In this document: one piece after another, positions 1 to 64,000 of the stretch
Layout of the letters: every line of letters begins with the position of its first letter
Numbering within the stretch: position 1 is the stretch's first letter
From: Candidatus Obscuribacterales bacterium
Lineage (GTDB): Bacteria > Cyanobacteriota > Vampirovibrionia > Obscuribacterales > Obscuribacteraceae
Length of the DNA: 64,000 nucleotides
Reading direction: 5' to 3'
NCBI GenBank assembly: GCA_020050835.1
Contig: JAGVKB010000039.1
Span: 62,001 to 126,000 of the forward strand
Notes under the pieces: generated by a model
What the model was told of the DNA's origin: nothing
Databases searched by the model: none
What the model saw: only the letters and a program-made list of their open reading frames with translations
Program-made: the position numbers and the translations under genes

Positions 1-50
1 GGAGTGCAGAACAATACAAGTATGCTCGCTGCGAGAAATTGAGTCTTCAT
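1..50 (-). CDS. start of an exported protein, cut by left window edge
   Basis: An ATG at position 50 on the minus strand follows a clear AAGGAG Shine-Dalgarno about five bases upstream. The sixteen codons before the window edge read MKTQFLAASILVLFCT. This is a basic residue followed by a hydrophobic run ending near a cysteine, as in a secretion signal or lipoprotein signal. Nothing can be said about the mature protein. It lies downstream of the integrase at 140-1444 in the same direction and could be cargo of the same element. Confidence 0.5.
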   Translation of the reverse strand, partial: MKTQFLAASILVLFCT

Positions 51-139
51 AGGCACTCCTTCGTTGTAGTTTCGCAATGAGCTAAATAGTCCCGACGATC
101 GAGTTCCTACTCTTTCTTAATTTGCATGCGCAACCAACC

Positions 140-1444
140 CTACTTATTCAGCCATTGTCGTTGCACCAACTTCCGAGCTTCGAGTTCCGCCCTTTTGCTT
201 GCCCGCGCGTACACTTTCAAAGTAGTCTGCATTGTCTTGTGATTAAGAGCGGATTGAATAATTGCTACATTTACATTAGATTCAGCCATTGCAGAGGCTA
301 GAGAACGTCTCAAATCATGGATTCGCACTCCCTTTAAGCCTGCACGTTCAACGATTTTCTTCCAAGAGTCGTCGGGACAAGTTAAATGCCCAGAGTTTGA
401 CTTGGCTGAAAATACCCATACGGATGAACGTTTACGGCTCTTAAGTATTTGCAATTCCTCATCGCCAAGGAGCACCATCTGTGGTTCTTCTCCCTTAATA
501 GGCGGAACGTTCCAAATTTGTCCTTGCAAATCAACGTCATCCCACCGCATGGAAAGGATCCTTGCCTTACGGACGCCTGTGAAGAGTGCCAATCTCACGA
601 AATCTCGGACATTGCGACTGGCATAACGGTCTAAAACAGCAAGCAACCGTTTCGTTTCCTCAACAGACAATGCACGGTTTCGAATCGTCTCGGAGAAGAA
701 TGTAACATCTGAAAATGTATTGGGTCCCGCACACAAACCCCATTTCACACCCTTGTTCCAGGCAGATTTCATGTACTGAATAACGCGATTAGCCATTATG
801 GGCGCCCGTTTCCCTATATCTCGGTGGAGCCTTTCGGCATCCTCGACGGTGAAAGAACTCAGTCGACGGGTGAAGAGTGGGCGAAGGTTTGTAGTTAGGT
901 AGCGCGCGATATGCTCTCCAGTCTTGAGACGTTTCAACGCATGTCTCTCAATGTAGGCATCGACCAAATCTCTGACAGTAGACTCGTTGTAACTCTGCTT
1001 CAAAACTGGCGCGATGGAAGGGGTGGTTCTTAGCGCATTCTCCAACGAGTCGCGAAGCGGCGAAAGCGCATATACAATTCCGTCACTTATACTACTAGCC
1101 AATGCTTCTGCAATCTCAGTCGCAGGACGTACGCCGGTTTGAATTGGTCGATTGCGCGTGTCGCGGACTGCTGATCGGGGTGTTTCCACTACATCGCTAC
1201 CGATTCTTCGCAGCTTGATAGCTCTCTGCCTAGCCTCAATGAGTGAGATCGACTCGACCGAACCAAGAGTGACCATCTGCCGACCAGCCAAAGAAGTACA
1301 TCTTGCGATGTAGCTTGCTTTTCCTGAACGGCTGACTCGCACGCCGAAGGAGGGAGTGTTTTCATCCCAGATTATTCCTATTTCGTGAGCGGAATGCACA
1401 CCCATAGAATCAATTAATTCCTGCGTCAGAATTGCAACAGTCAT
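140..1444 (-). CDS. tyrosine recombinase/phage-type integrase
   Basis: Site-specific recombinase that cuts and rejoins DNA through a covalent phosphotyrosine intermediate, normally inserting or excising a mobile element. The N-terminal ~80 residues look like an arm-type DNA-binding domain (WDENTPSFGVRVSRSG). A SAM-like core-binding region lies around residues 160-260. The catalytic domain shows the family residues: Arg in FTGVRKARILSMRW, HxxR in IHDLRRSLA, a later His in LNHKTMQTT, and the nucleophile Tyr in LKVYARAS. The ORF opens with a GTG at 1456, but GGAGGTGA at 1460-1453 overlaps that codon and sits eight bases before ATG 1444, so I use 1444 (434 aa). A second, unrelated integrase lies just upstream in the same direction. 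The specific element and target site cannot be identified here. Confidence 0.9.
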   Translation of the reverse strand: MTVAILTQELIDSMGVHSAHEIGIIWDENTPSFGVRVSRSGKASYIARCTSLAGRQMVTLGSVESISLIEARQRAIKLRRIGSDVVETPRSAVRDTRNRPIQTGVRPATEIAEALASSISDGIVYALSPLRDSLENALRTTPSIAPVLKQSYNESTVRDLVDAYIERHALKRLKTGEHIARYLTTNLRPLFTRRLSSFTVEDAERLHRDIGKRAPIMANRVIQYMKSAWNKGVKWGLCAGPNTFSDVTFFSETIRNRALSVEETKRLLAVLDRYASRNVRDFVRLALFTGVRKARILSMRWDDVDLQGQIWNVPPIKGEEPQMVLLGDEELQILKSRKRSSVWVFSAKSNSGHLTCPDDSWKKIVERAGLKGVRIHDLRRSLASAMAESNVNVAIIQSALNHKTMQTTLKVYARASKRAELEARKLVQRQWLNK

Positions 1445-1580
1445 AGCAATTTTCACCTCCGAAGTTTAGCGTTAGCCTGATTGCCGCGCTTTCTTGCTCC
1501 CTGTTTTGTAAAGTCCTTGGCACCGCTGCCAGTATCATTACCTAACAGGCTGGGCTCGTTTGACCGGGCTCACCTGTGCC

Positions 1581-2960
1581 CTACCGGGATGAGACTTTTG
1601 TGATCGAGCGGTCTCTTCTTTTCTTTCCAGTCCTTGATTCAGTGCTTATCTCGTTCTTGTTTTTTGCGCCCATCAACTTGTCGAGTTCATCATTGAGGCG
1701 CTGTAGTGGTTCTCGAAGGGACTCTGCTTGTCTGACGATATAGTGTCGCTGCGCAGTTGTTGCCGGACCGTGATTGAGTATGGCGTTAATCTGATGATCC
1801 GGCATCTCTAGCCGTCCAGCCAGGGTAGCGAGCGTACGTCTTAGGACGTGATGAGAAAATTTCACACCAGATGCCTGTTGGATCTGTTTAATTGTGTGCC
1901 AAGCAGCCCCGACGTGCCCATCCTGAGAGTCGCCTGGGAAAACGTATTTGCCTGTCGAGCCCTTCAATCCACTAGTGCGTATTCGTTCAATTTCGGACTC
2001 TTGCTCTAGCAGAATGGCTCGCAGTTGTGTAGTTATTGGTAATACGAGCGTCTTGCTGCGCTTCGTTTGCGCCTCAATCGTGCCCAGCGTCAGGTCGACA
2101 CCGCTCCATTTGAGCGTTGCGCATTCGTTTGCTCGAAGTCCGGTGTAGATCTCCATCAGGAATAGATTTCGCACGGTGACGTTTTGGACCGCTAATACGG
2201 ATTGATACCACTTGCCCAGTTGCAGATCGCTAATCAAGTTGCTTCTTGGTTCAAGCTTATTCCAACCTTTATTCTCTGAGATTACGTCGATCGGATTCTC
2301 GACGAAGATTCGCTTCCCATCGGGCGTTCTGTACCGCCTGGCGGCGAATTCCCAGATGAAGCCAATCAGTCTCAGGAGATTGTTAGCAGCACCGGGTCTA
2401 TCTTGCTTGATTTCCAGAAACCTCTGAAGAACGGCATCTCGACTTATGTTTAGCAGTGGAATATCCAACCAGTCGTGAGCATTTGTTCGCAATACGTAGC
2501 CATACTGTCGAGCGCTTACGCTCTTGATCTGTCTTATCTGCTTGTATTCTTCAAATGCTGCTTCGAGAGTCAGGGACTCAAGCTTTTCTTTCAAGGCGCG
2601 CTCAGCACTGGCGTTCTGGAGCGTTCTTCGACGATCCTTCTCCGCTTCGTTCGGATTGATTCCCTTGTTGTAATAGGTCGCGATCACTTCCACAGCCAGC
2701 TCACGTGCCTTTGCGGCTGTAAGTTTGCGATTGCCTTCCAGAGGATCGCCGTCTCGACCGATTGTGTAGGTTACGGCTTCTCGCCAGCCCTTGGGCTTCT
2801 TGTCGATTAGGTAAACCTTCCAGCCTTTGCCGGGTGTAACTTTCAAGCAAAAGCCTGCCAGTGTATCGTCGCGATAAGTACCTGGATCGCCGGCGCCGTC
2901 GACAAACTTCTGATTGATTTTAGGCACCGTTGTATACCTCACCGCCTCTTTTGGTGGCAT
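1581..2960 (-). CDS. second tyrosine recombinase/integrase
   Basis: A 459-residue tyrosine recombinase with an N-terminal arm DNA-binding domain of the DUF4102 type (about residues 10-110), a core-binding region (about 120-220) and a catalytic domain. Catalytic residues visible are Arg in EIYTGLRANECATLKW, HxxR in SHHVLRRTLATLAG, His in AILNHGPATT and Tyr in QRHYIVRQ. It is only distantly similar to the integrase at 140-1444, so the pair is not a recent duplication. The Lys/Arg-rich tail (KNKNEISTES...KKRRD) is unusual but could be a flexible end. The start is uncertain because no good Shine-Dalgarno precedes ATG 2960; a GTG lies within the first dozen codons. Its position and orientation suggest the edge of an integrated element whose body lies to the left of the window. 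Confidence 0.9.
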   Translation of the reverse strand: MPPKEAVRYTTVPKINQKFVDGAGDPGTYRDDTLAGFCLKVTPGKGWKVYLIDKKPKGWREAVTYTIGRDGDPLEGNRKLTAAKARELAVEVIATYYNKGINPNEAEKDRRRTLQNASAERALKEKLESLTLEAAFEEYKQIRQIKSVSARQYGYVLRTNAHDWLDIPLLNISRDAVLQRFLEIKQDRPGAANNLLRLIGFIWEFAARRYRTPDGKRIFVENPIDVISENKGWNKLEPRSNLISDLQLGKWYQSVLAVQNVTVRNLFLMEIYTGLRANECATLKWSGVDLTLGTIEAQTKRSKTLVLPITTQLRAILLEQESEIERIRTSGLKGSTGKYVFPGDSQDGHVGAAWHTIKQIQQASGVKFSHHVLRRTLATLAGRLEMPDHQINAILNHGPATTAQRHYIVRQAESLREPLQRLNDELDKLMGAKNKNEISTESRTGKKRRDRSITKVSSR

Positions 2961-3364
2961 CGAGAGGCGCCAGGAAATTCATTTTCATCGCTGATTGACC
3001 CCCCGGTTAACCCCCCAAACCCATAATACCTCATATTAATGAGTGTAAAACAGTATTGCTTGAAAGCCCTAATGTGGCAGGCATTCAACGGATTTTGTTC
3101 GATTTTGCGAAGAGTTCAATTGTCCGAAGAATGAAAATACGCGATTTTCATGAGCAGGCTATGGAAACAACATTTAGGGGCTAATTAAGGTTCGTTATTA
3201 TACTTTCTTAAAATGGACACAGTGACGGTTGTGGTCAGCTAAGCTCTAAGTGCTAAAGTGCGACAGGCGGACCTTCTGCCTGCCGCATTTTGATCGGATG
3301 CTTTTGAAGTCCGCTCTGTGGGACAAGTTAACAGCGCTGATTCAGTTGTTTGATCAATGCATTT
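2961..3364. other. gene-free, AT-rich stretch beside the integrases
   Basis: No convincing coding sequence. It starts with two close ACCCCCC direct repeats around a GGTTAACC palindrome (about 2998-3017), directly upstream of the second integrase, where arm-type or core attachment sites often lie. The rest is AT-rich compared with its surroundings. It contains a TATACT box at 3199-3204 and ends with a strong hairpin at 3260-3286. No tRNA gene or tRNA fragment, the commonest integration target, was recognised. An attachment site here is only a possibility. Confidence 0.4.
3260..3291 (+). terminator. terminator-like hairpin
   Basis: GCGACAGGC at 3260-3268 pairs with GCCTGCCGC at 3278-3286: nine positions with one A-C mismatch and a nine-base loop, followed by ATTTTG. 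It lies between the integrase block and the first chromosomal-type gene. On the plus strand it could end a short transcript from the TATACT box at 3199. No plus-strand gene is evident upstream of it. Confidence 0.45.
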
Positions 3365-4024
3365 TTAATGCGGCAAAGAAAGATCGATGTCGCCCAGCTT
3401 CAAGTCATTTGTGACGGTGAGCTTTCGTTTGATCTCTCGCGTTACATTGGAATAGCGATCATTGCTGACGAACATCTGTTTGTGTCCCGGTGTCAGGGAC
3501 AATCGGAAGGAGCCGTTTGCGCCGGTGATCGTTTCGCCGCCACCGTAAATCCTTTCGTGGTCGTCAATGGGATTGTCTGCCAAAATTCTGACCCGCAGCC
3601 CCTTGAGAGGTCCGCCTGCGAAGGTGAGCCGCCCTTCGACTGGAAATCCTTTCGACAGGTGGACGATCAACTGCCGGTCTTCACGAGCCGGTAGGCTCTC
3701 GAAGAAGGCACTGGCAAGCCCGCTCTTGTTTGGGGGAGTAAACTGCATGGACAACGGGTGTTGCGATTGCGTGGAAACCCAAAACTGACCGTTGCCGTTG
3801 GTCGAAGTGGACTTGGATTCGCCAGTCACTTTGTCCGTCAGCGTGACCTTTACGTGCCCCATCGGTTTGTTGCTTGCATCGGTTACCTTGCCGCGGAAAT
3901 CAGCAGTCTCGTCGACTGGAATATCTTCGGACTTTGCAATCAGAGCTGTGCAGGCCAGCGCAAGCAGTACCGCTGCCAGACTCCTGACTGCAAATGAATA
4001 TCTGCGATTGGATCTGGGTATCAT
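3365..4024 (-). CDS. exported protein with carboxypeptidase-regulatory-like domains
   Basis: A 219-residue protein of unknown specific role. The N terminus (MIPRSNRRYSFAVRSLAA then a hydrophobic run to CTALIA) is a signal peptide; the Cys might be a lipoprotein site but the lipobox is poor. The mature part has a segment typical of CarboxypepD_reg-like beta-sandwich folds (DFRGKVTDASNKPMGHVKVTL, then TNGNGQFWVS). A second, similar segment follows (FPVEGRLTFAGGPLKG ... TGANGSFRLSLTPG). Such domains usually serve as structural or binding modules outside the cytoplasm. An ATG further upstream (4066) lacks a ribosome site; GAGG five bases before ATG 4024 decides the start. It lies 85 bp after the APH-like kinase gene in the same direction and may be the last gene of the metal-transporter operon. 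Confidence 0.7.
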   Translation of the reverse strand: MIPRSNRRYSFAVRSLAAVLLALACTALIAKSEDIPVDETADFRGKVTDASNKPMGHVKVTLTDKVTGESKSTSTNGNGQFWVSTQSQHPLSMQFTPPNKSGLASAFFESLPAREDRQLIVHLSKGFPVEGRLTFAGGPLKGLRVRILADNPIDDHERIYGGGETITGANGSFRLSLTPGHKQMFVSNDRYSNVTREIKRKLTVTNDLKLGDIDLSLPH

Positions 4025-4109
4025 TGCGCCTCGGATTCGACCCGGTCCGACCATAGAAATATACAACCTTTCGTGCGGATTCCCAAAAGACTGCGACCAC
4101 TTGCTGCGT

Positions 4110-5174
4110 TCAAGCCTGGCTGTGTAAAACGCTCAAGATGCGATGGAACCTCGCCAGCTGCTGCCTTAGCGATAGACTGTCCGACTCCGGTGTCGTGGCG
4201 ATCTGTTGCATAGCCCACTTAATAGTCAGGAAACAACTGAATTCAAGATAAGGAAGCAGCAGCGACCAGACCTGCTGCGCCGACTGCAACGATCTAACTA
4301 GCTTTGGCTCCAGACCGACTTTTAGTGCTGATTGGCGATAGCCGCTAATCAGCGCTGCAAAACAGCGGTTGTCCAGCAGGCTAGCTTTTTCGGTTGGCGC
4401 CGGCTCTTTCTCTGTACAGAAGAAGAGCGCGGCGTAACCGAGATCGTACAAAGGGCTTTCGATATGAGCGTACTCGAAATCCAAAACACCGACTATCTGT
4501 TGGTTCCGAAATAGGAGATTGCCCGGATGATAATCGCCGTGTACTAAAAGTGGTGCAATTTCCTGATGCATTTCGAGCGAGACAATTTTTGTTGAGAGCG
4601 CGCTCGCTTTCGAAAGAAGCCATGCCCTGTCATTCTGCGCCACGATTTCCGGACAATTTGGCAGAGTTGCCAGGACAGCCTGTAAGTGCTCCGGCAAAGC
4701 CGCAACGACTGACCCCAGGCTGGTGGTGCTATCGCCCTGGCGATATTGCGCCAATACTGAACGTCCGTGAGCGTGAAGCTCAGCCAGCGCAGCTCCGGCT
4801 GCGAAGCAGTGCTTCGGCTTCCAGGTCGGTACTTTCCAGTCGAACGCAGGGCTGGAGTCGACGAAGTCAAAGAGCGACCAGCAAAAGCCCTCACACTCAA
4901 TATAGAAAGCGCCGTCCCGGGCCGGCACCACCGGCGGCGCGAGCCTGAACCCCTGGAATCTAAGATGCGCCTGCAAGCCTGATTCTCGGTTCAATTGCTC
5001 AGCGCTCTTGCCCGCTCTGTGGCGCTTCAGGCAGTATAATTTACTGGCGGTACCGAGCTTGTAAGCGACTGTGAGCGGATCGCTTGCTATCGGCGTGCAA
5101 CGCTCGATCTGGTCAAGCTGGTACCGGTCGGTGAGCCAGCACAAAAGAGTCTCAAGCTGCTTAGAACTGATCAT
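4110..5174 (-). CDS. APH-family phosphotransferase (kinase-like)
   Basis: A 354-residue member of the aminoglycoside phosphotransferase/choline kinase/homoserine kinase II superfamily, which moves a phosphate from ATP to a small-molecule hydroxyl. The ATP-lobe Lys is probably in YCLKRHR near residue 50. The catalytic Brenner motif is HGDYHPGNLL at about residue 210, followed by the metal-binding LDFEYA and a conserved YDLGYA segment. The substrate cannot be read from sequence. Its ATG overlaps the stop of the metal ABC permease by four bases (ATGA), so it is translationally coupled to that transporter. A link between a kinase of this family and metal uptake is not one I can name, so the substrate remains open. 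Confidence 0.8.
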   Translation of the reverse strand: MISSKQLETLLCWLTDRYQLDQIERCTPIASDPLTVAYKLGTASKLYCLKRHRAGKSAEQLNRESGLQAHLRFQGFRLAPPVVPARDGAFYIECEGFCWSLFDFVDSSPAFDWKVPTWKPKHCFAAGAALAELHAHGRSVLAQYRQGDSTTSLGSVVAALPEHLQAVLATLPNCPEIVAQNDRAWLLSKASALSTKIVSLEMHQEIAPLLVHGDYHPGNLLFRNQQIVGVLDFEYAHIESPLYDLGYAALFFCTEKEPAPTEKASLLDNRCFAALISGYRQSALKVGLEPKLVRSLQSAQQVWSLLLPYLEFSCFLTIKWAMQQIATTPESDSLSLRQQLARFHRILSVLHSQA

Positions 5175-6076
5175 TGGAGCTTGTGAAAGTGACCGACCAC
5201 TTCCGGACCGGGTGGTTCCTCGAGCATCTCAGGCACTTGCACCGCTCCTCGTTTGGGGCTGAAAAGCAGGCTTGCAAAAAACAAGCCGGTTGCAACCAGG
5301 ACAACGGCCGGTCCGGCTGGCACATCGAGATAGTAGGAGATATAGATGCCGGATAATCCTGAGAATATTCCGAAGGCTGCGGCCAGGACCATCATGACCG
5401 GAAACCGATTGGTCAGCTGCATTGCTGAGGCAGCAGGCGTTACAAGAAGTGCAGAAACCAGAATCACGCCGACCGTCTGTAGGGCGATGGTAATTGTGAG
5501 CGCTACTAAAGAGAGCAAGCAATAGTCTAGCCAAATGACAGGAATGCCGGCGGCAGCGGCTCCGGCCGGATCGAAGCTGCTGAACAGAAACTCCTTGTAG
5601 AAGAATACCAGGCAGGCGATCACCAGCGCCGTTGCTGCTGCTGTAAGCTGCAATTCGGTGGTGTTAACTGTCAGGACATTGCCGAGCAGGAGATCGAAAA
5701 GATCGCCGCGATAACCGCGATCATGGCTCAAAACTACGATGCCGGCGGCGAAAGCGCCGCTAAACAGAATGCCAATTGAAGTGTCCAGACTGATCTCGGC
5801 CTTGCGGCTGACGGTGCCGATGCCTACAGCAGTCAAGATAGCGGCGACCAGGGCCGAGACGAATAGATTCAGTTTCAATAGGAAACCGATGGCCAATCCA
5901 CCGAATGTTGCGTGCGCAAGCCCGTCTCCAATGAATGACAATCTTCTGAGCACGACGTGGGTACCGATGGTGGCGCAGGTAAGTGCTACCAGAATTACGG
6001 CGATCATGCCTCGGCACATGAATTCGAATTGCCAGGGCTCGAGCGCCACTGCGGCCAGTTGGTCAAACCAGTTCAT
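5171..6076 (-). CDS. metal ABC transporter permease (ZnuB/MntB type)
   Basis: Inner-membrane subunit of an ABC-3 family importer for zinc, manganese or iron. It has 301 residues with about eight hydrophobic segments. The family segment [18 protein letters not shown] lies near residues 50-67, and further helices run throughout ([28 protein letters not shown]). Length matches ZnuB/MntB. The gene overlaps the ATPase gene upstream and the kinase gene downstream by four bases each, a strong sign of one operon. No periplasmic metal-binding lipoprotein (ZnuA/MntC) is encoded nearby. The metal cannot be decided from this subunit alone. Confidence 0.9.
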
Positions 6077-6897
6077 CGATCACCTGTTTCCGGTCCATGT
6101 GTGTGGCCGTGCTCGTGTCCATGCCCGCTGACAATTCCCGGGCGATCTCCGGCATTGGCGATCAGCAGGTGGCTGCCGTATGTCTCATTGAGAATGTCCT
6201 GCCTGAAGACTTCCTCTGGAGCGCCGATTGCTACGAGGCGATTGTTCAGGCAGACCACACGATTGAAGCTGGAGGCAACGCAGTTAAGATCGTGGGTCGA
6301 GCTGATAATGGTAATTCCGCTGTTGCTCAACTCCTCAAGCAGATGAGTGAGCGCGTGTTGGGTGGTTACATCAACAGCCGTGATCGGCTCGTCAAGCACC
6401 AGCAAGTCCGGCTCTTGCGCGAGCGCCCGAGCGATAAACGCGCGCTGCCGCTGTCCGCCCGAAAGCTGACCGATCGGCGCTGCCAGCTGTCCAGACAAAC
6501 CGACCTGCTCGATCGCCGCGCGCGCCGCTTCTTTGTCTTGTTGCCCGGCGGCTCGTCCAAGCCCAAGACGACCATAGCGCCCCATCATCACAACGTCCCA
6601 GACGGTTGCCGGAAAGTTGAAATCGATTTGGCTGAGTTGGGGGAGGTAGCCGATCCGCTTGCGCATCTTGGCGGGCGGAGAGCTGCCCACCAGCACTTCA
6701 CCCTTTGCCGGTTGAATCAAGCCCAGAATTACTTTTAGCAAGGTCGACTTTCCGCAACCGTTGGGACCGATTACGCCTACATAGTCTCCCGGGTCGATCG
6801 TTAAAGTAATGTCTTTGAGAATCGGCTGCTGGCGATAGCCAGCCCAAACTCCACTGAGACTCACGGATAGAGGTTGATTGTTTCGTTTAACCTTCAT
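6073..6897 (-). CDS. metal ABC transporter ATPase (ZnuC/MntA type) with His-rich tail
   Basis: Energises the permease encoded directly downstream. Motifs in order are Walker [10 protein letters not shown], the Q-loop region ([14 protein letters not shown]), the ABC signature LSGGQRQR, Walker B LLVLDEP, and the H-loop [17 protein letters not shown] is typical of metal-type ATPases. The C terminus ends in a histidine cluster ([11 protein letters not shown]), a likely Zn/Ni/Co-binding tail and an unusual place for one. The ORF can be opened to an ATG at 6969, but that would overlap the upstream regulator gene by 41 bases and add 24 non-conserved residues. ATG 6897 gives a normal 274-aa family length, though neither start has a strong Shine-Dalgarno. 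Confidence 0.88.
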
Positions 6898-6928
6898 TAC
6901 CGGGTGCCGTGGCGGAGTCCCACTAATC

Positions 6929-8590
6929 TTACTGTAAAGTCCGGCGGGTCTCCCAGGCGCTAGCTGCATGGGCGCTTATAACGCGATTCTTGCCTTTCTC
7001 CTTCGCTACTTTTAATGCCTTTTCAGCTGCATTCATCCAAGTCTTGAGATCCATCCCCGGCTGCAGGGCCGCGAGACCGGCGCTTGCTGTAGCCGAAAAC
7101 GGCATGCCTTCTGCCGTGTGCCGTTTCGCCTCGAAGTCTTTGAGCACATGCTCAATCAATGATTCTAATTCGTATTCTTCGAGATCTTCGACAATTACGG
7201 CAATTTCGTTGCCACCGACGCGCCCCAGCCGTTCAGTCTGCCGGAAGCTCTCCTTGAGTAGATTGGCCAAGGCCAGGATAACCTTGTCTCCGTTGGCATA
7301 ACCGAAGCGTTCGTTGATTACGTTCAAGTTATCTATGTCGAAGGCGATCAGATTGACGGTGTACTTGCGATCATAGCTGCTGACTAGCTTCGCAGATTGC
7401 TCCATGAAGGTGCCGTGGGTAAGCAACCCGGTTAAGGCGTCGCGCCCGATGATCTTTTGCAGCATTCTGTATCTTTCTAATCTGCCGGCCACAGCTGCCA
7501 CCAAAAGTGGTGGCGCTACCGGTTTGACCAGGTGATCGTCGCCGCCAACGCGAGCACTTTGAATGTGGAAATTGAGCTGATTCTGGGTGGTCAAAAAGAT
7601 GATTGGAACGGTGGCAAATCGTTCATGCTGCCGAACAAATTTCGCCAACTCAAAACCGTTCATATCGCCGAGCATGATATCCAGCAGCAAAAGATGCGGG
7701 TCGTATTGAATCAGCGTTTCTTCGAAGTTGCGCGGATTGGACAGCGTCGTGACGTTGTATCCGGCCGATTCCAGTACCGAGCGAACAAATACCGCTTGAT
7801 CGGGATCGTCTTCCACGGACAAGATACGAAGAGCTTGAGGCTTGTCGCGCTCGAGAAACAGCATCAGCTTGACAATTACCTTTTGAAGATCGATTGGCTG
7901 CTCGAAAATGGCATCAGCGCCACTTCTTAGCGCCATCACTTTGTCGGAGAATTTGCTCTCCTGGCTGAGCATAATAATCGCCGGCTTGTGTCCTTCCGGC
8001 AACGACCGCAGTTCGCGCGCCACGTCATAACCATTTCCGTCCGGTTGGGGAATGTTCATGATCAATGCATCCGGCATGCGCTGCTTAACCGCATCGATAG
8101 TGGTAGCGGCGCTGCGGCAGGAGCGAACGGAAAGGTTCTTCTCTTCCAGCATGCGAGTGAGGGCATAGAGATTCGATTGGTCGGTTATTGCTATTACTAC
8201 GTCAGCCAGACCTTTGCCGGGCTGAATGTCAAATTGAAAAGTTTGCGGCTCGGCCACTTCCCCCTGCTCACCCAACAATGTTCGCCGCAGATTTTGCAAT
8301 ATCTCGTTGAGCATCTGGATCTCTTCACGCCCAACGTCGATGTTGTGCTGAATCAGTTGAGTTACCTGGTCCTCGCCGAATCCCGCCATCTTGCAGATGT
8401 CAGTCATTTCGTAAATGCCGGCTGCTCCGTTCAACTGGTGGAAGTGTTGAGCGATCTGCTTGAGCATGCTGAGATCGCCCGGGCGCATCTCCATGTTGTG
8501 GATCAAAATGTCCATCCCGCCGAGCCGTTCGAGCGAACGGGCGATAAATTGGGCTCTACGCTCATTAAAGCGGGTCTGCCAGTTGTACAT
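6929..8590 (-). CDS. Hpt-REC-REC-GGDEF signalling protein
   Basis: Cytoplasmic multi-domain phosphorelay protein of 553 residues. Residues ~1-105 resemble a histidine phosphotransfer domain, with candidate His in [15 protein letters not shown] first receiver-like domain (~125-245) has Asn-Ile in place of the usual Asp ([15 protein letters not shown]), so it probably cannot be phosphorylated. The second receiver (~250-370) keeps the acidic pocket (SVEDDPDQ), the acceptor Asp ([14 protein letters not shown]) and the Lys (HLVKP). The C-terminal GGDEF domain (~380-540) begins with DALTGLLTH but its active-site loop reads GGNEI instead of GGDEF, so diguanylate cyclase activity is doubtful. The gene follows the sensor kinase at 8692-10902 by 100 bp in the same direction. 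Confidence 0.88.
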
Positions 8591-8691
8591 TTGGACCTCT
8601 TACCGCCTGGTGCCAGCTTACACGGTGGTTATACCCAGCGTCGCCGTATTAATTCCATATAGTAGCAGCCGGGCGGTCCGAACCGGCCCGT

Positions 8692-10902
8692 TCAGAGCCC
8701 GGATAGTCCTGCAACCGGAGCTTTCAGCGTTGGCAGTCGAAACCAGAAAGTAGATCCCTGTCCTTCTTCGCTGTCGACTCCAATTTCGCCACCGTGTTGT
8801 TCGACAATTGCGCGGCAGATTGCCAGTCCAAGACCGGTGCCCTTCTTTTCGGTGGCATCTTTGATCTCCACCTGTTTGAATCGTTCGAAAATGGTTTGTC
8901 TGAGATGGTCCGGCACGCCCCGCCCGTGATCCTTAATCTCAACGGTAACTGTGTTGGGCGTTTCGGAGGTCGAGATGATTACGGCAGTGCCGGCTGGTGA
9001 GAATTTAACGGCATTGCCAAGCAGATTGGTGATCACCTGTACCAGCCTGTCCGAGTCTGCAAGCACCTCGGTTTGAGAGATCGGACCGGTATCAATCGTC
9101 ACGCCATTCTTTTCGGCAAAAGCCCTCACGGATTCTACTGATCTCTCGATTGGGCTGCCCAGAGTCGATGGTTGTCTGTTGAGCTCCAGCTGTCCTGATT
9201 CCATCTTCTCGATGTCCAGCAGATCGTTGACCAGATTGATCAACCGAGTGGCGTTGCGGTCGGCCATATCCGCCTTTTTCATTCCGGTTTCTGTCATTGC
9301 ACCATAGGTGCCTTTGGTCAACATGTTGAGAAAGATTTGAATCGATGTGAGCGGAGTTCTGAGATCGTGGCTGATCATTGCAACGAACTCTTGCTTCAAG
9401 CGCTCGATCTCCTTTCTCTCCGTTATGTCCAGAATGACAGCCAGGTAGCAATCACCATCCATGGCTTGGAAACCAGTGAGTGACAGCTGTACTGGCAGCG
9501 GCTGCCCGGATCGCCGAACGGCCTCGGTTTCGTAGATTCGCCCGATTGCCTTGCCGGTGATATCGCTCATGAATTCAGATTGCTGGACCTCCTTTGCGCC
9601 AGCAAACAGGAGCTTTAGTGATTGACCGATTAACTCCGGCTGGCTGTATTCGAACATAGTAAGCGTAGTCGGATTGACCATCTGAATCAGGCCGGCTCGG
9701 TCTGTAATCACCAGTCCAACCGGCATGCTCTCTACAATCAGCCGCACGCGCTCTTCGCTGGCGCGCAGCAGATCCTCAGCCAGCTTGCGTTCGGTTATAT
9801 CGTGAGCCACACAAAAAAGAGAGCGATCTCGCTCGGACCAATGCGCTGACCAGAGAATGTCCACAGTCGTACCATTCTTGCAAGTAATGCGACATTCAAA
9901 CGGAAATGATTCGCATCCCGACATGAGCTGATTGACTACTTCGGAGGTCCTTGCGACATCATTGTTGTTGATAATCCGGTCGAATCTGCTGCCGATTAGC
10001 TCCTCCGGTTGATAACCCCAAACTTTGGCCGAGGCTGGGCTTACTTTGGCAAACCTGCCGTCTGAGTCAATCGAGCAGATAACGTCTTCGGCATGTTCAA
10101 TTACAGCAAGCTCCTTTTTGCGCGCCGTTTCCAATTCGTCTGCCATTGTGCGGAAAAAGCCGTCGAGGTGCGCGATCTCATCACCGCCTCCGACTGGTGG
10201 GTGCAACTGCTCTCGCTTAGCCAATCTTCGAGTGTTGTCCATTACCAAGCTCAGGCGGCGAGTTGTGCCTCGATTAAAGTAGAAGGCCAGAGAGAAAGCT
10301 AGCAAGACGTTGAAGAGCATGCCGGCGATCAAAATGATCTTCATGGTAAACCTTGCCCGCTCTTGCAACTCCGAACTTTGGTCGGCCACCGCCTTGGACC
10401 GGGCCCGCACGGCATCCATGTAGTTATTCAAGGCGCGCATAATGCGTTGAGTCTCTCTTATACGCTTCAGTCCAGCATGGATATCTCCGCCTTTGACCAG
10501 CTCTATGCCGTCGTTGAGGACATTCATTACCTCGTTAACCGAGCCGTCAAACTCGTCCATCGCTTTACTTGCACCGGGCTCATCCTTGAGCAGTGCCCTG
10601 AGCCTTGCCAGCTCTTCGGGTACGGGACGCACCACTTCTAAGTACTTATTGAGGGCGTCCTCTTGACGCAAAGCTACGTACATGGCGATCGCTCGTGTTC
10701 CATCCATCAAACAACCCATCAGTTGATTGAGCGATAGCATTACTTCTTTAGCGTGCTGCTCTCTGCGACCTTCGACTTCGGCCTGATGAAGCATATTGAG
10801 GAGAGTGCCGAAAAAGACCGCTTCGAAGGCGAGCGGCAGTACCACAAGGATCAGCGCTTTGTGAAAGAGCGTAAGATTGAGGCTGCGTTTGGGGGCGGTC
10901 AA
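8692..10902 (-). CDS. membrane sensor histidine kinase with HAMP and two PAS domains
   Basis: Senses a signal and autophosphorylates a histidine. Of 736 residues, a first membrane helix lies at ~12-33 (ALILVVLPLAFEAVFFGTLL). A helical periplasmic domain of about 150 residues follows, then a second helix at ~184-207 (KIILIAGMLFNVLLAFSLAF) and a HAMP linker. PAS domains start near 268 (EHAEDVICSIDSDGRF) and 388 (RLIVESMPVGLVITDRAG). The HisKA phospho-His is in MISHDLRTPLTSIQ. The ATPase domain shows the N box (LLGNAVKFSP), G1 (KDHGRGVP) and G2 (KGTGLGLAICRAIV). It has no receiver of its own. The CheY-like regulator just upstream and the Hpt-REC-GGDEF protein just downstream are the natural partners. 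Confidence 0.95.
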   Translation of the reverse strand: MTAPKRSLNLTLFHKALILVVLPLAFEAVFFGTLLNMLHQAEVEGRREQHAKEVMLSLNQLMGCLMDGTRAIAMYVALRQEDALNKYLEVVRPVPEELARLRALLKDEPGASKAMDEFDGSVNEVMNVLNDGIELVKGGDIHAGLKRIRETQRIMRALNNYMDAVRARSKAVADQSSELQERARFTMKIILIAGMLFNVLLAFSLAFYFNRGTTRRLSLVMDNTRRLAKREQLHPPVGGGDEIAHLDGFFRTMADELETARKKELAVIEHAEDVICSIDSDGRFAKVSPASAKVWGYQPEELIGSRFDRIINNNDVARTSEVVNQLMSGCESFPFECRITCKNGTTVDILWSAHWSERDRSLFCVAHDITERKLAEDLLRASEERVRLIVESMPVGLVITDRAGLIQMVNPTTLTMFEYSQPELIGQSLKLLFAGAKEVQQSEFMSDITGKAIGRIYETEAVRRSGQPLPVQLSLTGFQAMDGDCYLAVILDITERKEIERLKQEFVAMISHDLRTPLTSIQIFLNMLTKGTYGAMTETGMKKADMADRNATRLINLVNDLLDIEKMESGQLELNRQPSTLGSPIERSVESVRAFAEKNGVTIDTGPISQTEVLADSDRLVQVITNLLGNAVKFSPAGTAVIISTSETPNTVTVEIKDHGRGVPDHLRQTIFERFKQVEIKDATEKKGTGLGLAICRAIVEQHGGEIGVDSEEGQGSTFWFRLPTLKAPVAGLSGL

Positions 10903-10970
10903 TATTCTCGGCGCCTGCTTGGGTTGGACTCTTTATACCCAGATAAGCGCTCCGGGTTCGCTTTGCTCAC

Positions 10971-10999
10971 CCGCCGCGCGTTGAGACGCTGCGCGGCGG
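10971..10999 (-). other. perfect 9-bp hairpin between regulator and sensor kinase genes
   Basis: CCGCCGCGC (10971-10979) and GCGCGGCGG (10991-10999) form a perfect nine-base stem around an eleven-base loop in the 165-bp gap between the CheY-like gene and the kinase gene. No T-run follows on either strand, so it is not a textbook terminator. It could limit read-through or stabilise the upstream mRNA end. Two imperfect copies of a CGGGTTC...TTGCTCACCC sequence lie in the same gap (about 10953 and 11043). Confidence 0.4.
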
Positions 11000-11067
11000 A
11001 TTCCTCATCGGAATCCTTGCTTCGCTATACGAAGATGCTCAATCGGGTTCTTGCTCACCCTTTTAAC

Positions 11068-11442
11068 TTATGTTCGTGTGCTTGGGCGTTTAAGGACATC
11101 TTCCAGGCGCTTCATTAGCTGGTCCAGGTTAAACGGTTTCGGCAGGTAGTCATCAGCGCCTGCGCTGAGTCCGGCTTCCTTGGCGCTGGCGTCGCGATTG
11201 CCGGTAAGCATGAGCACTTTGTCCTTCCCGCCGCCGGTTCTGTACTGGCGGCAAACCTCGACCCCGAGCATGTCGGGCAATTGCCAGTCCAATACGATGA
11301 TGTCGAATTGATCGTTCAGCATCATCTTGAGAGCATCGGGTCCGTTGTAAGCGGTTTCAACCGTGTGATTAATGCATTCAAGCCAGTCTTTGAGCGTATC
11401 GGAGAGATCTATGTCGTCTTCAACCAGTAAAATCTTGGCCAT
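11068..11442 (-). CDS. CheY-like single-domain response regulator
   Basis: A 124-residue stand-alone receiver. The acidic pocket is in LLVEDD at residues 6-10, the phospho-acceptor is Asp52 (IIVLDWQLPD), the conserved Thr is in MLTGN near residue 80, and the Lys is at 102 (DDYLPKPF). With no output domain it should act by protein contact or as a phosphate shuttle. It is the first gene of the three-gene signalling group on the minus strand, ahead of the PAS sensor kinase and the Hpt-containing protein. This fits a relay of kinase to receiver to Hpt to second receiver, which is inference from gene order. Confidence 0.92.
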   Translation of the reverse strand: MAKILLVEDDIDLSDTLKDWLECINHTVETAYNGPDALKMMLNDQFDIIVLDWQLPDMLGVEVCRQYRTGGGKDKVLMLTGNRDASAKEAGLSAGADDYLPKPFNLDQLMKRLEDVLKRPSTRT

Positions 11443-11506
11443 CGATGGTTCAACCTCGGTTAGTGCAGGACAGCTCAGGAAGCACCGTTTGCTCTTAGAT
11501 AGATCG

Positions 11507-11875
11507 TTATCGTCCGGATGCGAGCGCCAGCTTTAGTACCGTTTTATAGGCCTCTTCGTTGAATCCGACAAGGAGTACACGCCCGCATCGCATAGTTGGT
11601 GCTCTCAAATTACCGGTTGGTCCAATTATGAGTTCGGCAATTTTGTCGCTTTCGCCTCTTTCTTTCTTGAGTTTCAAATGGACCAATTTAGTACCTTTAC
11701 TTGCGTAAATCTCGTCTACTTCTTGGGTGAGCGAGAGCGCTTCTTCTCTTGCGATTGGTACCTTTCTGGCATCGACTGTTGTTTTGGCTGTTACTTTGTT
11801 GCGCTCAAGGAACTCTTGAGCCTTTTCGCAAGTCATTCAGCCGCGGCGGTGATATTGCCAATCGATTGCGGACAT
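11507..11875 (-). CDS. ArsC-family selenoprotein (UGA read as selenocysteine)
   Basis: A 122-residue thioredoxin-fold protein of the ArsC/Spx-like family, probably a redox enzyme; the substrate is unknown. Translation from ATG 11875, which has GAGGA eight bases upstream, gives MSAIDWQYHRRG. An in-frame TGA (11839-11837) follows, then MTCEKAQEFLERNKV and the rest of an ArsC-like domain, including the family's Arg-containing RAPTMRCGRVLLVGFNEE. The TGA falls exactly where the family has its catalytic Cys, giving a UxxC motif (U-M-T-C). A seven-bp hairpin 22 bases after the TGA has the features of a bacterial SECIS. The ATG just after the TGA (11836) has no ribosome site and would yield a protein lacking the active-site residue and first beta strand. 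Reading the TGA as a plain stop is the alternative; the combination makes recoding more likely. The sel genes needed are not in this window. Confidence 0.82.
11803..11839 (-). promoter_or_regulatory. UGA codon and candidate bacterial SECIS hairpin
   Basis: On the minus strand the TGA (11839-11837) is followed after 15 bases by GCTCAAG, loop AGTTC, CTTGAGC (11821-11803). This is a perfect seven-bp stem with a five-base apical loop. There are 22 bases between the UGA and the loop, and a G is the second loop base. Both fit the known bacterial SECIS rules: a short apical loop, G among its first two bases, and about 16-37 bases from the UGA. The hairpin lies inside the coding sequence, as bacterial SECIS elements do. 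Confidence 0.7.
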
Positions 11876-11932
11876 GTCTTAAATCCTCATGTTTGGAAGG
11901 CACTTATATTGTAGTTTAGAGCGTCGACCTCG

Positions 11933-11961
11933 TTGCTGAGCCGAACAAGGTCTTGTAAACT
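11933..11961 (+). promoter_or_regulatory. promoter for dusB, probably leaderless
   Basis: TTGCTG (11933-11938), a 17-base spacer and TAAACT (11956-11961) form a sigma70-type promoter. The ATG of dusB is at 11970, so a start point about seven bases after the -10 would fall at or next to the initiation codon. No Shine-Dalgarno is present before that ATG, which fits a leaderless mRNA. Confidence 0.5.
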
Positions 11962-11969
11962 CTAATTCT

Positions 11970-13085
11970 ATGACTGTCCGAATTGGTTCTCTCACCGTGA
12001 AGAGCCGGGTTTACGTTCCGCCGATGGCCGGTGTGACGGACATCGTCTTTCGGGAGATTGTGCGTTCGGTGGATAGCGAGTGTATGCTGGCGACTGAAAT
12101 GGTGTCCAGCCGGGCTCTATTGAATCGCCCGGAGACGAGATTGATGGATATCGCAGCTGACGAGCATCCAATCGGGATTCAAATCTTCGGGCATGAGCCG
12201 GATATCATGGCATCTGCCGCTCAGATGGCTCAAGCCAAAGGCGCGGACTTCGTAGACATCAACATGGGTTGTCCGGTGCCCAAGATTACCAAGGGCAAAG
12301 ATGGTTGTGCCTTGATGCGAGAGCCGGAGCTGGCTCGTGAAATTGTGCGCACGGTCAGAAGTGCGATTGATATACCGCTTACAGTCAAGTTTCGACTGGG
12401 ATGGGACGATCAAACCCGCACGGCAGTGGCCTTCGGTGAGATGATTGAAGAAGCCGGTGCCGATGCTGTGACTGTACATGGCCGCACGCGCCAACAACTA
12501 TATTCCGGAAAGGCTGATTGGGAGTTCATTGGTAAAGTAAAACGTGCACTGTCCATTCCGGTTTTCGGCAACGGTGATGTGTTTGAAACGCAAGATGCAG
12601 CCAGGCTTTTGGAGGTAACCGGTTGTGATGGTGTGGCCGTCGCCCGCGGCACGCTTGGAAATCCCTGGTTGATTGGGCGCATTACCAAATTGCTTGAAAC
12701 TGGAAAACTCGACGATCTCCCCGATGATGTGGAGCGATTGATTACGGCCTACATGCATTGCCTCGGGCTGATCCGGTACAAGGGAGTGCGGATTGGAACG
12801 AATGAGTCGCGCCGTCATTTAACGCATTACACAAAGGGAATAGTTGGTGCCGCGCCTTACCGCGCCCGGCTTACCCAGATCGAGAGCGCGGCAGATGGCG
12901 CTCAAATCCTGGCCGAACTGGCTGAATTGGTGGGCGGTGCTGAAGGGCGACGCCGGTTCTTACTTGCTGTAGAGCAAAATAATTTCGAAAATTGCGAAGA
13001 GATAAGCAAAGGGGACAGCCACGCTAAAAATAGTGTCCAGGCCCCAGTTGATTTCGATCCCGTCGCGCCAGTCGCAATACCATAG
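11970..13085 (+). CDS. dusB: tRNA-dihydrouridine synthase, DusB type
   Basis: FMN-dependent enzyme that reduces uridine to dihydrouridine in tRNA. The TIM-barrel start is typical (VYVPPMAGVTDIVFREIV). The catalytic-loop segment is INMGCPVPKITKGKDGCAL with its conserved Cys. FMN and tRNA contacts appear as TVKFRLGWDD, VTVHGRTRQQLYSGKADW, PVFGNGDV and VAVARGTLGNPWL. The domain common to the family ends near residue 330. The last ~40 residues (NFENCEEISKGDSHAKN...) are not family-like and run antisense to the membrane-protein gene at 12960-13169, so the two genes converge and overlap by 126 bp. The promoter lies right against the start codon. Confidence 0.95.
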   Translation: MTVRIGSLTVKSRVYVPPMAGVTDIVFREIVRSVDSECMLATEMVSSRALLNRPETRLMDIAADEHPIGIQIFGHEPDIMASAAQMAQAKGADFVDINMGCPVPKITKGKDGCALMREPELAREIVRTVRSAIDIPLTVKFRLGWDDQTRTAVAFGEMIEEAGADAVTVHGRTRQQLYSGKADWEFIGKVKRALSIPVFGNGDVFETQDAARLLEVTGCDGVAVARGTLGNPWLIGRITKLLETGKLDDLPDDVERLITAYMHCLGLIRYKGVRIGTNESRRHLTHYTKGIVGAAPYRARLTQIESAADGAQILAELAELVGGAEGRRRFLLAVEQNNFENCEEISKGDSHAKNSVQAPVDFDPVAPVAIP

Positions 13086-13169
13086 AACTGCGTTCATGAA
13101 CGGGGTGGTGAACCAACCCATGATGCCAGCAAGAAAAGCTAAAAGTAAAAAGATTGACCAGAAGTCCAT
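12960..13169 (-). CDS. small membrane protein, antisense to dusB end
   Basis: A 69-residue protein of unknown function with two hydrophobic segments: FWSIFLLLAFLAGIMGWF near the N terminus and IFSVAVPFAYLFAIFEIILL at the C terminus. They are joined by an acidic/Trp-rich loop (WYCDWRDGIEINWG). The ORF opens six codons earlier at a TTG, but AGGTGA eight bases before ATG 13169 decides the start. A promoter with TTGTCA, 17 bases, TAAACT lies about 50 bases upstream. The independent ribosome site and promoter argue that it is real despite covering the last 126 bp of dusB on the other strand. Confidence 0.65.
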   Translation of the reverse strand: MDFWSIFLLLAFLAGIMGWFTTPFMNAVLWYCDWRDGIEINWGLDTIFSVAVPFAYLFAIFEIILLYSK

Positions 13170-13220
13170 TTGAGCGTTCACCTGCAAGGCGAAAGAGCAT
13201 TTCCCCTTTCTCAGCTCCAG

Positions 13221-13249
13221 AGTTTAAGCCAGTTTCACAATGATGACAA
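13221..13249 (-). promoter_or_regulatory. promoter for the 69-aa membrane protein
   Basis: Read on the minus strand, TTGTCA (13249-13244), a spacer of exactly 17 bases and TAAACT (13226-13221). The expected start point near 13214 leaves a 5' leader of about 45 bases containing the AGGTGA ribosome site. The -10 box is identical to the one proposed for dusB. Confidence 0.5.
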
Positions 13250-13340
13250 TCGTAATTTCTTCAGAATTGAAGATCTTATGCGATCTTAATGGGGGAAGTA
13301 CGAAGTTTTGTAAAGCGATTCTGGTAAATCTTTACCTCAT

Positions 13341-13371
13341 AAAAAAAGGAGCGACTGTGGGCAGCCGCTCC
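13341..13371 (-). terminator. rho-independent terminator after rpoZ
   Basis: On the minus strand GGAGCGGCTG pairs with CAGTCGCTCC (13371-13348), with one mismatch and a four-base loop, followed directly by seven T (13347-13341). It sits about 30 bases after the rpoZ stop and closes the gmk-rpoZ transcript. Confidence 0.85.
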
Positions 13372-13403
13372 TTAGAAACATTGTTAGCGCCGATAGAACC
13401 GGT

Positions 13404-13616
13404 CTAATACATTTTGTAGTCAGATGACGAGATGAAGATCGTCCCATCTCCTTCGGCGGCGACCATTTGAAGCGCTTGAATGACAGCATTCGTCGCCTTT
13501 TGCTGGTCGCGGGTTTCGTTCTTTATCTGTTTGGCGCGTTGCGCGACCTTCAAAACCAGCTCGTAGCGGTTCGGGTGCTTTTCCAACAGTTGGTCCAAGG
13601 TTCTAGTTGTGCTCAT
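13404..13616 (-). CDS. rpoZ: RNA polymerase omega subunit
   Basis: Small subunit that helps assemble and stabilise core RNA polymerase around beta-prime. At 70 residues it has the usual bacterial length. It shows the conserved HPNRYELVLKVAQRAKQI followed by an Ala-rich helix (KATNAVIQALQMVA). It begins seven bases after the guanylate kinase stop, the common gmk-rpoZ arrangement, and a clear terminator follows. This links nucleotide supply with transcription in one operon, as in many bacteria. Confidence 0.93.
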   Translation of the reverse strand: MSTTRTLDQLLEKHPNRYELVLKVAQRAKQIKNETRDQQKATNAVIQALQMVAAEGDGTIFISSSDYKMY

Positions 13617-13623
13617 CGATTGC

Positions 13624-14268
13624 TCACTGTGCTGAATTACGAATCCTGAGTCTTTCAGAATATATTATATGAGCCAAATTATCGACTGCTATCTCCACAA
13701 TGTCATTAATAACTTCATAGTGGAAGAGGACCTTTTGAGACAACTCCTGTCTGGCTTTATTAAGTCGCAACCTGATTTTCTCCGGAGACTCCGTCGCTCT
13801 GCCTCTCAATCTCGCCTCTAGCTCTTCGAAAGATGGCGGAGAAAGGAAGATTAGAACAGCTTCTGGGATGCGCTGCCTGATCTGTTTTGCGCCTTGCACT
13901 TCAATCACGAGCAAGACGTCTTTCCCGTCAGCCAGCTGTTGCTCGACCCAGCGCTGGGGCGTACCGTAGCAGGCGCCAGCGAACTCGGCCCATTCGAGAA
14001 GCTCGTTGGCTGCGCGTGCGTCCTGAAACTGATCGGCAGTCAAAAAGAAGTAATCCAGTCCATCGACTTCACCTTCTCGTTTTCCTCTGGTCGTCACCGA
14101 AACCGAGCGCGTAAGTCCGGTCACTTGCTCCAGCAGCTTTGCAATCACCGTGCCCTTGCCCACTCCGGAGGGACCGGACAATACAATCAGGTTGCCGGAA
14201 CGCTTACCGGCGCTGTAGTCTGAGGCTTCCGATTGACTGGCGTTCTTGAGGCTACCTTGGGAATTCAT
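13624..14268 (-). CDS. gmk: guanylate kinase
   Basis: Phosphorylates GMP (and dGMP) to GDP with ATP in the cytoplasm. The P-loop SGPSGVGKGT lies at residues 31-40. The GMP-binding part follows (SVSVTTRGKREGEVDGLDYFF), then GACYGTP, the VIEVQGAKQIR strand and the LID arginines (ARLRGRATES). The frame opens upstream at a GTG (14337), but ATG 14268 gives 214 residues, near the family norm of about 205, and has GAGAG a few bases before it. The first 25 residues are Ser-rich and not family-like. Co-transcribed with rpoZ. Confidence 0.93.
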   Translation of the reverse strand: MNSQGSLKNASQSEASDYSAGKRSGNLIVLSGPSGVGKGTVIAKLLEQVTGLTRSVSVTTRGKREGEVDGLDYFFLTADQFQDARAANELLEWAEFAGACYGTPQRWVEQQLADGKDVLLVIEVQGAKQIRQRIPEAVLIFLSPPSFEELEARLRGRATESPEKIRLRLNKARQELSQKVLFHYEVINDIVEIAVDNLAHIIYSERLRIRNSAQ

Positions 14269-14430
14269 GATTACTCTCGAAGTGTCGGTAAGGCTTTTGC
14301 CTGCGCAAGCATTGAGGCTAATCGAGTTTGTCTGCACCCGTCCAGTCGCTTGTTAGTATCATGGAAAGACCGTGAAAACTATTCTGGCGAAAGCAAAAGT
14401 TCCTACTATTAAAACCGAGCGACTGAAGGC

Positions 14431-16215
14431 ATGCAACCGTTCGATGCGCTGACGATAAAAGCAATTCTGATTGAAGCGAAACCGCTCCTGGTTAACCGTA
14501 AGGTGGACCGTGTGCAACAGTCGGGTCGAGATGAAGTTGTGCTCACCCTTCGCTCACGTGGTGGTTTCAGTCATTTTCTACTGTCCGCGCACGCTGCTTT
14601 CGGCCGGCTCTGTTTGATTAACTTGTCGCCGCAGTCCAAACGAAACAATCCGCCTAATTTTTGTATGTTATTGCGCAAACATTTGACCGGCGCCACTTTG
14701 GTCGGAGTCGAGCAGCTTGCCGGTGAACGTATAGTCGATCTGTTTTTCTCCTGCTTGGACGAGGTGGGAACGCCAACTCACAAAGTGTTGACGGCCGAGA
14801 TTATGGGTCGACACAGCAATCTGATTTTCTGGGACAAGAGCAGCCAGCAGATACTCGGTGCCTCTCATGTTGTTACTCGCGAGATGAGCAGGCAACGCGA
14901 AGTCTTGCCGGGACTGAAGTACGTTCGTCCGCCGGCGCAAGATAAGCCGAACATTTTTGTACTTTCGCGGAAAGAGTTTGATTCACACTTCGAGCGGCTT
15001 CTCGCTGCAGACTCAGAGTCGGAGGACCAGCTGCTTGAACAATGGCTGATGAGCACGTTTGCCGGTTTGGGCAGGCATCTGTCCGAAGAGTTGGTGGCTG
15101 GCATCGCCGAGTCTGCTCCAAGGTCCACTGCAGCTCGAGACGCGCTCTGGCTGAAGATTTCCGAAATGTGCGGCGACTTGGCACCAAAGCCTGCCTTGCG
15201 AGCTGACCTGGTCAGGTATTCGGTGGTGTCGTGGTGGCCCGATCTGGGTGATTCGACGGTCTGGAAAGCCTTTCCATCGGCCAACGATATGGTGGCTGAA
15301 TACTTCCATCGCCATGAGTTGAGAGAGCGGTTTCAACAGTTGCGAGATCGTTTAAATGGCGAGCTAAAGCAAGAAGCCGAGAAACTCAACAGTAGAATAG
15401 AAGCCGCCTCCAAATATTTCGGCAACGAGGCCCAGCAGTCTGACTATAAGAAATTCGGCGATTTAGTCCTTGCTCATATCGCTGAGATTCAGCCCGGGGC
15501 AAGCGAGCTGCTTTGCGTTGATCTCTACTGTCCGGACGGAAACGAAGTAAAAATATCGCTGAATCCGAATCTGTCTGCCTCCCAAAACGCTCAGAATTAT
15601 TACAGAAGCTTTGCCAAAATGCGGTCGCGTGAAAAGTCAGCCGGCTCGGCAAAGGCGGAGGCAATCGCTCGCCTGGCTGTAGTTACTGAGCGCAAAGCGG
15701 CGGTCGAAAGCGCCACAACCATTGAGGCGCTGGAGAGCCTGCGCGACGTGATCACGCCGGCTCGTCCGGCTAGCGCGGTTAAGAACTCGCAGTCAGCTGG
15801 CAAGAAAAAACCTAAGCAACGCTGGCTCAGCATGACCTCTTCAGATGGCTGGACGATTTACATGGGCCGCAATCGGCAAGAAAACGATCAGTTGCTGAGC
15901 CAAGTCGCTCAACCGCACGACATCTGGATGCACGTTTTGGGACAGGGCGGTTCGCACGTACTCATTAAGGTTCCTTCCACCAAGCAAGACCCTCCGATGC
16001 GCACGATGCAAGAGGCTGGTCAAGCCGCTGCTAGATTGTCCAAGGCTGCAGCCGGAGGTAAAGTGCAAGTGATCTATACGCAGTGCCGATATGTTCGCAA
16101 GTTGGCTAAGGGCAAGCCAGGCCTGGTGCGCTACGAAAATGAGAAGATGCTGGAAGTAGACACGGCCAAGCCAATGCCTGAGTCCCTCCGGCGCTTGTTC
16201 TCAACCAGGCATTGA
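14431..16215 (+). CDS. rqcH: RqcH/NFACT family ribosome quality-control protein
   Basis: Cytoplasmic factor that binds stalled 50S subunits carrying peptidyl-tRNA and directs alanine tailing of the blocked chain; older names are FbpA or fibronectin-binding protein. At 594 residues it has the usual length. The NFACT-N domain covers about 1-210 with the family segments RKVDRVQQ, NPPNFCMLLRKHL and EIMGRHSNLIF. A coiled-coil middle lies near 290-400. The NFACT-R (DUF814) domain begins near 465 (DGWTIYMGRNRQENDQL, HDIWMHVLGQGGSHVLI). At the place where characterised proteins have an Asp-Arg pair needed for tailing, I read Glu99-Arg100 (AGERIVD), a conservative change; the alignment is by eye. It is divergent from gmk and convergent with lexA. 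Confidence 0.92.
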   Translation: MQPFDALTIKAILIEAKPLLVNRKVDRVQQSGRDEVVLTLRSRGGFSHFLLSAHAAFGRLCLINLSPQSKRNNPPNFCMLLRKHLTGATLVGVEQLAGERIVDLFFSCLDEVGTPTHKVLTAEIMGRHSNLIFWDKSSQQILGASHVVTREMSRQREVLPGLKYVRPPAQDKPNIFVLSRKEFDSHFERLLAADSESEDQLLEQWLMSTFAGLGRHLSEELVAGIAESAPRSTAARDALWLKISEMCGDLAPKPALRADLVRYSVVSWWPDLGDSTVWKAFPSANDMVAEYFHRHELRERFQQLRDRLNGELKQEAEKLNSRIEAASKYFGNEAQQSDYKKFGDLVLAHIAEIQPGASELLCVDLYCPDGNEVKISLNPNLSASQNAQNYYRSFAKMRSREKSAGSAKAEAIARLAVVTERKAAVESATTIEALESLRDVITPARPASAVKNSQSAGKKKPKQRWLSMTSSDGWTIYMGRNRQENDQLLSQVAQPHDIWMHVLGQGGSHVLIKVPSTKQDPPMRTMQEAGQAAARLSKAAAGGKVQVIYTQCRYVRKLAKGKPGLVRYENEKMLEVDTAKPMPESLRRLFSTRH

Positions 16216-16286
16216 TTCAATCGCCCGCTCACTGCCGGTGGTATCAGCCCGCCGTAGCAGCTGGCTGCCGGTGCGAATGATTCGGC

Positions 16287-16943
16287 TTATGAAAACTTGC
16301 GAAACAGCCCTACCACCACGCCCTGCACTTGCAGGTTCTCGCTCTTGTCTAGCAAGATCGGCTCCATCTGGGAGTTGGCCGGTTGTAAACGGAATCCACC
16401 CTTTTCTTTGTAAATTCGTTTTAGCGTAGCAGTTCCGTCGCCGAGCACAGCTACTACTATCTCTCCGTTACGCGGTGTCGGTTGTGGTTTGACGATGACA
16501 TAATCGCCATCATGTATGCCGTCGTCAAGCATTGAATCGCCTTTGATCTTGAGCGCAAAGCAGCCGGAGTCGGCGTATCCGCTTTCAATTTCTAGATATT
16601 CATCGGTTTCGATTGCATCGATCGGTCTGCCGGCAGCGATTGTTCCGGCCAACGGTACCCCGCGGCGGCTTGTCTGTGACTCTGCTGGCAGTGTCGACTC
16701 GCGCTGGTCCTGGGCAGCTTCTCCGATTACAGTCAAGGAGCGGTTGAGCCCTGGTTCCCAGTGGACGAGCAGCTTCTTCTTAAGCGCGACGACGTGTTGA
16801 TGCACCGTCATGCGATTGCGCAACCCCATCGCCTGGGCTAACTCCGCCAGTGTCGGCGGGTAACCATGCTCTTCGGTCAAGGAGACTATCAGTCTCAACA
16901 CTTCTCGCTGACGCGGCGGCAAATCTTCGATTGATTCAGGCAT
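16287..16943 (-). CDS. lexA: LexA SOS repressor
   Basis: Represses DNA-damage genes until RecA filaments trigger self-cleavage. Residues 1-70 form the winged helix (LPPRQREVLRLIV, GYPPTLAELAQAMG, then the recognition region LRNRMTVHQHVVALKKK). The cleavage bond is Ala104-Gly105 in GTIAAGRP, the catalytic Ser is 137 (KGDSMLDDGIHDGDYV) and the Lys is 175 (TATLKRIY). All catalytic parts are intact at 218 residues. The promoter 115-140 bases upstream carries a CATAC-N9-GTATG palindrome over its -10 box, consistent with autoregulation. The recognition helix differs from the E. coli type, so a different operator is expected. Confidence 0.95.
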   Translation of the reverse strand: MPESIEDLPPRQREVLRLIVSLTEEHGYPPTLAELAQAMGLRNRMTVHQHVVALKKKLLVHWEPGLNRSLTVIGEAAQDQRESTLPAESQTSRRGVPLAGTIAAGRPIDAIETDEYLEIESGYADSGCFALKIKGDSMLDDGIHDGDYVIVKPQPTPRNGEIVVAVLGDGTATLKRIYKEKGGFRLQPANSQMEPILLDKSENLQVQGVVVGLFRKFS

Positions 16944-17048
16944 AACGATGCTTTCCTTTTGGAAACGTAATTTGCTTCAGTCCTAGATTGAGAATTCAAT
17001 CCGGTCGAGACCAGCTAGCCAGTCAATCACTCATTGATGGCGCTACCC

Positions 17049-17085
17049 CATACATAAGTATAGTATGACTAAAGTAGATTGTCCA
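17049..17085 (-). promoter_or_regulatory. lexA promoter with candidate LexA operator
   Basis: On the minus strand TGGACA (17085-17080), a 17-base spacer and TATACT (17062-17057) form a near-consensus sigma70 promoter pointing at lexA. A 19-bp palindrome CATAC-N9-GTATG (17067-17049) covers the -10 box, so bound repressor would block polymerase. It resembles neither the E. coli CTGT-N8-ACAG nor the Gram-positive GAAC-N4-GTTC operator. Confidence 0.6.
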
Positions 17086-17193
17086 CCAGTTTTTCTGGCG
17101 GTCGCTAAAGGAAGAGAGCGTGCAAGCGTGAGTGCCGATTGGAGACCGGCTGGACTTGGACCTCGCTTCAATTCAAAGGCTGCCGGGCCGCGT

Positions 17194-18231
17194 CTACAAG
17201 ATCCGCTTGCCTAGGCAGGTCAGCAGTAGATCGACTGCCAGTTCGGCTGTCCGGTTTTGAATGTCAAATGCCGGATTGAGCTCGACGATATCGATCGAGC
17301 GGATCAATTGGGACTCTGCCAGGAGAGAGAGAGCCAGATGGCATTCCCGATAATTCAAGCCGCCGCGGGCCGGAGTGCTTACGCCCGGAGCGATATCGGG
17401 ATCGATCACATCGAGGTCGAAGGAGAGGTGAACTCCCGATACGTCCGATCCGACCGCACCGAGCGCTAAATCGGTAACTCGGCCGAGACCGAGATGGTCG
17501 ACATCTCGAATCGTGAACGGAGTGATGCCAGTCTTGTTTATGATTTCACGCTCGGGCAGATCGAGATCGCGGATGCCGATCAAGGCGGAGCGCTTAGCCG
17601 GCACCTTCGGGGAGAAGCCCAAGAGCTGTGTCAGCCGCTCGTCGCCCTGACCAAGCGAAACGGCGAAAGGCATGCCGTGCACATTGCCACTTTGGGTGGT
17701 GTCAGGGGTGTTGACATCGCCGTGCGCATCAAACCAGATCAGTCCGAAGGTCTGTTTGAGTTTTCGATAATAATTGGCCACGCCAGCAATGCTGCCGATC
17801 GCCAGGCTGTGATCGCCGCCGATCGTGATCGGAATGGTGCCTGCAGCCAGCGCGCCTTCCACGGCTGATGAAACCTCTTCGCTTACTTGCAGGATTTCGG
17901 GAACGCAGCGGGCCGGCGACTGGTTGTCCCACCAGCAAACGGAATAAGGAACGTTAATCTCGATCTCGCGCGAGACCTGAAAGCCGAGCGCCTGAATTCT
18001 CTCTTGTACTTCAGCGACGCGCATTGCGGCCGGACCCATGCTCACTCCGCGATGACTACCGCCTAAATGCAGCGGAACGTAGATCAAAGTGACTGCTTGA
18101 GCTTGTTTTACGCTGGATTCCATCTGTTGCTTTTGCCAACCGATAGTGCTGGCTTCGGATTTCTCTGAAGAATTGGCCGAGGTAGGGGCGGAAGGTCCTT
18201 CCTTGCTTGCTGTTTTGTTGGTCTCTGACAC
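17194..18231 (-). CDS. arginase
   Basis: Ureohydrolase that splits arginine into ornithine and urea with a binuclear Mn centre. Metal-binding motifs are complete: GGDHS at 138-142, DAHGDVNTP at 168-176 and SFDLDVIDP near 269. SGNVHGMP at 181-188 is the substrate-loop form seen in arginases rather than agmatinases. A Glu near the end (IVELNPAFD) completes the set. The start is GTG 18231 with GAGG eight bases before it. The first ~40 residues are a Ser/Lys/Glu-rich, non-conserved extension; an internal ATG at residue 37 begins the family-like part. No other arginine-degradation gene lies near. Confidence 0.92.
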   Translation of the reverse strand: MSETNKTASKEGPSAPTSANSSEKSEASTIGWQKQQMESSVKQAQAVTLIYVPLHLGGSHRGVSMGPAAMRVAEVQERIQALGFQVSREIEINVPYSVCWWDNQSPARCVPEILQVSEEVSSAVEGALAAGTIPITIGGDHSLAIGSIAGVANYYRKLKQTFGLIWFDAHGDVNTPDTTQSGNVHGMPFAVSLGQGDERLTQLLGFSPKVPAKRSALIGIRDLDLPEREIINKTGITPFTIRDVDHLGLGRVTDLALGAVGSDVSGVHLSFDLDVIDPDIAPGVSTPARGGLNYRECHLALSLLAESQLIRSIDIVELNPAFDIQNRTAELAVDLLLTCLGKRIL

Positions 18232-18558
18232 CAGTATTTCCTCATAGCGTCTGGTATTCAGGGGTCTGGCGCGCGATTGTGGCGCCGTCCGGCTGCGTCA
18301 AGCCCCTCGGTTACGTTTACATTACGAAGTATACGATCTTAAATGAGAAAAATTGCGAAGCGAAGAGGCTTTGAGAAAGAATCCGCTGTTATATGTGTTA
18401 TATAATTTGCAGTAGTTTTCGTCTTTCCCTGCTTTCAGTGTGAGCTGAAGCCATCGTCAGGGTTTTTTAGCCAGCCGGTTCTGGCAAGGATTGAGATTCG
18501 CCATTGCGTTTCCTGCATACAGCTAGAACCTGGCAGGAAGAATACGGAGGTTGTAGAC
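18232..18558. other. intergenic region between arginase and phasin-like gene
   Basis: A 327-bp divergent intergenic stretch without a supported gene. The stretch 18371-18410 is AT-rich and contains a perfect TATAAT (18401-18406) on the plus strand; the best -35-like box (TTGAGA, 18371) is 24 bases away, so the promoter assignment is weak. A small GCCAG...CTGGC hairpin lies near 18470-18486. The GTG of the next gene has its ribosome site GGAGG at 18546. Confidence 0.35.
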
Positions 18559-18921
18559 GTGTTTCGGCCAATAATCAAACTAGCTTTTCTAGCCAAGGCA
18601 GCCTTCGAGGTCGTCCGCGAGAAGGTCGAGGACTGTCTTGATTCTTTGACTTCGAAGGCTGGTGAATACCGCACCTGTGGAAAAGAGCAGCTGCAGGAAT
18701 CCAGAGAGAAAGCCAAGGAGATAGTCCAAGAAGTGTCCCAGCAAGTCTGGCAGCGCTCCGAAGTGCTGGAAAGCCAAGTGCGGGAGAGGATTCGCCGTCA
18801 AGTGGCAGATTTCTCGCTGGGCGCTCTGGGCGATTCGACCGAAATCAATGAGTTGCGCGCGGAGATAGCCACACTCCGAGCTGAGTTAGCTGAGCTGAAG
18901 TCAATGAGGGCGATGGTCTGA
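18559..18921 (+). CDS. small phasin-like coiled-coil protein
   Basis: A 120-residue protein, GTG start with GGAGG eight bases upstream. It begins with a short hydrophobic/amphipathic stretch (IIKLAFLAKAAFEVV) and continues as almost pure helix. A long charged amphipathic part (ESREKAKEIVQEVSQQVWQRSEVLESQVRERIRRQV) follows, then a leucine-zipper-like end (INELRAEIATLRAELAELKSM). This composition and size recall phasin-type and similar small helical proteins that coat granules or membranes, but no diagnostic motif is present. It lies 86 bp before the UbiB-type kinase gene in the same direction and probably shares its transcript. Confidence 0.65.
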   Translation: MFRPIIKLAFLAKAAFEVVREKVEDCLDSLTSKAGEYRTCGKEQLQESREKAKEIVQEVSQQVWQRSEVLESQVRERIRRQVADFSLGALGDSTEINELRAEIATLRAELAELKSMRAMV

Positions 18922-19007
18922 TCCGAAATGACGGTTTAGACAGCAGCTCTAGTAGTCGGCGCATAGAATTCAAGGCGTCAGGTCCTTCTCTCATATATGA
19001 ATCCACC

Positions 19008-20366
19008 TTGGCAGACGCTGCGGTCGCTCCCGCTGTGCTATTTCGCGAGCGCCGCTTCTGGTCGATAGTGTCGGTTCTTTTGCGCTTCCTCTTGTTGGCG
19101 CTCAAGGACCGCCTCTTTGCCTCCGAGCGCGACAACCAGTCATTGCGCCGATTGCGGGCCCGCAGGGTACGCCAGCTGCTTGTCGAGCTCGGTCCTACCT
19201 TTATTAAGGTTGGACAGTTCCTCTCCATGCGACGGGATGCCTTGCCACTGGAGATTGCTGACGAGCTGTCCCTGCTGCAAGACCGCCTGCCGCCACTTAG
19301 TTCTGCTGAAGTTCGCTCCACAATCAAGCTGGAGCTCGGAGCGGAGCCTGAACAGCTGTTTTCCGAGTTCGACGAAGTTCCGATTGCATCCGCCAGCATC
19401 GGGCAGGTTCATCGAGTCCTGCTTAAGGACGGACGAGCGGCAATTGTGAAGGTGCAGCGTCCAGGATTGTCGCAGCTCTTTTATCAAGATCTCGGCTACA
19501 TGCGATTGCTCTCCCGAATCGGGGGCTCGCTTGGCTGGTGTCAGACACAATACTGGCTTGCTTTGTCTGACGAGTTCGGAGCAAAGTTGTTTGCTGAGAT
19601 TGACTATCTTAAAGAAGGTCGGCATGCCGACAGGATGCGCGTAGTGCTGAGGTCTTATCCGCAAGTGATCATCCCTCGCGTCTACTGGAAGTTTACCGGT
19701 CGCAGAGTGATAACTCTCGAGTATGTTCCAGGCGTGAAGGTGGATAGTATCGATGAGCTAAAAGTCCTCGGTGTGAACTTGAAGGCGGTGGCCAATCTGC
19801 TGGTTGAGTGCTATCTCGAACAAGTGGTAGCGAGTGGCTTCTTTCATGCCGATCCGCACGCCGGCAATCTCGCAGTCGATGCTCGCGGCAATTTGATAAT
19901 CTACGATTTCGGCATGATGTCGGAGTTGAGTGCAGGTGAGAAAACAGCGTTGTCTGCATGCGTCATGGCGATCTGCCGCAAGGATATCAACGCATTGACG
20001 CTTGGTCTGGTCGATCTGGGTGTGATTCGCAATGCGCAGTTTGCAGATCAGTTTGGCCGAGCGCTTAAGCCGTTGCTGGATTATTACTATGGAGCCGATA
20101 TCCTTGCGCTCGATTTCAAGGCGGTGGAGAGCGAGGTCGAAGCGCTCGTGGCTGGCAATGCGTTTTGCCTTCCACCGGCACTGGCCTACCTCTTGCGCAC
20201 CGGAAGCTCGCTCGAGGGTTTGGCCAGAACGCTTAAGCCTAACTTCAGCTTCGCGCAAGCTGCTGCACCATTTGTCAGGCGTATGGCTGTCGAGCAAGGG
20301 CTGATAAATCTTCAACGGGCGGTCGAAGCGTTCGCTATCTCCGCGATCGCTGAGATGCCTATTTAG
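19008..20366 (+). CDS. UbiB/ABC1/AarF-family atypical kinase
   Basis: Member of the ADCK/UbiB protein-kinase-like family, whose bacterial members support isoprenoid quinone synthesis and act at the membrane. Family hallmarks are all visible: the KxGQ motif (GPTFIKVGQFLSMRRDALP, near residues 63-81), the Ala-rich loop replacing a Gly-rich loop (PIASASIGQVHR), the ATP-lobe Lys (AIVKVQRPG), HADPHAGNL and DFGMMSEL. Length 452 is slightly shorter than many because the C-terminal membrane helices are weak or missing. The start is TTG 19008; an ATG eleven bases earlier is out of frame. It follows the phasin-like gene. No ubiquinone genes lie near, so the quinone served is unknown. Confidence 0.9.
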   Translation: MADAAVAPAVLFRERRFWSIVSVLLRFLLLALKDRLFASERDNQSLRRLRARRVRQLLVELGPTFIKVGQFLSMRRDALPLEIADELSLLQDRLPPLSSAEVRSTIKLELGAEPEQLFSEFDEVPIASASIGQVHRVLLKDGRAAIVKVQRPGLSQLFYQDLGYMRLLSRIGGSLGWCQTQYWLALSDEFGAKLFAEIDYLKEGRHADRMRVVLRSYPQVIIPRVYWKFTGRRVITLEYVPGVKVDSIDELKVLGVNLKAVANLLVECYLEQVVASGFFHADPHAGNLAVDARGNLIIYDFGMMSELSAGEKTALSACVMAICRKDINALTLGLVDLGVIRNAQFADQFGRALKPLLDYYYGADILALDFKAVESEVEALVAGNAFCLPPALAYLLRTGSSLEGLARTLKPNFSFAQAAAPFVRRMAVEQGLINLQRAVEAFAISAIAEMPI

Positions 20367-20586
20367 TCTTTGCCGCGGCCGATATTGTCGGGTTCGTTCA
20401 GCCTTGATGCATGCAGTTGACTGCAAACGGGGAATACAGATCGAAGATTGATCTAGGCGATTCGAGGGCAAAAGTAATACTGATGGGTAGTGAGTTGGAG
20501 CGGTTGAAAAATTCTTGTGTTTGGCTGCGGCTCTAATTGCGGGGTCCGATGGTCGGTGTGGCTTCAATGATGACGGTTCCTAAGGC

Positions 20587-21906
20587 ATGAAAGGGCAGGT
20601 CGGCGAATGTCAACAGTGTGGCGGAGCGTTGGCCGATAGCGGCCGGTGCCAGGACTGTGGCGCAGATCAGGCGATCTTAACTGCCACCAATATCGGCACT
20701 TTCATCGATCGGATCAAACAGTTTGTGGTTCTGCCCGGGATGAACAGACCGAAGCAGGTGCTCGGCGAACTGTCCCTGGTCAACAAGCAGACTAACCAGA
20801 CATTTCCTCTGGTTTTGCCGGTTGTCAAGATCGGGCGTGATCCCACTAATGAGATCTCGATTCAGAACGACACATCGATCTCTCGCAATCATGCCTGTGT
20901 GATGTTCCTCAAAGACAGCTTCTGGGTTGAAGATCTCGGGAGCACCAATGGCACTTTCGTGAACGGAAGAAAGATCAGCAGCCGAAAACAGGTCTTTCAA
21001 GGCGATCATATCGTGCTCGGCAAGACCGAGATGGTCTTGACACCGGTTGAAAACGCCTCGGCCGGTTTCCGTGAGTTCGAAGTGTTGGAGGAAGTCGGCC
21101 GTGGTGGAATGGGCGTCGTCTACAAGGCGGTCGATCAGAAGAACAAAAGGACTGTTGCGATTAAGCAGCTGGTTTTGCACAATGTTGAGCCGATTCGGCA
21201 AAAGGCCCGCGCAGAAAGGTTCAAACGTGAAGCAACTTTAGCTCAACGGCTCAATCATCCCAACATCGTGCGCGTGTTTGACGTGCATTTATCTAATGAG
21301 AACTTCTACTATGTAATGGAGTTTTTGGATGGGCACAGCTTGCGTAAAGAGATGCAGGCGCGCGGGGGCAGGCTAACTCCTAAGGAGTTTCAACCGATCT
21401 TGGACCAGATCGCTGCAGCGCTAGCCTATGCACACGGTAAGAGTGTCGTGCATCGTGATGTGAAGCCGGACAACATTTTCATTTTGCCGGATGGCAAGGT
21501 GAAGCTTACGGATTTTGGTATCGCTCGCATCATAGAAGATCTCGAAGAAGCCAATCTCACCAGAAGTGGTGCCATGCTCGGCACCCTGGCTTATGCTGCA
21601 CCAGAGCAACTCAACAACGCGAAAAAAGTCGATCATCGGGCTGACATCTTTTCGTTAGGGGTGGTTACTTATGAAACGCTGTCTGCGCTGTCTCCCTTCC
21701 AGGGAAACGGCATTACTGACACCGTGGTGCAGATCGCCTCGGCCCAGGAAAAGCCTCTCAACAAGGTGGTAGCTCAAATCAATCCGGATACGGCCGCGGT
21801 CGTCTCCCGGGCCATGTCCAAGAAGGCGGCGGACAGATTTCGTTCGGTCACGGAATTTGCCGAGCACTTCAAGAAATCGTTGGATTCTCAAGACACAGTG
21901 TCTTGA
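20587..21906 (+). CDS. zinc ribbon-FHA-Ser/Thr protein kinase
   Basis: Cytoplasmic eukaryote-like kinase of 439 residues with its own phosphothreonine-reading domain. Residues 8-26 hold a four-Cys zinc ribbon (CQQCGG...CQDCGA). An FHA domain lies at about 75-155, with the expected GRDPTNEI, SISRNHACV and GSTNGTFVNG. The kinase domain starts near 163: Gly loop GRGGMGVVY, Lys near 193 (VAIKQL), catalytic loop HRDVKPDN near 288, DFG near 309, then the APE-equivalent AAPEQL. No transmembrane helix is present. It is the fused form of the same domain order found split over 23022-25427. The PP2C phosphatase next door is the likely antagonist. Confidence 0.95.
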   Translation: MKGQVGECQQCGGALADSGRCQDCGADQAILTATNIGTFIDRIKQFVVLPGMNRPKQVLGELSLVNKQTNQTFPLVLPVVKIGRDPTNEISIQNDTSISRNHACVMFLKDSFWVEDLGSTNGTFVNGRKISSRKQVFQGDHIVLGKTEMVLTPVENASAGFREFEVLEEVGRGGMGVVYKAVDQKNKRTVAIKQLVLHNVEPIRQKARAERFKREATLAQRLNHPNIVRVFDVHLSNENFYYVMEFLDGHSLRKEMQARGGRLTPKEFQPILDQIAAALAYAHGKSVVHRDVKPDNIFILPDGKVKLTDFGIARIIEDLEEANLTRSGAMLGTLAYAAPEQLNNAKKVDHRADIFSLGVVTYETLSALSPFQGNGITDTVVQIASAQEKPLNKVVAQINPDTAAVVSRAMSKKAADRFRSVTEFAEHFKKSLDSQDTVS

Positions 21907-21985
21907 TTCGCTTGGCTACTCAAACTTCTCATTTGCCGGAGGTAATCGTCAGTTAGCGCAAGAACGTGGGATGATAGTGGATAAC

Positions 21986-22058
21986 CGGATGCCCGGATGT
22001 CTTCAGCTGAGTTCGGCAACCGAATTAAAGTGCTGCGGAGCCGGAAGACATCCATCCG
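21986..22058. promoter_or_regulatory. strong inverted repeat upstream of PP2C gene
   Basis: In the 291-bp gap between kinase and phosphatase genes, CGGAT (21986-21990), a four-base bulge and GGATGTCTTC (21995-22004) pair with GAAGACATCC (22044-22053) and ATCCG (22054-22058), giving fifteen perfect pairs. The 39-base interior holds a smaller hairpin, TTCGG-CAA-CCGAA (22012-22024). There is no T-run after it, so it is not an ordinary terminator. On the plus strand it would lie about 140 bases before the phosphatase start, as a structured leader or a processing site. The rest of the gap holds no supported gene. Confidence 0.5.
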
Positions 22059-22197
22059 AATATATTTCTGAAAGGTCGATATACTTGATTGGAAATGAGA
22101 GACAAAGGGCAATAATGTTTCTAGGACAGGCGGAACTGGTCGGTCGAGTTCGGGCACGTACTGACTTGGCTGTGCAAGGGGAAAACGGAGAGCTGAG

Positions 22198-22962
22198 ATG
22201 GTGAAGTGGCGTGCGGCTGCGCGAACAGATGCTGGATGCCAGCGTCAACGGAACGAAGATAGTTTCTTTGTCAGCCCGGATCAACGGGTCTTTGCTGTAG
22301 CAGATGGTATGGGTGGTGCTGTCGGGGGGGCAATGGCCAGCCGATTGGCAGTGGAAGCGATTGAAAACCTCTGGAAGACCAAACCGCCGCAAGCAACAGA
22401 TCAACAGGCTATAAGGGAGTGGCTTGACGAGGCGGTCTCAGCGGCCAATCGCTCGGTTTGGGTGGCAGCCGAAGAGGATGCATCGGTCAGAGGGATGGGG
22501 ACTACCGTGGTCGTTGCCGTTCAATCGGAAGACGATCACCTTCAAATCGCCCATGTCGGAGATTCACGCTGCTACCTGCTGCGTGACGGCAAGGCGCGCC
22601 TGCTCACAGACGACCATTCGGTCGTTCACGAGATGGTTAAGGCTGGCCGGCTCACAGAGGAGCAAGCCAGAATCAATCCTTACAAGAATTTAATTACGCG
22701 TTGCTTGGGGCATGACGTCCAGGTCGAGATAGACCAGACTCCGGTTGAAGTTAAGGCAAACGATTATGTTGTCCTCTGCTCGGACGGTTTACCCACTGTC
22801 TTGCGAGACGAGGAGATCTCCGCTGTTCTCAAGAGACAAAAGGAGCCGGAAGGTGTTTGTGAAGAATTGGTCAAGCAAACCATCGACGGCGGCGCACCGG
22901 ATAATGTGACGGTCGTTGTCGTTCAGTATCTGGAGCCTGGATCGGATAATGGGAGCAAGTAG
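22198..22962 (+). CDS. PP2C-family Ser/Thr protein phosphatase
   Basis: Metal-dependent phosphatase (PrpC/Stp type) of 254 residues that removes phosphate from Ser/Thr in proteins. The family motifs appear in order: RTDAGCQRQRNEDSFFV, the metal-binding VADGMGG (near residue 38), GTTVVVAV, HVGDSRCYLLRDGK, LVLCSDGL-type Asp (VVLCSDGLP) and the closing PDNVTVVVVQ. GGAGAG upstream of ATG 22198 sets the start. It lies between two FHA/kinase units on the same strand, so it most likely reverses their phosphorylation; partner specificity is inference from position. Confidence 0.95.
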   Translation: MVKWRAAARTDAGCQRQRNEDSFFVSPDQRVFAVADGMGGAVGGAMASRLAVEAIENLWKTKPPQATDQQAIREWLDEAVSAANRSVWVAAEEDASVRGMGTTVVVAVQSEDDHLQIAHVGDSRCYLLRDGKARLLTDDHSVVHEMVKAGRLTEEQARINPYKNLITRCLGHDVQVEIDQTPVEVKANDYVVLCSDGLPTVLRDEEISAVLKRQKEPEGVCEELVKQTIDGGAPDNVTVVVVQYLEPGSDNGSK

Positions 22963-23021
22963 CCGGTGCTGGTTGCTTTCGGCTTGAACTGGACTGAGAC
23001 TGGAAAGCGGCATTCTGTCCC

Positions 23022-23486
23022 ATGAGTGATGTGACGACACAATGCGAACGTTGCGGTGGTTCTCTGTCTGAAGAGGGGCGATGCATCGTCTGTGGAGCGG
23101 AGCAGAGGCAGATTGAAGCAGCCAATGCGCGCTCGCTGGCGGAGAGAGTAGAAGACCTTTTCACTCTGCCTGGCAAGGCGCAGCCCAAGGTGCCGCCGGC
23201 CGGCGCGCATCTCTATAACAAGGGCACCGATGAGCGCTTTCCGCTTACTCAGTCAGTAAGCAAGATCGGTCGCGACCAAACCAATAGCATTGCCTTACCG
23301 AAAGACAGCTACATCTCTCGCCATCATGCTTGGGTTTTGTTCATCAAGGGCAGCTATTGGGTAGAGGACCTGGGCTCGACAAATGGAACTTTGTTGAACG
23401 GCGAGCTCCTTACCGAGCGTAAGCAGATTTTTCCAGGCGATTGCCTAAAACTGGGCCGAACTGAGTTGATCTTTGAGTTGAGCTGA
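23022..23486 (+). CDS. zinc ribbon-FHA domain protein
   Basis: A 154-residue adaptor. A four-Cys zinc ribbon lies at about 7-25 (CERCGG...CIVCGAEQ). After a spacer similar to that in the kinase at 20587, an FHA domain lies at about 75-150 (IGRDQTNSI, YISRHHAWV, DLGSTNGTLLNG). FHA domains bind phosphothreonine, so this protein probably docks onto a phosphorylated partner. It ends six bases before the start of the kinase-NHL gene. Together the two reproduce the domain order of the single protein at 20587-21906, but split, which suggests that the adaptor works with that kinase. Confidence 0.92.
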   Translation: MSDVTTQCERCGGSLSEEGRCIVCGAEQRQIEAANARSLAERVEDLFTLPGKAQPKVPPAGAHLYNKGTDERFPLTQSVSKIGRDQTNSIALPKDSYISRHHAWVLFIKGSYWVEDLGSTNGTLLNGELLTERKQIFPGDCLKLGRTELIFELS

Positions 23487-23492
23487 ATCTTG

Positions 23493-25427
23493 ATGACCAC
23501 CGACTTCGGTCACTATGAAGTGCTGTCTGAGCTGGGCCGGGGCGGTATGGGTATCGTCTATCAGGCGCTCGATCGCCGCAACCAGAGGATGGTGGCGATC
23601 AAGCAGCTGGTGCTGGACAATATCGATCCCAAGAAACAAAGGGAGTTTCAAGACCGTTTTAAAAGAGAGGCCCATATGGCCTCGCGCCTTGACCATGCAA
23701 ACATCGTCACCGTGTTTGATGTGGAGGCGGAGAGCAATTACTACGTGATGGAGTTTCTGGATGGACATAGTCTGCGTAAAGAGCTCGAGCTGCGCGGCGG
23801 GAAGATGGTGGCAAGGGAGCTCTGGTCGATTTTCAAACAGGTGGCTAGTGGGCTGGCTTATGCCCACAGCTTTAATGTCGTTCATCGCGACGTCAAACCG
23901 GACAACATCTTTATTCTCAAAGACGGTACGGTCAAACTGACTGATTTCGGGATCGCACGCACGGTCGATTATGAGCAGACGCACCTGACAAAAACAGGCG
24001 TCATGCTTGGCACGCTGGCCTATGTGTCGCCGGAGCAGCTACAGGATGCGAAAAACGTCGATCATCGCGCCGACATCTTTTCGCTGGGCGTTGTCTGTTA
24101 CGAGTCGCTTTCCGGCAAGCTGCCGTTTACCGGGGAAGGGATTGCCGGAACCGTTATCAAGATTTTGACTTCGGAAGCTGAACCGCTGCACAGTTTGAAT
24201 CAAAATGTCAGTGTGGAGATTGGGGCGGTTGTTTCGAAGGCGATCAGGAAAAAGGCGCGCGATCGATTTATGTCAGTGCTCGACTTCGCGAAGGAGTTCG
24301 AGCGCGCTCTTGTCACCTCACCGCCTGCTTCCTCGCCGTCATCGGGCTCCGGTGCACAGCTTTCGAGCAATTCGGGCGTGGATAACTCAGCTTCCTCGCA
24401 TATCTATACGCCTGGAATTCCGATTGAAATCAAGTCAAAGGGTTCGGTCTCCAATCTCGGCTCGCGTCCGGCAAGCGAAGCCGCTTTGATTAAGACGGCT
24501 GACAACGACGATATCGTGCATCAAACGAAAGTGTCGATGCCGCCGGCGGCGTTCTATCTGGTCAGACCGGTCGCGACGATCGGTAGAAAGGGCGAAGGCA
24601 ACGGCTGTTTTGTCGAACCGGCAGCAGTTTGCTCTCGCAATGGTCGTCTGGCGGTAGCGGACACGGCTCTGCGCAAGGTGCAAGTATTTGCGAAGGATGG
24701 CCGTTTCCTTTGCGCAGTTCATGCCAATCCGGATATTCGTGATTCGAAGACCAATGGTGGCAGTCTGACCAATCCCTCCGGCTTATCGATGGACTTTCGT
24801 GGACGCCTGTATGCGTCCGACAGCAGCGATCACTATGTGCGCGTCTTTGATGCAATGGGGACATTCGTCAAGGAGATCTACAATCTGCACGGGCGGGACG
24901 GCGGTATCCAGGGGTTGGTCTGCGATTCGACCGGTCTGCTTTATCTCTCCGATGCCGACAATGCTTGCCTGCAAGTCTTTCAATCCGATCTCGGAACCTG
25001 GATGAGGCGGGTCGGTGGCAAGGGGCGTCATCCCGGGCAGTTTCAGATGCCTTCCGGGCTGGCGGTCGACCGATTCAATCAAATCTATGTGGTCGATTAC
25101 ACCGCCTCCATAATCTCAGTGTTTGCCAAGTCGGGCGTCTTTCAGCGATCATTTGGCGGGAAGGGGACCGGCAACGGCCTATTCAATGTGCCGCGGGGAA
25201 TAGCTGTCGATAAGTTCGACCGAATCTATATTGCCGACTCTCTCAATCATCGGGTGCAGGTCTTCGGTCCAGCCGGTGAATGGATTTATTCATTTGGCGG
25301 ACGCGGCTCGGAGGTGGGCAAGTTCGTCAGTCCAAGCGGTCTCAGCATAGACCCCGACAACAACTGCTTGTACGTGGTAGACCGTGGCAATCAACGCATA
25401 CAAGTCTTTGAAATTATGTTCGATTAG
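23493..25427 (+). CDS. Ser/Thr protein kinase with C-terminal NHL propeller
   Basis: A 644-residue kinase. The kinase domain is residues ~7-275: GRGGMGIVY, Lys ~37 (VAIKQL), HRDVKPDN ~131, DFGIAR, SPEQL. A Ser/Pro-rich linker follows to ~360. NHL repeats then run from ~365 to the end, with repeated blocks such as FQMPSGLAVDRFNQIYVVD, FNVPRGIAVDKFDRIYIAD and NHRVQVFG, forming a beta-propeller for protein or ligand binding. Mycobacterial PknD has the same kinase and propeller but separates them with a membrane helix; here I see no hydrophobic segment, so the whole protein should be cytoplasmic. The frame opens with TTG 23490; ATG 23493 is the natural start. It is followed three bases later by the Maf gene. 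Confidence 0.93.
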   Translation: MTTDFGHYEVLSELGRGGMGIVYQALDRRNQRMVAIKQLVLDNIDPKKQREFQDRFKREAHMASRLDHANIVTVFDVEAESNYYVMEFLDGHSLRKELELRGGKMVARELWSIFKQVASGLAYAHSFNVVHRDVKPDNIFILKDGTVKLTDFGIARTVDYEQTHLTKTGVMLGTLAYVSPEQLQDAKNVDHRADIFSLGVVCYESLSGKLPFTGEGIAGTVIKILTSEAEPLHSLNQNVSVEIGAVVSKAIRKKARDRFMSVLDFAKEFERALVTSPPASSPSSGSGAQLSSNSGVDNSASSHIYTPGIPIEIKSKGSVSNLGSRPASEAALIKTADNDDIVHQTKVSMPPAAFYLVRPVATIGRKGEGNGCFVEPAAVCSRNGRLAVADTALRKVQVFAKDGRFLCAVHANPDIRDSKTNGGSLTNPSGLSMDFRGRLYASDSSDHYVRVFDAMGTFVKEIYNLHGRDGGIQGLVCDSTGLLYLSDADNACLQVFQSDLGTWMRRVGGKGRHPGQFQMPSGLAVDRFNQIYVVDYTASIISVFAKSGVFQRSFGGKGTGNGLFNVPRGIAVDKFDRIYIADSLNHRVQVFGPAGEWIYSFGGRGSEVGKFVSPSGLSIDPDNNCLYVVDRGNQRIQVFEIMFD

Positions 25428-25429
25428 CA

Positions 25430-26149
25430 ATGGAAGAGCGAGCAAGCGGACTGGCTGAAATTAATGATGTTGGCGAAGGTGAGTCCCCGCCACGCTTGAT
25501 CTTGGCCTCGAGCTCGCCGCGCCGAAAGGCATTGCTGCAGAGTCTTGGCTTGGATTTTGTGGTGCTTCCCAGCCGGTTTGAAGAAGACATGACAGTCCAG
25601 ATCAAACCGGAGGAGCTGGTGGTCAGCCTGGCTCTCTCAAAGGCTCAGGAGGTCGCCGACAGAGTGATGGCGGGAGGCGACGACGCTGGCGAGCCTGCGC
25701 TGGCTGATCACGATGTCACTGTATGTGGTGCAACTCAAGAAGCGAAGACTCTGGTTTTGGGCGCAGACACGATTGTCGTGCTGGATGACATCATTCTGGG
25801 TAAGCCAGTTACAGATCAGGATGCTTGCCGCATGCTGGCGGCTCTGTCCGGGCGTTGCCACCAAGTATATACCGGCGTGGCAATCATCCGGCTGCCGCAG
25901 CAACGAATCGAGACTAGCTATGCGGTTTCGAGCGTGTTTTTTCGTCCGATGGAGCAGGCTGAAATCGAGAGCTACGTCAGGACCGGCGAGCCGATGGATA
26001 AGGCTGGAGCGTATGCCTTGCAAGGGATTGGCTCAGCATTCGTCGAAAAAATCGAGGGTTGCTTCACCAACGTGATCGGGCTTCCGGTACCGCTGGTGAT
26101 GCAAATCTTGCGCCGGTTCGGGGTGCAGATCCTTGGGCTTCCTTCTTAA
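25430..26149 (+). CDS. Maf-family nucleotide pyrophosphatase
   Basis: House-cleaning enzyme that hydrolyses non-canonical or dTTP/UTP-type nucleoside triphosphates. The N-terminal LILASSSPRRKALLQSLGLDF is diagnostic. The catalytic Asp is in LGADTIVVLDD, with GKPVTDQDACRML, YTGVAI and DKAGAYALQGIGSAFVEKIEGCFTNVIGLP completing the family pattern. At 239 residues it is longer than the usual ~200 because of an insertion between the PEELV helix and the active site (GGDDAGEPALADHDVTVCGATQEA). ATG 25430 lies two bases after the kinase stop. Maf is not a signalling gene, so the tight spacing may be convenience. Confidence 0.92.
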   Translation: MEERASGLAEINDVGEGESPPRLILASSSPRRKALLQSLGLDFVVLPSRFEEDMTVQIKPEELVVSLALSKAQEVADRVMAGGDDAGEPALADHDVTVCGATQEAKTLVLGADTIVVLDDIILGKPVTDQDACRMLAALSGRCHQVYTGVAIIRLPQQRIETSYAVSSVFFRPMEQAEIESYVRTGEPMDKAGAYALQGIGSAFVEKIEGCFTNVIGLPVPLVMQILRRFGVQILGLPS

Positions 26150-26174
26150 GAACAATGAGGGTTTCCTGATCGAG

Positions 26175-27353
26175 ATGAACGCTGACGGCGCCAGAGAATG
26201 TGCGGCGATGCCAGAAGAGATTCTGAGCGCAGACCGAGCTTTCCCGATTATGCAGCTGTTGGCTGGTGCCTTGCAGCAAAGAGGTTTTATCTCCGGTCTG
26301 TCGATTGGTTGGCATTGTCATTTGACGTGGCTGACCGCGCTGGCCGCGGAGGCTGCCATCATGGCCGGTGCCAGGTTGTTCGTGTCGGAATGTGATGCGA
26401 TGACGACGGAGCCTGCTGCGGTTGAGTATTTGAGAAGGCTCGGTGCGACGGTCAACCTGGGAAATGCCGCTTGTGACGCCGTTCTAGCCAACCACCCGCT
26501 GATTCTTTCCGATACCGGGTTTGTCCTAACCTCGCGTTATCTGGAGCGCAAAATAGACGATGTTATTGCGGCCTGCGAGATTACTACCAGTGGTGTCACA
26601 ACGCTGCGAAAGCTCGGTCCGTTGCCGCTGCCGGTGGTAGACATCGCCAGCAGCAGGCTCAAGTCGATGATTGAGAACTTTCATGGTGTAGGCAGCGAAC
26701 TAGTCGCGGCGCTCTTTCGATTGACCGGCCAATCCTGGGCCGGCCGTAAAGCCGCAGTGATTGGCTACGGGGCGGTCGGCTCCGGTGCCGCCGAGTATCT
26801 CCGCCGGGCCGGTCTGTTGGTAACGGTGGTGGAGACCGATCCAGTTCTTCGCCTGAAGGCGCATTACGATGGTTTTGCGGTCGGCAATCTGCAAGCCGCT
26901 CTCGGGCAGAGTAAGCTGCTGATAACGGCGACCGGTGCCGAAGGATTGTTAGGAAAGATGGAATGGGCTCAAGCCGCTGACGGACTCTATGTTTTCAATA
27001 TCGGTCACTGGCCGGCGGAGGTAAGCCCGGAAGTGGTTTATGAAATGTCTTCGAACCGCCAGAAAGTTTCCGAGCTCCTGGAAGAGCTTACTTTGCCGGC
27101 AGTTGCCGATAAACCGTCAAGAAAAGTCTACCTGGCCGCCGGTGGCAGCCCAGTCAATGTGGCGGTCTGCAGCGGCGGTGCCGAGCCCACCTTGATCCAC
27201 TTGGCAGCCGAGCTGCTGACCATCGAATATCTGTACAGTCAGCGCGGCCGGCCCGGCGCCTGCTTGCCTGGTCTGGTGCCACTTCCAGCCAGCGTCGAGC
27301 GGCAGGCGAGCCTGCTTGCCCTGGAAGCGTTAAGATTACATAGTGACAGCTGA
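26175..27353 (+). CDS. adenosylhomocysteinase-like NAD-binding protein, probably not a hydrolase
   Basis: The fold of S-adenosylhomocysteine hydrolase is clear. The NAD site is AGRKAAVIGYGAVGSGAAEYLRR-like, followed by VVETDPVLRLKAHYDGF, TATGAEGLLG and VFNIGHWPAEV, all aligned with the family. Yet the catalytic region is altered. By hand alignment the Lys and Asp of the family's SLIDGIKRATD segment fall on Phe and Gly (ELVAALFRLTG). The DDGGD segment reads SDTGF, and one Glu of EETTTG is lost (CEITTSG). It probably binds NAD but uses another substrate or only regulates. It overlaps or abuts maf. The frame opens at TTG 26133; I take ATG 26175, without a strong ribosome site. Confidence 0.72.
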   Translation: MNADGARECAAMPEEILSADRAFPIMQLLAGALQQRGFISGLSIGWHCHLTWLTALAAEAAIMAGARLFVSECDAMTTEPAAVEYLRRLGATVNLGNAACDAVLANHPLILSDTGFVLTSRYLERKIDDVIAACEITTSGVTTLRKLGPLPLPVVDIASSRLKSMIENFHGVGSELVAALFRLTGQSWAGRKAAVIGYGAVGSGAAEYLRRAGLLVTVVETDPVLRLKAHYDGFAVGNLQAALGQSKLLITATGAEGLLGKMEWAQAADGLYVFNIGHWPAEVSPEVVYEMSSNRQKVSELLEELTLPAVADKPSRKVYLAAGGSPVNVAVCSGGAEPTLIHLAAELLTIEYLYSQRGRPGACLPGLVPLPASVERQASLLALEALRLHSDS

Positions 27354-27489
27354 AGTCGCTTGCCTTTAAAACGAGCGTCCTGACGTGTTAACCTCTATCA
27401 ATTGCCCGGTTACAGGGTTGGGGTGCTTGCGCTCCAAGAAGGCTTTTAGCGCAGCTGGGTTTGCTTTAGCAAGCAAGGTTGGAAGCAGC

Positions 27490-28887
27490 ATGTTAATTCT
27501 TCAATTAGCGAAGCGGTCGTTGACTAAGGGAGCGTCCCTTGCGCCGGTTATTTTAGCGTCGGCTCTGGTCTTTGCGGTTGGCTCGGCAGCCAGCGCTGCC
27601 GATAGCTCAAACGGTTCTCTGGACAACATCTGGGCCGATCAGGGACAAGGCGGTGCAGAGCCAGTGCAGTCCGTTCCGCAAAGTCAGGAACAGACGCAAC
27701 AACAGCCGCCGCAACAGACGCCGCAACAGACGCCGCAATCGGCCCAGCAGCAAGTCAAACAGCAAGTAGCGCCAAAGCCTAAGGTGCAAGCGCCGGCGGA
27801 GCAGCCGGCCCCCCAGCAGGCACAGCAGCCGTCAGCGGTCGCGGGTCCAAACGCAACGACGGTCGCTGCACCGATGTGCACGCTCGAAGATTTCCAGCGG
27901 AGCACGCTTGCTCAAAAAGGTGGCTGGCCTGGCATCGGACCCTTTAAAACAGCTGAGGGGAATCCGCTTGATTTGATCGATCCCGCCGATAATCGCCTCC
28001 GTCTTCAGGTAGCCGGAGAACATCTGACCGCGGCTGAATTGATTTTGTCGAAGCAGAAGGCTTCCAATCAGGACTTTCTTGATCTGGAGATGGCGACGGA
28101 TTTCTTGATGGAAGCGGTCGGAGTGAAAGGCAAGAAAATTGCCGGATTGAATTCCGAGCTGGAGAAGAATAAGCAATCGGTCCTGCTTAAATCGGACAAG
28201 AGTCCGCTCAGCCTCAATGCTGGTCACTTCATGGTTTACATCCAGCGCCAGCCGGCGTCTGTGGCCGAGAAAGTCAGCTATTCAATTCGGGTCAACAGTC
28301 GAGATGTTAACAAAGATGTGCTCAAGCAGCATTCAACTGCTCAGGGCAATGAAGGCGGTGCTCCGCTACCTGGTTCAGACGGTAAGACTGCTGTCGCGAC
28401 TTCTGAGAACCGGGGCACGGACGGTGCCGAGTCTTCGCCTGGCACCGCCGGTGATGCGCTAAAAGGTCGGTTCGTGGATGTAATCAAGAACTGGCAGAAA
28501 GTGAAAAAGGGAGTGGTGCGCAACCGGCAGATCGAAGATTTAAGTGCGGCTTTGCACGGTCGTGCGCTACAAAGGCAGACGGATGCGGTCAAGTGGCTGA
28601 TTACGAATCACAAATACTATGATATGACTCCGCTGGGCGTCATTGTTTATCGCTATTCCGAACTCAATTCCGGTACCAAGTATTCAGTGATTTCGCAGGT
28701 CAAAGAATCCAGTAAGTTGATTGATGAAGCCAGCGGAAAAGTGCTTAAAGAGACCAGCGATACTTACAAGGTCAATTACACGATTGAAAAGGTCGGCGAC
28801 AAGTGGTTGATAACCGACTCGGCGATTGTCCCGACTAATCAGCCGGGGCAAGCCGCGCATCCACCAAGTGGTAAGGCTAGTCGTTAA
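27490..28887 (+). CDS. exported protein with ARC6-like IMS domain
   Basis: A 465-residue exported protein. It starts at ATG 27490 (GGAAG upstream) with a signal peptide (LTKGASLAPVILASALVFAVGSAASAAD). A Gln/Pro/Ala-rich linker (~50-120) precedes a central domain without recognisable family. The last ~130 residues (VIKNWQKVKKGVVRNRQIEDLSA..., VISQVKESSKLIDEAS, YKVNYTIEKVGDKWLITDS) resemble the IMS/DUF4101 domain of ARC6/Ftn2. That domain is a cystatin/NTF2-like fold known from plastid and cyanobacterial division proteins, where it faces the intermembrane or periplasmic space. The role here is unknown. It is followed two bases after its stop by the M23 peptidase gene, suggesting cell-wall work. 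Confidence 0.65.
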   Translation: MLILQLAKRSLTKGASLAPVILASALVFAVGSAASAADSSNGSLDNIWADQGQGGAEPVQSVPQSQEQTQQQPPQQTPQQTPQSAQQQVKQQVAPKPKVQAPAEQPAPQQAQQPSAVAGPNATTVAAPMCTLEDFQRSTLAQKGGWPGIGPFKTAEGNPLDLIDPADNRLRLQVAGEHLTAAELILSKQKASNQDFLDLEMATDFLMEAVGVKGKKIAGLNSELEKNKQSVLLKSDKSPLSLNAGHFMVYIQRQPASVAEKVSYSIRVNSRDVNKDVLKQHSTAQGNEGGAPLPGSDGKTAVATSENRGTDGAESSPGTAGDALKGRFVDVIKNWQKVKKGVVRNRQIEDLSAALHGRALQRQTDAVKWLITNHKYYDMTPLGVIVYRYSELNSGTKYSVISQVKESSKLIDEASGKVLKETSDTYKVNYTIEKVGDKWLITDSAIVPTNQPGQAAHPPSGKASR

Positions 28888-28889
28888 CG

Positions 28890-30539
28890 ATGCCAGCGCT
28901 CGATGTTCGCCACAGGACCGGCCTGCTTCTAATCTGTCTTACGTCGCTGGCTACGGCCACCTTGCCGGTTGCGGCCCAAAATGTCCCAGCGAAGCTCAAC
29001 CGCGACCGGCCGGCAGTGGCTCGTGCGGCCAATTCAATTAACGCTGCTCGCAACAAAGCAGGAGCCGAGCTGCCGGTCTTCCCGCTGATGGATGAACACG
29101 ATCGCCCGCTCCGGCCGATTGCAACCGTCGCTGGCGATGGAGCGCTCTACTTTCTTTCACCGGATGGGCTGTGGATGGTGCCGGATGGCATCAGTAAGCT
29201 GGTTCAACCGCAGATACTGAAGGCGCTTCGAGTTGGTCCGGGCGGTGCTGCTGTCGGCAGTGTTCCAATCCAGGAGTTTACGGCCTTGTCCTATCTGTAC
29301 GAGAGTCATTCAGTAGTCGTGCTCGATAAATCGGGAGATCTCTTCGAGTATCTGCCTGCAAGAAGAGAATGGCGGGTCTTTCGAGCGAATCAGCCGGTTG
29401 GTTCACCTGATCCGGAATATATCGATCTTGCTTCGCTCGGGGCGCGAATCTGCGTTTTGGACCCCGAACGTAATGAGATCTGGCGATTGCCGGAGCGAAA
29501 AGGGCAGCGCTCGGCCTATTTTGTGCAAGTAATGCCGTGGCGAATCAAGCCTGGCGATGCCAACGTCTCAGATGGAATCTCGATTGCTCATGACGGAGAT
29601 ACTTTCGTGCTGAGGCGTCACGGGCAGATCACCAAATATAGTGGCGGGGCTTCCAACGGTCTGGCAATGCGCAAACCGTTCAACTGGAAACCGGTTGCCA
29701 AAATGAGACCAAGCAGGTTGATAGCCGCGGCCGGCACACCGCTGTTCGTAGTAGAACGGGAGAACAATCGCGTGATCGCAGTCGATCGAGCCAGCGGTAG
29801 GGCCAGGCAGTATCTTTTCGATCAGCAATCAGACTTGCGCGGATTGATTCCTCACTCCCGCTGTTTCTTGGTGATAGACCGAGACAGATTGATGCTGCGC
29901 ATGCTTGACAAGGATGACGCATGGAGCAAAGCGCCGTTGCCTGTCAGGCGCATGGACTCTCGCTTGGATGGCATAGCCTATCCATTGTCCAGTGTGGTCT
30001 TGCCTCGTCATCCGGGTGTCTGGCCCGGTGCGCGCCGGCTATATCGATACGGCATTCACAAGGGGGTGGATTTCTTCTGCGATGCCGGCAAAGTTACCAT
30101 GGGGACGCCGGTAAAAGCGGCGGATGCTGGCAAGGTGATTCGGTCCGATGTAAACTTTCGCGATATGGACTCTGCCACCTACTCAAGAGTAATGAATCAA
30201 TGCCGTGCCGAACACAGGACTTCGGAACGAAATGAAGATCTCTTTCGAGGCTGTCAGGTGTGGATCGATCACGGCAACGGTTTGGTGACGCGCTATGCGC
30301 ACTTGAATGGCATCCGGAAAGGTATCAAAGTGGGAAGTTACGTATCTCGCGGAGACACGATCGCTTTCGTGGGTGTCTCAGGTACCGGGCAAAATCTGCC
30401 AGGGGTTGCCAAACATCCGCATCTTCATTTCGAAATTTGGCTTGATGGAAAGTACCTGGGCTGGGGACTGACTCAGTCTGAGATATTAGGGGCTTACGAG
30501 GACATCTTTGGAGTTGTGGGCGAACGAGGTGGTTCATGA
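28890..30539 (+). CDS. exported M23-family (LytM-like) peptidase
   Basis: A 549-residue exported protein. A signal peptide covers ~1-30 (TGLLLICLTSLATATLPVAAQ). The middle (~50-370) has beta-rich repeats of propeller appearance (SPDGLWMVPDG, DRASGRARQYLFDQ). The C-terminal ~150 residues form a zinc metallopeptidase of family M23, which cuts peptidoglycan peptide cross-links. Zinc ligands are the His and Asp of GIHKGVDF and the HxH of KHPHLHFEIW, with VWIDHGNGLVTRYAHLN between. The set looks complete, so it is probably active unless used as a regulator, as LytM proteins sometimes are. Insertion ~SDVNFRD...FRGC lengthens the catalytic domain. It overlaps the next gene by four bases. Confidence 0.85.
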   Translation: MPALDVRHRTGLLLICLTSLATATLPVAAQNVPAKLNRDRPAVARAANSINAARNKAGAELPVFPLMDEHDRPLRPIATVAGDGALYFLSPDGLWMVPDGISKLVQPQILKALRVGPGGAAVGSVPIQEFTALSYLYESHSVVVLDKSGDLFEYLPARREWRVFRANQPVGSPDPEYIDLASLGARICVLDPERNEIWRLPERKGQRSAYFVQVMPWRIKPGDANVSDGISIAHDGDTFVLRRHGQITKYSGGASNGLAMRKPFNWKPVAKMRPSRLIAAAGTPLFVVERENNRVIAVDRASGRARQYLFDQQSDLRGLIPHSRCFLVIDRDRLMLRMLDKDDAWSKAPLPVRRMDSRLDGIAYPLSSVVLPRHPGVWPGARRLYRYGIHKGVDFFCDAGKVTMGTPVKAADAGKVIRSDVNFRDMDSATYSRVMNQCRAEHRTSERNEDLFRGCQVWIDHGNGLVTRYAHLNGIRKGIKVGSYVSRGDTIAFVGVSGTGQNLPGVAKHPHLHFEIWLDGKYLGWGLTQSEILGAYEDIFGVVGERGGS

Positions 30540-32791
30540 GAAATCAACGGGTTTTATTGGCGCTTTTGTCTTGCTTGTCCCTTACAGCCGTCGGTGCTGC
30601 CAGCGCAGCGCCAGGCAAATCGGCGGTCAGGGTAAGCACCACGGGCGGTTTCAAGCAGGCATCCCTGAGGTCAGCTGGCTCCGGAAGCAATAATAAAAAG
30701 TTGGTGGCCGGGCTTTTCAAGAAAAAGCCGGTTGAAAAGTCGACTGACAAGGATGATGAAAAGGAAAAGTCCCAGGTGGCTGCTCCGTCTGAAACGAGCA
30801 AGGGTGATGATGAATCCAAGTCAGCCGAGTCTGACAAACCTGCTGCTGACCAGAAAAAAGAGAAAGCTGCTGCTCCGGCAGCCGCTCCAGCAACCGCTCC
30901 GGTCGTAGAGGCGTCGTCTGCTGCCGCCGCACCAGCTCAGGCGGATGAACCGCCGCCGCTCGTTCCGGATTCAGCTTTAATCAGTGTGCTCAAAGACCTT
31001 TCGCGCGCGTTGATGGAGTCCGAGGAGATCGAAAAGATTGAAGATGGCTGTCAAAAGACGGCCGCCGATACCGCTCGTCTGGCGCTGGCCAAAGCGCTTA
31101 GCAACGCCCAATTGTCTTCTAATCGAATTGTCACGATGAAGGAAAGACCTAAATTTGAATCGTCGATGACTGCCGAAGCCTGGGATTCCGGCGAAATCAC
31201 GCTCTCTCCGAAATGTCACGCGTCACTAAATGCCGTCTGGGCAAAAAAGTTGGACGGGTTGTTAAACGTTTCAATCGCCGGCAATTGCGGTTGCTCGGCG
31301 GCTCCAAATGGTTCTAAGCTAGGCGAATTCGTTTTTGTCGCATCCGGAAAGTCAACGATGGATAAGGGCTTTGACATTCAGAGCCAGTCCGACGTCAACT
31401 TCTGGCTTGGCAAGTTAAATGGATTCACCGTTGACGGCACTTGCTGCGTGCCCGCCGAGGCTGCCGGCGAAGCACAGAAGACGTCTTCCCAGAATTCGAC
31501 GCTGGTCTTGAAGGCAGTATTGACGGAAAAGGGTATTGAGCATCTCGCTCTTACTAAGCAGTTTAAGGAGCAACAGCGGCAGCTTGCCTTGAAGGCTGAA
31601 GAGGAGCGCAAGCTGTCCGAGCAGAAGGCGAAGGACGAAGCAGACCAGTTGGCGAAAGCGGAGGCTGAGGACAAAGTAAAAGCCGAAGCCGAAGCCGAAG
31701 CAAAAGAGAGATCTGAAGCAGAGGCGAAGGAGAAGGGAAAGTCGGACAAGGAGAAGGTCGCTAAACAGCCGGAGGGTTCGGAGAAAGCTCCAGCGGCTGC
31801 CGCTGCTGCCGCAACGGAATCGGCCGCTTCCAAGCCGGGCTCGAGCAATCCGCCCGAGCCCTCATCCATGCCCTCACCGGCTGTGGTGGAGGACCCTCGC
31901 TCGCACAAGCTGGGTGATCTGGCGATGACCAGTGTGTCTCCAGCTCCGGCTTTACCGCCGGCCGTATCGTCTACTCGGGGTTGGGATAGCCCGGCGCCGT
32001 CGCCGGCGACCAGGGTGCCGAGTTCTTCTGCGCAAGTTCTGTTGCCGGAAAAGGCCGTCGCCGGTCAGTTCTTAACCGCCGCAGTGATGAATCCAAATCA
32101 TGCGGGCGAACCGCTCGTGGAGCTTTCGTTCAATGGAGCGACACTGGCCACCTCACAAGACGGTAAGGCGCTCTACATGGTACCAGATGACGCGATTCCC
32201 GGACCTACTCTCCAAGTCGGTCTGGCGGCGAGACCGGAGCAGCAAGCAGCAACCGTTCAGATACTGCAACCGCTAGCGGTGCCTACCGGTCCGCAGATTC
32301 CGCGGGTTGACCGGGTCTCGCAATTGGCTGAATCAGGCGGAGAGATAGTGATTGATGGGCACAGCTTTGACGGCGTGGCCGATCGCAATCGAGTAATTGT
32401 CGATGGCACCTATGATGCTCACGTTTTGGTGGCGTCGCCGGTGCAGCTCAAAGCAGATCTGCCCGGCAACCTCATTCCCGGCTCGCACAGCGTATCTGTC
32501 AGCACCGCCGGTCTCAGAAGCAATCCGGGACAGTTCGAGGTGGTTGCACTGGAGATTCGACCGTTCGGTAAGGAGACGGCCAAGGACGATATCAACCGGC
32601 TGGCGGTAAGAGTGCTTGGAACGAGTCAGATTGTGCGTGTTCACGTCAAGAACTTCACCCCGGAAGTGCTTAAGATCGGCCGGGGCGACGAACTCGTTCT
32701 CAACTCTCCCGGTGGTACGAACAATCAGATAGTGCTTGCCGTTCAGCGTCTTCGCAAGGGCAGCTATCACGTCGATGCAAAGTTGGAATAG
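30536..32791 (+). CDS. large exported low-complexity protein with TIG/IPT domain
   Basis: A 751-residue exported protein of unknown function, translationally coupled to the M23 peptidase gene (ATGA overlap). Signal peptide MRNQRVLLALLSCLSLTAVGAASA. Two low-complexity stretches are seen: Lys/Ala/Pro-rich at ~50-145, and a Glu/Ala/Lys-rich coiled coil at ~345-430 followed by Ser/Pro-rich sequence. Between them a globular part contains several Cys (NCGCSAAP, CCVP). From ~585 to ~680 there is an Ig-like TIG/IPT domain (IPRVDRVSQLAESGGEIVIDG). This composition fits a periplasmic or envelope-spanning structural protein. Assignment of partner proteins rests only on operon position. Confidence 0.7.
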   Translation: MRNQRVLLALLSCLSLTAVGAASAAPGKSAVRVSTTGGFKQASLRSAGSGSNNKKLVAGLFKKKPVEKSTDKDDEKEKSQVAAPSETSKGDDESKSAESDKPAADQKKEKAAAPAAAPATAPVVEASSAAAAPAQADEPPPLVPDSALISVLKDLSRALMESEEIEKIEDGCQKTAADTARLALAKALSNAQLSSNRIVTMKERPKFESSMTAEAWDSGEITLSPKCHASLNAVWAKKLDGLLNVSIAGNCGCSAAPNGSKLGEFVFVASGKSTMDKGFDIQSQSDVNFWLGKLNGFTVDGTCCVPAEAAGEAQKTSSQNSTLVLKAVLTEKGIEHLALTKQFKEQQRQLALKAEEERKLSEQKAKDEADQLAKAEAEDKVKAEAEAEAKERSEAEAKEKGKSDKEKVAKQPEGSEKAPAAAAAAATESAASKPGSSNPPEPSSMPSPAVVEDPRSHKLGDLAMTSVSPAPALPPAVSSTRGWDSPAPSPATRVPSSSAQVLLPEKAVAGQFLTAAVMNPNHAGEPLVELSFNGATLATSQDGKALYMVPDDAIPGPTLQVGLAARPEQQAATVQILQPLAVPTGPQIPRVDRVSQLAESGGEIVIDGHSFDGVADRNRVIVDGTYDAHVLVASPVQLKADLPGNLIPGSHSVSVSTAGLRSNPGQFEVVALEIRPFGKETAKDDINRLAVRVLGTSQIVRVHVKNFTPEVLKIGRGDELVLNSPGGTNNQIVLAVQRLRKGSYHVDAKLE

Positions 32792-32794
32792 CAG

Positions 32795-33724
32795 ATGTCG
32801 GTAACGGACAAATCCGCGACTGCAAGCGATGCTGACGCTCGCAGTTGCCGGCTGGCCTTTCTGGGATTGGGGATAATGGGTGCCGCTATGTCCGCCAATC
32901 TTGCTGCGGCCGGCTCGAGCGTGCGAGGCTGGAATCGAACTCCCGGACGATCGGGAGCCAAGACCGCCGAAGCCGCCGGCGTGGTGATCTCGTCTTCAAT
33001 CAAAGAGGCGGTCGAGCAAGCCGACATCATCTTCGTGTGTGTCAATGAAGTCTCCGATCTTGAGCAAGTAGTGCTCGGTGCTGACGGAGTTTCGGCGCAT
33101 GCAAAACCAGGAGCCGTGGTCGTGGATATGGGCACGAGCGGTCCGGCGGCGGCGATTAGAGTCGCCGGCGCCTTGAAAGTCAGCGGCTTGAAATTCCTCG
33201 ATGCGCCGGTGACGGGCGGCGATGTGGGCGCGCGCAATGGAACGCTTACAATCATGGTGGGTGGTGACGGCGCGGACTTTGAGTTCGTTAAGCCCTATTT
33301 CGAGCGGATTGGCAAGCGGATTATTTTGTGCGGACCGACAGGTAGCGGGCAGGGCGTCAAACTCTGCAACCAGATCCTCTGCGCGGTCAATCTGATTGGC
33401 GTGTGTGAAGCGCTCAAGCTGGCAGATCAACTTGGACTCAAACGTGATTTGGTAGTCGATGTCTGTGGTACTGGTGCCGGTGGCTCGTGGTCTCTGGCGA
33501 ACTTGGGTGCAAAGATAGCTGCTGAAGACTTTGAGCCGGCCTTCATGATCAAACTTATTCTCAAAGACATTAATCTGATAGACGAAACCATTTCCGAGTC
33601 GGGTCTGGAATTGCCTGGTACGGATCTCGCGAAGTGCCTGTTCGAAAAGGCTGTAGAAGTATCCGGAGTCAACGGCGATCTGCAGGGCACGCAAGCAATG
33701 TTTCGAGCTTATTTGGAACGATAA
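32795..33724 (+). CDS. beta-hydroxyacid dehydrogenase (3-HIBADH family)
   Basis: NAD(P)-dependent oxidoreductase of the 3-hydroxyisobutyrate/tartronate semialdehyde/glyoxylate reductase family, 309 residues. The Rossmann motif is LAFLGLGIMGAAMSANL at ~17-33. The substrate loop is DAPVTGGDVGARNGTLTIMVGG, and the catalytic Lys lies in GSGQGVKLCNQI near residue 188. The C-terminal helical domain contains GGSWSL and KDINLIDE. The exact substrate cannot be chosen from motifs. The start codon comes three bases after the TIG-domain protein's stop, though the products have no obvious link. Confidence 0.88.
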   Translation: MSVTDKSATASDADARSCRLAFLGLGIMGAAMSANLAAAGSSVRGWNRTPGRSGAKTAEAAGVVISSSIKEAVEQADIIFVCVNEVSDLEQVVLGADGVSAHAKPGAVVVDMGTSGPAAAIRVAGALKVSGLKFLDAPVTGGDVGARNGTLTIMVGGDGADFEFVKPYFERIGKRIILCGPTGSGQGVKLCNQILCAVNLIGVCEALKLADQLGLKRDLVVDVCGTGAGGSWSLANLGAKIAAEDFEPAFMIKLILKDINLIDETISESGLELPGTDLAKCLFEKAVEVSGVNGDLQGTQAMFRAYLER

Positions 33725-33882
33725 CTTCGACCAAATCGGTGCTCCGAATTGCTCATCAGAAATGCATAGATTAGAAATTGGAAAAACGCTGAGCGAGAAG
33801 CCCTGGTATTATTTCTTGGCAGCCTAAAGCGGCAGTATCTTACGCTTTGCTGACGGCAAATCGATGGCAAGGAGTCGAAGCG

Positions 33883-34365
33883 ATGCCTGAGACAAACACA
33901 TTACCTAAACCGGCGGAATCCGCCCCAGCCGGCAAAGTAGAGCGTACTCATCGGGTGATTCATACCTTGTCGATGACTTTCGGCATCGTGGGAGCGGTTG
34001 GTACAGCGGCAGTCTGGCTGGCGGCTAACTTTCTGGTCGGAGAGGTCGAAATTTCTCCTGACAAGGTCGTTTCGGCAGTCCTTGTTAAGGTTTATGACAG
34101 CAAGGGGCAAGAGGCGACCTACCATCTCAATCGCTTTCAACTAATGCCAGGCAACTATCATCTCGAAGTAACTGCGGGTGACGGCGCCGCGCAGCATGCC
34201 GATATCACGGTTGAATTCGCGAAGAAGTGCACCGTGCCGATTACAGTTGTGAGCTCGGCTGGCAGCGCAGCTCCCGGGCCAGCCGCTGATGCTGACGATA
34301 CCGCTGTCAACGATCGGTCCGAACAACCGCACAAACGACATTGGTGGCAATTTTGGCGGAAGTAA
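33883..34365 (+). CDS. small membrane-anchored protein, PEGA-like
   Basis: A 160-residue protein of unknown function. AAGGAG nine bases before ATG 33883 decides the start (the frame is open twelve codons earlier). One membrane helix lies at ~32-55 (MTFGIVGAVGTAAVWLAANFLVG) after a short basic N terminus, so the following domain should be outside the cytoplasm. That domain (VVSAVLVKVYDSKGQEATYHL, MPGNYHLEVTAGDGAAQHADITVEF) has the short beta-strand pattern of PEGA-type or similar small beta-sandwich domains. The tail is acidic and ends KRHWWQFWRK. It precedes or slightly overlaps hemL. Confidence 0.65.
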   Translation: MPETNTLPKPAESAPAGKVERTHRVIHTLSMTFGIVGAVGTAAVWLAANFLVGEVEISPDKVVSAVLVKVYDSKGQEATYHLNRFQLMPGNYHLEVTAGDGAAQHADITVEFAKKCTVPITVVSSAGSAAPGPAADADDTAVNDRSEQPHKRHWWQFWRK

Positions 34366-35633
34366 CCTCGCTTGCAACTGGGCGGTCAGCCGCGCTTTCG
34401 GACCAGATAGCCGCCGTCATTCCCGGTGGGGTGGACAGCCCGTTTCGTTCCTTTCAAGAGGTCGGCGGCTACACGCTCTTTTTGAGCAAAGCCGAGGGAG
34501 CCTACGTTTTTGATGTCGACGGAAATCGATACATAGACTTTCTGGGAGCCTGGGGACCGGCTATTTTAGGGCATTGCCCAAAGCCGGTGGTGGCTGCTTG
34601 CCAGCAAGCGATTGCGTCAGGACCGGTGTTTGGCGCTCCGTGCACGCTCGAGCTGAATATGGCTCAGGCACTCATTGCTGCTTATCCGGTGGTCGAGAAG
34701 GTGCGGTTCGTCAATTCCGGAACCGAGGCTGTAATGAGCGCTGTCAGGCTGGCGCGCGGCTATACGGGGCGAGACTTGATCGTCATATTCGAGGGCTGCT
34801 ACCACGGTCATTCCGATTCAGTTTTAGCCAGTCGTGACCATTCTGCCAGCGCCGGTGTGCCGCAGTCCGTGGCTGACAATACCGTTCGTGTGCCGTACAA
34901 CGATTCACCAGCGCTGGCGAAACTGCTTGCTGAGCTCGGGCAGCAGATAGCGGCTGTTTTGATTGAGCCGGTGGCGGGGTCTATGGGGGTGGTGCCGCCG
35001 GAGGCTGGCTATCTCGAACAGGTTCGCGGCCTGTGCACCAAGCATGAATGCTTACTGATAATGGACGAGGTCTTGACTGGGCTGCGCCTGGCGCGCGGCG
35101 GTGCTTATGAGCTTTATGGCGTACAGCCGGATCTTGCCTGTTTCGGCAAGGCGCTCGGTGGCGGGATGCCGATCGGTGCCTATGGCGGACCCGCGGAGAT
35201 CATGAATGCGCTGCAACCGGTCGGTCAAGTCTATCAAGCCGGCACATTTTCTGGAAACCCGGTCACCATGGCCGGTGGTATAGAGACTCTCAAGCTCCTA
35301 TCTGAAGAAGGGGTCTATGAACATCTCGAAGCGAGAGCGGCTCAGCTGTTTGATGGATTGCGTCCGGTAATCGCCGAGCTGAGTTTCCCGGTTCAATTGC
35401 AACGAGTTGGTTCGATGTTTGCAATCTTGTTTGCTCCGCACCCGGTCCGGAATTATCAGGATTCATTGCAGATCGACAATCAGCGCTATGCCAAGTTTTT
35501 TCACGGACTGCTGTCGCGAGGTATCTACATGCCTCCGTCGGCGGTGGATGCAGCCTGTGTCTCTCGTGCGCATTCGCGGGAGGACGTGGACACAATGATT
35601 GATGTCTGCTCCGCCGTTCTGCGAGCATTGTAG
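34344..35633 (+). CDS. hemL: glutamate-1-semialdehyde 2,1-aminomutase
   Basis: PLP enzyme that turns glutamate-1-semialdehyde into 5-aminolevulinate for tetrapyrrole synthesis by the C5 route. Family signatures are IPGGVDSPFRSFQEVGG, DVDGNRYIDFLGAWGPAILGH, VNSGTEAVMSAVRLARGYTGRD, CYHGHSD, LIMDEVLTGLR and the PLP lysine in LACFGKALGGGMPIGAYGG. Length fits the family. The start is uncertain: TTG 34341, GTG 34344 and TTG 34353 are all in frame, none with a consensus ribosome site. All of them overlap the preceding gene slightly. It stands alone among non-heme genes. Confidence 0.93.
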   Translation: MAILAEVTSLATGRSAALSDQIAAVIPGGVDSPFRSFQEVGGYTLFLSKAEGAYVFDVDGNRYIDFLGAWGPAILGHCPKPVVAACQQAIASGPVFGAPCTLELNMAQALIAAYPVVEKVRFVNSGTEAVMSAVRLARGYTGRDLIVIFEGCYHGHSDSVLASRDHSASAGVPQSVADNTVRVPYNDSPALAKLLAELGQQIAAVLIEPVAGSMGVVPPEAGYLEQVRGLCTKHECLLIMDEVLTGLRLARGGAYELYGVQPDLACFGKALGGGMPIGAYGGPAEIMNALQPVGQVYQAGTFSGNPVTMAGGIETLKLLSEEGVYEHLEARAAQLFDGLRPVIAELSFPVQLQRVGSMFAILFAPHPVRNYQDSLQIDNQRYAKFFHGLLSRGIYMPPSAVDAACVSRAHSREDVDTMIDVCSAVLRAL

Positions 35634-35648
35634 AGATTGCCGGCATCG

Positions 35649-35680
35649 GGCTGCGGACTAGACTAAGTCGGAGCGCAGCC
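35649..35680. terminator. hairpin between convergent genes
   Basis: GGCTGCG (35649-35655) pairs with CGCAGCC (35674-35680), and GACT (35656-35659) with AGTC (35666-35669) inside it. It sits between the converging hemL and TPR-protein genes, where a two-way terminator would be expected; no clear T-run follows. Confidence 0.45.
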
Positions 35681-35692
35681 GGAAACTGGCTT

Positions 35693-36595
35693 TCAGTTGG
35701 TTTTGGTCTTTAGCTTTTTCAAATCCTTTACCAGCTCTTCATAGAGATCTTTAGTTGCCCAGGGAATTGCGGTTTGCTTGTAATGCTGATATTCGTGTTC
35801 GGATGGCAATAGGGTCAACTCGATCTTTTTCCAATTCTTAGCTTCTTCGGTCTTTCCTTGGTCCTGCAAGAAGCGCTGGTAGTCACGGCACAGCTGCCGG
35901 GCTGCGTCGTTGCCATACCAGCCTTTCAGCTGTTCTATGCCGGACTCGAAGCAGGCTTGCGCTGCCTTTGCATCGCCCATCCGTCTGAAGATATCTGCAA
36001 GCTTGGCATAATCTCCCGCAAGGTGTCTGTGATCCTGCTCAGAGGTCGCTACTGTGCATCTTGAAGCGAGAGTGTTGGCAATTGCTTTGATCAGTTCATC
36101 GGCGGACTTCTGGGGATCTCCTTTCAGATCGAAGTACTCAGCTTTGCACCGATTGAATCTCGCTTCTGGTTGAGAGTTTACGTCTCCGGTTCCAGACTTT
36201 ATATCGTGAATAGCCGCACGCAAGTGGAGCAGGATGCCGAATTCTCGATGCTTGTTGAATTCCTGTCCCGTTTTGGAAATTTCATCGAGTAGCTCCTTTT
36301 CAAAATCCAGAAGCTCCTTTGGCCAAGCCGACTGCTCGGTTTTGCCTGGAGCTGACTCAGACGGCCGGATGCCAGCGTCGCCTTCTGCGGCGACTTGAGT
36401 CGACTGATTGTCCGCACTGACATGCGCATTTACGAATTCGCATTGCGGCAGTTCTGCCGTGCTCTTGTCGCTACGAATCGGACTTGTCGGTCTTGCTGCT
36501 CTGCTCAAGAAGTCGTCTAGTAACGGGTGGTCGCTTGAATTACCGGTTAATACTTCGGGAAACGCGATTGCATTGCAGTCCAATTCTTCTCTCAT
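35693..36595 (-). CDS. cytoplasmic TPR-like protein of unknown function
   Basis: A 300-residue protein with no signal peptide. ATG 36595 follows GGAGG by eight bases. The first ~110 residues are acidic and probably disordered. From ~115 onwards it is helical, with pairs that look like degenerate tetratricopeptide repeats (HRHLAGDYAKLADIFRRMGDAKAAQACFESGIEQL, ARQLCRDYQRFLQDQGKTEEAKNW). Such repeats mediate protein contacts. I do not recognise a more specific family, and the neighbours (hemL, glycosyltransferase) do not indicate a role. Confidence 0.65.
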   Translation of the reverse strand: MREELDCNAIAFPEVLTGNSSDHPLLDDFLSRAARPTSPIRSDKSTAELPQCEFVNAHVSADNQSTQVAAEGDAGIRPSESAPGKTEQSAWPKELLDFEKELLDEISKTGQEFNKHREFGILLHLRAAIHDIKSGTGDVNSQPEARFNRCKAEYFDLKGDPQKSADELIKAIANTLASRCTVATSEQDHRHLAGDYAKLADIFRRMGDAKAAQACFESGIEQLKGWYGNDAARQLCRDYQRFLQDQGKTEEAKNWKKIELTLLPSEHEYQHYKQTAIPWATKDLYEELVKDLKKLKTKTN

Positions 36596-36790
36596 AAGTT
36601 TTCCTCCCAGCCGCTAATGCAACTAACTTAGGGCTTGTCTGTGACCCTGGAGTGATCGACTTGTGAGCAAGTTGTGACCGCGCCGACCAAGGACTCTATA
36701 AGCCCGGATCGATACGGTTTGTCAGTCTAAGGCAACTGGGACGGTTTGCCCGCCTTGGAGTGGCGTCGCGAACCTTCTTTTCGGGAGCAG

Positions 36791-37537
36791 TTATCCCTGC
36801 CTTAAAATGTCCGTTCTCATGTTGAACAGATCGGCGAAAGTTTCAGTGATAACCGACAGCTTGCCGCCCGATGCCCCTTGAGACAATCTGGGCAGATGCT
36901 CGATTGGAATTTCAACTAGCTTGAATCCGGCTCTGTCCGCTCTGATACAGAACTCGGCATCTACGAAGGCCGTACTCGACTTGAGGGTGATTCTATCGAG
37001 GATGCTTCTCCGGAAAAGCTTGATCGAATTCACATCTTTATAGCTGATACCGTAAACGGTGCGGAGCATTGTGTTGTACACGAAAGATTGAAACTTCCGC
37101 CGGGGTGGATCGCTGCGCTTGACCCGCCAACCGACAACCAGATCGTGATCGCGCAGCCCCTCTGCCATCTTCAGCAACTCTTTTGGTGCGAACTGATAAT
37201 CTCCGGGAAGGGAAAACACCAGATCTTTGCTGCCGGCGTAGTAGAGCTCTCGGATCGTTGTTCCGAATCCCTTGTTCACTTCGTGATTGATAATCTTGAG
37301 CTGCGGCATGGTGCGCGCCAGATCTTGCAGGACTTTGAGCGTGCCGTCCTTGCTGCCGTCGTTCGTGACGATTATCTCGTAATCCTGGCAAAGCTCTTTC
37401 AACAAGGTGTCTGAGTCGGTAACCAAACGGCCGACTGTGGTCTCGTCGTAATATGCAGGAATGATCACCGACACCGATGTGATTGGTAGCGGCGATCTCA
37501 CCTTCGTGGAGCGATTGGGAAGTTCAGAACTCAACAT
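36791..37537 (-). CDS. family 2 glycosyltransferase, dolichol-phosphate-mannose-synthase type
   Basis: Transfers a sugar from a nucleotide sugar to a lipid carrier or glycan. The GT-A start is classical (SVIIPAYYDETTVGRLV, then IVTNDGSKDGTLKVL). The metal-binding region reads FSLPGDYQFAPKEL, where the usual DxD-Q is partly replaced but the Gln is kept. VDAEFCIRADRAGFKLVEIPIEH matches DPM1-like family ends. There are no membrane helices, so it is soluble or peripheral. The frame opens with a GTG, and ATG 37537 is preferred. It starts eight bases after the aminotransferase gene in the same direction, implying a shared surface-sugar pathway. Confidence 0.88.
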   Translation of the reverse strand: MLSSELPNRSTKVRSPLPITSVSVIIPAYYDETTVGRLVTDSDTLLKELCQDYEIIVTNDGSKDGTLKVLQDLARTMPQLKIINHEVNKGFGTTIRELYYAGSKDLVFSLPGDYQFAPKELLKMAEGLRDHDLVVGWRVKRSDPPRRKFQSFVYNTMLRTVYGISYKDVNSIKLFRRSILDRITLKSSTAFVDAEFCIRADRAGFKLVEIPIEHLPRLSQGASGGKLSVITETFADLFNMRTDILRQG

Positions 37538-37545
37538 CACCGCAT

Positions 37546-38712
37546 TTACCTGTGAGGAATCTCTGGTTTTGCCATCGCGAATCCTTGTTGTTCGGCGACG
37601 CGATTGGCATTCTTGTCTTGGTACTCACGAATGTTCTCGATGACGAAATCAATTTGAGAGTCTGTCAGTTGAGGGAACATCGGCAAGCTCAAGATTCGCT
37701 TAGTTGCGTATTCAGTTACCGGCAGATCTCCAGGCTTATAGCCAAGATAGCTGTATGCCTTTTGAAGGTGCGCTGGGTTTGGATAGTGAATCAAAGTCTG
37801 AATTCCGCGCTCCAGGAGAAATTCTTGCAAACCATCGCGATTTGCGGCTTGAATTACATAGAGGTGGTAGACGTGGCTGGAATGAGAGCTTTCTACCGGT
37901 GTCACGACCGAGCTCTTCAAGCCCTCGGTGTAGCGCTTAGCTATCTGGCGGCGTCGTTCGTTCCATGATTCCACCAGCGGTAGCTGTGCCCCGAGGATAG
38001 CTGCCTGGATCTCATCGAGCCGGCTATTGATGCCGACAGTGTCGTGATAGTAACGTTTGGACTGCCCATAATTTCTGAGCATGACAAGCCGCTCAAAGCT
38101 CTCCCGCGAATTGGTGCAGACCGCTCCGCCGTCGCCAAACGCCCCGAGGTTTTTGCTCGGATAGAAGCTGAATGCGCCGAAGTCTCCGAAGGTTCCGGCC
38201 TTGCCCAGACCTTTATAAGTCGCTCCGGTTGCTTGGGCGACATCCTCTATTAGGAAAAGCTTGTGTTTGAGCGCGACTTTTCGCAACAGATCGAGATCTG
38301 CCATCTGTCCGTAAAGGTGCACCGGGATTATCGCTTTGGTTTTAGGTGTAACGCGCTGCTCGACCTCACCGGCGTCCATTACATATGTAGCCGAGTCAAT
38401 GTCTACGAAAACCGGTGTGGCGCCGGTCATTGAAATGGCCGAGATGGTCGGGACGGCGGTATGGGCTACTACGATCACCTCATCTCCCGGTCCGATCTCG
38501 CACGCTGCCAGCGCTAAGTAAATGGCTTCTGTCCCAGAAGCGCAGCCGATCACATAAGGTGAGCCGAGGTAAGCCTCGAAGTCGCGCTCGAATCGCTCTA
38601 GCTCCGGACCGAGAATATAGTGTCCGCTGGATAGAACTCGGGCAACCGCTCCGTCGATCTCTTTTTGAATCGTGCGGTAATGTGTCTTTAAGTCGCCGAA
38701 TGGAACCTTCAA
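37546..38712 (-). CDS. DegT/DnrJ/EryC1-family sugar aminotransferase
   Basis: PLP-dependent enzyme that aminates a keto-sugar nucleotide during polysaccharide or glycan synthesis. The family start is FGDLKTHYRTIQKEIDGAV. GTEAIYLAL, the strand VIPVHLYGQMADL, EDVAQATGATYKG, and the PLP lysine in FSFYPSKNLGAFGDGGAV are all present; the last part ends with LPMFPQLTDSQIDFV. The length (388) is normal. The start is TTG 38712, with GAGG about ten bases upstream. It is divergent from the epimerase/dehydratase gene, which could supply its substrate. Confidence 0.92.
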   Translation of the reverse strand: MKVPFGDLKTHYRTIQKEIDGAVARVLSSGHYILGPELERFERDFEAYLGSPYVIGCASGTEAIYLALAACEIGPGDEVIVVAHTAVPTISAISMTGATPVFVDIDSATYVMDAGEVEQRVTPKTKAIIPVHLYGQMADLDLLRKVALKHKLFLIEDVAQATGATYKGLGKAGTFGDFGAFSFYPSKNLGAFGDGGAVCTNSRESFERLVMLRNYGQSKRYYHDTVGINSRLDEIQAAILGAQLPLVESWNERRRQIAKRYTEGLKSSVVTPVESSHSSHVYHLYVIQAANRDGLQEFLLERGIQTLIHYPNPAHLQKAYSYLGYKPGDLPVTEYATKRILSLPMFPQLTDSQIDFVIENIREYQDKNANRVAEQQGFAMAKPEIPHR

Positions 38713-38913
38713 AGCCCAGCTACCTCATGGTGGAGATGACTCGTCAATAGTAGAAGAAATATCGCTCTGGCGAATTAGTGGGGCTTAAATTCGGCTAAAA
38801 ATGAGGGTTTTTGCACATGATAAGATTTGAGCCCGTGTCGATCGTCGAGCTTTTGCCGCGTAGTTTGTCATTTTGAGACGATGCGAACGTTAAGTTAAAC
38901 AGGAGTTAATGGC

Positions 38914-39915
38914 GTGGTTACTCTCAACCCGGAAACATTTGCAGGTAAGACCGCACTAATCACTGGCGGCATGGGATTTATCGGGTCCAACCTGGCGATT
39001 CGATTGGCGAACCTGGGCGCCCAAGTAACCATCTTGGATTCGATGATTCCGGATTATGGCGGCAATGAATTCAATCTCTATCCGGTGAAGGACCGCGTTC
39101 GTGTCAATTATTGCGACGTCCGTGACGAATCGGCGGTGAGCTACCTGGTGCGCAACCAAAACTTTGTCTTCCATTTGGCCGGGCAAGTTTGTCACATAAT
39201 GAGCCTGTCCAATCCGTTTCCGGACATTGAGATCAACATTACCGGCACGGCTGTGCTGATGGAAGCGCTTCGCAAGCACAATCAGGATGCGATCGTTGTA
39301 TATACCGGTACCCGCGGGCAGTACGGTCCTTCGGTATCGCTTCCGGTCAACGAGGAAGCACCGACCAATCCGAAGGGAATCTATGAAATCTCTAATCTGA
39401 CGGCGGAGAAGATCATCAAGGTTTATAACGACGTTCATGGCATTCGCTCGACGCTCTTACGCTTGAGCAACATTTATGGTCCGCGCTCTCAGATGCTCCA
39501 TTCGCGCTTCGGGGTGTGCAACTGGTTCGTGCGCGTGGCGATGGACAATCAAAAGATTCAGGTGTTTGGCGATGGCAGTATCTTACGAGACTTCTTATTC
39601 GTTGATGATTGCGTGGATGCGATTTTGAGGACCTCGATTAGTCCGGACGCCTATGGCGAGATCTTCAACGTTGGCAATGACGTACCGGTCAGTTTCTTAG
39701 AGCTCGTCAAGACAATTATTTCAGTTGCCGGTCAAGGCTCGTGGGAGTATGCCGAATTCTCACCGGAGCGCAAGGCGCAGGAGCCCGGTGACTTTTATTC
39801 CGACATCAGCAAAATCAGTCGAGTGGCTGGCTGGAGACCAAAGTACGATCTCGAAGAGGGCTTGGCGATGACGCTCGAATATTATCGCCAACATCGCGAG
39901 CATTACTGGCAGTAG
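38914..39915 (+). CDS. NAD-dependent sugar epimerase/dehydratase (extended SDR) with YxxxN
   Basis: Extended short-chain dehydrogenase of 333 residues acting on a nucleotide sugar. The Rossmann motif is TALITGGMGFIGSNLA, followed by VTILDSM, FHLAGQVCH and the Thr-region VVYTGTRGQYGP. The catalytic YxxxK is replaced: the segment reads GIYEISNLTAEKII, with Asn where Lys should be. The substrate-binding part is normal (LRLSNIYGPRSQM, VFGDGSILRDFLFVDDCVDAI). The altered Lys makes activity uncertain. GTG 38914 has AGGAG eight bases upstream. It faces away from the sugar aminotransferase, with about 200 bp between them holding both promoters (not resolved). Confidence 0.85.
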   Translation: MVTLNPETFAGKTALITGGMGFIGSNLAIRLANLGAQVTILDSMIPDYGGNEFNLYPVKDRVRVNYCDVRDESAVSYLVRNQNFVFHLAGQVCHIMSLSNPFPDIEINITGTAVLMEALRKHNQDAIVVYTGTRGQYGPSVSLPVNEEAPTNPKGIYEISNLTAEKIIKVYNDVHGIRSTLLRLSNIYGPRSQMLHSRFGVCNWFVRVAMDNQKIQVFGDGSILRDFLFVDDCVDAILRTSISPDAYGEIFNVGNDVPVSFLELVKTIISVAGQGSWEYAEFSPERKAQEPGDFYSDISKISRVAGWRPKYDLEEGLAMTLEYYRQHREHYWQ

Positions 39916-39945
39916 AGTCTCGCGTACAGTCGTTTCTTGCCGGGT

Positions 39946-39968
39946 AGGGCGGCTGCCAGAGCCGCCCT
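39946..39968. terminator. perfect 9-bp hairpin after the epimerase gene
   Basis: AGGGCGGCT (39946-39954), loop GCCAG, AGCCGCCCT (39960-39968): nine perfect pairs starting 31 bases after the epimerase stop, in the 221-bp gap between two converging genes. No T-run follows, so it may act as a two-way block or 3' stabiliser. The rest of the gap shows nothing I can support. Confidence 0.55.
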
Positions 39969-40136
39969 GCAGAAAATCGTCATATGCAGCTTGACGAACA
40001 AGAGGAAATCTACGAGCAGACATCGCCATCGTCTGTCGAGTGTTCTGCTTTGACTGAACAAACGGTGTCATAAAATATCGCAGCGAAGCGACACTAATGG
40101 TGGTGGCGAACTTGGACTCTGGCTTCGAAGCTGATT

Positions 40137-40790
40137 TTACTTCGCTCTCAACGCATGAACGAGATCTTTCCATGGCTGCTCGATCTTCTTTGTGTCCTCG
40201 AAGATGCCCAGTGCTTCTTTCCCGATCTCGATGTTTTGATACTTCGGACCGGCAGTAAGTGTTTTCAGGCTGTCGAGACGCTTCTGAATATCGGCAATCA
40301 GATCATCCAAGCTCTTGAGTGATGAAGTTGCAGCCGTCTGATCGGATGGCACCACAAGTGCTGCTTTATCCTGCTGAATTAGCGCGACCAGCTTCTCGAC
40401 TTCGGCCATTGTGAGATCCAACCATTTCTTGCGCGGAGGCAGTGCATCTCCCAGCACGATCATCTCTTCCATCGTTCCAGGGTGCGGATCGCTCTTTTCT
40501 GGAATCGGCTGTATCAGCTGCGGTTGTCCGACTACCACCATGTCTCGCTGCTCGACTTCGCTGATCAGATCGAGTGCGGCGCGATGCAAGCGTCTTAGCT
40601 CGTCACGCATATCCTTGAGCGCAATATCCGTGCCGGAAGCTGTTGGCGCAGCGCTTGCAGTCGAGGAGGTTTTTGCATCATCCGCCCACGACGCGGCTGG
40701 GCTGGTTAACAACAACCCTAAAGCAAAAACTGCAAGTGAAAGGGCAGAGCTGCCTGTCAGCTTTCGATTCGAATGCTTCATTGTTGTCAT
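40137..40790 (-). CDS. exported helical protein of unknown function
   Basis: A 217-residue protein. AGGAG eight bases before ATG 40790 decides the start. It has a signal peptide (LTGSSALSLAVFALGLLLTSPAASWADD) and an Ala/Ser/Thr-rich spacer. A mainly helical mature domain follows (MRDELRRLHRAALDLISEVEQRD, LDDLIADIQKRLDSLKTL). No family recognised. It starts 20 bases after the SUFU-domain gene and is the last member of the lepA array. Its export contrasts with its two cytoplasmic neighbours. Confidence 0.7.
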   Translation of the reverse strand: MTTMKHSNRKLTGSSALSLAVFALGLLLTSPAASWADDAKTSSTASAAPTASGTDIALKDMRDELRRLHRAALDLISEVEQRDMVVVGQPQLIQPIPEKSDPHPGTMEEMIVLGDALPPRKKWLDLTMAEVEKLVALIQQDKAALVVPSDQTAATSSLKSLDDLIADIQKRLDSLKTLTAGPKYQNIEIGKEALGIFEDTKKIEQPWKDLVHALRAK

Positions 40791-40809
40791 CTGTCAATCT
40801 CCTGCAAGT

Positions 40810-41541
40810 TTACTGAGCCTGCCGAAAGTTCTGTGCGTAGTTTACGACGGACTGGGTGATGTTTGATATATCCTCGCGACCAAGAACCGAAGTTCGTTTG
40901 TTATCGGTTAGTTGTCCAATACCAACTTGGCGCAGGACTTCCTGAATGCACCATGCACCGTACTCTTCAATCGATTCGGCGAAGTTGCATTCGTCTTCGG
41001 TAATGCCGATTGCAACAAACATTCCGAATCCGCCAGACGGCAATTGATACCAGGCATCGCTGGCTTCGTCCGCATACCAGATGAAAAAGCTGTTGAGAGC
41101 GGAGGGGTTAGGGTAGGAGATCGGTGCATTGAGCCGAACAATCGCCCCCGGAGAAAGCGTGCCGATTGAATTGAAGACGTGAAACGCCATGCTTTTCAAG
41201 ACCTGTTCCGTCCAATCCGCCTGGTTCGGAGTTTTGATCATCAATTCACAGCCAAAACCGGATACCTCCTGAGTTGAGTCTTGAAACCAGGGATTGCTCA
41301 ATCCGGAAGTAAGGTAGGTCCAATGATGTCGAAGCGGATCCGGCCCATAAGTCAAAAGGGCAAGCGCTCGATCGTTGTTGGCTGGATCGCCGGTGTCTGC
41401 TGCAGACCCGCGCAACAATCGACTGTCGGCTGGTGGCTTATAGTCAGCTGGCCAAACCGATGTGTAGTCGCCAAGAAGCTCTCGAAATAGGTTATTTCGT
41501 GCTTCCCAGGCAGCTTGCATAAGCTTTTGCTCATCAGTCAT
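40810..41541 (-). CDS. suppressor-of-fused (SUFU) domain protein
   Basis: A 243-residue cytoplasmic protein that resembles the SUFU domain, first known from the animal Hedgehog pathway and widespread in bacteria. Family-like segments are GPDPLRHHWTYLTSGLSNP, SGFGCELMIKTP and GAIVRLNAPI. The frame is open 48 codons further upstream, but that would run into lepA; ATG 41541, eight bases after the lepA stop, is the sensible start, though GAGG is rather far from it. Bacterial SUFU proteins often serve as immunity proteins to toxins; no toxin gene is visible here, and the tight spacing with lepA is the only clue to function. Confidence 0.7.
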   Translation of the reverse strand: MTDEQKLMQAAWEARNNLFRELLGDYTSVWPADYKPPADSRLLRGSAADTGDPANNDRALALLTYGPDPLRHHWTYLTSGLSNPWFQDSTQEVSGFGCELMIKTPNQADWTEQVLKSMAFHVFNSIGTLSPGAIVRLNAPISYPNPSALNSFFIWYADEASDAWYQLPSGGFGMFVAIGITEDECNFAESIEEYGAWCIQEVLRQVGIGQLTDNKRTSVLGREDISNITQSVVNYAQNFRQAQ

Positions 41542-41549
41542 GACCAAGG

Positions 41550-43352
41550 CTATTCCTCTAATTTCAAAAGGGCCATGAAGGCCTCTTGAGGAATCTCCAC
41601 CGTACCGACGGATTTCATACGCTTTTTGCCTTCTTTCTGCTTCTCGAGAAGCTTTCTCTTTCGGCTGATGTCTCCGCCGTAGCACTTGGCAAGAACGTTC
41701 TTGCGTTGGGCGGAGATATTCTCTCTGGCAACTATCTTTCCGCCAATTGCGGCTTGAATCGGGACTTCGAACATCTGCCTGGGAATAAGCTTCTTCAGCT
41801 TTTCGGCTAGGTGTCTGCCGTAATGCGCTGCCTTCTCGTAGTGGACGATCGCCGACAGCGCATCGACTGGCTTGCCGCCAATGAGGATATCGAGCTTCAC
41901 GAGGCGAGATTCCCGGTACTCTTTGAAGTGATAGTCGAGGCTTGCATAACCGCGGGAGCGCGATTTGAGCTGGTCGAAGAAATCAGTGATGATCTCCGCA
42001 AGCGGAAGTTCGTAATGAAGCATCGCCCGCCGCGGGTCCAGATATTTCATGTCGAGGAAGATTCCGCGCCGTCCCTGGCAGAGCTCCATCAGCGGTCCGA
42101 CAAATTCGTTGGGGACCATGATGCTGGCCAGAACATATGGTTCTTCAATCATCTCGCGGTAATTTGGCTCCGGCAAGAGCGCTGGATTGTCGACCATAAT
42201 CACCGAGCCATCAGTTTTGGTTACCCGGTAAATTACAGAAGGCGCTGTCGTGATCAGCGTGAGCGAATATTCCCTTTCCAGGCGCTCTTGAATGATCTCC
42301 ATATGGAGCAAACCGAGGAATCCGCAGCGGAAGCCAAATCCAAGCGCCTCGGAGGTTTCCGGCTCGAAAAAGAGCGACGAATCATTCAGTTTTAGTTTGT
42401 CGAGCGCCTCACGCAGGTCCGGATATTGATCGTTGTCGACCGGATAAATGCCGGCAAATACCATCGGCTTAGCTGGTCTGTAGCCCGGCAGAGCCTCGGC
42501 CGCCGGTCTCTCCGCGCCGGTAATCGTGTCGCCGACGAGCGTGGCTACGTCCTTGATCGAGGCTGCCAGGTAGCCCACCTCGCCTGGACCCAGCCGCTCG
42601 ACTTTCACTTGCTGGGGGCGCAGAATACCGAGCTCGGTGACTTCGAAAGTCTTATCGTTGGCCATAAAGCGGATCTTATCGCCCACGGCGAGCTGGCCGT
42701 CTTTGATCCGGAAGTAGACGATGATGCCGCGGTAGCTCTCGAAGTAGCTGTCGAAAACCAGCGCGCGCAGCGGCTGACTGGCTGTGTCGGGAGGCGGCGG
42801 AATCAGCTCAACGATCGATTCGAGTACTTCTACTATTCCGATGTTGTTCTTGGCTGATGCCAAAACTGCCAGGCTTGAATCCAGTCCGATTACTTCTTCG
42901 ATTTCGTGCTTGATCCTGTCCGGGTCGGCGCTGGGAAGATCGATTTTATTTATGACAGGAACAATCTCCAGGTTGTTCTCGACTGCCAGGTGGACATTTG
43001 CTAGCGTCTGAGCTTCTACTCCCTGGGTCGCGTCGATCACCAACAGCGCGCCTTCGCAAGCAGCCAAGCTCCGCGAGACCTCATAGCCGAAGTCGACGTG
43101 TCCAGGCGTATCGATCAAGTTGAGGACGTAGTTTTGTCCGTCCTGCGCTCGGTAGTCCATCCTGGCCGGCTGGGCCTTAATCGTAATGCCACGTTCACGC
43201 TCAAGATCCATTGTGTCGAGGACCTGCGCCTGCATCTCCCGCTTGGAAATTGTCGCGGTTACTTCCAGCAAACGGTCGGCCAACGTCGACTTGCCGTGGT
43301 CGATGTGGGCAATTATGGAGAAATTACGGATGAACTTGGGATCTGTGCTCAC
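41550..43352 (-). CDS. lepA: elongation factor 4 (LepA)
   Basis: Ribosome-associated GTPase that back-translocates or remodels stalled or mistranslocated ribosomes and aids ribosome assembly. G1 [13 protein letters not shown], switch [14 protein letters not shown] and G4 NKIDLPSAD are intact. The LepA-specific C-terminal domain is present ([54 protein letters not shown]). At 600 residues it is full length. The start is GTG 43352 with no strong ribosome site. It heads a three-gene minus-strand array with the SUFU-domain and exported-protein genes and is divergent from the methyltransferase/MTHFR gene. Confidence 0.97.
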
Positions 43353-43458
43353 GCTGTTGTAAATTCGATCTTATGTAAACTGGCCGACGACTTTCGATCG
43401 CCGCCAAACCCATCCCGGTATATTATCAGGACCGGTCAAGACCATTCCAGGCATTGTT

Positions 43459-45423
43459 ATGAACAACCCCTTTTTGGAAGCGCTAAAACAAAGGCCGCTC
43501 CTCTGCGACGGTGCAATGGGAACGCTGCTTTACGAGCGTGGAGCCTCGAGCGAAGCGCCGTTCGAGCAGCTTAATTTGACGCGCAAAGAGCTTGTGCAAC
43601 AAGTTCACATTGACTACATAAACGCCGGCGCGGACATTATCGAGACTAATTCGTTTTCGGGCAATCGCTTTCGGCTCGCGCCGAGCGGTTTGCACGGAGA
43701 AGTATGGAATATTAATGTCTGGGCTGCCAAAGTGGCCAGAAATGCTCGTGAAATTGCCGGACAATCGGTTTTTGTTGCTGGTTCGGTCGGTCCGACCGGA
43801 AAGTTGTTGGCTCCGATCGGCGATGTGACGGCATCGGAGATGGATGCGGCATTTCGCGAACAGATGGAGGGACTGCTGGCCGGTGGCGTCGATCTGTTCA
43901 TGATCGAAACGATGTCTTCGCTCGAGGAAGCGTTGATAGCAATTCGGGCCGCGCGGAAGCTTTCGAAACTGCCGGTGGTGGCACAATTGAGCTTCTCGGT
44001 TGAAGGGCAGTCAATGATGGGGGTTACCCCGGAAGATGCTGCGCGTCTGCTGGACGAGCTTGGTCCGGATATGCCTGAAGTAATTGGTATCAATTGTGGT
44101 GCCGGCCCCGGTCCGGTGCTTGATTGCTTCAATCGCATGGTATCGGCGCTTAGAGGTCGCGGTGTTGAAACGGAAAAGCTTTTCTTCTCCTGCCTGCCGA
44201 ATGCGGGAATGCCGACTCGGGTGGCCGGACGCTTCATGTATATGAGCCGTCCGGATTATTGTTCGTCGTTCGTAGAGCCTTTCATTGACGCTGGTGCTCG
44301 CTTGATCGGTGGCTGTTGCGGAACGACTCCGGACCACATTCGCTCCATGCGTGAAGGGCTGGACAGATACATCGCCACTCATGGTGGACTGGTCAAAGAT
44401 ACGCAAAAGAAAAAGCAGTTGGATGCTAAGGTCGGCGCGAAAGCACCTAGTCACACAATAGTGGAAAGCGAGCCGGCCGAAGCCGGGAAAGAACCTCATG
44501 ATGGGCAGGCTTTGTTTGGCGTTGCTGCGAAGCTGAGCCCGGCCGGCAAGGGTGATTTCTTCGTCAGCGTTGAGCTCGATCCGCCCAAAGGTACCATCGC
44601 CAGAAAGATCCTCGCGGCAGCAGAGCAATTGAGGCAAGTGGGCGCCGACGCCATCAATGTCGGCGATAGCCCGATGGCCAGGGTAAGGATGTCTTCGCTT
44701 GCCACCTGCCACTTGATCAGACAGAAGACCGAGATCGACACGATCATTCATTTCACGACCAGAGATCGCAATCTAATGGGCATTCAGGCCGATCTGCTCG
44801 GGTGCCAGGCGTTGGGTATCACAAATATCTTAGCGTTGACCGGCGATCCGCCTAGCGTTGGTACATATGCCCATGCGACTGCTGTCTATGATGTGGATTC
44901 GATTGGGTTGATCAAGATCATCAACCAGTTGAATCGAGGAGTTGATATCGCCGGCAACTCGATCGGCTCACCGACCAAGTTGTCTATCGCTTGCGCGCTC
45001 AATCCGACCCATGAGAATCAAGCTCTCGAGCTGGAGCGGTTTCGGAAGAAAATCGAGGCCGGGGCCCATTACGTGATGACTCAGCCGATTTATCAGGTTA
45101 CCGACCTAACAAACTTCCTGGACCAATTTGGCGAATGTCCGGTTCCAATCTTAGTTGGGATAATGCCGCTCCATAGCTTCAAGCATGCCGAGTATCTTCA
45201 TAACGAAGTGCCTGGAATTACAATTCCGGCGCCGGTTCGAAAGGCGATGGAGCTGGCCGGTGAAGACGGCACGAGCGTTGGCTTGGAGCTAGCCGAGGAG
45301 TTGCTCGAACAGGTTCGAAAGATTGCCTCGGGAGTTTACCTGGTTCCGTCCTTCGGTCGATATGATGATATGTGCACGCTCGTTCAGCGGATCAAGAGCA
45401 GGGTCAAGACAGTATCGAAGTAA
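43459..45423 (+). CDS. bifunctional homocysteine S-methyltransferase/methylenetetrahydrofolate reductase
   Basis: Two-domain enzyme of the YitJ type. Residues ~1-310 are the zinc-dependent methyltransferase barrel (LLCDGAMGTLLYERG, IIETNSFSGNR, INCGAG and the paired-Cys GGCCGTTPDHI), which moves a methyl group to homocysteine. After a linker, residues ~365-650 are the FAD-binding MTHFR barrel (VSVELDPPKGT, GADAINVGDSP, ILALTGDPPSVGTY, VMTQPIYQVTD), which makes 5-methyl-THF. MetH lies at the right edge of the window, so two ways to methylate homocysteine appear to be present. Divergent from lepA with a 106-bp gap in which I see no riboswitch. Confidence 0.92.
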   Translation: MNNPFLEALKQRPLLCDGAMGTLLYERGASSEAPFEQLNLTRKELVQQVHIDYINAGADIIETNSFSGNRFRLAPSGLHGEVWNINVWAAKVARNAREIAGQSVFVAGSVGPTGKLLAPIGDVTASEMDAAFREQMEGLLAGGVDLFMIETMSSLEEALIAIRAARKLSKLPVVAQLSFSVEGQSMMGVTPEDAARLLDELGPDMPEVIGINCGAGPGPVLDCFNRMVSALRGRGVETEKLFFSCLPNAGMPTRVAGRFMYMSRPDYCSSFVEPFIDAGARLIGGCCGTTPDHIRSMREGLDRYIATHGGLVKDTQKKKQLDAKVGAKAPSHTIVESEPAEAGKEPHDGQALFGVAAKLSPAGKGDFFVSVELDPPKGTIARKILAAAEQLRQVGADAINVGDSPMARVRMSSLATCHLIRQKTEIDTIIHFTTRDRNLMGIQADLLGCQALGITNILALTGDPPSVGTYAHATAVYDVDSIGLIKIINQLNRGVDIAGNSIGSPTKLSIACALNPTHENQALELERFRKKIEAGAHYVMTQPIYQVTDLTNFLDQFGECPVPILVGIMPLHSFKHAEYLHNEVPGITIPAPVRKAMELAGEDGTSVGLELAEELLEQVRKIASGVYLVPSFGRYDDMCTLVQRIKSRVKTVSK

Positions 45424-45447
45424 AGCAGAGGGTTCTCGGAGTCGCTG

Positions 45448-46251
45448 TCACTTGATCGAAATCGACGAATCAAGTCCCCAGCTTCTCAAAATCTCCTTCT
45501 CTTCTTCCGCCGACTTTGCTTTCTTGAACTTAGCATTGGAGCGTCCTTTGACGTGCTTTTCGCAGTCGGCCCAGGTCGAATGGCGGGTTACTATCCCTGC
45601 GAGGTAGCTCAAGTAGGTGGTCGGCCCGGATGAAGATCTTGCAGCACCGCCAGATGGCTTACCGCCACCGGCGGTGCTGGTTGATTTCTTTTGATCGGGC
45701 ACAGGTTGCGCTTCCGGCAATTCGTCCAAGTCTACGAAATAGGCGTCTCGTGGACCGGCATAGAGCTTCTCCGGCTTCTTGGTGGCGAACGAGACGGCTA
45801 TGCAATCGCAACGCTCATTGCCAGGATTGCCGGTGTGCCCACGCACATACTTCCAATCAATCGTTGACGGCTTAAGTCGAGTCACTTGCCGCAAGAGCTC
45901 TTCCCAGAGCTCGCGGTTGGCGACATCCTTGCCCTCGTTATTTTTCCAGCCTTTGGATCGCCAGCCCCAGATCCATTGTGTGATGCCACGAATCACATAT
46001 GTCGAGTCAGTGTACAGATTAATCTTCAAGGGATAAGCAGGCTCCAAAATAGCTAAGGCGTGGATAGTTGCAGAAAGCTCCATCCGATTGTTGGTGGTGT
46101 CGGCAACTCCGCCGCCCAATTCTCGGACCGTGCCGTCCGGCAGGGCAACAATGCTGGCCCAGCCTCCGGGCCCAGGATTGCCGGTGCAGGCGCCGTCGGT
46201 AAAAATCAAGACCGACGAGGTGGATTCAGCATCGCTTCTTAGATCTGACAC
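45448..46251 (-). CDS. rnhA: ribonuclease HI with C-terminal viroplasmin-like domain
   Basis: Cuts the RNA strand of RNA-DNA hybrids, removing primers and R-loops. Catalytic residues are Asp19 (FTDGACTGNPGPGGW), Glu58 (NNRMELSA), Asp82 (LYTDSTYVIRG) and the late HTGNPGNERCD. After a Ser/Gly-rich linker (~185-215), a second small domain follows (YLAGIVTRHSTWADCEKHVKGRSNAKFKKAKS), resembling the viroplasmin/Caulimo-VI nucleic-acid-binding domain, which in eukaryotic RNase H1 is at the N terminus. It is at the C terminus here. GTG 46251 has GAGG eight bases upstream. It converges with the methyltransferase/MTHFR gene, 24 bp apart. Confidence 0.92.
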   Translation of the reverse strand: MSDLRSDAESTSSVLIFTDGACTGNPGPGGWASIVALPDGTVRELGGGVADTTNNRMELSATIHALAILEPAYPLKINLYTDSTYVIRGITQWIWGWRSKGWKNNEGKDVANRELWEELLRQVTRLKPSTIDWKYVRGHTGNPGNERCDCIAVSFATKKPEKLYAGPRDAYFVDLDELPEAQPVPDQKKSTSTAGGGKPSGGAARSSSGPTTYLSYLAGIVTRHSTWADCEKHVKGRSNAKFKKAKSAEEEKEILRSWGLDSSISIK

Positions 46252-46396
46252 GAGCAGGTCCTCACTAGCTAGAGTGAAATAGAATGCTCATTTTAGACCA
46301 TTTTCATGGTGCCAGCGTTTGAGATATCCAATCGCGCGATGCGTTCGGACATCGGTGTGATCATCTATCGGCGGTCATCTAGCCTTATGGAACCAG

Positions 46397-49300
46397 CTAC
46401 CGGCTCGATGTCGAGTATGGACCATGTGTGGCTGTTGCTTGAGTCAAGCAGGCGGCCATTTTGATCAGCTTTTCGGAAAGCGAGTGGTCGGCCGCTTGCT
46501 TGCTGTGAAACACCTCTGAAAGCAGGTGATTGCACAGGATTAGCGAAACGATCGACACTTCGGCTTGGGCGGCTGCCTCCGCTTTCGAGAGTTGATACAT
46601 ATGGACACGTCTTCTGCCGATCTGGTCCTTGCGCATCTCTTGTGCAATTGGGCTTTCGGTTCCGCTGACAATGAGCTCCTGACCGACGGTCATGGACACC
46701 AGCTTTGGACCGGCGTACACATGCATGGACGAGCCTTTGCTTTCCCACAGGTCATGAACTTTCATTGTGTTGCCGCTCATGCTGATTAAGGCGATAGTGC
46801 CTGGATCGATTGCAACGTGATACTTGCCGCAACGGATTACCGTGTGCTTTGTTGTGGTGACGAGTAAATCACCTTTTGAAAGAGTAAACAGATCGTCAGC
46901 ATCCATGGACACTTGTGAAGAAGAATTGAATTTGACGACTGCACCCTTGCTGGAGAGTTCTCTTAAGGTGGATACAGGCGGCATTGAGTTGGTTGGTGTG
47001 CGATAAGCAATCGGTTGCAGGTGATCGGCCAGGTTGTCGGCTGTCGCCGGTCCCGGTGGCAGTGCCGGAACATTGAGCTGAGATAAGGGGCTTGGTTCGG
47101 TTTTCTCGGTCTTCTCCCCGATCTGCTGACCGCCCATATTCTGCCTGAGCTTCGTCACTTGCCGGCGGACCGGATCCCATTGGTCGGTCATCTTGCAACT
47201 AAACAAGGGCTCAATCTCCCACATTCTCTTGCGATCGAAAGTCTGCTTGCGCACTTGCATCTTGCCGACAGTGATCGTTCCACCGACCGGCTGGCGCTCT
47301 ACACCATCGACGGCGATGAGCTCTTCTTCCCCGATGGAGGCATCGGCGACAACTACTTCTTGACCGGATGTCGCTGAGATAAGCGTTTGCTGGCTGCCGG
47401 TGCCCACCGAGCATTTCGTGTCCTTGCCGGAAAGCGATAGCACTCTAACGACTCCGGATGAGCTTTCGTCGATGATGCTGACGCTGTCTTCCGGAACGGT
47501 TATTTCACCGCGATCGGTTTCCACCGTCAGAGGTCGCCGGTCGGTCACGAGAACCAGTCTGCCTTCCTGCAGCTTCACCCGGTGATCCTTGTGCGCTGCA
47601 AAGATGGTGCCTGTGCGTCCGAAAATCATTGTGTCGTCATCATCGAACATGTATGGCTGGCAGTTGCTGCTGACGAACAGCCAGCTTTGCAGATCTTGAA
47701 TATCCTGACTCATAAAGATTGGAGCCAATAACGTATTCAAGGCATCTGCCACTTCAGCTCTTGCCAGATTATAACCGCGTCCCCTTGTGATGTCGGTCGG
47801 GACAACTTCACTACCTGGCATCGTGCCAGTTGTCGTGATCGTGATCGGCGGTGGCGGCTCGCTGACTGTGATGACTGGCGGCACCGGCGGGCTGGAATGA
47901 ACGATGTCGAGCGGAATAAGCGGCGGACCGATTACATTAAAGGCAGTATTGATAATCTCAATCGGTCCGGCCGGATCGATCGACACGATACCGCCATCGA
48001 TATTGAAGGTGGGAGAATTGGTTGTCGAAATGGAGGCGGTGACGCCCTTGGACGAGCCGTTGGGATATGTGAGCCGGAACTCAACGTACGGGAAGTTAAG
48101 CAGGTTGCCGCCCGGATTTAACTCTGTTTGCAGAATAAGCGGGGTGCCTGTCACATCGACGCCGGGATCCACTACTACGTTATGATCGCCTGGCGGCACT
48201 CTCTGCGATTGTAGTGAGGAGAGCAACTGATTGAAGTCGGCGATCGGTACGCCGGCGTAGATAGCCAATCCGCCGCCGCGATAACTTTGTACTCCCCAGC
48301 CCGGGCCAATCGTAATGATGCCAGCGCCGGTGAAGCGAGCGACACTGTTGATGGTGGTTCCGTTGGAAGCATTGCCAATTTCCACCTCGTGGCCTGCGGT
48401 CATCCAGATGTTGCCGCCTTGCGCAAAGAACGAGCCAATCAAAGTCGGACCGACCACCACTCCACCAACATAGATGTCTTCGGTCGCGGCCAGTCCAATG
48501 TCTCCGCCGAAGGAAAGCATGTTGACATTGCTGTTAACAGTAATGTCGCCATCGCCGGCCGTTACCATGACATTACCCGGGCTGCTGAAGGCCGAGTAGT
48601 TGTAATCAGTCATGCTGAGCGAAGCAGGATTATTGCCGAGCGAGAGCACGCCCGCACTAACACCGATGCCGTTAGTGGCACCCAGGTCGTTAAATAGAAC
48701 AGAATCGTGCTCGCTCGTGATTGTGACGTTTCTGTTTGCGGTCAACTGCAAGCCTAAAGCAAGCGCTAAATTATCCAGAGTTATCCCTTGATGAGCTACA
48801 ACATCAATATCGCGTCCAGCCACGATAGTGGTCAGATTAAGTGACGATGTACCGCTTATCTGCACAGTGTCGCTGAAGCTCGAAATTGCCACATCTCGTC
48901 CGGCTTCTATCGCTACTCCGGTATCCGTAACTGAGCCGCTACCGATTGTAACTGCTTGTCCGCCAATGAGTAACACGTCTTGTCCGGCATTCAGGGAGAC
49001 AGGATCGCTACCCGTCCCGCTTGCAATGGACACCGTTGTAAAGGCGTTTAGCTCGATGTCTGTGCCTGCGGTCAGCATAGCCTCGTCAGTTACATTGATG
49101 TCGGCGCTGAAGGAACTCAAGGTCAGCTTGCCGCTCGTAGCCGTGATCGGGCCATTCGCTGCCAGTCCGGAAGTGCTGGCGTCGACGAAGAAGTCGGTTG
49201 CAGCTGAGCCAGTGATCGGACCGAAGACGTTCTCTTGGAATACCGTCACCGAGCCGTGAAGACTGGTAAGGTCAATGGCGCCGCCATCCAAAGTACCGGT

Positions 49301-52300
49301 GGTGAAGGGAGTTCCCCCCACCGTCATATCAACCAGCAGGCTGCCGGCATTGGCAATCGATATCACGCCGTTTTGGGCCTGAATCAAATTGCTGTTATGA
49401 ACGTTACCGGCCGTAATAAAGATTGAGTCGTTGTCAGCTATTACTTCACCTTCCGTATTAAGCGTCGGTGTGGTGATAGTGATGTCGCCGGAATCGGAAG
49501 TGATTGTTGCCAGGCTGTCGAGATTAATGCTGGATGCGCCCACATTGACGTTTAGCGTCACTCCGAGGTCAGGTGGAGTAGACGATGCGGCAATCGTTCC
49601 GACATCTAAAGTGGTTGCTGACTTCAGTAGAGTGACCGAGACGGAGGTGCCGCTTGCGTTTAAGAATCCAAGCAATTCACCATTGGCGTTGCCGTTAACA
49701 GTGACAGCGGTTCCCGGGTTGTTGAGGTTGATTACACCTTGGGAGCCGAGCGACCCGCGCGTGTCAATCTTGTCATTTAGAGCAACGTTCAAATCTCCTT
49801 GAGCATTGTTGATGCTCACAGAGTTGAAGCAGCCGCAAGTGTCGGAGGTGGAAAGAATTGCTCCTTTCGCACCATTAGTGAGCCCGACAGCGTTCTTGTC
49901 TATCAGGAAGGAGTCTCCGCCGGCCGACCCGAAGGTGATTTCGACTAGTCCGGAGAAATTGAAAAGACCGACACCGGCGCCCGCGCTATTGATTGCAGCT
50001 CCGATGCCGTTGGTGCCGTTGACGGCGATCAACCCGTTTGTAGCAGTAAGCGTAATGTCACCGCCGAGCCCGTCGAAGGGAGCGCTCGAATCGAGGAAGC
50101 CGGATAGAATCGAAGAATTGTCTGAGATTAGTTCGACGGCTCCGCCGTCTCCGCCATCAGCGCCACCGTTGGTGTCGACAGCTCCGACTGTGACTTCGTC
50201 GCTCGCCTGAACCGAAACTGCTCCGGCATAGCCAAATCCATTCAATGCCGATGCCGATATCGGCCCTACCTCGATAAAGCTATTATTACTCGCAACGGTT
50301 ACATGGCCGGCGTCTCCGCCGTCCGGTCCACCCTGCGTATTGATGGTGGTCGAGATGGTAACCGAACCGTCGGCGATAACCTGCACTTCGCCGCCGTTGC
50401 CGTTTCCAGTTAACGGTCCGCTCGGTCCGCCAGATACGATTCCGGCTGCGGAAGTGGCTATCTGTTTGATTTCTACATTGCCGACGACCAGGACGTCAAC
50501 GAATCCGCCGCCACCACCACCAATACCGCCCCAGGTGGAAATTCCGGCGTCGCTGGCGCTGTTGATGATCAGGTCACCGGTATTTCCGGTGGTTGTGACC
50601 GTAACTGCGCCGCCGTGTCCATCGCCCACGCCGACAGTTGATATGCTGCCGTTTTCAAGCAAGCTATCGCCGATTGTTATAGTATCTCCCGCCGTGATGG
50701 TGACCATGCCGCCGTTGAAGTTGGGCCCTGCGTCCGGCGGAACATAGGAGCCCGCGTTGATCGATGTCGCTTGGACTTCGCCATCAGCTGCCGTCAGTTC
50801 GATGTCTGCTCCATTGCCGGAAAGTCCGCTTTCCACACCGCCGCCGCCGGCCGTGATCACTGCAGCAAATATGCCGTCAGGAGCGGAAATTGTGATGGTG
50901 CCGCTTCCTTCGCCTGCCAGCGACCTCGAATCGACTCCGGCTAGCTGCGCCTCGCCGCTTGTCGTTAAAATGTCGATTTCGCCGCCGAGACCGCTATTGA
51001 TGCCGCCAGTTGAACTGATATTGCCCGTTACGGTGATTCCCGTGGCTGCATGAATAGTAGTGCCGCGACTGCTGCCGTCGTTGCTTGCGCCGTTGTCGAT
51101 GACCCCGTTTACAGAAACAGCATCAGACGAGCTGGTCAGCGAAATCAGTCCGCCATCTCCCACTCCGTCTATGCCGGCTTTAGCGATGACATCTCCGGTA
51201 GAAATCAACCCGTCGGCCAGCATCATAATGTCGCCAGCGTTTGCGTTGCTGCTGCCAAAGTTGGACGTGTTGATTGAGTTTAGCAGCTCAATGGTGGTTC
51301 CAGCTGTGATGTTGACGCTGGAGCCGCTGCCGCCGGTCGAAAAGTCGTTGCCACCGCTTGATCCATTGATGCTGGCAACGGTATTGCCCGGAATGGAGTC
51401 ATCGATTTCGACCGAGCCGCCTGATTGTATGTTAATGCCTGTGAAACCAGATACGGTGTCGGTTACGGTACCGGCATTTCCGAAGTTCGCTATGCCGTTT
51501 GATATGTTTCGCGTAAAGATGTTGTCGTCCGGGCCGGTACCGGTACTAATCATTGTGATGGCGCCCGAATCTCCTTGCGGGCCATTCGAGCTGGCGAAAA
51601 CACCACCATTGACGGTAATTCCATTGACGGACTCCAAGTGGATGAAGCCAGAGTTGGCAGCGATATGAGACCCTGCTGAAGTATCCACATTCCCGCCGAT
51701 GGTTATCGAGTCAGGCGTGCAGCCCGGACAGGGCGGGCCATTTCCTGTGATTGCGATGATATTGCCGGCATCAGCACCGCCGGTTGCTCCGACGAAGCTT
51801 CCTACTGATATCTCACCGTGGCCGGTTGTCAGGCTAACATTGTTGCCGGACCCGCTGTTACCCCCGTAGGCTCCTATGTAAGCGCCGACATTGATGCCTT
51901 CTCCGGCCAACACTTCAACTGACCCGGCTGTTCCTGCGCCGCCACCAAAGAAGAATCTAGTCGAAGTAAAACTTTCAATTGCGCCGTGGATTGCGGCAGT
52001 CGTGACGGCGCTCACCATGACATTGCCACCGTCTCCGGAGATGAAGCCTCCCAGTGAGGATAGACTGCCATTCACATCGACCAATCGACCGGCATCGACA
52101 GTGATCATCCCGCCATTTCCAATCGTCTTGATAGAGTTGTCGAGGCGAGCAGCGGCGGTTCGAATGTCGGCCGTATAGATATCGTTGCCCGCAGTGATTG
52201 AAACATCGCCGCCATTGCCGCCCGAGTTGCCGCCATATGAAAGATATCGAGCGATCTGAATTCCGGATGGACTGACGTCTTCATGCACATTGACGGTGAT

Positions 52301-55300
52301 ATTACCGCCAGTGCCGGCATTGGTCGAGCCAGCTTGACACAGACAGGCCGACGCATCGAAGTCCATACTGCGGCCAAGCACCAGCGACCCTTCGGATGAT
52401 GTGATTTCTATGTTGCCCCCGTTGCCACCGGCATCTCCGCCGTTTGATCTGACACAACAAAAATCGCTGCTGAAGAAATTGAGAGCCAGATTGACATCGT
52501 CTTTCGCCGTCAGTGAAACAACTCCGCCATTGCCGAAAGCGCCAGGATAGTTGGTTCTTGCGGCTGAGCTATCTACAACCGTATCAATGTTGATCGCTCC
52601 GTCTGCAGAGTCGACAGTAATGTCGCCGCCACCAGCAAACAGTAATCCGCCATTTGAGTTGAATCGCTTGACTGTTACGCCGGAATTGCCGGAGGCACTC
52701 AAACTTCCGCCGGAGCCTATGTAACCATTGCCATTACTCTGGAAGCCTGTATTACCGGTAAACTCTGCAGAGCCGGAATCGGCTGTGGCGCTAATGGAAC
52801 CGCCGTTACCGCCCGATTCGCCGCCGTCAGCTATCAAGTCGGTACCCAGAATGTCGGTGAGAGCATTAATCTGAATCGCACCGGCATTGTTGTCCGCGAA
52901 TACTGTTGAATAAGAAGAAGAGTTCGGGAAGTCTGTGGTGCTGGTGAGCGTGACGCTGCCGTTGGTCGATTCAATCTCTATATCGCCGCCGTTGCCGCTT
53001 CCGCCATTGAATCCACCAATTGCTCTTATGAAGTCAATTGTCAGATTCTGCGCCGTCGAAATGCTAATGGCGCCCGCGTTGTTGCTGCCACCGTAAGCGC
53101 CATAGGATGAGCTGTCGACGGCGCCCGAGTAGACGAAGGTACCGCTGTGCGACTGGACGGAGATGTCGCCCCCGCTGCCGTTGGTTCCCGGTGTCGCGCC
53201 TGTTGCCAATAGATGGTGCAGGGTAATTGTCCCACCGGCTTCCACCGATATGTTACCGGCATTGTTGTTGAATCCGGAGTCACCATAGGAGCTGGCATCA
53301 ACTCCCTGGCTCGCCGGATTGACTGTCTCGATAGTGCCGTTGGCATAAAGTGATATGTCGCCGCCGCTGCCTCTTCCGCCACTGAGAGCAGCCGTGGAGG
53401 AAATCTCGCCGTTGACGGAGAGGTCGTTGCCCGCATGCACGCCGATGCCAACATTTCCACTCAAGCTATCGAAGATCGCTCCAGCTACGCCATTGAAGGT
53501 GACCGAGTTAGAGATGGCGAGCGTTTGAATATCGCCTGATGCCGTGTAAAGAGTAATAGCGGCTCCGTTGCCGTTACTGGGACCAAGCGCTCCGGCTAAT
53601 ATGTTGCCGGACGTGACATTGATACCGTTTGCGGCTCCTATATAAATGATGCCTGCATCACTATCGAAGCTCAAGGTGTTGAATGCCGAAGAGTCAACGG
53701 CGCCGGCGACGGTAACGGCGCCGCCGGAATAGATTCTGATTGCATGACCGTTGAATGCCGAGTTGCCAATTGCGGTTAACTGTCCAACAGTGACATTGCC
53801 TGCTGCCGTGATTTGAATCGAGCCGGCGTCGCGCAATGCGGACCCTACATTGATAGCTGAGGTCGTAATCGAACGATTGGTGGCGATGCAGGCGCCGCAT
53901 GAGACGATAGTTACGCCGCCGCCGCCGAAAGTATTGTCATTGCCGCCGACGGCATTGATATTGCCGTTAAGAGTGAGGTCTCCACTGCCAGGGCTCGTGG
54001 TTAGGAATACGCCGCCGCCATTGCCTGTACCGGAGCCGAAGGTATCGATCGCACCGTTAACCAACAGATTGCCGCCAGAGCTTATGACTGTTAGTCCGCC
54101 TCCATCGCCGTTGGTCTTCCCGGATGTATTCACGTTTTGCAAGGTCGTGCCGGCTCCTTTAGAGTACAGCGTTGCCGAACCGCCGGAACCTGAAGCGGCA
54201 GAGGTTTGAGTATTTAGTGCTCCAGTGAAGTTAATGCCGTTAGCACCGGTTGACTCTACGTAGATGTCGTTGCCGTTAGTGCTCAATGCAGATATGGCAG
54301 TCAGATTTGGATCGTTTCGGTTGGAGACGATCATGTCACCGGTCACACTGCCTACTGTAAGTGTCCCGCCCGCTCCAGCGTTGTCGGTGAAGGTACCTGT
54401 GCTCAGGATTAGCACGTCATCACCGAACAAACTCGTGTGTTGTCCGAAGTAATAGAGTTTTATGAGGGTGTTATCCGTAAGAACCGAAAGCGCCGGTCCA
54501 GAATCGACAAGCGGTGCGAGATCTCCAGTATTCGTGTAGAGCAAGGCATTGCCGTTGGCTGTGTAGTTTACTCGCACTCCGCCACCGGTTGTCACTTGTT
54601 GCTGTGCAAAGATAATTGAGCCGTTGGTAGACGTCAGGACCAGATTAGTTGGTGCTGCCATAATTCCGTCTCCCAGAACTTGGACGGTTTCTGACGCATT
54701 AATTGTCAGATTGCCTGTACCGGTAACCTGGATGGTGCCAGGATTTCCTGCGCAATCTGCACCATTTAGAATCGATACACCACCGCCGGTGCTTGTAATG
54801 TTCATGCTCTGGCTTGACGTAATCAGACCGGCTGTGTTGGCTATTGCTACACCGCCGCCATTGTTCTGGACTGTTAGAGTAGTGCCGGCTCTGATCACTC
54901 CCACTGTGATAAAGCCATCAACCGAGCCGGAATTGGAGATTGCAATCCCTGGTCCGGCATGCAGTCCTGGTGAGTTCGCGATTAGAATCGCCCCACTCAG
55001 CGCTTCGACTGTTCCGCCCAGATTGGACAAACCTAGTGATCCGCCAACGCTACTAATGGTTATGTCGTTGAACGAGAGAAAGGTCGAGCCGGCGACGGTT
55101 ACTGAAGTGTTGCCACCGCTATTGTTGGTTATTGAAAAGTTGCCTCCAATGAAGCTGCTGTTGACTACGGCCAGGTTGAGTCGGATGTCCGGTGTTTCGG
55201 CTGGACGCGTAACAGTAATGTTGCCGCCGGCTGAAACATTAACGGCTCGGATAAGGACATTGGAGCTGTTGAACGTGATGTCCTGGGCGATATTGATGTT

Positions 55301-58300
55301 GCCCGTTACTAGGTCTTCGCCAATAGTGGCCTGGGCGGGATCCGCAACCAACGAATTGCGGCTTACAATCTCGCCTGATTGGAAATTGAAGTCGATATTT
55401 GCACCGTCGTTGGAGATCGGTTGAGCGTTATTGATGCTCAAAGAGCCGGCTGCGGCACCCGATGATCCGCTGATGCCTCCAATCTTCATTGCTATAGCAT
55501 CCGAGCTACCGGCGATCAAGGTAGTACTACCGGCAACACCGCCACCAGAACCGGACTGATCAAGAATAGTCTGTGAAGGGAGATTTACCTGTCCGGTATT
55601 GGGGCCGGCGCCGAAAGAAGCAAAGGTGGTACTGCCGGCGTCGCAGTTGGTGCAGTCCGCGCTAACGGATTTGGTGTCAAGCGTGAGCGCTGAGGCGCCC
55701 TGGAGATTAATGTTGCCGCCGACACTCGAGGGACCAAAGACGAGGGCTGTCTGGTTAGCTGAGTCTACGGCGATATCTGCTCCAGCGACAAGGAAGATGT
55801 CTTGACCCTGTCCGGTAGTGCGTGACTGGAAGGTAGCAGTGTCACCGGATGTCACACTGATGTTGTTGCCTGAAAGGAGAACAAGCCTTTGCACACCTGT
55901 GCCGTTCATCACACGCATAGACCCGGCTGCTGAAAGAGTTAGTCCGCCTTCTGCTGCAATTAATCCGCCAGCCGTCAAGGCTCCTTCGCTCGCGGAATCA
56001 GTAAATACGAACTTCACGAATCCGCCATTGCTGGAATTTCCAAACAAATTCGCTGTGGCAGATACGCTGCCGACAGAGATAGAACGCGGTGCGGACATGA
56101 AAATGCTGCCCGGGTCACCGGAGCCATTGAATACGCCTGTAGAGATTGCACCCTGGACATTGATTGCACCGTCTCGAGTGGCAACGCTCAAGTCACCGCC
56201 ATCAGCTCCTTGCGAGCGAATTGAGAATCCGTTGAGATCGATTCCGAGCGTAATATCGTCCTGCGCCGCTAGCGTGACTTGTCCCCCAGTAGTGCCGCTT
56301 GAATTGATGCTTTGAATTGTGGCGCTGCCGCTTGAAACCACCGCCACACCATTAACTCCGAAAACTGTGTCGACAGTACCGCCAGCTGTTCCGGAAATCG
56401 AACTATTGTCTATGTTTCCAACCTGGATACCTGCTCCCAGGGAGGTAGTAGCTAATGTGACCGAGCCGCTGGAGCCATTCTGGGTGTAGGCTGCAATGTC
56501 GAATGCGGTGATACCTTCTGCGGCTGTCATGTGAACGAAACCGGCATTGCCAGATAGTAGAGCCGTAGACTGGGTGTTGATCAGTGCGAATGAGCTGAGC
56601 AAGATCTCACCGCTAGCCGAATTGATTATGATGTTACCGCCGTTGCCCTTGTCCGCTCCGCCTAAGCTGCCCCTTGCGAAAACGCTGTTGCCTTCGACGT
56701 TTTGTGCGGCGTTAAGTGTAATCGATCCTCCGTTAGCTTCCGTGCCGGTTGCAGCATATGAAGATGTGTCGAGATTACCGGATATGAAGATTGCTGACTC
56801 AGATGTAACGCTGATATTGCCACCGGCTCCGGAACCGACACCAATCCCTGCAGCTGTTGAAACAATTGAGCCTACTGAAAAATCACCGATTGAGTTGACT
56901 TTGACTCCGGTCAAACCGGTCAGTGGGTCTAAAACGAATCCGGCATTGCCGTTGAAATCGACGTGATTGTCTATATCTCCGAAAACAGCTATTCCGTTAG
57001 TGAAGTTGAAATCATTCGCTTCAATCAAAGTAATGGCTCCGCCATGTCCTGAAGTAGACCCTGTCGCAGAAGCCTGCAGACCGAACATACTCATGCCGAA
57101 GGTCGATTGAAGGTGGATGAAGCCGGCATCGCCAAGCGGTCTTTGGGTCGAGGTACTGACAGAGCCGTAGCCGGCTCCTCCCTGGTAGGCTAGCCCCAGA
57201 ACGTTGCCACCGTTGCCCTGTCCATCGATGACATTGCTGTTCGCAAAGATATCGAAGGTGTTTATGCCGCTTCCAGCAAACAGTGTGACTGAGCCTGCAT
57301 CGTTGCCAGTACCATTTGCTCCGGTTGCCGAGGTGTTAATGTTGCCGGCGAGTATCTGTCCGCCAAACCCCTGCCCGGGTGCGAAGAGCCTAACATCTCC
57401 ACCGCGATTGCCCGACGAGGCTGTCGAGGTATCGATACTGTTGCTACTGGTGTTGATGAATCCCAGAGCGTAAACCAAAAGTGAACCCGGGTGAGCCGGG
57501 CTGCCGGTCGTTGTGGAGATGCTTCCGGTCAGGAAGGAGAAGCTGGTATTCATTATATCCAGGTAGATGTCTTTACCTGTCGAGCTGACATCTCCAATGC
57601 TCGTTATCGTCGGCTTATTTCGAACTGAAATGACTGAATTGCCTGTGAAATTCAGTCCTGTTAAAACTCCTGACGAAATGGTGGCCGGAGTAAAGGACGC
57701 GGTACTCAAAATGATAGCGCCGTTGGTATCAACCACCTGTGCGTGTGGGCTTGAGTAGTACACGGGAGTCAACGCTGGATCGACGAAGGAAGAGACTGTT
57801 TGTCCGCTTGCTGATGTGATGGCTAGCGGTCCTCCAGAGAGCTGATACATAAGGAGGTTCTCTTTGAAGTCGACACTTAACAGGAAGGGGGCGTCGATTA
57901 ATTGCTGCGATACAACGATGTTGTTGCCGGTAAGGTAAACTCCCCCGGAGTGTGCGCCAAAGCGTCCCAGACCGGTGACGTAAATGCTGCGATTTGTCGC
58001 GAGATTTAAATTCCCCGAGGTCTGCGGTCCCATTACTGCTGGCCAGATGCCATCTTCATTGCTCGTATTCAGGATGTAAATCGATCCACCGGAGACCGTT
58101 AAGTCGAGGTTGCCGTTGTTGGGGGTGATTCCGCTATCGATGTTCATGATGTTGAGATCGCCACCAGCATTAGTTATCTTCATGCCGGTCTCTGAGTAAA
58201 TCTCGCCGGAATCGTAGTTAAAGGCACGCGATAGGTTGTAGATTGATAACGAACCGCCTCCATTAAACATCGAAAGGGGACCGAAATCACTTCTGATTGA

Positions 58301-61300
58301 GCCTGTTGTCACCGAAAGATTCAGCCCTCCCGAGCCGACCAAATTGACAGCGGTGTCTCCATTTGTAGAACTGGTCCCGACAACTACATTAGCGCTCAGG
58401 AAATTAAGACTGAGCGGAGTATAAATGTCTCCATTGAGTATTGATGAACCGCTGTTGCCGGAAGTAGCAAAGGTAACAGTGCGGCCGGCTTGAATGCCTC
58501 GGGTTGATATAGAAGTTGGTGAATGCAGGTAGGTATATCCCGTCGTGTCTACATCATTTACCAGTGTTAATCCGCCCATTCCGGTGTTTTCGATGAAGAG
58601 ATTGTCCGCGGAGATAGCGCTTAGGCCGGCAATTCCGGGCGCGTTTCTTAGGGCAATTACCGTGTTGCCGATTGTGTTTGGAATGAGTATCCCATTGGGA
58701 TTGACGAAAGGAGTATCCGAAAAGGCGTCGGCCATGACCAGTATGTCGTTGTTCGAACTGACAAACGATTGGCCGAAAGTGCCGTAGTACACCGTCACGC
58801 CGTCATTGTCGACAAATGATTGAAGAGACGGACCGGAGCCGACGGAGGGGTTCAGGATGGTGCCATCCTGACTGTACATGTAGTACATGCCGGTACCGGG
58901 ATCGACATTAACAGACAGACCAGCGCCGGTCTTAACTTGTCCTTGTCCCAGTACGATCACGTTGCCGGCATCCAATTGCACTTCGCCGGCGGGGTCATTC
59001 GTGCCGAATACACCGTTGCCGGTGATAATCAGATCTTGATTTACTCCGATGGTGAGGAACCCTGTCGTTTGTACTACGAAGCTTGCTTGATTTCCGTAGC
59101 CATCGCTGTTGTTGTAGAGGAAGGTATCTCCGTTGAAATTACAAATGCAAAGATCGTTGTCTTTTGAGCTGATCTGGCTACCTAAATTTGTGACATGAAG
59201 GTCGCCGTTTCCGTTGATTTGTAACAGCTCCACAGCTGTCATGCTGCCTGTCTGCAGCGGGCCGCTCGAAACGTTGTTAATGACCATCGAGCTGCCATTA
59301 TTGGTGATGAATAGATCTTGACCGGCGTCGATATGGCTTCCGGCCGCATTAAGTGTCAATCTACCGTTTTGTGAGTTGAAAATGTTGATGTCGGCGTTGG
59401 TTGGAGTAGAAATATTGCTGTTGAGAATATTGACGTCGAGATTGTCGAAGGGCCCATTATTTTCGATCGAAACGCCTGTGCCGCCAGATAGTGCACTGTC
59501 TTCAATTGAAATATCGCCTGCTTCCAGCGACAAATTGTTTGATGCAGTGACAATCGAATTTCTGATTTCAATTTTCTTTATTAGTGCAACGGAGCTGTTG
59601 ATTTGAATGTCGGACGAAGGGCCGCTTGAAACTGTGCTGTCTTGGATAAGGACATTGCCGGAATGTATGCCGATGCTGCTTCCGGCATTCAAGTCACCTC
59701 GAATTTGAGTTTGTGCTGAGGTGTTGGTTGCTGATCCTTCAAAGTAGTTGGATGAGGTGATCTGCCCGAGTGTGTTGAAGACGATTGGCAGGTTGTCTGA
59801 TGATTTTGGTTGAGCATTCTGAATGAGGATTTGTCCGGTATTGCTGGAGCCGTTGTTGGTGTTTATACCGCCGACCGTGATTCCTGTTTTGCTGACAGCT
59901 CCTGCAATAATGCTGACATCGCCACTGGTTCCGCTGCCGGAGCCAGTGGTAGTAATCTGGCTGGTTGGTGCTAGCAAGACTTTGCCGTTGTTGACGCCCG
60001 AAGCGTAGGCCGCGAGAGTTACTTTGCCACCATTCAAGTTGCCTGATGTTGAAGCCGAGCTGATAGTTAAATTGGCGCTTTGGGAGAAATCAATATTGCC
60101 GCCGGTAGTAGAAGCTCCATCAGCCGTCACAGCGACGTTCGCTTCGGTGCCTGCGGTGGCATTGCTTGAGCACGGACCGCAAGGCGTGGGAGTTAGCGCG
60201 ACTCCCGCGACGAGGTTGATCTCATAGCCTTGTCCGCTGCCGTCGCGGGCTGTGATGTTCTGCAAGCCGCTCGTGCTGGTGATGTGTCCGGTGGCTAATA
60301 TCCCAAGAAACTGTCCAACGGACACATCGCTTGTCAGTTGGATGTTTCCGATGTTGTAGTAGGTCGGATCCCCGGTCGCGAGAATATGCCCAAGCACCAG
60401 GTTGTCGCTCTGAGACAACACATGAATCTCTCCAGCCTGAGTGTTGACTATCCCTTTCACATCGCCGAAATTGGCATTGATGGCTCCGTGTCCGGAGAAA
60501 AGATTGAGCTCGCGAGCGATCCAGTTGCCGCCGCTGACCGACAGGTCTACCTTGTTAGTCAGCAGCGAGTCGCGGAAATTGATCGTGCCGGCCTGGGCTG
60601 TGACCAAACCAGCAAGGTTGTTCATGATCAGATTGTTGGTCGCCAGTGTATTGAGATTAACGTTGCCGGCCATCGCAGCCATCGTGCCGGAGTTGATAAT
60701 CTGCCCAGCGCCGGAGAAGAGATTGAGGTTGTTGACCGCGCTCATGACAGGAGAGACACCGGTAACTCCTGCTGGCAGGCTATTGATAATTGATCCGCCG
60801 GCATTAATGGACAGATTGCCGGCGCTGGAGATGATGCCGGCGTTCATCACGTTTTGAATTGTGTTCAAGACGAGATTGAGCCCACTAGTTGCATTCGTAA
60901 TGCTTGAAGGCAGCGCTGAAAGCATAGTGGTGAGCAAGGCCCCGTTGCCGTTCATGAAGTTGCTAGCATTGATGGTGGCAGTGTTGATCTGGCTACTAGT
61001 GCTGTATCCGATAAAACTTCCACCATTGGTGACATTGCCGGTGAAGGTGAGATTTGGAAGATTGGCGAAGTCGTGAAGAAGCTGAACGTTTTGCGGAATA
61101 ACTAGGCTGGCGATTGATTGAGTTAAATTGCCGCCGAGCGAGAATTGACCTCCGGAAGCATTACCTGCTGCTGCGATACTCAGGCTCTGCTGTCCGAGCG
61201 TGGCTACCTGAATGGCGGCGACCAATTCCGCCGGCGTCAGTAGGTCGGTCGGAAGAACAGGTTTGGCGACTCCGCCGACCGAGATGGTGACCGGGTTGGT

Positions 61301-61549
61301 CAGACCGATGGCGCTGGCGCTGACGCTCGCTGTAGTGGAAGACAGGTCCAGGTTGAGCGGCACACTCGGGGCGGGAGCCGCTGGCGGTGCAGCCGGAGGG
61401 GCTGGGGCGGCAGCATTTGAAGCTGCCTGAGCGGCTCCGCTGGCGGTATCCGCTGTCTGGGCCGCAGCGTCTAGCATCCAGATGCTGTTGGAGAAAACCA
61501 GATTCAGGGCCAGCAGGACACCGAATGCTCTTCTAAATTTTGGACTCAT
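46397..61549 (-). CDS. giant exported beta-solenoid protein with FecR-like tail
   Basis: A single uninterrupted frame of 5,050 codons. It begins with a basic signal peptide (MSPKFRRAFGVLLALNLVFSN), then an Ala/Pro-rich spacer (~40-66). Residues ~70-4540 are almost wholly Gly/Asn/Ser/Thr/Val-rich short beta repeats (for instance GNGGDISVTAGNDI-like units with INVTSGG, VDSS), as in filamentous-haemagglutinin-type beta-helices. I see no outer-membrane autotransporter barrel and no typical two-partner secretion domain. After a Pro-rich joint (~4560) the C-terminal ~490 residues differ: two FecR-like beta blocks (~4646-4735, VKLQEGRLVLVTDRRPLTVETDRG; ~4880-4960) and a helical end. It should be exported and could form a long surface fibre; mode of attachment is unknown. 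No coding neighbour is clearly linked. It is Cys-poor except for scattered close Cys pairs. Confidence 0.85.
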   Translation of the reverse strand: MSPKFRRAFGVLLALNLVFSNSIWMLDAAAQTADTASGAAQAASNAAAPAPPAAPPAAPAPSVPLNLDLSSTTASVSASAIGLTNPVTISVGGVAKPVLPTDLLTPAELVAAIQVATLGQQSLSIAAAGNASGGQFSLGGNLTQSIASLVIPQNVQLLHDFANLPNLTFTGNVTNGGSFIGYSTSSQINTATINASNFMNGNGALLTTMLSALPSSITNATSGLNLVLNTIQNVMNAGIISSAGNLSINAGGSIINSLPAGVTGVSPVMSAVNNLNLFSGAGQIINSGTMAAMAGNVNLNTLATNNLIMNNLAGLVTAQAGTINFRDSLLTNKVDLSVSGGNWIARELNLFSGHGAINANFGDVKGIVNTQAGEIHVLSQSDNLVLGHILATGDPTYYNIGNIQLTSDVSVGQFLGILATGHITSTSGLQNITARDGSGQGYEINLVAGVALTPTPCGPCSSNATAGTEANVAVTADGASTTGGNIDFSQSANLTISSASTSGNLNGGKVTLAAYASGVNNGKVLLAPTSQITTTGSGSGTSGDVSIIAGAVSKTGITVGGINTNNGSSNTGQILIQNAQPKSSDNLPIVFNTLGQITSSNYFEGSATNTSAQTQIRGDLNAGSSIGIHSGNVLIQDSTVSSGPSSDIQINSSVALIKKIEIRNSIVTASNNLSLEAGDISIEDSALSGGTGVSIENNGPFDNLDVNILNSNISTPTNADINIFNSQNGRLTLNAAGSHIDAGQDLFITNNGSSMVINNVSSGPLQTGSMTAVELLQINGNGDLHVTNLGSQISSKDNDLCICNFNGDTFLYNNSDGYGNQASFVVQTTGFLTIGVNQDLIITGNGVFGTNDPAGEVQLDAGNVIVLGQGQVKTGAGLSVNVDPGTGMYYMYSQDGTILNPSVGSGPSLQSFVDNDGVTVYYGTFGQSFVSSNNDILVMADAFSDTPFVNPNGILIPNTIGNTVIALRNAPGIAGLSAISADNLFIENTGMGGLTLVNDVDTTGYTYLHSPTSISTRGIQAGRTVTFATSGNSGSSILNGDIYTPLSLNFLSANVVVGTSSTNGDTAVNLVGSGGLNLSVTTGSIRSDFGPLSMFNGGGSLSIYNLSRAFNYDSGEIYSETGMKITNAGGDLNIMNIDSGITPNNGNLDLTVSGGSIYILNTSNEDGIWPAVMGPQTSGNLNLATNRSIYVTGLGRFGAHSGGVYLTGNNIVVSQQLIDAPFLLSVDFKENLLMYQLSGGPLAITSASGQTVSSFVDPALTPVYYSSPHAQVVDTNGAIILSTASFTPATISSGVLTGLNFTGNSVISVRNKPTITSIGDVSSTGKDIYLDIMNTSFSFLTGSISTTTGSPAHPGSLLVYALGFINTSSNSIDTSTASSGNRGGDVRLFAPGQGFGGQILAGNINTSATGANGTGNDAGSVTLFAGSGINTFDIFANSNVIDGQGNGGNVLGLAYQGGAGYGSVSTSTQRPLGDAGFIHLQSTFGMSMFGLQASATGSTSGHGGAITLIEANDFNFTNGIAVFGDIDNHVDFNGNAGFVLDPLTGLTGVKVNSIGDFSVGSIVSTAAGIGVGSGAGGNISVTSESAIFISGNLDTSSYAATGTEANGGSITLNAAQNVEGNSVFARGSLGGADKGNGGNIIINSASGEILLSSFALINTQSTALLSGNAGFVHMTAAEGITAFDIAAYTQNGSSGSVTLATTSLGAGIQVGNIDNSSISGTAGGTVDTVFGVNGVAVVSSGSATIQSINSSGTTGGQVTLAAQDDITLGIDLNGFSIRSQGADGGDLSVATRDGAINVQGAISTGVFNGSGDPGSIFMSAPRSISVGSVSATANLFGNSSNGGFVKFVFTDSASEGALTAGGLIAAEGGLTLSAAGSMRVMNGTGVQRLVLLSGNNISVTSGDTATFQSRTTGQGQDIFLVAGADIAVDSANQTALVFGPSSVGGNINLQGASALTLDTKSVSADCTNCDAGSTTFASFGAGPNTGQVNLPSQTILDQSGSGGGVAGSTTLIAGSSDAIAMKIGGISGSSGAAAGSLSINNAQPISNDGANIDFNFQSGEIVSRNSLVADPAQATIGEDLVTGNINIAQDITFNSSNVLIRAVNVSAGGNITVTRPAETPDIRLNLAVVNSSFIGGNFSITNNSGGNTSVTVAGSTFLSFNDITISSVGGSLGLSNLGGTVEALSGAILIANSPGLHAGPGIAISNSGSVDGFITVGVIRAGTTLTVQNNGGGVAIANTAGLITSSQSMNITSTGGGVSILNGADCAGNPGTIQVTGTGNLTINASETVQVLGDGIMAAPTNLVLTSTNGSIIFAQQQVTTGGGVRVNYTANGNALLYTNTGDLAPLVDSGPALSVLTDNTLIKLYYFGQHTSLFGDDVLILSTGTFTDNAGAGGTLTVGSVTGDMIVSNRNDPNLTAISALSTNGNDIYVESTGANGINFTGALNTQTSAASGSGGSATLYSKGAGTTLQNVNTSGKTNGDGGGLTVISSGGNLLVNGAIDTFGSGTGNGGGVFLTTSPGSGDLTLNGNINAVGGNDNTFGGGGVTIVSCGACIATNRSITTSAINVGSALRDAGSIQITAAGNVTVGQLTAIGNSAFNGHAIRIYSGGAVTVAGAVDSSAFNTLSFDSDAGIIYIGAANGINVTSGNILAGALGPSNGNGAAITLYTASGDIQTLAISNSVTFNGVAGAIFDSLSGNVGIGVHAGNDLSVNGEISSTAALSGGRGSGGDISLYANGTIETVNPASQGVDASSYGDSGFNNNAGNISVEAGGTITLHHLLATGATPGTNGSGGDISVQSHSGTFVYSGAVDSSSYGAYGGSNNAGAISISTAQNLTIDFIRAIGGFNGGSGNGGDIEIESTNGSVTLTSTTDFPNSSSYSTVFADNNAGAIQINALTDILGTDLIADGGESGGNGGSISATADSGSAEFTGNTGFQSNGNGYIGSGGSLSASGNSGVTVKRFNSNGGLLFAGGGDITVDSADGAINIDTVVDSSAARTNYPGAFGNGGVVSLTAKDDVNLALNFFSSDFCCVRSNGGDAGGNGGNIEITSSEGSLVLGRSMDFDASACLCQAGSTNAGTGGNITVNVHEDVSPSGIQIARYLSYGGNSGGNGGDVSITAGNDIYTADIRTAAARLDNSIKTIGNGGMITVDAGRLVDVNGSLSSLGGFISGDGGNVMVSAVTTAAIHGAIESFTSTRFFFGGGAGTAGSVEVLAGEGINVGAYIGAYGGNSGSGNNVSLTTGHGEISVGSFVGATGGADAGNIIAITGNGPPCPGCTPDSITIGGNVDTSAGSHIAANSGFIHLESVNGITVNGGVFASSNGPQGDSGAITMISTGTGPDDNIFTRNISNGIANFGNAGTVTDTVSGFTGINIQSGGSVEIDDSIPGNTVASINGSSGGNDFSTGGSGSSVNITAGTTIELLNSINTSNFGSSNANAGDIMMLADGLISTGDVIAKAGIDGVGDGGLISLTSSSDAVSVNGVIDNGASNDGSSRGTTIHAATGITVTGNISSTGGINSGLGGEIDILTTSGEAQLAGVDSRSLAGEGSGTITISAPDGIFAAVITAGGGGVESGLSGNGADIELTAADGEVQATSINAGSYVPPDAGPNFNGGMVTITAGDTITIGDSLLENGSISTVGVGDGHGGAVTVTTTGNTGDLIINSASDAGISTWGGIGGGGGGFVDVLVVGNVEIKQIATSAAGIVSGGPSGPLTGNGNGGEVQVIADGSVTISTTINTQGGPDGGDAGHVTVASNNSFIEVGPISASALNGFGYAGAVSVQASDEVTVGAVDTNGGADGGDGGAVELISDNSSILSGFLDSSAPFDGLGGDITLTATNGLIAVNGTNGIGAAINSAGAGVGLFNFSGLVEITFGSAGGDSFLIDKNAVGLTNGAKGAILSTSDTCGCFNSVSINNAQGDLNVALNDKIDTRGSLGSQGVINLNNPGTAVTVNGNANGELLGFLNASGTSVSVTLLKSATTLDVGTIAASSTPPDLGVTLNVNVGASSINLDSLATITSDSGDITITTPTLNTEGEVIADNDSIFITAGNVHNSNLIQAQNGVISIANAGSLLVDMTVGGTPFTTGTLDGGAIDLTSLHGSVTVFQENVFGPITGSAATDFFVDASTSGLAANGPITATSGKLTLSSFSADINVTDEAMLTAGTDIELNAFTTVSIASGTGSDPVSLNAGQDVLLIGGQAVTIGSGSVTDTGVAIEAGRDVAISSFSDTVQISGTSSLNLTTIVAGRDIDVVAHQGITLDNLALALGLQLTANRNVTITSEHDSVLFNDLGATNGIGVSAGVLSLGNNPASLSMTDYNYSAFSSPGNVMVTAGDGDITVNSNVNMLSFGGDIGLAATEDIYVGGVVVGPTLIGSFFAQGGNIWMTAGHEVEIGNASNGTTINSVARFTGAGIITIGPGWGVQSYRGGGLAIYAGVPIADFNQLLSSLQSQRVPPGDHNVVVDPGVDVTGTPLILQTELNPGGNLLNFPYVEFRLTYPNGSSKGVTASISTTNSPTFNIDGGIVSIDPAGPIEIINTAFNVIGPPLIPLDIVHSSPPVPPVITVSEPPPPITITTTGTMPGSEVVPTDITRGRGYNLARAEVADALNTLLAPIFMSQDIQDLQSWLFVSSNCQPYMFDDDDTMIFGRTGTIFAAHKDHRVKLQEGRLVLVTDRRPLTVETDRGEITVPEDSVSIIDESSSGVVRVLSLSGKDTKCSVGTGSQQTLISATSGQEVVVADASIGEEELIAVDGVERQPVGGTITVGKMQVRKQTFDRKRMWEIEPLFSCKMTDQWDPVRRQVTKLRQNMGGQQIGEKTEKTEPSPLSQLNVPALPPGPATADNLADHLQPIAYRTPTNSMPPVSTLRELSSKGAVVKFNSSSQVSMDADDLFTLSKGDLLVTTTKHTVIRCGKYHVAIDPGTIALISMSGNTMKVHDLWESKGSSMHVYAGPKLVSMTVGQELIVSGTESPIAQEMRKDQIGRRRVHMYQLSKAEAAAQAEVSIVSLILCNHLLSEVFHSKQAADHSLSEKLIKMAACLTQATATHGPYSTSSR

Positions 61550-62102
61550 GTCTTTCGCTCGTGAAATTTAGGGGGGATTTCATTGGAACCCTTCTGCTAC
61601 CTGCATCAAGGGACACACGTCGATACCGACAATAACTTGCCGGCTCGCTGCTAGAATCGACGTAGTCTCGCTTATAGACACAACAAACATGCCCAAAAAT
61701 AGCATAGTTAAAACACTAGAGCTATGTCATAATTCAGCAAATGTATTTATTAGCCTCTTTTTTTTCAAGCAGGCAGAGGGTCCGAGGACCACTTACTGAT
61801 AACTGCCATGGTTTTGTTTTTTTCTTGCCGGAGCTGTCGAGCGCAACACAAAATTCTCGAATCTGAGCTGCTTCTGCCAGTGATGGGGAGATTATCGACG
61901 GATTGTAATCAGGCAATGATGCAACCAGTTGGCTACAAGAGGCGTTCCAGCTGCTAGGCACAGCGTTGAGGCATCAGATTCGTCAGTTCTGACCAGAAAC
62001 GGCAACGAGGTGTGAGGTCGTTGTGTGTTGAGAGCCTTGGTGACAGGTCCGGACAGCAGCTTTCAGTGCGTCCTGAAAGAGTGTTTGGTATCAACTGTGG
62101 TG
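61550..62102. other. gene-poor region upstream of the giant gene
   Basis: About 550 bp without a gene I can support. It holds the promoter and leader of the giant gene, whose ATG at 61549 has only a weak ribosome site. A minus-strand -10-like TATAAG lies at about 61675-61670 with a poor -35. A run of eight T lies near 61758. A short frame at 61734-61961 begins with GTG without a ribosome site and has no family features. No RNA gene recognised. Confidence 0.4.
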
Positions 62103-62210
62103 TTACTGACTGGTGGCAAAATAGTTCGCGCTTGCTGCCAGCAGGCAGAGCAACAATAGCAAGCCAACTACTAGAGCGATCTGATCACCTTTGGTCACTT
62201 GTACTGCCAT
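62103..62210 (-). CDS. 35-residue single-span membrane peptide
   Basis: Reading from ATG 62210 (GGGGG eight bases upstream) gives MAVQVTKGDQ, one membrane helix (IALVVGLLLLLCLLAAS), then ANYFATSQ and TAA. This is the pattern of small single-span regulators of membrane complexes, but no family is evident. It lies 123 bp after metH on the same strand. At this size chance is possible; the clean ribosome site and the well-bounded helix favour a real gene. Confidence 0.5.
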   Translation of the reverse strand: MAVQVTKGDQIALVVGLLLLLCLLAASANYFATSQ

Positions 62211-62333
62211 TCAAATGTCCCCCGAGCCGTAAACTTTTTCCATTTTAACTTCCTGGAAACGATATTGTAGCTCTTCGCGACTCCAAAGAGTTAGAAAGGT
62301 ATAAACGGGCGGCTCCTTACTGTTGCACAGGTG

Positions 62334-64000
62334 TCAGTCCGGCTCGGACTCTTCGCGCGCCGGGTGTATGTTGAAGTACTTTGCTTCCGGATGAATGACA
62401 ACGATGGCCGAAGTGCTCTGCTCCGGTACGAGTTGAAACTCTTCTGACAAGCTCATGCCGATTCGCTCGGGAGCCAGCAGTTGGAACAGTTGAGACTGGT
62501 CTTCGAGATTTGGGCAGGCCGGGTAGCCAAAGCTGTACCTTGTGCCGCGGTAACCCTGATTAAGCATCGCTTTCAGCTCTGGTTTGTCTTCCCCGGCAAA
62601 TCCGAGCTCAGCCCGAATGTTCCTGTGTATTACCTCGGCAAGCGCTTCGGCGGATTCGACTGAGAGCCCATGGAAGTACAAGTAATCGGTGTACTGATTC
62701 GACTGGAACAGTTCGTGACTGTACGTGCTGGCCGTTTGGCCGACTGTGACGATTTGGAGCGGAAGCAGGTCGAACCGTCCCTCATCGACCGAGGCAAAGA
62801 AGTCTGAAATGCAGAGTCGGCGGCCGTGGTCCTGCCGCGGAAATTTGAACCGCACCCATTCGGTTCTGCGGTCCTGCCGATAGACAATCAAGTCGTTTCC
62901 GGCTGATTGGCATGGGTAGTAGCCGTAGACTGCCCGCGGGGTGAGGAGGTGCTGCGCTTTACACCGATCTTTGAGTTCGCTTAAAGCTGGTCGAATCTTC
63001 GCGTTGAGCAGTTCCTCGTATTCCGATGACGGCATATCTCGCTGGCGGACCTGCCATTGCCCTCTGAACAAAACGTTTTCGTTGAGATGCTCGAAGACTT
63101 CATCGATCGAAACGTCGTCCACAATGCGCGAGCCCCAAAACGGTGGCTCCGGAACCGGCATGTCGCGAGCCACGTCCGAACGATGTACGGTGGCTGCGTT
63201 TTTACCGTTTTCTTGAACGACTTTATTCTTGGTAATAATGGTCGAAGATGCTTCGCCGTTAGTCGACGATGTTTCGCTGTGCACTACTCGTGGTGCCATG
63301 TCGGTCCTTGTGGATGTTGATTGTTGCTCATTGATGCCTCCATTGGAGAGCATTTCCATCATCCGGAGATCGTCGAAAGCATCCTGTCCATAGAATACCT
63401 GTCCCTTATAGACGTTCCGGCAATCCTCCTCGACATAACGCCTGGTCAAGGCGGCCCCTCCGAGAATGACTGGAGTTCGAATGTTACGTTGATTGAGAAT
63501 GTCAAGATTTTCTTTCATGATCACGGTAGATTTCACCAGGAGCCCGCTCATGCCGATACAGTCGGCATTATGCTCGAGCGTCGCTGCAATGATGTTCTCG
63601 ATCGGTTGCTTGATGCCAAGATTGATGATTCGGTAACCGTTGTTGGTCAATATGATGTCTACCAGGTTCTTTCCTATATCGTGAACATCACCCTTAACTG
63701 TGGCCAGGACCATGGTTCCTCTAGTGGAGCCTTCGACCCGCTCCATGAATGGTTCTAAATACGATACTGCCGCTTTCATTGTTTCTGCCGACTGAAGAAC
63801 AAAAGGAAGCTGCATCTTGCCCGCTCCAAACAGCTCACCGACTACCTTCATTCCATCCAGCAAGATATTATTGATGATGTCCAAAGGCTTATGCTTATCT
63901 AGCGCTTTGGCGAGATCTTTTTCCAATCCAACCCTGTTTCCGTCGATTACGCGCTGTTTGAGTACTTCTTCGATCTCCTTGTGTTCGTCGGTCTTGGTTG
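62334..64000 (-). CDS. metH: cobalamin-dependent methionine synthase, C-terminal part (cut by right edge)
   Basis: Methylates homocysteine with a methyl-cobalamin cofactor. The visible part begins inside the cap of the cobalamin module (DIINNILLDGMKVVGELFGAGKMQLPFVLQSAE). Then comes the B12 domain with the lower-ligand His motif TVKGDVHDIGKNLV and SGLLVKSTVIM. A Ser/Thr/Asn-rich linker (~205-250) follows, then the AdoMet activation domain (VYGYYPCQS, YRGTRYSFGYPACPNLEDQ). The frame continues without a stop to base 64000. The ATG-like start at 63926 is in fact an internal TTG, so upstream domains lie outside the window. It ends in an acidic EESEPD tail. Confidence 0.93.
   Translation of the reverse strand, partial: TKTDEHKEIEEVLKQRVIDGNRVGLEKDLAKALDKHKPLDIINNILLDGMKVVGELFGAGKMQLPFVLQSAETMKAAVSYLEPFMERVEGSTRGTMVLATVKGDVHDIGKNLVDIILTNNGYRIINLGIKQPIENIIAATLEHNADCIGMSGLLVKSTVIMKENLDILNQRNIRTPVILGGAALTRRYVEEDCRNVYKGQVFYGQDAFDDLRMMEMLSNGGINEQQSTSTRTDMAPRVVHSETSSTNGEASSTIITKNKVVQENGKNAATVHRSDVARDMPVPEPPFWGSRIVDDVSIDEVFEHLNENVLFRGQWQVRQRDMPSSEYEELLNAKIRPALSELKDRCKAQHLLTPRAVYGYYPCQSAGNDLIVYRQDRRTEWVRFKFPRQDHGRRLCISDFFASVDEGRFDLLPLQIVTVGQTASTYSHELFQSNQYTDYLYFHGLSVESAEALAEVIHRNIRAELGFAGEDKPELKAMLNQGYRGTRYSFGYPACPNLEDQSQLFQLLAPERIGMSLSEEFQLVPEQSTSAIVVIHPEAKYFNIHPAREESEPD

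Follow-up and report, generated by a model that had tools for sequence, protein, structure and literature searches.

An ArsC-like gene from the Obscuribacterales with an in-frame UGA almost certainly read as selenocysteine

Selenoproteins with an ArsC-like fold and a UxxC motif have been published since 2006-2008, in the work of Zhang and Gladyshev (PMC1794560, PMC2398784), and are listed as COG1393 UxxC in PMC9312934. They include the 'Arsenate reductase 2' UxxC type (cd03032) and related selenoproteins, which have the ArsC-like fold and the UxxC in common with the protein studied here but come from marine metagenomes and delta-proteobacteria, the likeness being taken from their published descriptions. 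An 'ArsC family (seleno)protein' is also catalogued in NCBIfam (NF041106, ArsC_rel_Se_1). Spx, YffB and MgsR (TIGR01617) share the fold and have a CxxC at the position concerned, with Cys where the present protein has selenocysteine (Sec). Cyanobacteria were stated to be without the Sec trait in surveys of 2006 (PMC1794560) and 2022 (PMC9312934). Since a later survey (PMC9529120) noted that a Candidatus Melainabacteria genome encodes one Sec-containing protein, the trait is under-described in this lineage rather than unknown.

The gene described here was found in a 64,000-nucleotide stretch (the window) of a Candidatus Obscuribacterales genome, a 7.01-Mb draft of 154 contigs that is 95.7% complete. 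It occupies positions 11507-11875 of the minus strand, including the TAA at 11509-11507, and would encode an ArsC-like selenoprotein of 122 residues (MSAIDWQYHRRGUMTCEKAQEFLERNKVT...LASGR), in which Sec at residue 13 corresponds to an in-frame TGA at 11837-11839. A ribosome-binding-like site, GAGGA (11884-11888, minus strand), was read directly 8 bases before the ATG at 11875. The TGA opens a putative U13-M-T-C16 redox centre (UxxC; 11828-11839, minus strand), with Sec or Cys invariant at both positions of a 29-row alignment. The initial annotation had placed the gene, the GAGGA, the TGA, the MTCEKAQ segment and a hairpin correctly, as direct reading showed. It had also expected standard annotation to truncate the gene, and the mechanical ORF list indeed gave only a 109-aa frame at this locus (11507-11836, minus strand), without the first beta strand and Sec13. 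This truncated frame still scored 116.8 bits against NF041106, the match beginning no earlier than profile position 12. Its view that a start at 11836 would have no ribosome site and would lose the active site held equally, as no ribosome-site-like sequence precedes 11836 and the frame is without the first strand and the catalytic residue. The locus illustrates plainly how a standard gene caller can cut short a small, presumably redox-active protein and remove its catalytic residue.

The neighbouring genes encode a dihydrouridine synthase (Dus; divergent) and, downstream, a response regulator followed by a PAS/CHASE3 histidine kinase. This neighbourhood was considered as a functional clue and rejected, as the three neighbours are not shared at homologous loci. 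No arsenic genes were seen adjoining the selenoprotein gene, and a promoter and terminator scan found nothing on the minus strand.

Read through the TGA, the protein matched NF041106 at 143.5 bits (cut-off, 85) over the entire profile (1-107 of 107). It agrees with this family in size, in the TGA codon and in the place of the UxxC, and differs in nothing essential, having about 10 extra C-terminal residues and Met instead of Thr after Sec. Pfam ArsC (PF03960) was also matched (30.6 bits; cut-off, 24). With 35.7 bits against a cut-off of 75.05 the protein is not a member of Spx/MgsR (TIGR01617), and it scored below the gathering cut-off of glutaredoxin (PF00462; 18.5 versus 22.9 bits) and below the cut-off for Uxx-star. 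An AlphaFold2 model based on a 29-sequence alignment (pLDDT 90.6) exhibited a thioredoxin-like ArsC/Spx fold in which helix 1 (residues 14-25) begins right after residue 13. The nearest PDB structures, by sequence and by fold, were Spx, YffB and ArsC-related proteins; the fold matches had modest TM-scores of about 0.5. In distant ArsC/Spx-like proteins of the same phylum the Sec column holds Cys, as part of a CxxC (CSTCRKA, CTSCQKA). The window gene is a well-supported new member of the catalogued selenoprotein family NF041106, and no more than a new member, given the existing NCBIfam entry for the family and the earlier publications on ArsC-like UxxC selenoproteins.

Screening of genome contigs yielded 36 homologous loci, of which 35 include the Sec site. 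The codon aligned to the window TGA was TGA in 34 of these and TGT (Cys) in one (L012), and the TGA homologs span at least four phyla, represented by Planctomycetota, Myxococcota, Pseudomonadota and Obscuribacterales. In the L012 genome no tRNA-Sec was found above background, the best matches to the tRNA-Sec model being tRNA-Ser; this would fit a loss of Sec with a change to Cys, in an assembly that may be incomplete. The N-terminal strand before the TGA was conserved as IxWxYHRxGU, with Y8, R10, G12 and C16 invariant in the 29-row alignment, and residues 4-12, upstream of the TGA, were conserved across phyla. Because this stretch is conserved, translation is predicted to start upstream of the TGA. 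The residue after Sec was Met in no sequences but those of the window, L007 and L028, and Thr in most homologs. One locus (L016:2546-2893) combined the Sec-codon TGA with another in-frame stop, a TAG immediately following the Cys of the UxxC; it may be a damaged gene or a sequence error or misread, and not every homolog is therefore intact. In the gene tree, the window protein stood beside six Planctomycetota sequences (support 89), apart from two Obscuribacterales sequences. An origin by transfer was considered, and the tree support was too weak to decide it. Among 292 phylum genomes, NF041106 was over cut-off only in the source genome itself; since no other genome of its family was listed in that sample, this says nothing of the spread of NF041106 within the family.

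A bacterial SECIS-type hairpin was assigned at 11803-11821 (minus strand) on the basis of its conserved place and of compensating changes. The 7-bp stem (GCTCAAG at 11821-11815, CTTGAGC at 11809-11803) encloses the loop AGTTC (11814-11810) and starts 15 bases after the TGA. As RNA (GCUCAAG-AGUUC-CUUGAGC), it has the two features of the bacterial type, lying just downstream of the UGA and having a G in the first two loop bases. Taken alone, the window hairpin is weak evidence. Its energy was ordinary versus dinucleotide shuffles (z -0.76) and moderate versus synonymous-codon shuffles (z -2.24; stem length p about 0.10), where the mean z over 35 UGA sequences was -1.43. Comparable hairpins, defined as a perfect stem of at least 7 pairs that starts 10-20 nt downstream and has a G in the first two loop bases, followed 5 of the 2270 TGA trinucleotides in the window. 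No Rfam family was matched over the whole window.

The strong evidence for the predicted Sec is comparative, namely the TGA in 34/35 homologs together with a hairpin at the same place. Most homologs had a hairpin at an equal spacing from the TGA, with compensating changes. In 29 sequences aligned gap-free from the TGA, 27 cells retained the stem despite changes on both sides, versus 12.8 +/- 2.2 after shuffling, and stem covariation was 0.336, versus 0.177 in shuffled alignments (0/500 as high), in counts that ignore relatedness. A +1 slide scored nearly as high because in the members from Myxococcota and Pseudomonadota the pairing is shifted outward by one base (GCGUCCAA-GUUU-UUGGAUGC type) relative to those of the Planctomycetota type. 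The stem of L022 and L025-L027 was another, longer one that closed a larger loop, and L030 had a short stem only.

A selenium pathway had been predicted for this organism, and selA (555.9 bits), selB (342.1 bits) and selD (371.7 bits) were all found over cut-off in the same genome, along with a tRNA-Sec gene (selC) with the anticodon UCA (70.2 bits, over cut-off). The SelD protein is of the Cys type at its own catalytic position (GCAAK). TGA ends 14 of the 35 long open frames in the window and is the commonest stop among them; UGA is therefore not globally reassigned. The tRNA-Trp has the anticodon CCA, and tRNA-Sec was the only UCA tRNA found in the genome. Formate dehydrogenase was considered as a second selenoprotein and rejected, the match being under cut-off and without an internal stop. 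The remaining proposals of the initial annotation fared similarly well: its reading of the TGA as selenocysteine in a UxxC centre is backed by the TGA homologs, the conserved hairpin and the sel genes; the expected Cys or Sec in the TGA column was seen in close homologs (Sec or Cys) and in distant ArsC/Spx-like ones (Cys); and the hairpin proved both conserved and covarying.

Almost certainly, the in-frame TGA specifies selenocysteine and does not end translation. If it were a real stop, the gene would start at ATG 11836 and produce a 109-aa protein, with the upstream frame as a leader. The ATG directly after the TGA and the standard ORF list are in keeping with this, but it is highly improbable given the conservation of residues 4-12 across phyla, the confinement of that Met to the window, L007 and L028 where most homologs have Thr, the lack of a ribosome-site-like sequence upstream of 11836, and a product that would miss the first strand and the catalytic residue. 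Even less credible is that the locus is an ordinary Cys-type ArsC/Spx-like gene with a sequencing error or a nonsense mutation (a pseudogene). Errors do occur in draft assemblies such as the 154-contig one that holds the window, but the same TGA recurs in 34 of 35 independent homologs, the remaining frame is intact and conserved, and the full Sec machinery is present. We give the same minimal weight to UGA being read as another amino acid through a code change or a suppressor tRNA. A second unusual tRNA in the genome lends this idea something, but that tRNA has GCA and not UCA, which was found in tRNA-Sec alone, and both the use of TGA to end 14 of 35 long window frames and the CCA of tRNA-Trp argue against it.

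The reading we prefer, at a probability of about 0.95, is that of a small ArsC/Spx-fold selenoprotein that would acquire Sec13 by way of SelB and the hairpin and would act as a UxxC redox protein. SelB with Sec-tRNA(UCA), guided by the hairpin, is predicted to insert selenocysteine at position 13, the site occupied by Cys in Spx, YffB and ArsC-type proteins. Sec13 and Cys16 would then make up a selenylsulfide/dithiol centre of the UxxC kind where helix 1 of the thioredoxin-like fold begins. Family and fold suggest that its most likely job is thiol-disulfide-type redox chemistry, that is, a thiol/selenol function of the UxxC pair, in which the selenol would attack an oxidised substrate, Cys16 would resolve the intermediate, and a cellular thiol system would re-reduce the pair. 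A role as a true selenium-dependent arsenate reductase is unlikely. The ArsC-fold match (PF03960, 30.6 bits) points in that direction, whereas the nearest structures are Spx, YffB and 'ArsC-related' proteins and not proven arsenate reductases, and the neighbours are Dus, the response regulator and the histidine kinase, with no arsenic genes seen adjoining. 'ArsC' would here be the name of a fold; arsenate reduction is possible, and the context gives no pointer to it.

The main addition made by this locus concerns its lineage, a non-photosynthetic cyanobacterial relative with Sec in a group reviewed as being without it. A class-wide search (E <= 1e-8) detected tRNA-Sec in 39 of the 50 listed genomes of the window's family (f1) and in 3/3 listed genomes of another family of the same order; the tRNA-Sec genes checked had the UCA anticodon. 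Weak matches in family f2 (~48 bits, 86-87 nt, about tRNA-Ser size) were left out of this count; tRNA-Ser genes gave similar ~48-bit scores with the tRNA-Sec model elsewhere. With tRNA-Sec in 39/50 listed genomes of the family, the decoding of selenocysteine seems widespread in the non-photosynthetic cyanobacterial order Obscuribacterales. The L009 and L011 genomes (Candidatus Obscuribacterales) presumably belong to f1, as does the source genome, since their tRNA-Sec genes have contig coordinates identical to those of f1 members. Of all the genomes tested, that of L011 had the closest counterpart of a LepA-type protein in the window, at 79% identity. In the phylum-wide sample, selA was over cut-off in 8/292 genomes. 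Seven phylum genomes outside the class (G001, G007, G016, G026, G029, G044 and G053) had selA together with a UCA tRNA-Sec, and some of the seven are drafts with 7-9% contamination.

A second tRNA-Sec-shaped tRNA was observed in the source genome outside the window (G000:C17:124713-124808, minus strand; loci L046/L076; 54.9 bits; fold z -3.3). It has an 8-bp acceptor, a 5-bp T stem, a 6-bp D stem and a 10-bp variable arm, with the anticodon GCA and an encoded U73-CCA, and an ordinary tRNA-Cys is present besides, at C74. At E <= 1e-8, the remaining genomes of the family yielded no such GCA tRNA. It is conceivable, if quite doubtful, that of the two SelC-shaped tRNAs the GCA/U73 one brings Cys or Sec to hairpin-marked Cys codons via SelB, the UCA one serving the ArsC-like UGA; if true, this would give non-photosynthetic Cyanobacteriota a second programme of SelB-dependent decoding, one directed at sense codons. 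The second tRNA resembles the selC* tRNACys class (PMC7609411), which is described as having an 8/4 body, against 8/5 here, and as coming from other phyla.
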